33,231 nt of DNA from Tissierellia bacterium (GTDB lineage Bacteria; Bacillota; Clostridia; Tissierellales; Tepidimicrobiaceae), in contig JAAYHM010000006.1 of assembly GCA_012735405.1 (NCBI GenBank), positions 1 through 33,231 of the forward strand. Direction: 5' to 3'. Numbering within the stretch: the stretch's first letter is position 1; each line of letters begins with the position of its first letter. Position numbers and translations under genes: made by a program. Below, in pieces: positions 1 to 33,231 of this stretch. The notes under the pieces are model-generated. The model saw nothing but the letters and a program-made list of their open reading frames with translations. It was not told the DNA's origin and did no database searches.

Positions 1-67
1 ATAAAAGGTACATCAGTAGTAAAATACGAATAAAAAACGTTTATAAGATATAGGAAGGAGTGGGAAA

Positions 68-577
68 ATGAGCGTATTTACATATATTGCAAGTGATTAT
101 CCCCTTAAAGAAGTTGAAAATCCACATGTAAAAACATTGTCTGTAAATCAAGCGTTAGAAATGGGAATTGAAGTTGCTGATTTTTTATTAGAACCATCTT
201 TTGATAGAGACAAACCCAATGTAATTTTATGGGCAGATGATGATAAAAATTTTGGGGAAATATCAATTAGAGCATTTTCCAGAGATGATCTACTCTATGA
301 TATTTATTCAAAGAAGAAATATCTAGCACAATTAGAGTGGGAATATACTGAATGCAGGGCAAAGAAGTTAATAGAGTATATAAAAGACCATTTAAATGAG
401 GCTGATGAAATTGAACTTTGGAATACATGGTTAGGTATAGCTACAAAAAAGTTAAAACCAAAGACAAAAATGCATCATATACCAATTGAACAATTAACTT
501 GTTTGGATATAGAAAAATTGTTTAACAAGGATAGCTTTGATTTTCCTGAATGCATTATAGTTACAAAAGGAAAATGA
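68..577 (+). CDS. Hypothetical protein, unrecognised family
   Basis: This 169-aa protein is soluble-looking and acidic, with no signal peptide or membrane segment. The start is set by the strong ribosome binding site GGAAGGAG shortly before the ATG. The opening residues (MSVFTYIASDYPL) and the tryptophan-rich centre (ILWADDD, LEWEYTE, LWNTWLG) look like a conserved fold, but I cannot assign a function. The next gene downstream is a frameshifted remnant and then a tiny membrane protein, so this end of the window looks like a decaying accessory patch. Small orphan proteins in such patches are sometimes immunity proteins; that is only a guess from context. Confidence 0.75.
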   Translation: MSVFTYIASDYPLKEVENPHVKTLSVNQALEMGIEVADFLLEPSFDRDKPNVILWADDDKNFGEISIRAFSRDDLLYDIYSKKKYLAQLEWEYTECRAKKLIEYIKDHLNEADEIELWNTWLGIATKKLKPKTKMHHIPIEQLTCLDIEKLFNKDSFDFPECIIVTKGK

Positions 578-657
578 GATTTTTTTGCTTTATTAAACAA
601 CACATTATTACAGTAGATTATGTAAACTAAAAGTATTGTATTTAGCGATGTCAGAAT

Positions 658-872
658 ATGAATAGAGAAAAATTAAAATGCCATAAGGACAGGAAGAGAA
701 ATTGGATTTAGATGTGATAGGAATTCCTATTTTGTAAGCCATAAAACTGATGTTAAGTGGAATATATGGCGATGATAATCAAACAAAGCAATATTTTAAA
801 TCTGCTGATGACCTTATTAATAATGCCTCAATTAATGGAATTCCATTAAATGAAATGTGGAGTAATACATAA
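658..872 (+). pseudogene. Frameshifted remnant of a small (about 70-aa) protein
   Basis: Three consecutive reading-frame pieces join into one plausible protein. The first begins at ATG 658 (MNREKLKCHKD). The second, in the next frame from about 692, reads GREIGFRCDRNSYFVSH and on to KWNIW. The third, in the remaining frame from about 775, reads DDNQTKQYFKSADDLINNA and ends GIPLNEMWSNT before TAA at 870-872. Each frame change is equivalent to one extra base, near 688-692 and near 775. The tail (FKSADDLINNAxINGIPLNEMW) resembles a motif I associate with small Firmicute proteins of unknown role. Read in any single frame, the gene cannot make the full product. A sequencing error is less likely because two independent shifts are needed. 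Confidence 0.6.
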
Positions 873-953
873 ATTAACTATATTTTATGATGCTATTTTC
901 CTTACATACATTAGTGATTTGGTTAAATATGTTTACTGGAATGGGAGGATTTT

Positions 954-1151
954 ATGAATTTATTAATGCTAGGCATAGGTATTTATATTTTGGGTTTTAT
1001 AATAACAGTTATAAGTGCTGGAATTTTTGATACAACTGGACAATCTTCATATTATTATGGGATTATATTTTCAATACTTTATCTTTCAGCTATTGTAGGA
1101 GTATCGACATCACTTATTTTGAGAGAATTAAGAAAAAAGGACAGCTCTTAA
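954..1151 (+). CDS. Small two-helix membrane protein, unknown
   Basis: The 65-aa product has two predicted membrane helices (about residues 3-24 and 34-55), joined by a short polar loop (FDTTGQSSYYYG), and a charged C-terminus (LRELRKKDSS) likely to lie in the cytoplasm. GGGAGG stands at a good distance before the ATG. I do not recognise the family and the neighbours give no functional clue: a broken gene lies upstream and csaA about 150 bp downstream, without obvious coupling. Confidence 0.65.
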   Translation: MNLLMLGIGIYILGFIITVISAGIFDTTGQSSYYYGIIFSILYLSAIVGVSTSLILRELRKKDSS

Positions 1152-1298
1152 GGTATAATATTTATAAAATGCATTTAGTTGATTTATGTGTAACAAAGCT
1201 AATTTATATTAACATAGGTGCTGAATATCTCTTAAAAATAAAAACAGGAATTGCAAAAATTTTAATATGTATAAATTGTTACATAGGAGGATCTCAGT

Positions 1299-1628
1299 AT
1301 GGCTACCTTTGAAGATTTCTTAAAATTAGATATTAGAGTTGGAGAGGTTATAAAAGTAGAGTCCTTTGAAAAAGCTAGAAAACCTGCTTATAAACTATGG
1401 ATAGATTTTGGGGATGAAATAGGCATAAAGAAATCCAGTGCTCAAATTACAGAGTGTTATAAAAAAGAAGATCTAATTGGTAAGCAGGTTTTGGGGGTAG
1501 TAAACTTTCCACCAAAACAAATTGCTGATTTTGTATCTGAAGTATTAATATTGGGAGTCTATGCTAAGCAAGGTGTAGTATTAATTCAACCTGAGCAGCC
1601 TGTTGAAAAGGGAGATAAATTAGGATAA
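1299..1628 (+). CDS. csaA: CsaA-type tRNA-binding-domain protein
   Basis: The 109-aa product is a stand-alone EMAP/Trbp111-type OB fold, the length expected of CsaA. Family features visible are the N-terminal FLKLDIRVGEVIKVE, the central KLWIDFGDEIGIKKSSAQIT, and the C-terminal VNFPPKQIADFVSEVLILG. In Bacillus, CsaA was described as a chaperone linked to protein export, and the fold binds tRNA in related proteins; which role applies here cannot be read from sequence. AGGAGG precedes the ATG. It stands alone, upstream of the parAB promoter region. Confidence 0.93.
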   Translation: MATFEDFLKLDIRVGEVIKVESFEKARKPAYKLWIDFGDEIGIKKSSAQITECYKKEDLIGKQVLGVVNFPPKQIADFVSEVLILGVYAKQGVVLIQPEQPVEKGDKLG

Positions 1629-1712
1629 TTATATTTATAGAATAAAATTAATGATTCCTTGAGAAAGATGAAGGATGACAGTCTTGTTAAATAGGGGATA
1701 ATGGATAAAAAA

Positions 1713-1728
1713 TGTTCCACGTGGAACA
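1713..1728. promoter_or_regulatory. parS centromere site 1 (upstream of parA)
   Basis: TGTTCCACGTGGAACA is a perfect 16-bp palindrome matching the parS consensus (TGTTnCACGTGnAACA). Here the symmetry continues into flanking A and T runs, giving a 28-bp perfect inverted repeat (1707-1734). ParB/Spo0J loads onto such sites, spreads by CTP-dependent sliding, and recruits SMC. The site lies 134 bp before parA. The T run after the palindrome could also let it work as a weak terminator behind csaA. Confidence 0.93.
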
Positions 1729-1861
1729 TTTTTTGTTTTACTAAGTTTAATAGTCTGTTTATAAAAGAAATAAAGTATATATAGTATTATATAATTAAAA
1801 TATTACATTTTTTTTAAATTATCTGTTATTATATAATAAAGTATACATTTGAGGTGGTAGG

Positions 1862-2641
1862 ATGGGTCGTATAATTTCTGTATTTAATCAGAAGGGAGGG
1901 GTTGGAAAAACCACTTCTGTAATAAATTTATCTGCTGCACTGGGTAAAATGGGAAAAAAAATATTAGTAATAGATATAGATCCACAAGGAAATGCAACCA
2001 GTGGTTTGGGTATAGACAAAAATAGCCTGAGGGAATCCATATATGATGTAATTATAAATAATTTAGATATGAAAACTGTTATAATGTCTACATCAGCAGA
2101 AAATGTTGATATTGTGCCTTCCAATGTAGATCTGGCCGGTGCAGAAATTGAACTAATAGAAAAAGAAGATAGGGAATTGTCTTTAAAAAAATCTTTAGTG
2201 TCAGTTAAGGATGACTATGATTTTCTATTTATAGATTGCCCACCATCCTTAGGCTTGTTAAGTATAAACGGACTAGCTGCTTCAGACAGTGTTATAGTTC
2301 CTATACAATGTGAGTACTATGCCTTGGAAGGTGTAAGCCAGCTAATGGAAACCATACTACTTGTAAAGAGAAGCTTAAATCCAGATTTGGAAATTGAGGG
2401 TGTTATTTTAAGTATGTTTGATGGTAGGACAAACCTTTCTATACAGGTGGTAGAAGAGGTAAAAAAATATTTTAAGGATAAGGTCTACACATCAATTATT
2501 CCTCGAAATGTAAGGTTGGCTGAGGCTCCCAGCCATGGCCTATCTGTAATTGATTATGATCCTAAATCCAGAGGTGCAGAGGCCTATACTGATTTAGCAG
2601 AAGAGTTTCTATATTTGCTGGAGGATGCTGTAGATTATTAA
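1862..2641 (+). CDS. parA: ParA/Soj chromosome-partitioning ATPase
   Basis: A 259-aa deviant-Walker P-loop ATPase that acts with ParB in origin segregation and, in Bacillus, in control of DnaA. The deviant Walker A box KGGVGKTT is at residues 11-18, Walker A' reads VIDIDPQGNAT, and Walker B is in DYDFLFIDCPPSLG. The C-terminal region contains IIPRNVRLAEAPSHG, typical of Soj rather than MinD, and there is no C-terminal amphipathic membrane helix. GAGGTGG precedes the ATG. A TATAAT (1832-1837) lies just upstream but its -35 is poor. parB follows after 63 bp. Confidence 0.97.
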   Translation: MGRIISVFNQKGGVGKTTSVINLSAALGKMGKKILVIDIDPQGNATSGLGIDKNSLRESIYDVIINNLDMKTVIMSTSAENVDIVPSNVDLAGAEIELIEKEDRELSLKKSLVSVKDDYDFLFIDCPPSLGLLSINGLAASDSVIVPIQCEYYALEGVSQLMETILLVKRSLNPDLEIEGVILSMFDGRTNLSIQVVEEVKKYFKDKVYTSIIPRNVRLAEAPSHGLSVIDYDPKSRGAEAYTDLAEEFLYLLEDAVDY

Positions 2642-2663
2642 AATAAGGGAAAGGTGGTGAAAA

Positions 2664-2697
2664 TCCTGGTTGTGACATAAATTCGTTTAAACCAGGA
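2664..2697 (+). promoter_or_regulatory. Hairpin covering the parB ribosome binding site
   Basis: TCCTGGTT (2664-2671) pairs perfectly with AACCAGGA (2690-2697) around an 18-nt loop. The 3' arm contains most of the AGGAG (2694-2698) that serves the parB GTG start at 2705, so the folded form would hide it. A possible short leader ORF (GTG 2654, VKILVVT, stop 2678-2680) runs through the 5' arm, and ribosomes on it could open the stem. The pairing is seen in sequence; the regulatory role is inference. Confidence 0.5.
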
Positions 2698-2704
2698 GAC
2701 TTAA

Positions 2705-3571
2705 GTGGCTTCAAAAAAAAGAGGTTTAGGTAGAGGATTGTCTGCATTGATACCAGATGATTTGGAGGCAAACTTTTTTAATCCTGAAGAAAAAAAGGAA
2801 CAAATAGTAGAGTTGGATATAGATTTAATTATTCCAAATAAAAATCAACCCAGGAAGGAATTTGAAAAGGAAAGCCTTAAGGAGTTAAAAAACTCAATTG
2901 AGCAATATGGGGTAATTCAGCCAATTGTAGTTAGAAAGCTTGAAGAAAAGTATGAGATAATTGCAGGAGAAAGAAGATGGAGGGCAGCCAAGGAGGCAAG
3001 TCTTGAGAAATTACCTTGCATAATAAAAGAAGTGGATGATAAGGAAGCTATTAAACTTGCCCTAATTGAAAACCTTCAAAGAGAGGACTTAAATCCTATG
3101 GAAGAGGCTAATGCCTTCAAAAATTTAATGGATAGCTATAATCTTACACAGGAGGAAGTTGCTGAAGCAGTTGGAAAAAGCAGGTCCTATGTAGCAAACT
3201 CCTTAAGACTTCTAAATCTTGAAAAGGAAATACAGGACTATATAGCAGAAGGTAAAATAACAAGCGGCCATGGAAAGGCCCTGCTAGGAATAAGGAACAA
3301 AAAGGACAGATTATCAGTTGCACAATCAATAATAGACAAAAAGTTAAATGTAAGGGAAACGGAAAAACTAGTGTCAAAGACTAAAACAAAGAAGACAAAA
3401 AAGAGTAGTGTAGAAAAGGATCCAATTATTGTAGAAATTGAGGAAAGACTTATGAGCGCACTGGGGACAAAGGTAAGCCTAATACCTGGTAAAAAGGGTG
3501 GAAAAATTGAAATAGAATTTTATACAGATGATGACTTACAGAGGATACTTGAAATTATTACAGATTTATAA
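2705..3571 (+). CDS. parB: ParB/Spo0J chromosome-partitioning protein
   Basis: A 288-aa CTP-dependent DNA clamp that loads at parS. The N-terminus KKRGLGRGLSALIPD is the ParA-stimulating segment. The ParB N-domain follows, with the CTP-binding motif GERRWRA at residues 88-94 and ENLQREDLNPMEEA. Next comes the helix-turn-helix (LTQEEVAEAVGKSRSYVANS) and a lysine-rich linker leading to the dimerisation domain. The start is GTG with AGGAG upstream, giving the expected N-terminus. Its TAA stop (3569-3571) is one base from the second parS core, so the gene is tightly boxed between parA and its own binding site. Confidence 0.97.
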   Translation: MASKKRGLGRGLSALIPDDLEANFFNPEEKKEQIVELDIDLIIPNKNQPRKEFEKESLKELKNSIEQYGVIQPIVVRKLEEKYEIIAGERRWRAAKEASLEKLPCIIKEVDDKEAIKLALIENLQREDLNPMEEANAFKNLMDSYNLTQEEVAEAVGKSRSYVANSLRLLNLEKEIQDYIAEGKITSGHGKALLGIRNKKDRLSVAQSIIDKKLNVRETEKLVSKTKTKKTKKSSVEKDPIIVEIEERLMSALGTKVSLIPGKKGGKIEIEFYTDDDLQRILEIITDL

Positions 3572-3572
3572 A

Positions 3573-3588
3573 TGTTCCACGTGGAACA
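3573..3588. promoter_or_regulatory. parS centromere site 2 (at the parB stop codon)
   Basis: A second exact copy of TGTTCCACGTGGAACA begins one base after the parB stop. Symmetry extends seven bases on each side, making a 30-bp perfect inverted repeat (3566-3595) that takes in the stop codon. With the copy at 1713 it brackets parAB. The identical 16-bp core in two places confirms this as the local ParB operator. Confidence 0.93.
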
Positions 3589-3721
3589 TTTATAATATAA
3601 TTGACCTTTATTGGTTACATTAAAAGGTGAATATTATTTACTGGGAAATGAATAATATCATTTATTTCTTTCATCCATTTGATATAATATAATTAAAATA
3701 CATAGAAATGGTGGTGATTTA

Positions 3722-4360
3722 ATGTTTATTGAAAAATCTTTAAAAGAATATATTGACTCAGTAGCATCAAAGGAACCAACTCCAGGTGGAGGTAGTGTTG
3801 CAGCATTGGCTGGTAGCTTAGGAGCTGCTTTAACAGCAATGGTTGGCTGCTTGACCATTGGCAGAAAAATATATGAGGAATTGGATGAAGAAGTAAAAGA
3901 GGTTATGGATAAAAACTTTAAGGAATTATACAATAGCATTGAAAGACTAAATGGAATAGTTGATGAAGACACTAAAGCCTTTGATAAGGTAATGGAAGCC
4001 CTAAAGATGCCAAAGGAAACTGAAGAAGAAAAGAAGGCCAGATCTGAAGCAATTCAAGAAGGGTATAAAGTGGCCTTAGAGGTTCCTTTAAGATGTGCTG
4101 AAGAATGTTATCAAGTATTGAAATTGTCAAGAGTATTTGCTGATCATGGAAATGTAAATGCAATTACAGATGTTGGTGTAGGAGCTTTACTTGCAGCTGC
4201 TGCTGTTGAAAGTGCAATATTGAATGTTAAAATAAATCTAAAGAGCATAAAAGATGCTGAATTTAAGAAAAAAATAGAAGAAAGAATAGAGTTTTTAATA
4301 TCTGACGGTTATAAATTAAAAGATGAGATAATGGAAATTGTATATGAAAGATTGGGATAG
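3722..4360 (+). CDS. fchA: Cyclodeaminase/cyclohydrolase family protein (FchA-like)
   Basis: The 212-aa product matches the length of stand-alone methenyltetrahydrofolate cyclohydrolase FchA and the related formiminotetrahydrofolate cyclodeaminase. The family signature KEPTPGGGSVAALAGSLGAA starts at about residue 17, followed by long amphipathic helices (LDEEVKEVMDKNFKELYN, MPKETEEEKKARSEAIQEG) and the C-terminal segment ADHGNVNAITDVGVGALLA. The likely role is one-carbon folate metabolism in the cytosol. No other folate gene is nearby, so cyclohydrolase and cyclodeaminase activity cannot be told apart. GGTGGTG precedes the ATG, and a strong terminator follows directly. Confidence 0.85.
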   Translation: MFIEKSLKEYIDSVASKEPTPGGGSVAALAGSLGAALTAMVGCLTIGRKIYEELDEEVKEVMDKNFKELYNSIERLNGIVDEDTKAFDKVMEALKMPKETEEEKKARSEAIQEGYKVALEVPLRCAEECYQVLKLSRVFADHGNVNAITDVGVGALLAAAAVESAILNVKINLKSIKDAEFKKKIEERIEFLISDGYKLKDEIMEIVYERLG

Positions 4361-4385
4361 AAGAAGCCAAAGGGCTTCTTTTTTT
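4361..4385 (+). terminator. Intrinsic terminator after fchA-like gene
   Basis: AAGAAGCC (4361-4368) and GGCTTCTT (4373-4380) form a perfect 8-bp stem with a 4-nt loop, and the T run continues to 4385. It starts immediately after the TAG stop. Confidence 0.92.
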
Positions 4386-4450
4386 CTATATAAATGAAAA
4401 GGAATATGGTATAATAATAAGGTATACTTAATAGATAAGGGTGGTATGGA

Positions 4451-5593
4451 ATGATATATTTTGACAATGGAGCTACAACCTTTCCAAAACCTGATGAAGT
4501 TTATGATGCAATAATGAAAGCCATGAAAGAATATGGTGCTAACCCAGGTAGATCAGGCCATAAATTAGCTATAAGAATGGGAAGGGAAATTTATGAAACA
4601 AGGGAGTTGCTAGCTAAACTTTTTAATATAGATAATCCTATGAATATTATATTTACCTCCAATTGTACAGAAAGCCTAAACCTGGCAATCAAAGGGATAT
4701 TAAGTAAAGGGGATCATGTTATTACTTCTTCTATGGAGCATAATTCAGTACTTCGTCCTTTAGCGGCTTTAGAAAAAGAAGGAGTAGAATTAACCATTGT
4801 AAAAGGAGACCCTACAGGGAAGATAAAAGTAGAGGATATTGCTAATAGCATTAGGAGCAATACTAAGCTAATAGTAATTACCCATGTTTCTAATTTAACT
4901 GGTACAATTATGCCTATAGAAGAAATAGGCAGGATAGCTAAGGAAAAGGGCATACTCCTCCTTGTGGATGCTGCTCAATCAGCAGGAGTTTATGATATAG
5001 ATGTAAAAAAGATGAATATAGATATGTTGGCTTTTCCTGGTCACAAGGGCTTGTTGGGACCCCAAGGAACTGGAGGCCTTTATATCAGAGAAGGACTCTT
5101 GTTAAAGGAAATAAAACAAGGTGGGACAGGAAGCTTTTCTCATGTACTAGACATGCCAGATATATTACCAGACAGATATGAAAGCGGAACCTTAAATGGT
5201 CCAGGCATAGTCGGACTTGGTGCAGGTATAAGATATATTTTAAATAAGGGTATAGAAAATATAAGAAAACATGAAGAGGAGCTAACTAAACACTTTATAG
5301 AGGGATTAATGCAAATTGATAAGGTGAAGGTATATGGCCCATTAAATGAAAAGGAACAGGGAGCTGTAGTATCTATAAATATAGGTGATGAAGATTCTTC
5401 TGAAATAAGCTTTATTTTAGATGAAAAATATGATATACAAGTTAGGCCAGGTCTCCACTGTGCACCTTTAGCCCATAAGACCATAGGTACTTTTGAACAG
5501 GGAGTAGTTAGATTTAGCTTTGGACCTTTTAATACTCATGACCAGATTGACTATGCTTTAAAGGCAATAAGAGAAATAGCTAAGGAGGTATAA
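4451..5593 (+). CDS. Cysteine desulfurase family protein (class V aminotransferase)
   Basis: A 380-aa PLP enzyme of the NifS/SufS-like class V group, resembling the stand-alone Clostridial subfamily of cysteine-desulfurase-like proteins. The N-terminal IYFDNGATTFPKP is diagnostic. The cofactor pocket shows D173/Q176 (VDAAQSAGV) and the Schiff-base lysine K199 in FPGHKGLLGPQGTGG. The likely persulfide cysteine is C337 in VRPGLHCAPLAHKTIGT, so sulfur transfer from cysteine is plausible. No iron-sulfur scaffold (iscU/sufU) gene is adjacent, and the physiological acceptor is unknown. It starts a run of closely spaced genes: DUF4446 follows after 8 bp and the lipid kinase after that. Confidence 0.88.
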   Translation: MIYFDNGATTFPKPDEVYDAIMKAMKEYGANPGRSGHKLAIRMGREIYETRELLAKLFNIDNPMNIIFTSNCTESLNLAIKGILSKGDHVITSSMEHNSVLRPLAALEKEGVELTIVKGDPTGKIKVEDIANSIRSNTKLIVITHVSNLTGTIMPIEEIGRIAKEKGILLLVDAAQSAGVYDIDVKKMNIDMLAFPGHKGLLGPQGTGGLYIREGLLLKEIKQGGTGSFSHVLDMPDILPDRYESGTLNGPGIVGLGAGIRYILNKGIENIRKHEEELTKHFIEGLMQIDKVKVYGPLNEKEQGAVVSINIGDEDSSEISFILDEKYDIQVRPGLHCAPLAHKTIGTFEQGVVRFSFGPFNTHDQIDYALKAIREIAKEV

Positions 5594-5601
5594 GAGGGGT
5601 A

Positions 5602-6123
5602 ATGCACATGGAGAGTATTAGGGAAGTAGTATCATTATATAGCGTTGAGATCATATTGGGTTTGGCCCTTGCTATTATTATTTTATTATTAATAAATATT
5701 ATTTTTGGAATTAGAGTTTCCAAAATAAAAAAGAGGTATGAATTACTTGTGAGGGGAATGGATAAAACAAACATTGAAGACATATTAATAAGACATGGTG
5801 AAGAAATTGATGATATAAAAGAAGAAATTGCAGCCTTTGAAGAAGCATTGAGAAAAATGGATAATAAGCTGGCCTTTGCAGTTCAAAAAGTGGGATTTGT
5901 TAGATATAATGCTTTTGGAGAAATGGGTTCTGAGCTTAGTTTTTCTATTGCTTTTTTGGATGATTTCTTGAATGGTTTTGTATTAACAAGTATATATGGT
6001 CGTGAAAATTCTATTTGCTATGCCAAACCAATTAAAAATGGAAAATCCATATATCCCTTATCAGCAGAGGAAATTCAATCAATAGATAGGGCTATTAAGG
6101 GAGATTTATTTACTAATTTGTAA
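5602..6123 (+). CDS. DUF4446 family membrane-anchored protein
   Basis: A 173-aa protein with one N-terminal membrane helix (about residues 15-37, LGLALAIIILLLINIIFGI), a coiled-coil-like charged stretch (HGEEIDDIKEEIAAFEEALRKMDNKL), and a globular end (VGFVRYNAFGEMGSELSFSIAFLD, ENSICYAKPIKNGKSIYPLS) that I recognise as DUF4446. The biochemical role is unknown. GAGGGG lies only a few bases before the first ATG; the second ATG (5608) has better spacing and would shorten the protein by two residues. In Clostridia this family is often seen near parB, as here. Confidence 0.85.
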   Translation: MHMESIREVVSLYSVEIILGLALAIIILLLINIIFGIRVSKIKKRYELLVRGMDKTNIEDILIRHGEEIDDIKEEIAAFEEALRKMDNKLAFAVQKVGFVRYNAFGEMGSELSFSIAFLDDFLNGFVLTSIYGRENSICYAKPIKNGKSIYPLSAEEIQSIDRAIKGDLFTNL

Positions 6124-6137
6124 AATTAGGAGGCGCT

Positions 6138-7019
6138 ATGGAAAGGATACTTTTTATAATCAACCCTGTAGCAGGAGGAGGAAGAACTAAGAAATTAGTT
6201 CCTCTAATAAATGACATTATGGGCCAAAATAATATAGAATATGACATAGTTTTTACTACTAGGCCCAAGGAAGGTACAGACTTAGCCAGTAAAGGAATTG
6301 ACAAGGGATATAGTAAAATTGTTGCAGTTGGTGGAGATGGTACTGTAAATGAGGTTGCATTTGGTATAGTGGGAAAGGGTACCTTAGGGATACTGCCAAG
6401 TGGGACAGGCAATGATTTAGCCAGAGCCTTAAATATACCTTTAAACCCAAAGGATGCATTGGAGAAAATATTAAATGGTAGGACAAAGAATATAGATGTA
6501 TGTTCTGTAAATAATGGGCTATTTTTGAATATTTCCAGCATTGGATTTGATGCAGAGGTAGCCAAAATTACTGAAAATATAAAAACAAAAATTAAATCAA
6601 GTATATCTTATGTAATAGCTCTATTTATAGCTCTTTTTAAGTTTAAATTTATTAAGGCAGAAATGGAAATTGATAATTCATCAATTGAAAGTGATATACT
6701 GCTTATTGCTATTGGAAATGGCAATTATTATGGTGGAGGAATAAATATACTTCCTATGGCAAGTCTAGATGACGGCTATTTCCATGTATGTGTAGTAAAG
6801 AAAGTGCCTAAATTGAAATTGTTTTTCTTACTTCCCACCATAATAAATGGAAGCCATATAAATCAGAAGAAGTATGTTAGTATATATAAAGCAAAAAATG
6901 TAAGGGTAAGAACAAAGGATAAGGCATATATTAATATAGATGGAGAGATAGTAGATATTAATAAAGAAGCCCTATTTAGCATAAATAATACTAAGCTATC
7001 AGTTATTGCAGGTGATTAA
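6138..7019 (+). CDS. Diacylglycerol kinase family lipid kinase (YegS/BmrU type)
   Basis: The 293-aa product is the normal size for bacterial DAGK-catalytic-domain lipid kinases. It has the N-terminal phosphate loop FIINPVAGGGR, the nucleotide motif VAVGGDGTVNEV (GGDGTVNEV at residues 65-73), and PSGTGNDLARAL (87-98). The C-terminal beta-rich domain contains ISSIGFDAEVAK and YINIDGEIVD. It probably phosphorylates diacylglycerol or a related lipid at the inner face of the membrane; the exact substrate cannot be read. AGGAGG precedes the ATG and the gap to the DUF4446 gene is 14 bp, so they are probably co-transcribed. Confidence 0.92.
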   Translation: MERILFIINPVAGGGRTKKLVPLINDIMGQNNIEYDIVFTTRPKEGTDLASKGIDKGYSKIVAVGGDGTVNEVAFGIVGKGTLGILPSGTGNDLARALNIPLNPKDALEKILNGRTKNIDVCSVNNGLFLNISSIGFDAEVAKITENIKTKIKSSISYVIALFIALFKFKFIKAEMEIDNSSIESDILLIAIGNGNYYGGGINILPMASLDDGYFHVCVVKKVPKLKLFFLLPTIINGSHINQKKYVSIYKAKNVRVRTKDKAYINIDGEIVDINKEALFSINNTKLSVIAGD

Positions 7020-7044
7020 GGAAATCCTCTAGGAGGGATACTAT

Positions 7045-7200
7045 ATGAAAGATAAATCTCCCTGGCATAAAGGATATATAATAACAGATATGGAATTGGG
7101 TGATAGCTTGGATAATATAGTATTTATGCATGAGGAACCTTTTTTGGAAATAAAAAATAAGGATGAGATGGATGATGAAGGAACTGATTTAAATCTTTAA
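7045..7200 (+). CDS. Small acidic protein, 51 aa, unrecognised
   Basis: This ORF is missing from the supplied track. An ideal AGGAGGG (7031-7037) precedes ATG 7045 and the frame runs to TAA 7198-7200, 25 bp after the lipid kinase. The product is acidic, with KSPWHKGYIITDMELGDSLD in the N-terminal half and EEPFLEIKNKDEMDDEGTDL at the end; no membrane segment or known motif is visible. Its last codons form the 5' arm of a terminator and its stop overlaps that of the convergent yyaC by four bases, so it is the last gene of the desulfurase-DUF4446-kinase unit. The ribosome binding site is the main evidence that it is real. Confidence 0.65.
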   Translation: MKDKSPWHKGYIITDMELGDSLDNIVFMHEEPFLEIKNKDEMDDEGTDLNL

Positions 7201-7214
7201 GTCAGTTCCTTTTT
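7178..7214 (+). terminator. Terminator overlapping two convergent gene ends
   Basis: AAGGAACTGA (7178-7187) pairs with TCAGTTCCTT (7202-7211) around a 14-nt loop and is followed by T's to 7214. The 5' arm and loop lie inside the end of the 51-aa ORF, and the 3' arm lies inside the last codons of yyaC on the other strand. The U run is present only for plus-strand transcripts. Confidence 0.8.
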
Positions 7215-7784
7215 ATAATTTGAATTAAATAGTTTAAATAAGGCTCTGTTTAAGCTTTTTGCAATAATATCTGCCATATGCATTACCAGACTTAATCTGG
7301 TATTTTGAAGTATCATATACTCCATTATACCCTTGAAATTTACAACTCCGGTGATGCTTATATGGCCTATCTTTGGGAGATTTTTGTTTACACCTAAACC
7401 AGGCTTTAAAGGTCCTTTTCTAACATTAATGTATCCTATCCTGTCCATGCTTCCTAGTGATGCATCAATGGCAATTACTAAAGCCTTATTATAATATGTG
7501 TTTATCTCCCTTATTTTTTCATTTAAATTTTTCGCATGAACTGGTTCATCTAATGTTCCCATAAGATGGACCCCTTTATAGGAATTAATATGGGGCTTAA
7601 GCTTATAGCCTACTAAAGGTCCAAGGGAGTCGCCTGTAGACCTATCTGTACCTATACATAAAATAATTATTTCCTGGCTGTCTTCTAAATTTTCTTCTAA
7701 ATATTTAATTATCAAATTTGAAAATTTAGTAATAGCAAAGGGGCAAGAACTATCTACATAGTTATTAGTAACAATGTCTATCAT
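7197..7784 (-). CDS. yyaC: YyaC family spore protein (DUF1256)
   Basis: A 195-aa protein of the sporulation-specific YyaC family, whose fold is related to the germination protease GPR. Visible family segments are IILCIGTDRSTGDSLGPLVG, the acidic pocket ALVIAIDASLGSMDRIG, and GPLKPGLGVNKNLPKIGHISITG. In Bacillus it is a forespore product encoded beside soj-spo0J, as here, and its presence is direct evidence that the host forms endospores. GGAGGT precedes the ATG on the minus strand. I found no convincing sigma-F or sigma-G promoter upstream. Its 3' end overlaps the 51-aa ORF. Confidence 0.95.
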   Translation of the reverse strand: MIDIVTNNYVDSSCPFAITKFSNLIIKYLEENLEDSQEIIILCIGTDRSTGDSLGPLVGYKLKPHINSYKGVHLMGTLDEPVHAKNLNEKIREINTYYNKALVIAIDASLGSMDRIGYINVRKGPLKPGLGVNKNLPKIGHISITGVVNFKGIMEYMILQNTRLSLVMHMADIIAKSLNRALFKLFNSNYKKELT

Positions 7785-7917
7785 TCCTTACCTCCAATGA
7801 ATCATATTAAAATTTAGATTCTATATAATATATGAACCTGTTGGATATAATAGAAGTATTACCAGATATATGAAAACAAATACAAGATTACAAGTTTTTG
7901 TTATTTAGAAAATTGAT

Positions 7918-7957
7918 TTAAATTATTAAGAATTCTTAACAATTCTTAATAATTTAA
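7918..7957. repeat. 17-bp inverted repeat with TTAA phased at 10 bp
   Basis: The arms 7918-7934 and 7941-7957 are perfect reverse complements separated by the 6 bp CTTAAC. Within it TTAA recurs at 7926, 7936 and 7946, exactly one helical turn apart, and AATTCTTAA occurs twice in direct orientation. It lies about 114 bp upstream of the -35 element for the M23 gene and about 130 bp from yyaC. Being AT-only apart from a few G/C, it is unlikely to be a terminator and could be an operator or a bent-DNA element. Confidence 0.6.
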
Positions 7958-8070
7958 TAAGTAATGTATAAAATGAATAAAATAAGATAAAGCTTTAAAA
8001 TTTAAATATTTTAGGACAGTTATAATATTTTGGGAATATAAGGATATACTATTTAGACAGGCTAATATTA

Positions 8071-8098
8071 TTGAAAAAATAATTTTCTGTGATATAAT
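8071..8098 (+). promoter_or_regulatory. Sigma-A-type promoter of the M23 peptidase gene
   Basis: TTGAAA (8071-8076), a 16-bp spacer and TATAAT (8093-8098) predict a start near 8105 and an untranslated leader of about 90 nt before ATG 8194. Confidence 0.7.
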
Positions 8099-8116
8099 AA
8101 GCACATAGATTTTAAA

Positions 8117-8133
8117 GGTTACAAAATAGTTAC
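8117..8133 (+). promoter_or_regulatory. WalR-like direct repeat in the M23 gene leader
   Basis: gGTTAC-aaaat-aGTTAC matches the WalR consensus TGTWAH-N5-TGTWAH at five of six positions in each half, with the correct 5-bp gap. WalR controls cell-wall hydrolases in Bacillus and Staphylococcus, and the gene behind it is such an enzyme. The site lies downstream of the predicted transcription start, which would favour repression, unless the TACAAT inside it acts as a second -10. Confidence 0.4.
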
Positions 8134-8153
8134 AATACCTCAACAAAATTAAT

Positions 8154-8195
8154 ATGGTTTTATTTAATCCAATGATGAGGAGGTATTAAAACCAT
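8154..8195 (+). promoter_or_regulatory. Start-codon hairpin of the M23 gene
   Basis: ATGGTTTTA (8154-8162) is the exact reverse complement of TAAAACCAT (8187-8195). The 3' arm includes the first two bases of the ATG and the loop holds the AGGAGGT. Folding would limit initiation, so the element may act in translational control. This is inferred from pairing alone. Confidence 0.4.
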
Positions 8196-9633
8196 GTCAG
8201 AATCAAACAACCCAGCTTCTCAGCCATCCACTCCAAACACGGGGACTAATGGTAATGAGAAACTAGGGTTTCTAAAAGAGTCAATAAACAAAAGATACAG
8301 TTTTAAAAAACTAGTCTTAACCCTTATGCTTGTAGTTATAGGGGTGTGTGTTTTCAGTATCTATAAAATCAATGAAATTAGAACCAGAGCTTACATAGTT
8401 TACTATGGCAACAATGAAGTAGGAATATTAAGGGATAAGGAAAAGGCAGAAGAAATATTACAGCGATTACAAGCTGAGCTGTGTAATACATATAATAGCA
8501 ACATTGTCCTAAAGGATACTTTAAAATTTGAAGAGACTCATGCTAAGGACAGTATGTTGACTTCCTTGGAGGAATTAAAAGCAAATATTAAATCCAATTT
8601 GACCTACAATGTAAAGGGATATGTACTAGTAGTTGATGGTAAAGAATTAGGCTACAGTAATTCCAAAGAAGAACTGGAAAATATTTTGGAAACAATTAAA
8701 GAACCATATTTAAATGAAGAAGAAGAGAACAATATATTGAATGTAGGGTTTGTTGAGGATGTTAAAATTGTAGAAAAGGAATTTCCTTTGAATAGAATAA
8801 AGGATGGAGAAGAAATATTACAATATATTTTAGAAGGTTCGGAAGAAATTAGGACCCACACTGTAGAAGTAGGAGAAAGTCTGTGGACTATAGCAAAAAT
8901 ATATGATGTATCTGTTGACGATTTAATTGTAGCTAATTCAGACAAGGATCCTGAAAGATTACAAATTGGTGATGAAATTAAGCTTACAGTCCCAAAGCCC
9001 TTAATTACAGTTGAAGTTGTTGAAGAGGTTGAATACACTGCAGATGTTGATTTTGATATAAAAACTGAATATGATGACAATATGTATAAAACCCAAAGCA
9101 AGGTCAAGGTAAAGGGTGAAAAGGGAGAAACAAAATATCTGGCCAAGGTTACCAAGCACAATGGCATAGTTGTAAATGAAGAGATATTAAAGGAAGAGGT
9201 TATTAAAAAGCCTGTTGACCAAGTAGTGGTGCAAGGTACCAAGGAACTGCCAAAGACTGCTGCAACTGGTGCTTTCATAATGCCTACAAGGGGAAGATTA
9301 TCTTCCAGGTATGGAATGAGAGGCGGAAGAATGCATTATGGAATAGATATAGCAGCACCATCAGGAACAGCTATAAAGGCAGCAGATGGAGGAAAAGTAG
9401 TTTACGCAGGCTGGAAGGGTTCCTATGGGTATATGGTTGAAATAGATCATGAAAATGGCTATAAAACTAGATATGCCCACTGCAGTAAAATTGAAGTTAA
9501 GGTTGGTGACAGAGTATACAAGGGTCAAATCATAGCCAGAGTTGGAAATACTGGCAGGTCTACAGGATCTCACCTGCATTTTGAAGTACTTAAAAATGGT
9601 GTAAATGTTAATCCATCTGGATATGTAAAATAA
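8194..9633 (+). CDS. Membrane-anchored LysM-G5-M23 endopeptidase
   Basis: A 479-aa cell-wall enzyme. A basic, low-complexity cytoplasmic N-terminus precedes one membrane helix (about residues 40-57, VLTLMLVVIGVCVFSIY). The extracellular part has a region of unknown fold (65-215), a LysM peptidoglycan-binding domain (222-266, THTVEVGESLWTIAKIYDVS), a G5 domain (about 270-348, EEVEYTADVDFDIKTEY) and a C-terminal LytM/M23 domain (about 377-475). The zinc site is complete: H381 and D385 in HYGID, and H460 and H462 in SHLHFE, with H429 in RYAHC. It should cleave peptide cross-bridges in peptidoglycan. The leader carries a WalR-like site, and a shared terminator separates it from the convergent subtilase gene. 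Confidence 0.95.
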   Translation: MSESNNPASQPSTPNTGTNGNEKLGFLKESINKRYSFKKLVLTLMLVVIGVCVFSIYKINEIRTRAYIVYYGNNEVGILRDKEKAEEILQRLQAELCNTYNSNIVLKDTLKFEETHAKDSMLTSLEELKANIKSNLTYNVKGYVLVVDGKELGYSNSKEELENILETIKEPYLNEEEENNILNVGFVEDVKIVEKEFPLNRIKDGEEILQYILEGSEEIRTHTVEVGESLWTIAKIYDVSVDDLIVANSDKDPERLQIGDEIKLTVPKPLITVEVVEEVEYTADVDFDIKTEYDDNMYKTQSKVKVKGEKGETKYLAKVTKHNGIVVNEEILKEEVIKKPVDQVVVQGTKELPKTAATGAFIMPTRGRLSSRYGMRGGRMHYGIDIAAPSGTAIKAADGGKVVYAGWKGSYGYMVEIDHENGYKTRYAHCSKIEVKVGDRVYKGQIIARVGNTGRSTGSHLHFEVLKNGVNVNPSGYVK

Positions 9634-9660
9634 GAGGAAGGATAGCCTTCCTCTTATTTA
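9631..9660. terminator. Bidirectional terminator between M23 and subtilase genes
   Basis: TAAGAGGAAGG (9631-9641) pairs perfectly with CCTTCCTCTTA (9646-9656) around ATAG. The first arm begins with the peptidase stop codon. Short T runs follow on both strands, so the element serves both convergent genes. Confidence 0.88.
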
Positions 9661-10953
9661 TGCATTTTTATCCAGCAGATAGTAAATTAGCAATATAGTT
9701 AAAAGCTCTTCCAATATATCCTTACCTAAAAAGGAGGAGCCGGACCTTTTTAAACCTTTTTTATCTTCAATTTCTTCTGTTTCATCTTCATTGAAAAGCT
9801 TCTGTAAATTTACAAGGCCTGAACCCTGATTATTTTTAGAGTCCTTTAAGTCTATACAGGCATTTATTAATTTTTCCTTAACCTGATCAGGTGATAAGTT
9901 CCCATATTTATTAAGGAGTAAGGCTACAGTACCGGAAATTAAAGGAGTAGCCATAGATGTTCCACTCATGGATATATACCCGTCTTCTTCAATATGGGAT
10001 AGGGAATTTATATTTACTCCTGGTGCTACCAAATCTGGCTTTGTTAACCCTTCATTTGTTGGTCCACGGCTGGAAAATCTCGCTATTTCATCATCTGATG
10101 GATCTATAGTCCTTTTATCATCTATAGCACCTACAGTAATAACATCTGGACTAATTCCGGGAGATACAATGGTCCTTGGTTCAGGCCCACTATTTCCTGC
10201 TGCGGCCACAACTATTAAGCCAGCATTTTTAGCTTCTTTTACAGCCTTACATAAAGGATCCTTCTGATAACTGTTATTTGCAGGGCTACCAAAGGACAGA
10301 TTTAATATTTTTGTATTGTATTCATCTTTTGTCTTAACAGCATATTCAATAGCAGCTATAATATCAGACATATTTCCGCTGCCCCTATTATTTAAAGCCT
10401 TAATACCTAGAATATTAGCTTCAGGCGCAATACCTGCATATTTTCCTCTTGAGGAGTATCCATTACCTGCTATAATTCCAGCCACATGGGTACCATGTCC
10501 ATTATCATCGTAGGGTGATGTTTTGTTATTAATAAAATCTTTAAATCCAATTATCCTGTTTACTGGTCTGGTTAAATCGTAATGGGGAGCAACCCCTGTA
10601 TCTATTACAGCAACTGTTATACCTTCTCCTTTATACCCTTGTTCGTGTGGAAAATGGGCTTCCATTGTTGGTACAGATATATCTAATAGGGCATATACTT
10701 TTACATCAAAACTGATATATTCTATATCTGGATCATTAGCCAATCTGTAAATAGTTTCTGTATCAAGATTGCACGCAATGCCCCTTATTATTGAAAGCCT
10801 TTTTTTAACCTTAGTGGCAAGATTCATAATGCCTTCTTCTAATCTAGCATCATTCCTCTTTAATTGAATTATAACAGGCAGTTCTTCATTGGATTGGGAC
10901 ATAATTTTAGCTCCTAATATTGGGCATAATTTAGAACTGTTTAGTCCTCTCAT
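9658..10953 (-). CDS. S8 family serine peptidase (intracellular subtilase, AprX-like)
   Basis: The start is placed at ATG 10951-10953 because GGAAGGGGG stands just upstream, giving 431 aa; the track start 18 codons earlier has no such site. No signal peptide is present, so the enzyme is probably cytoplasmic. After an N-terminal prodomain-like region (about residues 1-95), the catalytic triad is complete: D118 (VIDTGVA), H153 (GHGTHVAG) and S333 (SGTSMATP), with oxyanion N254 (AAGNSG). The protein ends in a very hydrophobic stretch (LLTILLIYYLLDKNA), unusual for this family. A possible mother-cell promoter lies directly upstream, and neighbouring yyaC is also a sporulation gene. The peptidase call is firm; the sporulation link is tentative. 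Confidence 0.94.
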   Translation of the reverse strand: MRGLNSSKLCPILGAKIMSQSNEELPVIIQLKRNDARLEEGIMNLATKVKKRLSIIRGIACNLDTETIYRLANDPDIEYISFDVKVYALLDISVPTMEAHFPHEQGYKGEGITVAVIDTGVAPHYDLTRPVNRIIGFKDFINNKTSPYDDNGHGTHVAGIIAGNGYSSRGKYAGIAPEANILGIKALNNRGSGNMSDIIAAIEYAVKTKDEYNTKILNLSFGSPANNSYQKDPLCKAVKEAKNAGLIVVAAAGNSGPEPRTIVSPGISPDVITVGAIDDKRTIDPSDDEIARFSSRGPTNEGLTKPDLVAPGVNINSLSHIEEDGYISMSGTSMATPLISGTVALLLNKYGNLSPDQVKEKLINACIDLKDSKNNQGSGLVNLQKLFNEDETEEIEDKKGLKRSGSSFLGKDILEELLTILLIYYLLDKNA

Positions 10954-10974
10954 AGTCGACCCCCTTCCTTGTTC

Positions 10975-11002
10975 TATTTTATGCAGTAAAAGACAAAAAG
11001 TG
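10975..11002 (-). promoter_or_regulatory. Possible sigma-K/sigma-E-type promoter of the subtilase gene
   Basis: On the minus strand AC (11001-11000), 16 bases, then gCATAaaaTA (10984-10975) fit the sigma-K pattern (mACm, 16-17 bp, gCATAnnnTA). The predicted start falls near 10968, leaving a very short leader before the GGAAGGGGG and ATG 10953. The gap between the upstream terminator and the gene is only about 50 bp, so the promoter must lie here unless there is read-through. A short motif in AT-rich DNA can match by chance. Confidence 0.35.
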
Positions 11003-11005
11003 CTC

Positions 11006-11033
11006 AAAAAAAGAAAAGCCCCGTAGGGCTTTT
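11006..11033 (-). terminator. Terminator of the P-type ATPase gene
   Basis: Read on the minus strand, AAAAGCCC and GGGCTTTT (plus coordinates 11026-11033 and 11014-11021) form an 8-bp stem with a 4-nt loop. A C and seven T's follow (11012-11006). It ends the ATPase transcript before the subtilase gene. Confidence 0.9.
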
Positions 11034-11045
11034 TAAATTTACTAT

Positions 11046-13730
11046 TTATTTTTTTGCTACCTTATATAATTCACCAAATACTAATGGTATTATGGAAAAT
11101 AACAAAACCATGCTCCAATCCCCCAGTCCCATTGCAAAGGTGTCAAATATAGGCTGTAGGGCTGGAACATATATTACCACTAATAACAGGGTAAAAGCAA
11201 GTAGGGTTGATCTAACCATGGTTTTATTTGAAAATACGCCTATTTTAAGTATACTGTGGTTTAAGGACCTGCTTGAATATGCTCTTAAAAGTTCTGCTGT
11301 AATTAGTGTAGCAAAGGTAATTGTCCTTGCATAGTATAGATTTACAGTTCCATAGGTTCTCATTCCCCAAATATATGCACCTAGGGTAGCAGCAGATATG
11401 GCAATACTTTGTACTACTAAGGCCTTAATCATATCTTTATCAAGTATTGGCTCATCAGGATCCCTTGGTGGTATATCCATTATTTCCGGGTCGCCTTTTT
11501 CCATACCTAAGGCTAGGGCTGGAAAACTATCTGTTACAAGGTTTAACCACAATAGCTGTATTGGAAGTAGGGGAACTTCAAAGCCTAATAATATACTTAA
11601 GAATATTACCAATACCTCTCCTATATTACATGAAAGCAGGAAGAATACGAATTTCTTTATGTTACTATATATAATTCTACCCTCTTCTACTGCTGCAACA
11701 ATGCTGGCAAAATTATCATCTGTTAAAATAACTTCAGCAGTATTTTTAGCCACATCTGTACCGGTAATTCCCATGGAAATACCAATATCAGCTTTTTTAA
11801 GGGCTAGGGCATCATTTACACCATCACCAGTCATAGCAGCAATTTCACCATTTTTCTTTAAGGCATCTACAATTCTTACCTTATGTTCTGGGGAAACTCT
11901 GGCATATACTCTTTTTTCCTTAACTACTTCCCTTAATTCTTCATCAGTTAAATTATCCAATTCCTGCCCCATCATAGCCTGGCTTTCATGATCTGCCATG
12001 CCTAATTGTTTTGCAATGGCAAAGGCAGTTTCCTTATAATCTCCTGTAATCATGACAGTTTTAATTCCTGCATTTTTACATTTCTTAATAGCTTCCTTTG
12101 CTTCTTCTCTCGGTGGGTCTATCATTCCGACTAAACCTACAAATATCAGGTTATTTTCTATAGTTTCAGTAGTAATTTCATTTGGAAGGCTATCATATTG
12201 TCTAAAGGCCATTGCCAGAACCCTTAAGGCCTCCCTTGAAAATTTAGAGTTTACATCTAATACCTTTTTCTTTAAATCTTCAGTAAAAGGTACAATTTCA
12301 CCATTTAGATAAATACTGCTACTTTTGCTGATTAATATGTCCGGTGCACCTTTTGTAAAGGACACTACTTTACCAGGAATAAAGTTTTCATGGAAGGTAG
12401 TCATCATCTTTCTATCAGAATCAAAGGGCAGTTCTTCAATCCTTGGATATTTTTGGTTAATTTCCTCCTGCCTTATGCCTGCTTTTTCAGCCAGTGTAAC
12501 TAAGGCTCCTTCTGTTGGATCTCCAAGAATCTTATATCCTTCATCTGTTTCAGTTAATTTAGCATCACTACATAGTGTTCCTATTGACAATAATGTATTT
12601 ATATTAACTGACCCTGTTACATTTTCCACTTCTACTCCATCTATTGTGAATTTGCCCTTAGGCTCATATCCAATTCCAGAAACATCAATAATTTTATCAT
12701 CAGTATAAACCTTTACTACAGTCATTTCATTTTGGGTTAGGGTACCTGTTTTATCTGAGCATATATAGGTTGTGGTACCTAAGGTTTCAACAGATAGCAG
12801 TTTTTTTACAATAGCATTACGTTCAACCATTCTGTTCATACCTAAAGCTAATACTATTGTAACTATTGCAGCTAATCCTTCTGGTATAGCAGCTACTGCT
12901 AAACTAATAGATGTCATAAACATGCTTAGAACATCCCTACCTTGATATAAACCAAGGCCAAATACTACTAAACATACAACTATAACCACAATACCCAAAA
13001 ACTTACCTAATTGATTTAGCTTTCTCTGTAATGGAGTAGGTTCATTGTCGTAGGTTTGAATCATAGTAGCAATTTTTCCAATTTCAGTATCATGGCCTGT
13101 GCCTACAACAACTCCCTTACCCCTACCATAAGAAACTATGGTACTGGAGTAGGCCATGTTTACCCTATCTCCTAATGAAACATCTTCATCAAAGGTTATA
13201 TTTGAATCCTTTTCAACTGGTACGGATTCTCCAGTTAAGGAGGCTTCTTCTACCTTTAAATTAGAAGATTCAATTAGTCTTAAATCGGCTGGTATAACAT
13301 CACCAGTTTCTAAAATAACAATATCCCCTGGAACAACATTATTTGATGGTATAACTTCAACATTCCCATTTCTTAATATCTTGGCACTGGGAGCTGCCAT
13401 TTTTTTCAATGCTTCCAAAGATTTTTCCGCTTTACCCTCCTGATAAATTCCCAAGGCTGCATTAACAATAACTATGGCTATTATAACTACAGCATCTACT
13501 TTTTCTCCTACAAAGTAGGATATAACAGCAGCAACAATTAATATTAGAATAAGGAAGTCATTAAATTGTGCTATAATTTTTGATAGCATACTTTGTTTTC
13601 CTTCTTCTTTTAATGCATTAGGTCCATATTTTTCCAGCCTTTTTTGTGCTTCTTCATTGCTTAGACCTTTGTCGGTACTGGTACTTAATTGGGAAACAAC
13701 TTCTTCTTTGCTTTTTTTGTACCACTCCAT
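11046..13730 (-). CDS. P-type ATPase, Ca2+-ATPase family, probable Mn2+/Ca2+ exporter
   Basis: An 894-aa P2A-type pump. The N-terminal cation-ATPase domain (KGLSNEEAQKRLEKYGPNAL) leads to the actuator domain with TGES (166-169), the phosphorylation site D326 in SDKTGTLT, and the hinge MTGDGVNDALALKKADIG. The ion-site residues known from SERCA are present: E284 in AAIPEGL (helix 4), E in NIGEVL (helix 5), and N, T and D in NLVTDSFPALALG (helix 6). By protein family it would be called a calcium pump. However, the gene is preceded by a complete yybP-ykoY manganese riboswitch, terminator and promoter, so manganese efflux is the more likely physiological role. Related pumps are known to move both ions. 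Confidence 0.95.
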   Translation of the reverse strand: MEWYKKSKEEVVSQLSTSTDKGLSNEEAQKRLEKYGPNALKEEGKQSMLSKIIAQFNDFLILILIVAAVISYFVGEKVDAVVIIAIVIVNAALGIYQEGKAEKSLEALKKMAAPSAKILRNGNVEVIPSNNVVPGDIVILETGDVIPADLRLIESSNLKVEEASLTGESVPVEKDSNITFDEDVSLGDRVNMAYSSTIVSYGRGKGVVVGTGHDTEIGKIATMIQTYDNEPTPLQRKLNQLGKFLGIVVIVVCLVVFGLGLYQGRDVLSMFMTSISLAVAAIPEGLAAIVTIVLALGMNRMVERNAIVKKLLSVETLGTTTYICSDKTGTLTQNEMTVVKVYTDDKIIDVSGIGYEPKGKFTIDGVEVENVTGSVNINTLLSIGTLCSDAKLTETDEGYKILGDPTEGALVTLAEKAGIRQEEINQKYPRIEELPFDSDRKMMTTFHENFIPGKVVSFTKGAPDILISKSSSIYLNGEIVPFTEDLKKKVLDVNSKFSREALRVLAMAFRQYDSLPNEITTETIENNLIFVGLVGMIDPPREEAKEAIKKCKNAGIKTVMITGDYKETAFAIAKQLGMADHESQAMMGQELDNLTDEELREVVKEKRVYARVSPEHKVRIVDALKKNGEIAAMTGDGVNDALALKKADIGISMGITGTDVAKNTAEVILTDDNFASIVAAVEEGRIIYSNIKKFVFFLLSCNIGEVLVIFLSILLGFEVPLLPIQLLWLNLVTDSFPALALGMEKGDPEIMDIPPRDPDEPILDKDMIKALVVQSIAISAATLGAYIWGMRTYGTVNLYYARTITFATLITAELLRAYSSRSLNHSILKIGVFSNKTMVRSTLLAFTLLLVVIYVPALQPIFDTFAMGLGDWSMVLLFSIIPLVFGELYKVAKK

Positions 13731-13810
13731 AATAGATAATCATCCTTTCTTAATTTGATTTAGTATACCACTTAGCAACTAAAAAATAACTTAAATTAAA
13801 CATATAAAAC

Positions 13811-13851
13811 AAAAAAGACCTTTGTTTAGACTCTTGCCTAAACAAAGGTCT
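13811..13851 (-). terminator. Riboswitch-controlled terminator
   Basis: On the minus strand AGACCTTTGTTTAG (13851-13838) pairs perfectly with CTAAACAAAGGTCT (13829-13816) around an 8-nt loop and is followed by five further T's (13815-13811). The CCTTTG in the first arm is also the 3' strand of the riboswitch P1 helix, so aptamer and terminator are mutually exclusive. Ligand binding should therefore turn the ATPase gene on. Confidence 0.93.
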
Positions 13852-13927
13852 TGCTACCTAAATCAGGCTAGTTAACCGGGAATAAATCCGTACTGACGGC
13901 TAACTACTTGCAAGCTACTCCCCTTTG
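13843..13927 (-). promoter_or_regulatory. yybP-ykoY (manganese) riboswitch aptamer
   Basis: The minus strand reads CAAAGGGGAGTAGC, then GCCGTCAGTACGG, then CCCGGTTAACTAGCC, and closes with GCAAGACCTTTG. These are the conserved blocks of the yybP-ykoY motif. P1 pairs CAAAGG (13927-13922) with CCTTTG (13848-13843). Members of this class sense Mn2+ and control metal exporters, including P-type ATPases. Position (just after a promoter, upstream of the ATPase gene) and the overlapping terminator agree with a transcriptional ON switch. Confidence 0.94.
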
Positions 13928-13935
13928 CAGCTTAT

Positions 13936-13964
13936 ATTATATAATAATTTCTTTTATATTTCAA
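13936..13964 (-). promoter_or_regulatory. Sigma-A promoter of the riboswitch-ATPase transcript
   Basis: On the minus strand TTGAAA (13964-13959), a 17-bp spacer and a consensus TATAAT (13941-13936) predict a start near 13929, immediately before the aptamer. Confidence 0.88.
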
Positions 13965-14236
13965 TATAAACCATATAAATATTTTTATTTATTGGATTTT
14001 AGTCCAAATTATACTATTTTATCATACAAACAAAGGGATGTATGTGTAAAGATGCATATGACTATAACTAAAATTTATGATATAAAGCCTAAGGATAGAT
14101 ATTTTTAATTGGAAAAAGACATATTGGAGTGGTAGAATGCTTTTTGGTACAGGCTTGTTTAGTAATCTTACTAGTAAATATCATAATTTAGCTATAGTTC
14201 TAATAAGAAAACTTTAATGTGGAAAGGAGAATTTAT
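13965..14236 (+). other. Leader region of the ABC transporter gene
   Basis: About 270 bp of AT-rich sequence precede the lipoprotein gene. It holds a small palindrome TTGGA-N6-TCCAA, the palindrome TTACTAGTAA, and a weak promoter candidate (TTGGAA, 18 bp, TAGAAT) near 14110-14140. A 26-codon ORF (14137-14217) has GGAG upstream and ends just before the lipoprotein gene's ribosome binding site. I see no TPP, SAM, cobalamin or T-box element. The track ORF 13908-14108 overlaps the riboswitch and lacks a ribosome binding site. Confidence 0.45.
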
Positions 14237-15409
14237 ATGAAAAGAATCTTTTTACTACTATTAGTAGCTGCACTTATCCTTAGCTCCCTTGTGGGCTGTA
14301 CTGGCAAGGAAACAGCCCAAGATAGTGATAGTGTGGAAGTAGCTGAGGAAAGTGGAGAAAATGAAACAGAAAAATCCAGTGAAGAAATTCCAAAATTTAG
14401 GATAGGTTGGAATAATGAACTACATACCGGAAATATGCATTTAGCTTTTGAAAGACCTGATTTATTTGAAAACAATGAGATTTATCTAAGACCAATAAGT
14501 AATCAGCAATTGGAACTAGTGAAAGATGGTCAGGTAATAGCCATTTTTGAATTTACATTGGTTAAAGGTGCATCTGAATCAGTAACCCTTATGACTCAGG
14601 GACATATGGATATAGCTTTTGGATCCAGCACTGCTTATATGACGGCAGCAGATCAGGGATTAGATGTTAGGATTCTTTGTCCGGTTCAGAGCGGTGGAGT
14701 TTCTATAGTAGCAGATATAGATGCAGAATATGATACTTTTGAAGAATTAGTTGAATATGCAAAAAATACAGAAAAACCAATATTAGCTGGTTACCATTCT
14801 GCTGTTTCAAGTCCTAGAATAGTCTTGGAATATGCTTTAAAGGACGCTGGAGTAAAGGTAACGGAGGATACATCAGATTTTGAGGCAGATGTAGTAATGA
14901 TAGACCTAAAGGGGCTAAGCAACCTAATTCCTTCACTAAGCTCCGGACAAGTTGAGCTATGGGCAGGCCCAGTTCCTCATCCTCAAAATGCTGAAGCCCA
15001 AGGAATTGGAAAAATTATTGCAACCTTAGATGAACTACCAGGTGGAAAATGGGTTGATTTCCCATGCTGTACCATGAATGTTCATAATGATGTGATAGAA
15101 AATTATCCAGAAGTAGTTGAAGCTTTGCTACAAGCTACTACAGATATTCATAATTTTGCACAAAACAATAGGGAAGAGACAGCAGAGGCCTTGGCTGGAT
15201 TTATGGGACTTGACAAAGAGGTATTATTAAACAATAACACGACATATTCTACCCAAGTAAATGAAAACTTTATAAATGGTATGAAAATCTATTATGAAGC
15301 CATGACTGAAATGGGTAAATTTTCAGGTGAATTTGCAGGAAAGGATTTTGATGAGATTAAGGATAGGGTATTTGACTTTTCTTTCATAGAGAAGATATCC
15401 GGTAAATAG
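14237..15409 (+). CDS. ABC transporter substrate-binding lipoprotein (NMT1/SsuA-like)
   Basis: The start is ATG 14237, seven codons inside the track ORF, because GGAAAGGAG lies just before it and a signal sequence follows at once: MKRIFLLLLVAALILSSLVGC with lipobox LVGC. The 390-aa lipoprotein has an acidic linker (residues 25-48) and then a periplasmic-binding fold: FRIGWNNELHTGNMHLAFE, the segment MDIAFGSSTAYMTAADQGLDV, and FPCCTMNVHNDVIENYPEVVEALL. This layout fits the nitrate/sulfonate/taurine/thiamine-precursor class. The ligand cannot be named: there is no riboswitch and no metabolic neighbour. It leads an operon with a permease and an ATPase. Confidence 0.9.
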   Translation: MKRIFLLLLVAALILSSLVGCTGKETAQDSDSVEVAEESGENETEKSSEEIPKFRIGWNNELHTGNMHLAFERPDLFENNEIYLRPISNQQLELVKDGQVIAIFEFTLVKGASESVTLMTQGHMDIAFGSSTAYMTAADQGLDVRILCPVQSGGVSIVADIDAEYDTFEELVEYAKNTEKPILAGYHSAVSSPRIVLEYALKDAGVKVTEDTSDFEADVVMIDLKGLSNLIPSLSSGQVELWAGPVPHPQNAEAQGIGKIIATLDELPGGKWVDFPCCTMNVHNDVIENYPEVVEALLQATTDIHNFAQNNREETAEALAGFMGLDKEVLLNNNTTYSTQVNENFINGMKIYYEAMTEMGKFSGEFAGKDFDEIKDRVFDFSFIEKISGK

Positions 15410-15425
15410 TTTGCAGTTTTTTGGG

Positions 15426-15463
15426 AATCAAAGTATTTGGGCATTAGCTCAAATACTTTGATT
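15426..15463 (+). other. Long intercistronic hairpin between lipoprotein and permease genes
   Basis: AATCAAAGTATTTG (15426-15439) and CAAATACTTTGATT (15450-15463) pair perfectly. The stem continues through one G-U and two G-C pairs to a 4-nt loop, 17 pairs in all. No U run follows, so it should not terminate efficiently. It begins 17 bp after the lipoprotein stop. Hairpins in this position often protect the upstream message and let the binding protein be made in excess of the permease. Confidence 0.75.
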
Positions 15464-15517
15464 AATATGGAAAAAATTAGAAAGGAGCAGGGCCTTACAT
15501 GGTTAAGGATGATCAAT

Positions 15518-16381
15518 ATGATAAAAAATAATACAATGGAAAATAAAATAAGAAGATCCATTTCTTTTGTAGCCCCAACTATAATTCCCCTTCTATTTAT
15601 AATTCTTTGGGAACTATTTGCCAGAAAAGTTGGCAACAATGCCATTCTTCCTCAGGTGACAACAGTTGCAAAACATTTTATAAACATCAATGCAGATGTA
15701 ATAGGTATAGGAAGTATTCCAAAGAATATTCTCTATAGCCTGGTTAGGGTTTTTATTGGGTATATTTTGGCAATTATTGCTGGCCTGCCCCTAGGGCTCC
15801 TAATGGGGTATTCAAGAAGAGTTAAGGGAGCATTAAATCTTTTCATAAGCTTATTTCAGCCAGTGCCAGCAATTGCATGGAGGCCCCTGGTATTAGGCTG
15901 GTTTGGGGTAATGAGTGTGGCAACAATATTTGACTTGGACTATGGACCAACCTATGCCATTATGGATAACTTTAAACTATCAATGATATTTTTAATATTT
16001 TTAAGTGCCTTTTTTCCAATTTGGGGAAATACAATGTTTGGTGTTAGCAATGTACAGCAAGTATTAGTGGAAAGTGCATTAGTTTTAGGTGCATCAAAAA
16101 AAGATATATTTTTTCATGTATTGTTACCTGGTGCAGGGCCTAATATTGTAAATGGATTAAAATCTGGGCTAACCGCAGCCTGGAGTTGCTTAGTTGCTGC
16201 AGAGATGCTTCCGGGAAGTATGAGTGGTCTTGGTTACCTTATATCTCATGCATATGAGCTTGCCAGGATGGATTTAATAGTGGCAGGAATAATATGTATA
16301 GGGGTAATTGGTGCACTGTTTGATGGTATATACAGTCGTATATCTGATAAGTATTTTTCATGGCAAAGGCTAGTAAGGTGA
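15518..16381 (+). CDS. ABC transporter permease (SsuC/TauC-like)
   Basis: The track ORF opens with a TTG inside the hairpin, so a later start is needed. ATG 15518 (AAGGATG upstream, 287 aa) is preferred; ATG 15536 is possible. The protein has several membrane helices, beginning FVAPTIIPLLFIILWELFA, and the cytoplasmic EAA loop VESALVLGASKKDIFFHVLLPG that contacts the ATPase. Where typical family members run from WFG straight to the next helix, this one carries about 20 extra residues (VATIFDLDYGPTYAIMDN). A 10-codon ORF (15499-15531) overlaps the start region in another frame behind AAAGGAG; it may be chance or translational coupling. Confidence 0.88.
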   Translation: MIKNNTMENKIRRSISFVAPTIIPLLFIILWELFARKVGNNAILPQVTTVAKHFININADVIGIGSIPKNILYSLVRVFIGYILAIIAGLPLGLLMGYSRRVKGALNLFISLFQPVPAIAWRPLVLGWFGVMSVATIFDLDYGPTYAIMDNFKLSMIFLIFLSAFFPIWGNTMFGVSNVQQVLVESALVLGASKKDIFFHVLLPGAGPNIVNGLKSGLTAAWSCLVAAEMLPGSMSGLGYLISHAYELARMDLIVAGIICIGVIGALFDGIYSRISDKYFSWQRLVR

Positions 16382-16387
16382 TGTGAA

Positions 16388-17155
16388 ATGAATAATATAG
16401 TTTTTAAACTTAATAATATAGGAAAAGTTTATAATGAAAATGAAAAAAATGAACTGACAGTAATTAAAAATCTTAATTTAGAAATTAAGGAAAATGAATT
16501 TTTATGTATAGTAGGACCTTCCGGATGCGGGAAATCTACCTTGTTAAGAATTTTAGCAGGCTTAGAACTGCCAACTGAAGGGGAAATTTACTACAGGGGT
16601 AAAGTATTAAGAAAGCCAACCAAGGATATTGGCATGGTATTCCAAAACTATTCCCTTATGCCTTGGCTGACTGTTGAAGAAAATATTGCCTTAGGCTTAA
16701 AGTTTCAAAATATGCCTAAGGAAAGGCAGAAGGAAAGGGTTAATGAATATTTAGAGATGATAGGATTGACTAAATTCAGGTATTCAAAGCCATATGAGCT
16801 TTCAGGAGGTATGCAGCAAAGGGTTGCAATTGCAAGGTCCCTGGCAAATAATCCGGATGTACTACTGATGGACGAGCCCTTTGGTGCCTTAGATGCCTAT
16901 ACAAGGATACAGTTACAAAAAGAACTGTTAAGAATTTGGGAAAAGTATAAAAAAACAATAGTATTTATAACTCATAGTGTGGATGAAGCAGTTTATTTGG
17001 CGGATAGAATAATTCTAATGAGCAGAAATCAAGGAGCAATTGAAGTAGATATTCAGGTGGATATTCCCAGGATAAGGGATAGAGCAAACCCAAGATATGC
17101 TGAATTAAATCAACATTTATTAGATGCATTAGAAGAATTGAACAAGGGCCAATGA
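16388..17155 (+). CDS. ABC transporter ATP-binding protein (SsuB/TauB-like)
   Basis: The 255-aa ATPase has Walker A GPSGCGKST, Q-loop VFQNYSLMPWLTVEENIALGL, signature LSGGMQQRVAIARSL, Walker B VLLMDEPFGALDA, and H-loop FITHSVDEAVYLADRI. The YSLMPWLTVEEN block and the DAYTR D-loop region are typical of nitrate/sulfonate/taurine importers. It starts 6 bp after the permease stop with AAGGTGA as ribosome binding site, and closes the operon before a strong terminator. Confidence 0.95.
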   Translation: MNNIVFKLNNIGKVYNENEKNELTVIKNLNLEIKENEFLCIVGPSGCGKSTLLRILAGLELPTEGEIYYRGKVLRKPTKDIGMVFQNYSLMPWLTVEENIALGLKFQNMPKERQKERVNEYLEMIGLTKFRYSKPYELSGGMQQRVAIARSLANNPDVLLMDEPFGALDAYTRIQLQKELLRIWEKYKKTIVFITHSVDEAVYLADRIILMSRNQGAIEVDIQVDIPRIRDRANPRYAELNQHLLDALEELNKGQ

Positions 17156-17170
17156 TCCAGCCTTTGACCT

Positions 17171-17207
17171 AAGCATGGTTAATTTTCCATGCTTTTTTAT
17201 TTTTTTA
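17171..17207 (+). terminator. Terminator after the ABC transporter operon
   Basis: AAGCATGG (17171-17178) and CCATGCTT (17187-17194) form the stem around an 8-nt loop, followed by a T-rich tail to about 17207. It isolates the transporter from the wal promoter downstream. Confidence 0.92.
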
Positions 17208-17233
17208 CAGCCATTGGACGCCAGCTTAAACAT

Positions 17234-17262
17234 TTGACAATATTAATTTATTATTAGATAAT
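17234..17262 (+). promoter_or_regulatory. Sigma-A promoter of walR-walK
   Basis: Consensus TTGACA (17234-17239), a 17-bp spacer and GATAAT (17257-17262) predict a start near 17269. This is only about nine bases before the ATG at 17278, which supports moving the walR start to 17314. No TGTAAT-type WalR half-sites are visible around this promoter. Confidence 0.9.
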
Positions 17263-17313
17263 TTATTATGAAGTAATATGTCCTTATACAAAAATTTAAA
17301 TGGGTGTGATCTT

Positions 17314-18006
17314 ATGAATAGAAAGATATTAGTGGTTGATGATGAAAAGTCTATTGCAGATATAATAAAATTTAATCTAGAAAAGGAAGGCTTTACTGTT
17401 GAACTATCCTATGATGGTGAGGATGCCATTGAAAAAATTTATAATGGAAATCCGGACCTTATAATATTGGATATAATGCTTCCTAAAAAGGATGGATTTG
17501 AAGTATTAAGGGAAATAAGGACAAGCATTACTACACCAGTTCTCATGCTTACAGCAAAGGAAGAAGAGGTGGACAAGGTACTGGGATTGGAATTAGGTGC
17601 CGATGATTACATAACAAAACCCTTTAGTATGAGGGAATTAGTTGCCAGGGTTAAGGCTAATTTAAGAAGGATTGAAATGAACAATGGGGACTTGAACAAT
17701 GCTGAGATACTAAGGGTTGGAGATTTAACCATTAACCAGAATAAATATGAAGTAAGAAAAAATGGAAAGATTATAGATTTAACCTTAAGGGAATATGAGC
17801 TACTTAAGTTTTTAGCATCAAATATTGATCAGGTCTTTACAAGAGAGCAGCTTTTAGAAAAGGTATGGGGATACGAATATTATGGGGATGTAAGGACTGT
17901 TGATGTTACCATTAGAAGGTTAAGGGAAAAAATAGAAGAAAAGGATGGACAGTACAAATATATAATGACCAAAAGAGGGGTAGGATATTATTTCAGGAGG
18001 GGCTAG
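17314..18006 (+). CDS. walR: WalR response regulator (OmpR/PhoB family)
   Basis: The start is ATG 17314 with GGTGTGAT upstream, giving 230 aa; the track start 12 codons earlier lies next to the promoter. The receiver domain has D10/E11, the phosphoacceptor D53 (LIILDIMLPKKDG) and the conserved lysine in DYITKPFSMRE. The winged-helix domain (about 130-230) contains LTLREYELLKFLASN and GDVRTVDVTIRRLREKIE. With walK, yycH, yycI, yycJ and htrA nearby, this is the essential cell-wall regulator WalR (YycF), not another PhoB-like protein. Confidence 0.96.
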   Translation: MNRKILVVDDEKSIADIIKFNLEKEGFTVELSYDGEDAIEKIYNGNPDLIILDIMLPKKDGFEVLREIRTSITTPVLMLTAKEEEVDKVLGLELGADDYITKPFSMRELVARVKANLRRIEMNNGDLNNAEILRVGDLTINQNKYEVRKNGKIIDLTLREYELLKFLASNIDQVFTREQLLEKVWGYEYYGDVRTVDVTIRRLREKIEEKDGQYKYIMTKRGVGYYFRRG

Positions 18007-18009
18007 TTA

Positions 18010-19809
18010 ATGTTCTCAAGTATTAAGTGGAAATTTGTTACAGTATACCTATTACTGGTACTTATGGCCATGATAATAGTAGGGGTATTTATAGTACAAA
18101 GATTTGAAGCTCAACAGTTGGAAAATAGAAAGAACACCTTAATAAAGCAGATAGAAACTTTAATTAGTAGCTCTGATTATTTATCAGAGGATGACTGGTT
18201 AGAATATATAGAGGATATACAAAATACTTTAAACAGATGGAGATTTAGTGGTACTGAGGTTCTTTACATAATTTATGACATTGATATACCTAGAATTATA
18301 GCTACCTCCCATATTAAATATGATGAAATAAACGGGGCAAATGCTCTAGCCTACAAATTCTTAGACCCATCTTTAATATATGCTGCCTACAATGGTGAAA
18401 TTGCAGATGCTACAAAGGAAGATTATAATGAAAATACAAGATTTCAACATGTAGCCTATCCAGTAGTTAATGAAATTGGCCAGGTTAAGGGTATTTTGTA
18501 TATGACTGATGATATTCAGGATGTTTACAGGACTATTAATGCCACTAAAACCATATTAATTAGTGCTACCATGTTAGCCTTGGTTATAACTGTAATATTG
18601 GGTTTTTTAATTGCAAGCAGTATTACTGGACCAATAAGGGATGTGACTAAAAAGGCTGAAAAAATGGCAAAGGGAGATTTTGAGCAGTTTGTTGAAGTAA
18701 AGTCTGATGATGAAATAGGTCAACTGGCCAGCATGTTTAACTATTTAACCTTAAAATTAAAGGATACAATCCAGGAAATGGATTTGGAAAAAAGCAAATT
18801 AAATACCATATTTAATTACATGGCTGATGGAGTAATAGCAGTTGACACAAATGGTCAGTTAATCCATGCAAATCCTGTAGCAATAAAAATACTAGATTTA
18901 GAAAAAATTAAGGATGAGCTCTTTTATAAACAAAGGCCCTTTCCCATGGAAATAATTAATTTAGATAATATAGACTTTGATAATCCAGATACTCATGAAG
19001 GCAGTAAGATGGTAAAAATAAAGGATTCCGTATATCAATTAAAATACGCCCCTTTCCGCAATGAAAAAAATAATGTAGGCGGGATAATTATAGTATTTCA
19101 AGACATAACAGAACATCATAAACTGGATAATATGAGAAAGGAATTTGTGGCTAATGTGTCCCATGAGCTAAAAACCCCTATAACTACAATTAAGTCCTAT
19201 ACTGAAACCTTAATGGATTATATGGAAATGGAGCCAGAATTATCACATAAATTCCTTACTGTAATAGACAATGAATGTGATAGGATGACTAGGATAGTAA
19301 GGGACTTGTTGCAGTTATCTAATCTGGACTATAATAAAACTGAATGGAGTAAAGAAGAATGTGAAGTTAAGGAGTTTATTGAAGATATTATATTAAAGTT
19401 AGAATTCTCCATTAAGGAAAAGAACCATAAGCTTACTTTAAACATAGATGAAAATCTGCCACATATTTTTGTTGATAAAGATGGTATAGAACAGGTTATA
19501 CTAAATGTAATATCAAATGCTATAAAATACACTCCCCAGGGAGGCCATATTGAAGTATCTGTTACAAATAAGGATGGAAAAGTAGTGGTTAATGTAAAGG
19601 ACAATGGAATAGGTATACCGGAAGAAGATATAGATAGAATTTTTGAAAGGTTTTATAGGGTTGATAAGGGAAGAAGCAGAGACTTAGGAGGTACAGGATT
19701 GGGTCTTTCCATTGCTAAGGAGATAGTTGAAGCAAATGGTGGTCAGATAAAGCTAAGTTCTGAACTTGGTATAGGTACAGAAGTTGACATAATTCTACCC
19801 ATTTCCTAA
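18010..19809 (+). CDS. walK: WalK sensor histidine kinase
   Basis: A 599-aa kinase starting 3 bp after walR, behind AGGAGGGG. It has two membrane helices (about residues 10-29 and 180-203) enclosing an extracellular sensor of about 150 residues, then HAMP (about 205-258), PAS (about 262-368, IFNYMADGVIAVDTNGQLIHANP), HisKA with phosphoacceptor H385 (VSHELKTPI), and HATPase_c with N503 (VISNAIKYTP), DNGIG (531-535) and the GTGLGLSIAKE box. This is the full WalK (YycG) layout. It should phosphorylate WalR in response to the state of the cell wall. Confidence 0.96.
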   Translation: MFSSIKWKFVTVYLLLVLMAMIIVGVFIVQRFEAQQLENRKNTLIKQIETLISSSDYLSEDDWLEYIEDIQNTLNRWRFSGTEVLYIIYDIDIPRIIATSHIKYDEINGANALAYKFLDPSLIYAAYNGEIADATKEDYNENTRFQHVAYPVVNEIGQVKGILYMTDDIQDVYRTINATKTILISATMLALVITVILGFLIASSITGPIRDVTKKAEKMAKGDFEQFVEVKSDDEIGQLASMFNYLTLKLKDTIQEMDLEKSKLNTIFNYMADGVIAVDTNGQLIHANPVAIKILDLEKIKDELFYKQRPFPMEIINLDNIDFDNPDTHEGSKMVKIKDSVYQLKYAPFRNEKNNVGGIIIVFQDITEHHKLDNMRKEFVANVSHELKTPITTIKSYTETLMDYMEMEPELSHKFLTVIDNECDRMTRIVRDLLQLSNLDYNKTEWSKEECEVKEFIEDIILKLEFSIKEKNHKLTLNIDENLPHIFVDKDGIEQVILNVISNAIKYTPQGGHIEVSVTNKDGKVVVNVKDNGIGIPEEDIDRIFERFYRVDKGRSRDLGGTGLGLSIAKEIVEANGGQIKLSSELGIGTEVDIILPIS

Positions 19810-19864
19810 TGTAATTTTATTTTAATTTCACTGTAATATAATTGTAATATTTCTGGTGTATAAT
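19810..19864 (+). promoter_or_regulatory. Phased WalR box array and internal promoter after walK
   Basis: Half-sites recur every 11 bp: TGTAAT (19810), TTTAAT (19821, one mismatch), TGTAAT (19832) and TGTAAT (19843). The last two with ATAAT between them match the WalR consensus TGTWAH-N5-TGTWAH exactly. The array begins at the base after the walK stop and is followed by TATAAT (19859-19864), with no good -35. The promoter-proximal box occupies the -35 region, the usual geometry for activation by an OmpR-family regulator. It would drive the secreted-protein gene and probably yycH-yycI. Confidence 0.75.
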
Positions 19865-19901
19865 ATAACTGCCCTTATTGGAGGTTAAAGGAGGATAGAA
19901 G

Positions 19902-20363
19902 ATGTGGAAGAAAATTGCATCCTTATTGTTTGTCCTAATAATTATATCTAGCCTATCATCTATTGTACATGCAGATGACGAAAGTATTTTAAAATATCAG
20001 GTTATTTTACCTGAAAAAGCTGTTACTACACATAAGAATAAGGTAATATTAGTATCTGGCAAAGCTCCAGTTGATACAGGTATTACAATAGAATTATATG
20101 GAATAATAGATTTTACAGGCAATAAGTATTCCCTTGTAAACTTACCAGAGGAAGAAGATTATACCCTTTTATCAGTAGTGGATACTAACTCAGGACCTTT
20201 AGGATTTGCTGAAGAGATTGAATTAATAAATGGTATTAATAAAATTGTCATTAAATTTAATGTGGATGGGGTACCCCCTGTAGAGAAAATAGTTTACTAC
20301 TATGAGGCTCAACACATATTTGATAACATAAGAAATATATTAATGATTTCTACAGCTAATTAA
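19902..20363 (+). CDS. Secreted protein of unknown function in the wal operon
   Basis: The 153-aa product opens with a clear signal peptide (MWKKIASLLFVLIIISSLSS) and a probable signal peptidase I site after VHA (about residue 24). The mature part looks beta-rich (KVILVSGKAPVDTGITIELYG, INKIVIKFNVDGVPPVEKIVYYY) and could be a small Ig-like or wall-associated domain. I recognise no family. AAAGGAGG precedes the ATG. It lies between walK and yycH, a place where Bacillus has no gene, directly behind the WalR box array. A link to wall sensing or wall synthesis is an inference from this context. Confidence 0.85.
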   Translation: MWKKIASLLFVLIIISSLSSIVHADDESILKYQVILPEKAVTTHKNKVILVSGKAPVDTGITIELYGIIDFTGNKYSLVNLPEEEDYTLLSVVDTNSGPLGFAEEIELINGINKIVIKFNVDGVPPVEKIVYYYEAQHIFDNIRNILMISTAN

Positions 20364-20391
20364 TTACCATTGATAGAAGGGGATGAATATA

Positions 20392-21819
20392 GTGTCTAAA
20401 GAAAGATTTAAAACTATTCTGCTTCTGTCACTGGTATGTTTGAGCCTATATTTAGTCACTAAGGTATGGGTTGAGTTTCCTTACGGGACTAGTTTTGACT
20501 TTCGAGAGGAAGAAATAAAAGAATTGGAAAGCTACTTATCTATAGATCTTATTAGGCCTAATAAATATTTAGTTAATTTTAATGAAGATAGCCATACAAT
20601 ATTTTATAGTGATATAGATAATAATCTATGGACAACTGCTTATTCTTCTTTGGCAAGTATTCTGTCTTCTGATGAGGTAGAGACAGAAGAGATCTCCAAG
20701 GAAGAATATATTTCATACCATGACAAAAGGTCCATAGTTTTTTATTTTCCTGAACAATTTAATGTGTATATACTGGCCAGATTTCTAGATGTGCCACAGC
20801 CTAATGATATTGTTGAAAAGATACAAGAGGTAGACAGTATATATTTTCATTTAGGAAATGATGAGCCTTTTCTAATACTTAGCAAGGAAGATTTTCATCT
20901 TAAAATATTTGAACCTACCATAAAGCTTGAAGCTCTAAAATCAAAGATTAGTGCTATGGAAAATATAGGTAATATTACCTATTACTATCCTATGAGGGAT
21001 ACTGTAGACGTCAACAACAATATATATATTCCCGTTAAAATGAGTAAATCTATCCCAGTGGTTTATGTTGAAAATGAAATAAATACGGATAATATTGAAG
21101 ATTTAAGAAATATAGCAGAACTATTTTTCCAGAAAGATATTGATTATATAAGAGAGATAGTTGAAAATAATGGTTCTGTAATATATTTACATGATGATAA
21201 GGTGTTAAAGATAAACTATAGGGGATTTTTGGAATATATTGCTCCTTTAGAGGAGACAGTTAATGAAAGAAATTTATATATAAGCTTAGTTACAGCCTCT
21301 GACTTTTTATTTTCTAATTTAGCCTTGCCAAAGAACTTGTATTTAAGCAAGATTGAAGAAATTGAATCTGGAGAAAATTTAGGGTATAGATTTACTTTTA
21401 AATATAGAATAGGTGGTTTACCGGTAATACTTAAAAGCGATGTAGTAGAGGATTTTATTCAATTGGAAGTATTTAATAAGTATGTTACAAACTATAAAAG
21501 ATTTATAAGGAGACAAATGGATGGAACATATGATGCTATGGACAATAGGGTAATGTTATCTGCTTATGATATTATAAATATGAATTATGAGCTTATTAGA
21601 CAGGATCACATAGCTAAATATAATATACAAGATGAAGATGAGGAATTCATAAAGAAAGAAATACTGTCAAGGATAGAGGATATATACATTGCCTATGTTG
21701 ACCCCTGTGAAAACAAAACAGGAGAAAGGCTTATAGGTGTCTGGATATTGAAAATGGAAGATTATATATATGCATTTGATGTATACAATGGTAATTTAGT
21801 TGTTAAAAAAGAACAATAA
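20392..21819 (+). CDS. yycH: YycH (WalH) regulator of WalK
   Basis: The start is placed at GTG 20392 because GAAGGGG touches the track ATG at 20383 and is correctly spaced only for the GTG; this gives 475 aa. One N-terminal membrane helix (ILLLSLVCLSLYLVTKVW) is followed by a large extracellular part. Segments such as PNKYLVNFNEDSHTIFYSD and the C-terminal IYIAYVDPCENKTGERLIGVWI fit the YycH family, although overall similarity is low as usual for this protein. In Bacillus YycH and YycI hold WalK in check through their membrane helices; in Staphylococcus they activate it. Confidence 0.85.
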   Translation: MSKERFKTILLLSLVCLSLYLVTKVWVEFPYGTSFDFREEEIKELESYLSIDLIRPNKYLVNFNEDSHTIFYSDIDNNLWTTAYSSLASILSSDEVETEEISKEEYISYHDKRSIVFYFPEQFNVYILARFLDVPQPNDIVEKIQEVDSIYFHLGNDEPFLILSKEDFHLKIFEPTIKLEALKSKISAMENIGNITYYYPMRDTVDVNNNIYIPVKMSKSIPVVYVENEINTDNIEDLRNIAELFFQKDIDYIREIVENNGSVIYLHDDKVLKINYRGFLEYIAPLEETVNERNLYISLVTASDFLFSNLALPKNLYLSKIEEIESGENLGYRFTFKYRIGGLPVILKSDVVEDFIQLEVFNKYVTNYKRFIRRQMDGTYDAMDNRVMLSAYDIINMNYELIRQDHIAKYNIQDEDEEFIKKEILSRIEDIYIAYVDPCENKTGERLIGVWILKMEDYIYAFDVYNGNLVVKKEQ

Positions 21820-21842
21820 TGACTGCTTGGATGGTGAAATTC

Positions 21843-22685
21843 ATGGATTGGTCAAAGGCTAAGACCATATTGATTATAGCATTTATTATTACTAATTTAT
21901 TTATTTCTATAGTAATTTTAAACAATAGACCAAAAGGAGAACCAACCTTATCAAGGGACTTTATTTCCAATGTAGAACAATTACTGGAGGAAAAGAATAT
22001 CCATATTGAAGCCAGTATTCCGGAAGAAATTCCCTATTTAAATTCTATGATTGTGGAATTTGAAAGGGCAAATAGCCACTTTTTAAATAAGGCATATTTT
22101 AATAATAAAGGCCGTATTCAACAGGGGCAAGGCTTAAGTGAAATAGTTAAGGGCTTAGAGTCAATTCTTATAATAAATGATAGATTAATTATTTATGAAA
22201 ATAAGAATAGCAGCAACAAATATCCTACTCTTAATATGGACAAGGCTATTGAAATAGCTCAGGAATTTTTGGAAACTGGAGAATTTGATACATCTGATAT
22301 GAAGCTTACATATGCAAAGGAGGAAAAAGAAGTATTTTACTTGGAGTATTCTAAGGTATATGAAGACACTTTTGTTGAAAGGGCCTATACTAATTTTCAG
22401 ATAGATAAAAGAGGGGTTAAAAAATTTGAAAGGCTTTGGCTAAATGTTAAAGAATTAGGAGATACAAAGATATATATAAGTACAGCTCCAAAATCCTTAT
22501 TGAATCTACTGGGCATGAAGGATATTTATAATAAGACTATTACAGATATCTCCCTCTGCTATTATTTTGAGCCAGAGAAACATGAGTATATTGAAGAACC
22601 GGGAGAAGCTAAACAGGGAAAGGCAGTTCCTGCATGGAGGGTACAGTTTGAAGATGGCTATAAGGTATTTATTGACGAATATTAA
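21843..22685 (+). CDS. yycI: YycI (WalI) regulator of WalK
   Basis: The preferred start is ATG 21843, which gives MDWSKAKTILIIAFIITNLF, the typical YycI N-terminus (280 aa). The track ATG at 21819 overlaps the yycH stop by one base and adds eight residues. A single membrane helix is followed by an extracellular YycI domain ending AVPAWRVQFEDGYKVFIDEY. Gene order walR-walK-x-yycH-yycI matches the wal locus apart from the inserted secreted-protein gene. A strong terminator follows, so the transcript probably ends here rather than continuing to yycJ. Confidence 0.9.
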   Translation: MDWSKAKTILIIAFIITNLFISIVILNNRPKGEPTLSRDFISNVEQLLEEKNIHIEASIPEEIPYLNSMIVEFERANSHFLNKAYFNNKGRIQQGQGLSEIVKGLESILIINDRLIIYENKNSSNKYPTLNMDKAIEIAQEFLETGEFDTSDMKLTYAKEEKEVFYLEYSKVYEDTFVERAYTNFQIDKRGVKKFERLWLNVKELGDTKIYISTAPKSLLNLLGMKDIYNKTITDISLCYYFEPEKHEYIEEPGEAKQGKAVPAWRVQFEDGYKVFIDEY

Positions 22686-22744
22686 AAGAAATTAAAAGTT
22701 TTGTTATGTTACTTTCAAATTTCTGCAAAATGAAATTATGATAT

Positions 22745-22777
22745 AAAAAACTTGCAATTATCTATTGCAAGTTTTTT
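22745..22777 (+). terminator. Terminator after yycI
   Basis: CTTGCAAT (22751-22758) pairs with ATTGCAAG (22764-22771) around a 5-nt loop. The stem is lengthened by A's before and T's after it (22745-22750 with 22772-22777). It divides the wal operon from the carbon cluster. Confidence 0.9.
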
Positions 22778-22793
22778 ATTTTTGTGGTAAAAT
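22765..22793 (+). promoter_or_regulatory. Promoter candidate for the Re-citrate synthase operon
   Basis: TTGCAA (22765-22770), a 17-bp spacer and TAAAAT (22788-22793) predict a start near 22800. The -35 lies inside the 3' arm of the yycI terminator. No better promoter is visible between there and the GTG at 22911. Confidence 0.5.
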
Positions 22794-22805
22794 CATCTCA
22801 ATTAC

Positions 22806-22835
22806 TTTAGCTTTGATAGGCAAAACAAAGCTAAA
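22806..22835 (+). promoter_or_regulatory. Inverted repeat in the leader of the carbon operon
   Basis: TTTAGCTTTG (22806-22815) and CAAAGCTAAA (22826-22835) are perfect reverse complements with a 10-bp spacer. The repeat lies at the predicted transcription start and 76 bp before the first gene. It may be an operator for a dyad-binding repressor or a 5' stabilising hairpin; no U run follows. The regulator is unknown. Confidence 0.5.
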
Positions 22836-22910
22836 TACAGGAAAAAGGGGATTTAAAGAAAAACGAAGGAACCAAATTAAAACTTGCAAAATTTATAGGG
22901 GGGATCTGTA

Positions 22911-24257
22911 GTGTTTTATTATGGAGTTGATACCTTAAGACCAAATCTTTTCAAGGATGTATTTCCTTATGAAGAACTTCCAAAGATAAAATTTAATAAT
23001 ATTCAGTTACCAATGGAAATTTCCGAAGACATATGGATTACAGATACAACTTTTAGAGATGGGCAGCAATCTATGTCTGCTATGACTGTGGAACAAATGG
23101 TAAGGATATATGATTATCTACATGAGTTGGATAATGGTTCTGGCATTATTAGGCAAACTGAATTTTTCCTTTATTCACAAAAGGATAGGGAAGCTGTGGA
23201 AAAGTGTATGGCTAGAGGATATGATTATCCACAGATTACTTCATGGATAAGGGCTAATGAAGAGGATTTTAAATTGGTAAAGGAAATGGGCATAAAGGAA
23301 ACGGGAATTCTCATGTCCTCTTCCGATTACCATATATTCCATAAATTAAATATGACCAGGAAGGAAGCTATGGAAAAATACCTTTCCATAGCAGAGAGGG
23401 CCTTGGAAAATGGAATAATTCCCAGATGCCATTTTGAGGATATTACCAGGGCGGATTTCTTTGGATTTGTGGTACCCTTGGCTAAAAATCTGATGGAGCT
23501 GTCTAAAAAATACAATATGCCTGTAAAAATAAGGGCCTGTGACACCCTAGGCGTTGGCTTACCCTATGTTGGTGTAGAATTACCCAGATCTGTGCCTGCC
23601 TTGATTCATGGATTAAGGTATTACTGCAATGTACCTTCTGAATACATAGAATGGCACGGACACAATGATTATAACAATGTAGTTGTAAATTCTACCACAT
23701 CCTGGCTCTACGGCGGGGCTTCAGTTAATACAACCTTGTTTGGCATTGGAGAAAGGACGGGCAACTGTCCCTTGGAGTCTATGGTCATTGAATATGGGCA
23801 AATAAAGGGCAATACAAAAAATATGAATCTTAGTGTCATTATGGAAATAGTGGAGTATTTTGAAAAGGAACTGGGTTATAAGGTACCAGAGAGGACTCCC
23901 TTTGTTGGCAGTGAGTTTAATGTTACCAGGGCTGGCATTCATGCAGATGGTTTGTTGAAGAATGAGGAAATATATAATAGCTTTGATACAGAAAAAATAC
24001 TGGGCAGGCCACCATTAGTGGCGGTAAACTCCTATTCTGGTTTAGCTGGTATTGCTGCATGGATTAATGGTTATTTCAGGTTAGAGGGTCCAAAAAAAAT
24101 AGATAAGAAGGATCCAAGGATTTTACCAATAAAGAAGTGGATAGACAATGAATATGCCAAAGGGCGTACTTCTACAATTAGAAATGAGGAATTAAAGGAA
24201 TTGGTGTTTAAGTATATTCCCAATATTTTAGATAGGGAAGATTCAAAGGCAATTTAA
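22911..24257 (+). CDS. Re-citrate synthase (HMGL/homocitrate synthase-like)
   Basis: A 448-aa TIM-barrel enzyme of the DRE-TIM/HMG-lyase-like superfamily, starting at GTG with GGGGGGAT upstream. Motifs are ITDTTFRDGQQS (metal and substrate loop), EWHGHNDYNNVVVN (HxH metal ligands), GERTGNCPLESM, and VTRAGIHADGL. The family includes isopropylmalate, homocitrate and anaerobic Re-specific citrate synthases. The length, the lack of a leucine-type regulatory domain, and the neighbours (aconitase, isocitrate dehydrogenase and pyruvate carboxylase) point to the Re-citrate synthase known from Clostridium kluyveri. It would condense oxaloacetate and acetyl-CoA to citrate. Homocitrate synthase is the main alternative. 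Confidence 0.88.
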   Translation: MFYYGVDTLRPNLFKDVFPYEELPKIKFNNIQLPMEISEDIWITDTTFRDGQQSMSAMTVEQMVRIYDYLHELDNGSGIIRQTEFFLYSQKDREAVEKCMARGYDYPQITSWIRANEEDFKLVKEMGIKETGILMSSSDYHIFHKLNMTRKEAMEKYLSIAERALENGIIPRCHFEDITRADFFGFVVPLAKNLMELSKKYNMPVKIRACDTLGVGLPYVGVELPRSVPALIHGLRYYCNVPSEYIEWHGHNDYNNVVVNSTTSWLYGGASVNTTLFGIGERTGNCPLESMVIEYGQIKGNTKNMNLSVIMEIVEYFEKELGYKVPERTPFVGSEFNVTRAGIHADGLLKNEEIYNSFDTEKILGRPPLVAVNSYSGLAGIAAWINGYFRLEGPKKIDKKDPRILPIKKWIDNEYAKGRTSTIRNEELKELVFKYIPNILDREDSKAI

Positions 24258-24276
24258 GTAGGACAGGAGGATAGAA

Positions 24277-26202
24277 ATGGGCTTAACAGTTACAGAGAAA
24301 ATACTTAAAGAACATTTAGTATCAGGAAAATTAGTAAGGGGTGAAGAAATAGGCTTAAGGATAGAACAGACCTTAACCCAGGATTCAACAGGTACCATGG
24401 CCTATTTACAGTTTGAGGCCTTAGGAATTGACAGGGTAAGGACTAAAAGGTCTGTAGCCTATATAGATCACAATATGCTGCAAACAGGACCTGAAAATGC
24501 AGATGATCACCTGTACATCCAAAGTGTTGCCAAGAAACATGGAATATATTTTTCTAAGGCAGGCAATGGAATATGCCATCAGGTTCATTTAGAAAGATTT
24601 GGTGTACCAGGCCAGACCCTTTTGGGATCGGACAGCCATACTCCTACCTGCGGAGGCTTAGGTATGCTTGGCTTTGGAGCAGGAGGCTTAGATGTGGCAG
24701 TGGCCATGGCAGGTGGAGAGTATTATATAACTATGCCTAAAATAGTAAGGGTGGAGTTAAGAGGAAAGCTGAAAAAAGGGGTATCTGCTAAGGATATTAT
24801 ATTGGAGGTACTTAGAAAGTACAAGGTTAAAGGGGGACTAAACAAGGTATTTGAATATACTGGTGAAGGAGTAAAGTACCTTACAGTCCCTGAAAGGGCT
24901 ACCATAACCAATATGGGGGCAGAATTGGGGGCAACTACATCCATATTCCCTTCTGACGAGGAAACCTACAAGTTTTTAAAGGCCCAGGGAAGAAAAGAGG
25001 ACTTTGTAAGAATAGAAGCCGATGAGGATGCCTATTATGATGAAGAAATAATCATAGATTTAGATAAATTAGAACCCTTAGTTGCCTGTCCCCACAGCCC
25101 TGACAATGTAGTAGCTGTATCTTCTTTAGATAGGATTAAGGTTAATCAGGTGGCTATAGGCAGTTGTACCAACTCCTCCTATATGGATTTAATGAAGGTA
25201 GCCAATATACTAGAGGGCAGGACCATAGCTGAAGATGTATCCTTAGTCATTTCTCCCGGTTCAAAGCAGGTACTAAGCATGCTAGCTGCAAATGGTGCCT
25301 TGGCAAAGCTTATAGCAGCAGGTGCTAGAATTTTAGAATCAGCCTGTGGCCCCTGCATTGGTATGGGACAGTCTCCTAATACAGGAGGAGTTTCCTTAAG
25401 AACCTTTAACAGGAATTTTAAGGGAAGATCAGGGACACCTTCAGCCAATGTTTATTTGGCAAGTCCTGAAGTTGCAGCCGTTTCTGCCTTAACTGGCTAT
25501 ATTACAGATCCTGTGGAATATTTGAAGGATGTAGATATAAGGGTGGAAATGCCAGATAGATTTTTAATCAATGATAATCTGATAATTAAGCCTGCAGAGG
25601 ATGGAGAGGAAGTAGAAGTTATAAGGGGGCCAAATATTAAGCCTTTTCCTAGACCTAAGGCTATTGGAGAGGACATACAAGGCAAGGTTCTTATAAAAGT
25701 AGGAGATGACATAACTACTGACCACATAATGCCCTCCAATGCTAAACTGCTGCCCTATAGGTCCAATATTCCATACTTATCAGATTATTGTCTGGTACCC
25801 TGTGACCCGGAATTTCCAAATAGGGCCAGAAAGCAGGGGGGAGGCCTTATAATAGGAGGCCATAATTATGGACAGGGTTCAAGCAGGGAACATGCAGCCT
25901 TAGTGCCACTATATCTGGGAATAAAAGCTGTTTTGGCAAAATCCTTTGCAAGGATCCATAAACAAAATTTAATAAATAACGGCATACTTCCCTTAACCTT
26001 TTCCAAGGAGGAAGACTATGACCGTATTGATCCATATGATGAATTGATTATAGAAAATGTATTGACCCAATTGGATAAAGACACTATAATGGTAAAAAAT
26101 ATAACAAAGAATGAAGATTATACTCTGCTTTTAGATATTACTGAAAGACAAAGGAATATCCTTAAATCTGGTGGCCTTTTAAACTATGTGAAAGGGGAAT
26201 AG
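24277..26202 (+). CDS. Aconitate hydratase (short, single-chain bacterial type)
   Basis: A 641-aa iron-sulfur hydro-lyase that interconverts citrate and isocitrate. The [4Fe-4S] cysteines are visible as C297 (GSCTNSSYMD) and C357/C360 (SACGPCIGMGQ). The N-terminal part shows LGSDSHTPTCGGLGMLGFGAGG. The C-terminal swivel domain contains DDITTDHIMPS and GGHNYGQGSSREHAALVP, so the two parts that are separate subunits in isopropylmalate isomerase are fused. At about 640 residues it is shorter than AcnA (about 890) and belongs to the compact aconitase family found in many anaerobes. GGAGG precedes the ATG, 19 bp after the citrate synthase gene. Confidence 0.94.
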   Translation: MGLTVTEKILKEHLVSGKLVRGEEIGLRIEQTLTQDSTGTMAYLQFEALGIDRVRTKRSVAYIDHNMLQTGPENADDHLYIQSVAKKHGIYFSKAGNGICHQVHLERFGVPGQTLLGSDSHTPTCGGLGMLGFGAGGLDVAVAMAGGEYYITMPKIVRVELRGKLKKGVSAKDIILEVLRKYKVKGGLNKVFEYTGEGVKYLTVPERATITNMGAELGATTSIFPSDEETYKFLKAQGRKEDFVRIEADEDAYYDEEIIIDLDKLEPLVACPHSPDNVVAVSSLDRIKVNQVAIGSCTNSSYMDLMKVANILEGRTIAEDVSLVISPGSKQVLSMLAANGALAKLIAAGARILESACGPCIGMGQSPNTGGVSLRTFNRNFKGRSGTPSANVYLASPEVAAVSALTGYITDPVEYLKDVDIRVEMPDRFLINDNLIIKPAEDGEEVEVIRGPNIKPFPRPKAIGEDIQGKVLIKVGDDITTDHIMPSNAKLLPYRSNIPYLSDYCLVPCDPEFPNRARKQGGGLIIGGHNYGQGSSREHAALVPLYLGIKAVLAKSFARIHKQNLINNGILPLTFSKEEDYDRIDPYDELIIENVLTQLDKDTIMVKNITKNEDYTLLLDITERQRNILKSGGLLNYVKGE

Positions 26203-26204
26203 AC

Positions 26205-27248
26205 ATGGCATATAAGGTGACTTTAATTCCTGGAGATGGCATAGGACCAGAGGTAATTTCTGCCGCAGTGGATGTTATTGAGGCTACAGGAGTTCATATA
26301 AATTGGGAAAGGGTAGAGGCTGGAGGCCAGGCTATGGAAAAAGAGGGCACACCTCTACCTGCCTATGTTATTGAAAGTATCAGAAAAAACAAAATTGCCT
26401 TAAAGGGCCCTTTAACCACCCCCATTGGTTATGGGTTCAGGAGTTTAAATGTAGCTTTAAGAAAAGAATTTGACCTATTTGCAAATATAAGGCCTGTTAG
26501 ATCCTTTGATGGTGTAGAGAGTCTTCATAAGGATGTTGATTTAATTATCGTCAGGGAAAATACAGAAGACCTTTACATAGGACAGGAAAGGATGATAGAT
26601 GATAATAGGGCTGAAAGTATTAAGGTAATTACTAAAGGGGCCAGTGAAAGAATTTGTAAATATGCCTTTTACCTGGCTGAAAACTTAAATAGGAAAAAAG
26701 TGACCCTGGTTCATAAGGCTAATATTCTCAAATTAACTGATGGTCTATTCTTGGAAACTGGCAGGAAGGTGGCTAAAGACCATCCTCATATAGAATTTGA
26801 AGAAGTGATTGTAGATGCTATGAGTATGAAATTAGTTCAAAATCCTCAAGACTACCAGGTAATTGTGGCCCCAAATTTATACGGAGATATATTATCAGAT
26901 TTAGCAGCTGGCCTGGTTGGAGGCTTAGGTCTGGCACCCAGTGCTAATATTGGTGAAGATATTGCCATATTTGAACCAGTCCATGGTTCTGCTTTAGATA
27001 TAGCCAATATGAATATGGCCAACCCTATATCGGCAATACTATCAGGTGCCATGATGTTAAAACATATGGGAAGATTAAAGGAAGCTGGAATGATAGAAGA
27101 TGCCATAGAGGATGTATTGAAGGATAAGGAGAGTAGGACCAGGGATTTGGGAGGCATACTAGGTACAAGGGAGTTTACAGAAAAAATCATAGAAAAAATA
27201 TATAGCTATAAACAAGTTGAAGGTGATGGATATGCAAAAGAGATTTAA
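26205..27248 (+). CDS. icd: Isocitrate dehydrogenase, NAD-type (IDH/IPMDH family)
   Basis: The 347-aa protein starts two bases after the aconitase stop, with AAAGGGG upstream. It has LIPGDGIGPEVISAAVDVI, the substrate loop TTPIGYGFRSLNVALRKEF, the catalytic segment VRENTEDLYIGQE, metal-binding acids in NLYGDILSDLAAGLVGG, and the cofactor motif IFEPVHGSALDIANMN. The Asp in HGSALD, where NADP-dependent enzymes carry other residues, indicates NAD preference. The family also contains isopropylmalate and homoisocitrate dehydrogenases. Tight linkage to citrate synthase and aconitase makes isocitrate to 2-oxoglutarate the best call. Confidence 0.92.
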   Translation: MAYKVTLIPGDGIGPEVISAAVDVIEATGVHINWERVEAGGQAMEKEGTPLPAYVIESIRKNKIALKGPLTTPIGYGFRSLNVALRKEFDLFANIRPVRSFDGVESLHKDVDLIIVRENTEDLYIGQERMIDDNRAESIKVITKGASERICKYAFYLAENLNRKKVTLVHKANILKLTDGLFLETGRKVAKDHPHIEFEEVIVDAMSMKLVQNPQDYQVIVAPNLYGDILSDLAAGLVGGLGLAPSANIGEDIAIFEPVHGSALDIANMNMANPISAILSGAMMLKHMGRLKEAGMIEDAIEDVLKDKESRTRDLGGILGTREFTEKIIEKIYSYKQVEGDGYAKEI

Positions 27249-30200
27249 AAAGGTATTAGTAGCTAATAGAGGAGAAATTGCCATCAGGATTTTTAGGGCT
27301 TGTAGTGAACTAGGCATTAGAACTGTTGCAGTATATTCTAATGAAGATAAGAATTCTCTTTTTAGGGTTAAGGCTGATGAATCCTATTTAATTGGAAGGA
27401 ATAAGGGACCTATTGAGGCCTATTTGAGCATTGATGAAATAATAGATCTAGCCCTAAAAAAAGGTGTAGATGCCATACATCCTGGATATGGTTTCCTATC
27501 AGAAAATCCAGACTTTGCTAGAAAATGTGAAGAGGTAGGAATAGAATTTATAGGTCCAACCTATGATATGATGTTAAATTTAGGTGATAAGATAAAATCC
27601 AAAAAACTAGCAGCTAGTTTAGGTGTACCCATAATTCCAGGAATAGAAAAGGCAGTTAATTCCCTGGATGAAATTATAGAATTTGCAAGGGAACATGGCT
27701 ATCCTATAATGCTAAAGGCTGCTGCAGGAGGCGGCGGCAGAGGCATGAGGGTAGTTAGAAGGGAAGAAGAATTAAGGGAACAATTTGAAAGTGCAAGAGA
27801 CGAAGCTAAAAAGGCCTTTGGTGTTGGTGACATATTTGTAGAAAAATATTTGGAAAAACCAAAGCACATAGAAGTGCAAATTTTAGGGGACAGGTATGGA
27901 AATATTGTACATCTGTATGAAAGGGACTGTTCCATACAAAGAAGGCATCAAAAGATTATAGAGTTTACACCTGCCTTTACCCTTACAGAAGAGCAAAGGC
28001 AAAATATTTGCAATGATGCAGTAAAAATAGGAAGGGTCATTAATTACAGAGGAGCTGGAACTGTTGAGTTTCTACTGGATAAGCATGGCAACCACTACTT
28101 TATTGAAGTCAACCCCAGAATACAGGTGGAACATACCATAACTGAATTAACTACAGGGATAGATATAGTTCAGGCTCAAATTTTAGTAGCTGAAGGCTAT
28201 CCCTTAGACTCAAAAGAAATAGGCATAAGAAGCCAGGATGATATTCAACCTCGAGGATATGCAATCCAGTGCAGGGTAACTACAGAGGACCCATTAAGGG
28301 ATTTTATGCCGGATACAGGTATAATAGACAAATATAGAACTGGATCTGGCTTTGGAATACGACTGGATGGAGGCAATGGCTTCACAGGAGCTAACATAGG
28401 TCCCTATTATGACAGCCTTTTAGTAAAGGTTACAGGCTGGTCCAGGACCTTTGAAGATGCAAGTAGGAAGCTTATAAGAGCTCTTAAGGAGATAAAAATA
28501 AGGGGAGTAAAGACCAATATTCCATTTTTAATTAATGTATTAAACCATGAAGAGTTTTTAAGTGGAAAATGTGATACAGGATTTATTACCTACAATCCAG
28601 AGTTATTTGAAATAGAGACTAAGGAAGACAAGGAACTTAAGGTACTAAAATATATTGGTGAAAAGGTAATAAATGAAACCAAGGGATATAAGCCTGATTT
28701 TAATATTCCCAGGATACCAGCTATTAATAAACCTGATAAACTATATGGCACAAAGCAAATACTGGATGAAAAAGGACCTGAAGGCCTGGTCCAGTGGATC
28801 AGGGATAATGAAAAACTTCTTTTGACAGATACAACTATGAGGGATGCCCATCAATCCTTAATGGCTACCAGAATGAGGACTGTAGACATGCTGAGGATTG
28901 CAGAAGCCACATCTGTACTGGCTAAGGACCTTTTCTCCCTGGAAATGTGGGGAGGGGCAACCTTTGATGTAAGCTATAGGTTCTTGAGGGAATGTCCTTG
29001 GAAAAGACTGGAGTTATTAAGGGAAAGGATACCTAACATATTATTCCAAATGCTACTTAGAGGTGCCAATGGTGTTGGCTATACAAATTATCCGGATAAT
29101 GTAATAAGGGCTTTTATTAAAGAGGCAGCAGATAGGGGAATAGATGTTTTTAGAATATTTGACTCCTTAAACTGGATAAAGGGAATGGAAGTAGCCATAG
29201 ATGAAGTGTTAAAGCAGGGTAAGGTAGTTGAAGCTTGTATTTGCTACACTGGGGATATATTAGATAATAAAAGGGATAAGTACACCTTGGATTACTATAT
29301 TAAAACTGCCAGGGAAATAGAAAAGAGGGGTGCCCATATATTGGGTATCAAGGACATGTCATCCCTATTAAAGCCCCAGGCTGCCTATAAGCTTATTAGT
29401 GCCTTGAAGGAAGAAATAGAAATTCCAATCCATCTCCATACCCATGATACCAGTGGAAATGGTGTGGCTACGATTTTAATGGCAGCCCAAGCTGGAGTAG
29501 ATATAGTAGACACTGCCTTCAACAGCATGGCAGGATTGACAAGTCAACCTGCCTTAAACTCCGTAGTTGCTGCCTTAGAGCATACAGAAAGGTCTACTGG
29601 CTTAAATTTGGATAACTTACAAAAAATTTCCGACTACTGGGAGGATATAAGGCCTATATACAGCCAGTTTGAATCTGGATTAAAGTTTGGAACAGCAGAG
29701 ATATACAAGTATGAGATTCCTGGTGGACAGTATTCAAATTTAAGGCCTCAGGTGGAAAGCTTTGGCCTGGGACACAGGTTTGATGAAGTTAAAGAAATGT
29801 ACAGGACTGTTAACCAAATGCTAGGGGATATAGTTAAGGTGACCCCTACATCTAAGGTAGTAGGAGATTTGGCTATTTTTATGGTTCAAAATGATTTAAC
29901 ACCTGAAAATATATATGATAAGGCTAAGAACATGGCCTTCCCGGATTCAGTAGTATCTTATTTTAAGGGCATGATGGGGCAGCCTATGGGAGGCTTTCCG
30001 GAAAGATTACAAAAATTAGTACTGAAGGGTGAAAAGCCTATAACTTGTAGGCCTGGAGAATTGTTGGAAGATGAGGATTTTGACAGGATTTATAATTACC
30101 TAAAGGAAAAGTATGATATGGAGCCTTCCATGAAGGAAATACTATCCTATGCCTTCTATCCTAAGGTGTTTGAAGAATACTTACAATCCATTAGGGAAGA

Positions 30201-30663
30201 AGGAGATTTCAGCAGGGTTAGCAGCGATGTGTTTTTCTATGGCATAAAGGAAGGAGAAACGGCAGAAGTAGGAATTGAAGAAGGAAAGGTCTTGGTTATT
30301 AAGCTTCTTGAAATAGGGAAATTAGATGATGAAGGATATAGAACCTTGTATTTTGAAGTAAATGATAGCAGAAGGGCTATAAAGATATTTGATAAGGGAA
30401 GCAATATTGTAAGAAAAGAAGAATTTACCCAAAAAGCTGATCCGGATAATAAATTGGAAATTGGGGCTAGTATACCTGGGCTAGTGGCTAAAATACTAGT
30501 CAAGGAAGGGGATAAGGTAGAAAAGAATCAAGTTGTAGCTGTAATAGAGGCTATGAAAATGGAAACCCATGTAACTGCAGCTACAGAAGGCAAGGTTAAA
30601 TCAATCTTTGTTAAGGAAGGGCAAAATGTAGAATTAGATCAATTGCTAATTAGGCTGGAATAA
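27232..30663 (+). CDS. pyc: Pyruvate carboxylase
   Basis: The start is ATG 27232 with AAGGTGAT upstream (1,143 aa), overlapping icd by 17 nt, which suggests translational coupling. Domains in order: biotin carboxylase (about 1-450; VLVANRGEIAIRIFRAC, KAAAGGGGRGMRVV, and EVNPRIQVEHTITE), carboxyltransferase TIM barrel (about 525-800; LLTDTTMRDAHQSLMATRMR and HLHTHDTSGNGVATI), the allosteric/PYC linker, and a C-terminal biotinyl domain with K1109 in EAMKMETH. It is a full-length single-chain enzyme that makes oxaloacetate from pyruvate, bicarbonate and ATP, and so supplies the citrate synthase at the head of the operon. Confidence 0.97.
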   Translation: MQKRFKKVLVANRGEIAIRIFRACSELGIRTVAVYSNEDKNSLFRVKADESYLIGRNKGPIEAYLSIDEIIDLALKKGVDAIHPGYGFLSENPDFARKCEEVGIEFIGPTYDMMLNLGDKIKSKKLAASLGVPIIPGIEKAVNSLDEIIEFAREHGYPIMLKAAAGGGGRGMRVVRREEELREQFESARDEAKKAFGVGDIFVEKYLEKPKHIEVQILGDRYGNIVHLYERDCSIQRRHQKIIEFTPAFTLTEEQRQNICNDAVKIGRVINYRGAGTVEFLLDKHGNHYFIEVNPRIQVEHTITELTTGIDIVQAQILVAEGYPLDSKEIGIRSQDDIQPRGYAIQCRVTTEDPLRDFMPDTGIIDKYRTGSGFGIRLDGGNGFTGANIGPYYDSLLVKVTGWSRTFEDASRKLIRALKEIKIRGVKTNIPFLINVLNHEEFLSGKCDTGFITYNPELFEIETKEDKELKVLKYIGEKVINETKGYKPDFNIPRIPAINKPDKLYGTKQILDEKGPEGLVQWIRDNEKLLLTDTTMRDAHQSLMATRMRTVDMLRIAEATSVLAKDLFSLEMWGGATFDVSYRFLRECPWKRLELLRERIPNILFQMLLRGANGVGYTNYPDNVIRAFIKEAADRGIDVFRIFDSLNWIKGMEVAIDEVLKQGKVVEACICYTGDILDNKRDKYTLDYYIKTAREIEKRGAHILGIKDMSSLLKPQAAYKLISALKEEIEIPIHLHTHDTSGNGVATILMAAQAGVDIVDTAFNSMAGLTSQPALNSVVAALEHTERSTGLNLDNLQKISDYWEDIRPIYSQFESGLKFGTAEIYKYEIPGGQYSNLRPQVESFGLGHRFDEVKEMYRTVNQMLGDIVKVTPTSKVVGDLAIFMVQNDLTPENIYDKAKNMAFPDSVVSYFKGMMGQPMGGFPERLQKLVLKGEKPITCRPGELLEDEDFDRIYNYLKEKYDMEPSMKEILSYAFYPKVFEEYLQSIREEGDFSRVSSDVFFYGIKEGETAEVGIEEGKVLVIKLLEIGKLDDEGYRTLYFEVNDSRRAIKIFDKGSNIVRKEEFTQKADPDNKLEIGASIPGLVAKILVKEGDKVEKNQVVAVIEAMKMETHVTAATEGKVKSIFVKEGQNVELDQLLIRLE

Positions 30664-30675
30664 GTATTTAATGCT

Positions 30676-30707
30676 AACAGTATGGCTAAAGGGCCATACT
30701 GTTTTTT
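30676..30707 (+). terminator. Terminator after pyc
   Basis: AACAGTATGGC (30676-30686) pairs perfectly with GCCATACTGTT (30693-30703) around a 6-nt loop, with T's to 30707. It ends the carbon operon. Confidence 0.93.
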
Positions 30708-30725
30708 ATTTACTACAGCATTTAA

Positions 30726-30755
30726 TTGGTGTTTTTTTGCAGCATATTATATAAT
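30726..30755 (+). promoter_or_regulatory. Promoter candidate for yycJ-htrA
   Basis: TTGGTG (30726-30731), an 18-bp spacer and TATAAT (30750-30755) predict a start near 30762. Since terminators precede both this unit and the carbon operon, yycJ needs its own promoter and this is the best one. Confidence 0.6.
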
Positions 30756-30788
30756 ATACTTATTAGCATAAAATTTGGAGGAATATAT

Positions 30789-31583
30789 ATGGAGCTTAAA
30801 TTTTGTTCTTTATCTAGTGGTAGCAGTGGTAATTGTCAGTACCTTGGTACTTCCAGGACCAAAATATTAATAGATGCAGGTTTAAGTGGGAAAAGAATAG
30901 AATCCCTATTATTATCCATTGATGTTAAGCCTGAAGAAATAGATTATATACTTGTAACCCATGAGCATATTGATCATGTAAAGGGTGTAGGAGTTTTATC
31001 CAGGAGATATGATATACCCATACTTGCCAATGAAAAAACATGGGCTTCCATGAAAGAATTAATAGGTAAAATTGATCCCAAAAATATAAAAGTGTTTGAA
31101 TCTGAAAGGGCCTTTGAATTAGGTGATTTAGGCATTTATCCCTTCAAAATATTCCATGATGCTGCAGAACCAGTGGGATTTAGTATATATTATAAAAAAG
31201 CTAAAATTTCCATTATGACAGACACTGGCTGGGTAAATGATAAGATGAAAAAAACCATCAAGGATTCATCCTTATATTTAATTGAATCTAATCATGATGT
31301 AAAAATGCTTAAGGAAGGCAGCTATCCCTGGTATTTAAAACAGAGGATATTAAGCACCAAGGGGCACTTATCAAATGCAGATGCTGCCAGAGTATTGGCA
31401 GACCTTCTAATGGGAAAGGGAGAAATAGTGCTATTAGGCCATTTAAGCAAGGAGAACAATATACCTGAACTGGCTTATAATACAGTTAAAGAGTACATAG
31501 AAGACTATGGACTAAGGGTGGAGAAAAATTTAACCCTGGATTTAACTTACAGGGATAGGGCTGGAAAAGTATATTTCCTGTAG
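30789..31583 (+). CDS. yycJ: YycJ/WalJ metallo-beta-lactamase-fold hydrolase
   Basis: The start is ATG 30789 with TTGGAGG upstream (264 aa); the track start at TTG 30726 lies in the promoter. The N-terminus MELKFCSLSSGSSGNCQYLG is typical. The metal-binding HxHxDH motif is THEHIDHVKGVG, further ligands are in FHDAAEPVGF, IMTDTGW and LIESNHD, and GHLSNADAARVL lies near the C-terminus. YycJ is a nuclease-like enzyme encoded in wal operons and linked to DNA metabolism in Gram-positives. Here it is separated from yycI by the four carbon genes. Confidence 0.93.
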   Translation: MELKFCSLSSGSSGNCQYLGTSRTKILIDAGLSGKRIESLLLSIDVKPEEIDYILVTHEHIDHVKGVGVLSRRYDIPILANEKTWASMKELIGKIDPKNIKVFESERAFELGDLGIYPFKIFHDAAEPVGFSIYYKKAKISIMTDTGWVNDKMKKTIKDSSLYLIESNHDVKMLKEGSYPWYLKQRILSTKGHLSNADAARVLADLLMGKGEIVLLGHLSKENNIPELAYNTVKEYIEDYGLRVEKNLTLDLTYRDRAGKVYFL

Positions 31584-31600
31584 TTTTGGGAGGTGTAGGC

Positions 31601-32737
31601 ATGTATTTTGAAAGGCCACCTAAGAGAAGGAGTCCTCTTTCCTATCTTTTTGTAGCCTTAATTGGGGCTATAATAGGAGGTATAATTACAGCTTATATTG
31701 CACCTAATTATCTATACGGAAAGATTTTACCACTGCCAGATATTTATAAACAAAACTTCCCTTCAAGTACAAGTGTACAGAATATAAATATAAGCCCCAG
31801 TGATGAAATATCAACAGTACAGGCAGTGGCTAAAAAAGCCATGAGTTCTGTTGTGGGAATTACCATTATTCAGGTTCAAAGGCAATTCATATGGGAAACA
31901 GAAGTAGAAGGAATAGGTTCAGGGGTTATTGTAGATTCCAATGGCTATATTCTTACAAACTCCCATGTGGTGGCAGATGGAAGGGCTAAAAGTATAAATG
32001 TATTATTTGAAAATGGAGATACAGCCGAGGGCAGGGTTTTATGGAATGATCCTACTTTAGATATAGCCATAGTAAAGGTCGATGCAAGGGGTCTGCCGGT
32101 GGCGGATTTAGGAGATTCAGATATATTGGAAGTAGGTGAAATTGCAGTAGCTATTGGGAATCCATTGGGATTGGAATTTCAAAGAACTGTAACTGCAGGG
32201 GTTATTTCAGGTTTAAACCGTTCCATTAGGACACAGGATGGCAATCTTATGGAAAATTTAATTCAAACAGATGCATCCATTAATCCCGGCAATAGTGGAG
32301 GGCCACTTTTAAACAGCAAGGGAGAAGTAATAGGTATAAATACAGCCAAGGTCCAAACAGGAGAAGGGCTGGGTTTTGCAATTCCCATAAATATGATAAA
32401 GCCAATAATAGAAGAGGTAATTAGTACAGGGAATTTTGAAACTGTCTATATGGGTATTTATGGCGTGGAAGTAGAAGTGTATGAAAGACAGTATGGGGTT
32501 AATACTGGCCTTGATAGTGGAATAATAGTATGGGAAGTAGTGGAAGGTTCGCCTGCAGATAAGGCAGGAATTAGGGCAGGAGACATTGTAGTTAAGATAG
32601 ACAATGAATATATAGAAAATATGAATCGCTTAAAGAGGGTATTATATAGATACAAAATAGGAGATAGGGCTAATGTTACAATTGTAAGGGATGGAAGATA
32701 TATTGATGTAGATTTGGTTTTTTCACACGCTAGGTAG
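31601..32737 (+). CDS. htrA: HtrA/DegP-like membrane serine protease
   Basis: The start is ATG 31601 with GGGAGGTG upstream (378 aa), 17 bp after yycJ. One N-terminal membrane helix (about residues 14-33, SYLFVALIGAIIGGIITAYI) anchors an extracellular trypsin-like domain with triad H122 (TNSHVVADG), D154 (TLDIAIVKVD) and S232 (PGNSGGPLLN). A single PDZ domain follows (about 282-375, VVEGSPADKAGIRAGDIVVKI). This is the one-PDZ Gram-positive type encoded beside yycJ, which deals with misfolded exported proteins. Confidence 0.95.
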   Translation: MYFERPPKRRSPLSYLFVALIGAIIGGIITAYIAPNYLYGKILPLPDIYKQNFPSSTSVQNINISPSDEISTVQAVAKKAMSSVVGITIIQVQRQFIWETEVEGIGSGVIVDSNGYILTNSHVVADGRAKSINVLFENGDTAEGRVLWNDPTLDIAIVKVDARGLPVADLGDSDILEVGEIAVAIGNPLGLEFQRTVTAGVISGLNRSIRTQDGNLMENLIQTDASINPGNSGGPLLNSKGEVIGINTAKVQTGEGLGFAIPINMIKPIIEEVISTGNFETVYMGIYGVEVEVYERQYGVNTGLDSGIIVWEVVEGSPADKAGIRAGDIVVKIDNEYIENMNRLKRVLYRYKIGDRANVTIVRDGRYIDVDLVFSHAR

Positions 32738-32807
32738 TTTTCTAAAAATATTGTATATAATGTGATATTTCATGTTATTCTATAATAAAAGGCCTGGAGC
32801 TGATATT

Positions 32808-32975
32808 ATGTATGTTGTATGCAATGAGCATTTGGAGGATGCTATTGAGGAATTTGTTGAGGTATATGAACAACCACCTGACATATATGAACTAGAGCAG
32901 GTATCTTTTACAGACTGGGCAAGTCCCCGTAGATGTAACTATTGCGAAAAACCACCTAAGTACCTTGTTGTATAA
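32808..32975 (+). CDS. CxxH/CxxC small protein (BA_5709 family)
   Basis: A 55-aa protein starting at ATG 32808 behind TGGAG. It has an N-terminal CxxH (VVCNEHLEDAIEEFVE, C5 and H8) and a C-terminal CxxC (RRCNYCEKPPKYLVV), a likely single zinc site. This pattern marks a small family encoded just downstream of htrA in Bacillus wal loci, usually before rlmH. The function is unknown. Here no rlmH follows; the next gene is surE. The track version has 12 extra residues without support. Confidence 0.88.
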   Translation: MYVVCNEHLEDAIEEFVEVYEQPPDIYELEQVSFTDWASPRRCNYCEKPPKYLVV

Positions 32976-33016
32976 TAGAATACAACAAATAAATATAGGA
33001 ATAATGGAGGTTTAAA

Positions 33017-33231
33017 ATGAGATTATTACTAGTAAACGATGATGGAATACATGCTGAAGGAATAAATAAATTGGCTATGGAATTAGAAAAGAAACATGAA
33101 GTTACAATAGTAGCACCTAATGATGAGAGAAGTGCTCAAAGCCATGCCCTTACCCTGAGGAAACCTCTAATTGTAAAGGAAGTTAAACTAGAGGGTATAA
33201 AGTCAAGGGCATATAGTGTTTCAGGCACACC
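33017..33231 (+). CDS. surE: 5'/3'-nucleotidase SurE, N-terminal part (runs off the window)
   Basis: ATG 33017 with ATGGAGG upstream opens [20 protein letters not shown], the hallmark SurE N-terminus with metal ligands D8 and D9. It is followed by [19 protein letters not shown], in which S39 is a further ligand. Only 71 codons are inside the window. SurE removes phosphate from nucleoside monophosphates and is thought to act as a survival/housekeeping phosphatase. Confidence 0.95.

Follow-up and report, generated by a model that had tools for sequence, protein, structure and literature searches.

A conserved array of four half-sites behind walK as the probable operator of a WalR-activated internal promoter in the wal locus

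Many Gram-positive bacteria cannot live without the WalRK system, which is also a candidate drug target. In the window analysed here (the whole stretch of 33,231 nucleotides), walR and walK are followed by the gene of an exported protein and by yycH and yycI. A series of WalR-type half-sites starts on the first base after the walK stop codon (TAA, 19807-19809). The locus raises the question of whether this series is an operator, which regulator reads it and what its control over the downstream genes would mean for the kinase. The coordinates of the features are collected in Table 1.

Table 1. Features of the window that bear on the array behind walK.
Feature	Position	Strand	Remark
Second WalR-type box, TGTAAC-N5-TGTAAC	8118-8134	-	Perfect; M23/G5/LysM hydrolase gene 8194-9633
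Likely walR promoter, TTGACA-N17-GATAAT	17234-17262	+	Without WalR-type box
walR (yycF), proposed regulator of the array	17314-18006	+	NCBIfam equivalog YycF NF040534, above cut-off
walK (yycG)	18010-19809	+	Best NCBIfam model HK_WalK NF033092, 548 bits, under the cut-off of 725
Half-site 1, TGTAAT	19810-19815	+	Distal pair; sequence read, 51 homologous promoters
Half-site 2, TTTAAT (consensus YTTAAT)	19821-19826	+	Distal pair; sequence read, 51 homologues
Half-site 3, TGTAAT	19832-19837	+	Proximal pair; sequence read, homologue alignment
Half-site 4, TGTAAT	19843-19848	+	Proximal pair, over the -35 region
-10 hexamer, TATAAT	19859-19864	+	Exactly 10 nt past half-site 4
Good RBS of the exported-protein gene, aaaggagg	19887-19894	+	Sequence read
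Exported protein, 153 aa	19902-20363	+	N-terminal hydrophobic helix, Ig-like beta-sandwich, C-terminal helix
yycH (walH)	20383-21819	+	Orthologue similarity, conserved position
yycI (walI)	21819-22685	+	Pfam YycI PF09648, E = 8e-6, just under cut-off
Terminator-like stem and T-run after yycI	22743-22779	+	Likely transcript end

The preliminary description of this DNA had reported four half-sites in steps of 11 bp leading into a TATAAT, the last pair being a perfect WalR box, and direct reading of the sequence bears out both statements. The step is exactly 11 bp throughout the series. Half-sites 3 and 4 form an exact TGTWAH-N5-TGTWAH direct repeat, which is the consensus of the B. subtilis WalR box, and no other exact TGTWAT-N5-TGTWAT exists in the window. 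Pairs taken singly, with two mismatches at most, do not exceed chance frequency there, and for this reason the strength of the array lies in the series and in its location. The four-site series with 11-bp steps scores 23 of 24, the maximum of the window on both strands (the runner-up scores 20), whereas 200 dinucleotide-preserving shuffles of the window reached a maximum of 20. Searched for across all 2.2 Mb of the genome, the proximal pair with TATAAT 10 nt after it has a single match, and the reversed-pattern control has none. The array of four half-sites with its TATAAT is real.

The element is found behind walK in 28 of the 34 relatives that have walK, in the same register and with the same 10-nt gap to TATAAT. 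The proximal pair with TATAAT at this gap is present in the walK loci of 27 of 30 relatives (exact in 26 of them and with one mismatch in the other), the 28th genome with the array being G032. Across the homologues the proximal pair is placed 2 to 137 nt past the walK stop and the internal spacing is constant. Among 157 genomes spread across the class, no fewer than 21, from many families, have this element immediately after walK. A genome has the strict pattern about once, and 27 of the 32 exact matches in 41 genomes are situated at walK; the reversed pattern has zero matches in these 41 genomes and likewise in the 157-genome set. A location-blind scan with the four-site pattern covered 85,462 species genomes and gave 80 readable loci among the matches listed. 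Among these listed matches, walK ends at most 144 bp upstream in 71 of the 80 readable loci, and four further loci precede yycH/yycI, with walK out of range or not found. Among the named carriers are Alkaliphilus, Natronincola, Caloranaerobacter, Tepidibacter, Acetivibrio mesophilus, Filifactor alocis, Fusibacter and Geosporobacter. None of the seven genomes that lack walK has the strict array pattern, though the walRK-less G009 keeps a box at its M23 gene. The array is dedicated to the gene set of the wal locus, and the phasing of the half-sites, whose loss in close relatives had been named beforehand as a test, is kept in these and in distant relatives too.

Conservation also resolves the individual half-sites. 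The 51 homologous promoters were aligned on the proximal pair and the -10 alone, half-sites 1 and 2 being unused as anchors, and these two emerge as sharp peaks of information at 22 and 11 bases upstream. No information peak, and hence no fifth half-site, appears beyond half-site 1 in this alignment. Half-site 1 reads TGTAAN in 39 of the 51 promoters and TGTNAN in 47. Half-site 2, on the other hand, reads YTTAAN in 43 and TGTAAN in only three; since YTTAA is near-invariant at this place, it is a distinct conserved element and not a decayed TGTAAT. The earlier description of the four half-sites is refined in this respect.

The array goes together with the exported-protein gene. Each of the 28 order-level array carriers has this gene placed after walK and before yycH, as the previously claimed link to a secreted-protein gene ahead of yycH/yycI implies, and the array is absent in all six genomes in which yycH abuts walK without this gene (G021, G022, G023, G037, G038 and G039). 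The exact test of array versus exported-protein gene gives 7e-7, a value to be read as indicative because the genomes are related. The names YycH and YycI are sound, though the window copies are divergent and fall short of the Pfam cut-offs that their orthologues pass: the window YycH is 38% identical to the orthologue L049, which passes Pfam YycH (PF07435), and the position of yycH is identical in all relatives. MBL and HtrA genes follow walR-walK-yycH-yycI in most relatives. In the window, the segment 22911-30663 separates yycI from the MBL/HtrA pair, which directly follows yycI in the other genera of the family; by translation, its putative content comprises a homocitrate/citrate synthase-type enzyme, an aconitase, an isocitrate dehydrogenase and a pyruvate carboxylase.

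The exported proteins of the different genomes are about 150-310 aa long, with a mean column identity of 17%, and have in common a signal-like N-terminus and one domain. The AlphaFold model is a confident beta-sandwich (mean pLDDT 83.7, the domain mostly above 90). Foldseek returned Ig and FnIII-like domains alone, devoid of functional meaning, and no single informative fold match. Sixteen of the 38 members of the family alignment weakly match the Ig-like Glucodextran_B (PF09136; best 1.8e-6), and the window protein matches none of the curated Pfam or NCBIfam models, so that its assignment to a known family was dropped. The protein most likely represents an undescribed Ig-like family located between walK and yycH.

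The regulator encoded beside the array had been named WalR, and its NCBIfam match (Table 1) and its recognition helix, RTVDVTIRRLREKIE, bear out this identity at the level of sequence: the helix is identical to that of S. aureus WalR (2ZXJ), nearly identical to that of the B. subtilis protein (2D1V) and in agreement with the solved WalR/VicR structures. WalR is most likely the protein that reads the array. Some findings count against so simple an assignment. A paralogous regulator in G000 (C51) carries the helix RTVDVHIRRLREKIE, a single residue apart from that of WalR. In genome G009 (L260, C25:70000-89900) the unit from walR to yycI, with the exported-protein gene, is cleanly gone between the MBL and P-type ATPase genes and no close WalR was found, and a perfect box at the M23 hydrolase gene is kept; another regulator may read the motif there, or the loss may be recent. 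The genus g2 (G002, G014 and G018) has no walK match either, though the system is thought essential. The walRK promoter itself was said to lack such sites, which is correct for the window and general among the homologues: a perfect WalR-type box occurs in only one of 61 walR upstream regions, and such boxes were rejected as a feature of walR promoters.

The same box is found at two other envelope genes. In the window, the box listed in Table 1 sits just past the -10 of the promoter (TTGAAA/TATAAT) that serves the M23/G5/LysM hydrolase gene and is conserved in 16 of 19 loci; its place downstream of the -10 suggests repression. An exported NAGPA phosphodiester glycosidase (L070:1952-4792, minus strand) has the box upstream in G000 and in eight other genomes. 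Four half-sites in 11-bp steps (TGTCAC, TGTTAT, TGTAAT and TGTAAC) lie upstream of this gene at L070 ~4900-4970 (minus strand), and their proximal pair is kept in nine of 17 loci, most of the close ones having a conserved TATAAT about 21 nt further. Three TGTAA half-sites with 11-bp steps occur at L076:1501-1528 (minus strand; G000:C128), just after an AIR-synthase-like gene, and a clear target gene was not found for them. A perfect TGTAAT-N5-TGTAAT at L078:1160-1176 (minus strand) precedes the gene of an exported protein (L078:496-1104, minus strand) with a weak S-layer homology match. The exact boxes number just nine in the genome, of which two overlap each other, and a large WalR regulon defined by exact boxes is rejected on this count. 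WalR regulons elsewhere are larger than these few exact boxes, which also counts against WalR as the reader.

How the array would work is suggested by the architecture of the promoter. A -35 hexamer is missing in the 51 homologous promoters, where matches to it are rarer than at random positions, and a canonical -35 is ruled out. Instead, a direct repeat covers the -35 region and ends about 10 nt before the -10, the class II-like arrangement of OmpR/PhoB-type activators. At PhoB/PhoP activator sites the proximal pair is likewise placed in the -35 region, with a fixed gap of about 10 nt to the -10. The missing -35 and the PhoB/PhoP-like position of the pair favour activation by WalR-P through two adjacent dimers, and the array is probably the operator of a WalR-activated sigma-A promoter for the exported protein and YycH/YycI. 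Two dimers of phosphorylated WalR would occupy the same face of the DNA next to each other, the first on the proximal pair (~-39 to -23), in place of the missing hexamer, and the second on the distal pair (~-61 to -45). The proximal dimer would then bring the RNA polymerase to the TATAAT. From this arrangement we infer cooperative binding of WalR, activation and a transcription start near 19871, and the predicted transcript would span the exported-protein gene, yycH and yycI and end at the stem and T-run at 22743-22779. All the predictions of a WalR-driven promoter that sequence can address held, and lend it support.

Such a promoter would close a feedback loop. YycH and YycI are inhibitors of WalK in B. 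subtilis, and the S. aureus studies are split between activators and accessory proteins (PMC7299342, PMC5013275, PMC4801191). Since these proteins modulate WalK, the array would make a feedback loop independent of walRK transcription: the output of WalR would set the abundance of the modulators of its own kinase, and the transcription of walRK would be unchanged because its promoter carries no box. The exported protein may act on WalK or on the wall. The sign of the feedback would follow from the role of YycH/YycI: the loop would be homeostatic with inhibition of WalK, as in B. subtilis, and self-reinforcing with the activation that has been reported in S. aureus.

The same features can be read in other ways. 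The series could have arisen by chance or act as a UP element in an AT-rich region where single boxes are at chance frequency, with no regulator, an incidental TATAAT and yycH/yycI transcribed from the walR promoter alone. The probability of this is almost nil, given that the four-site score is above all 200 shuffles and that the array is conserved to the base across the class between drifting flanks and at a variable distance from the walK stop, with conserved G positions that AT-richness leaves unexplained; the shuffles and the conservation lead to its rejection. WalR could also act as a repressor, the array keeping the polymerase off until WalR activity drops. Repression by WalR is known for some targets in B. 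subtilis and S. aureus (PMC7299342, PMC10746227), and the box past the M23 -10 in the window has a repressor-like place. We nevertheless hold repression at the array to be very unlikely, as a promoter that has no -35 in 51 genomes should be weak without an activator and the constant distance of 10 nt from array to -10 matches the geometry of PhoB/PhoP activators. The M23 promoter is different, with TTGAAA at about 16 nt and a box in the opposite orientation beyond the -10.

A further reading keeps a genuine activator-dependent promoter and changes its reader, which would be a PhoP-type regulator or the C51 paralogue, alone or with WalR, the YTTAAT being the contact. Half-site 2 is indeed near the Pho half-site YTTAAC, which is paired at the pstS of relatives, the helix of the paralogue is one residue off that of WalR, and G009 retains its M23 box though devoid of walRK. 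However, TGTAA makes up three of the four half-sites, and the pstS of the relatives checked has no TGTAAY pair. G000 keeps the array and has no PstS match, the array is bound to the wal locus throughout the class, and in G009 array and wal genes were lost together. This alternative is hence unlikely, and PhoP as the sole binder was rejected on the pstS upstream regions of relatives and on G000. Activation by WalR is the reading that we retain.

WalR boxes and tandem sites of the OmpR family are known. The searchable papers do not describe an internal promoter of WalR type by which a feedback arm of the wal locus is defined. No description of the array promoter or of the exported protein was found in these, most subscription journals being outside reach. 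If the reading is true, the wal locus contains a feedback arm where none was thought present, and the exported protein is a new candidate modulator of WalK. A broader proposal is put forward tentatively, as a possibility about which doubt prevails: in much of the class, an internal promoter would be driven by WalR-P, the new Ig-like exported family and YycH/YycI would sense the wall or set the activity of WalK, and the YTTAAT would admit a PhoP-like second regulator, coupling wall growth to phosphate. The array motif would also be an unusually specific means of locating wal loci and WalR targets in hard-to-culture anaerobes.

The array is best placed by comparison with known systems. The WalR box TGTWAH-N5-TGTWAH of B. 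subtilis and S. aureus is found at lytE, yocH, iseA, sle1 and others (PMC7299342, PMC10746227, PMC9210968). The array shares with these boxes the half-site, the 5-nt spacer, the direct repeat, the linkage to envelope genes and the WalR recognition helix. It differs from them in having four sites in register, with YTTAAT as the second, inside the wal locus and at a fixed 10 nt before the -10. The gene order walR-walK-yycH-yycI is that of the walRKHI operon of both species, whereas the extra gene of an Ig-like exported protein and the internal promoter between walK and yycH are not part of it. In S. aureus, walRKHI has two promoters, both upstream of walR (PMC4801191). Muh et al. state that wal autoregulation is absent in C. 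difficile or other Firmicutes, and the C. difficile operon is walA-walR-walK-truA2, without yycH/yycI (PMC9210968). Given this different operon, their statement and the array are not in conflict.

Resemblances extend to other regulators of the family. The core binding region of B. subtilis PhoP consists of four TTAACA-type repeats in 11-bp steps, from about -66 to -22. Four tandem half-sites for two dimers, the proximal one over the -35, are common to both, but the array has TGTAAY instead of TTAACA and other target genes and, with three TGTAA and one YTTAAT, it is not a Pho box. The E. coli pho box of PhoB is an 11-bp direct repeat that ends about 10 nt before the -10 and replaces the -35; the geometry of repeat and -10 is alike, and sequence, phylum and physiology are not. 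In the SaeRS system of S. aureus, the response regulator drives SaeP and SaeQ, auxiliary modulators of its own kinase. A regulator that drives the modulators of its own kinase is also what is proposed here, although the kinase and the auxiliary proteins are unrelated and the Sae promoter also reads the genes of the kinase and the regulator.
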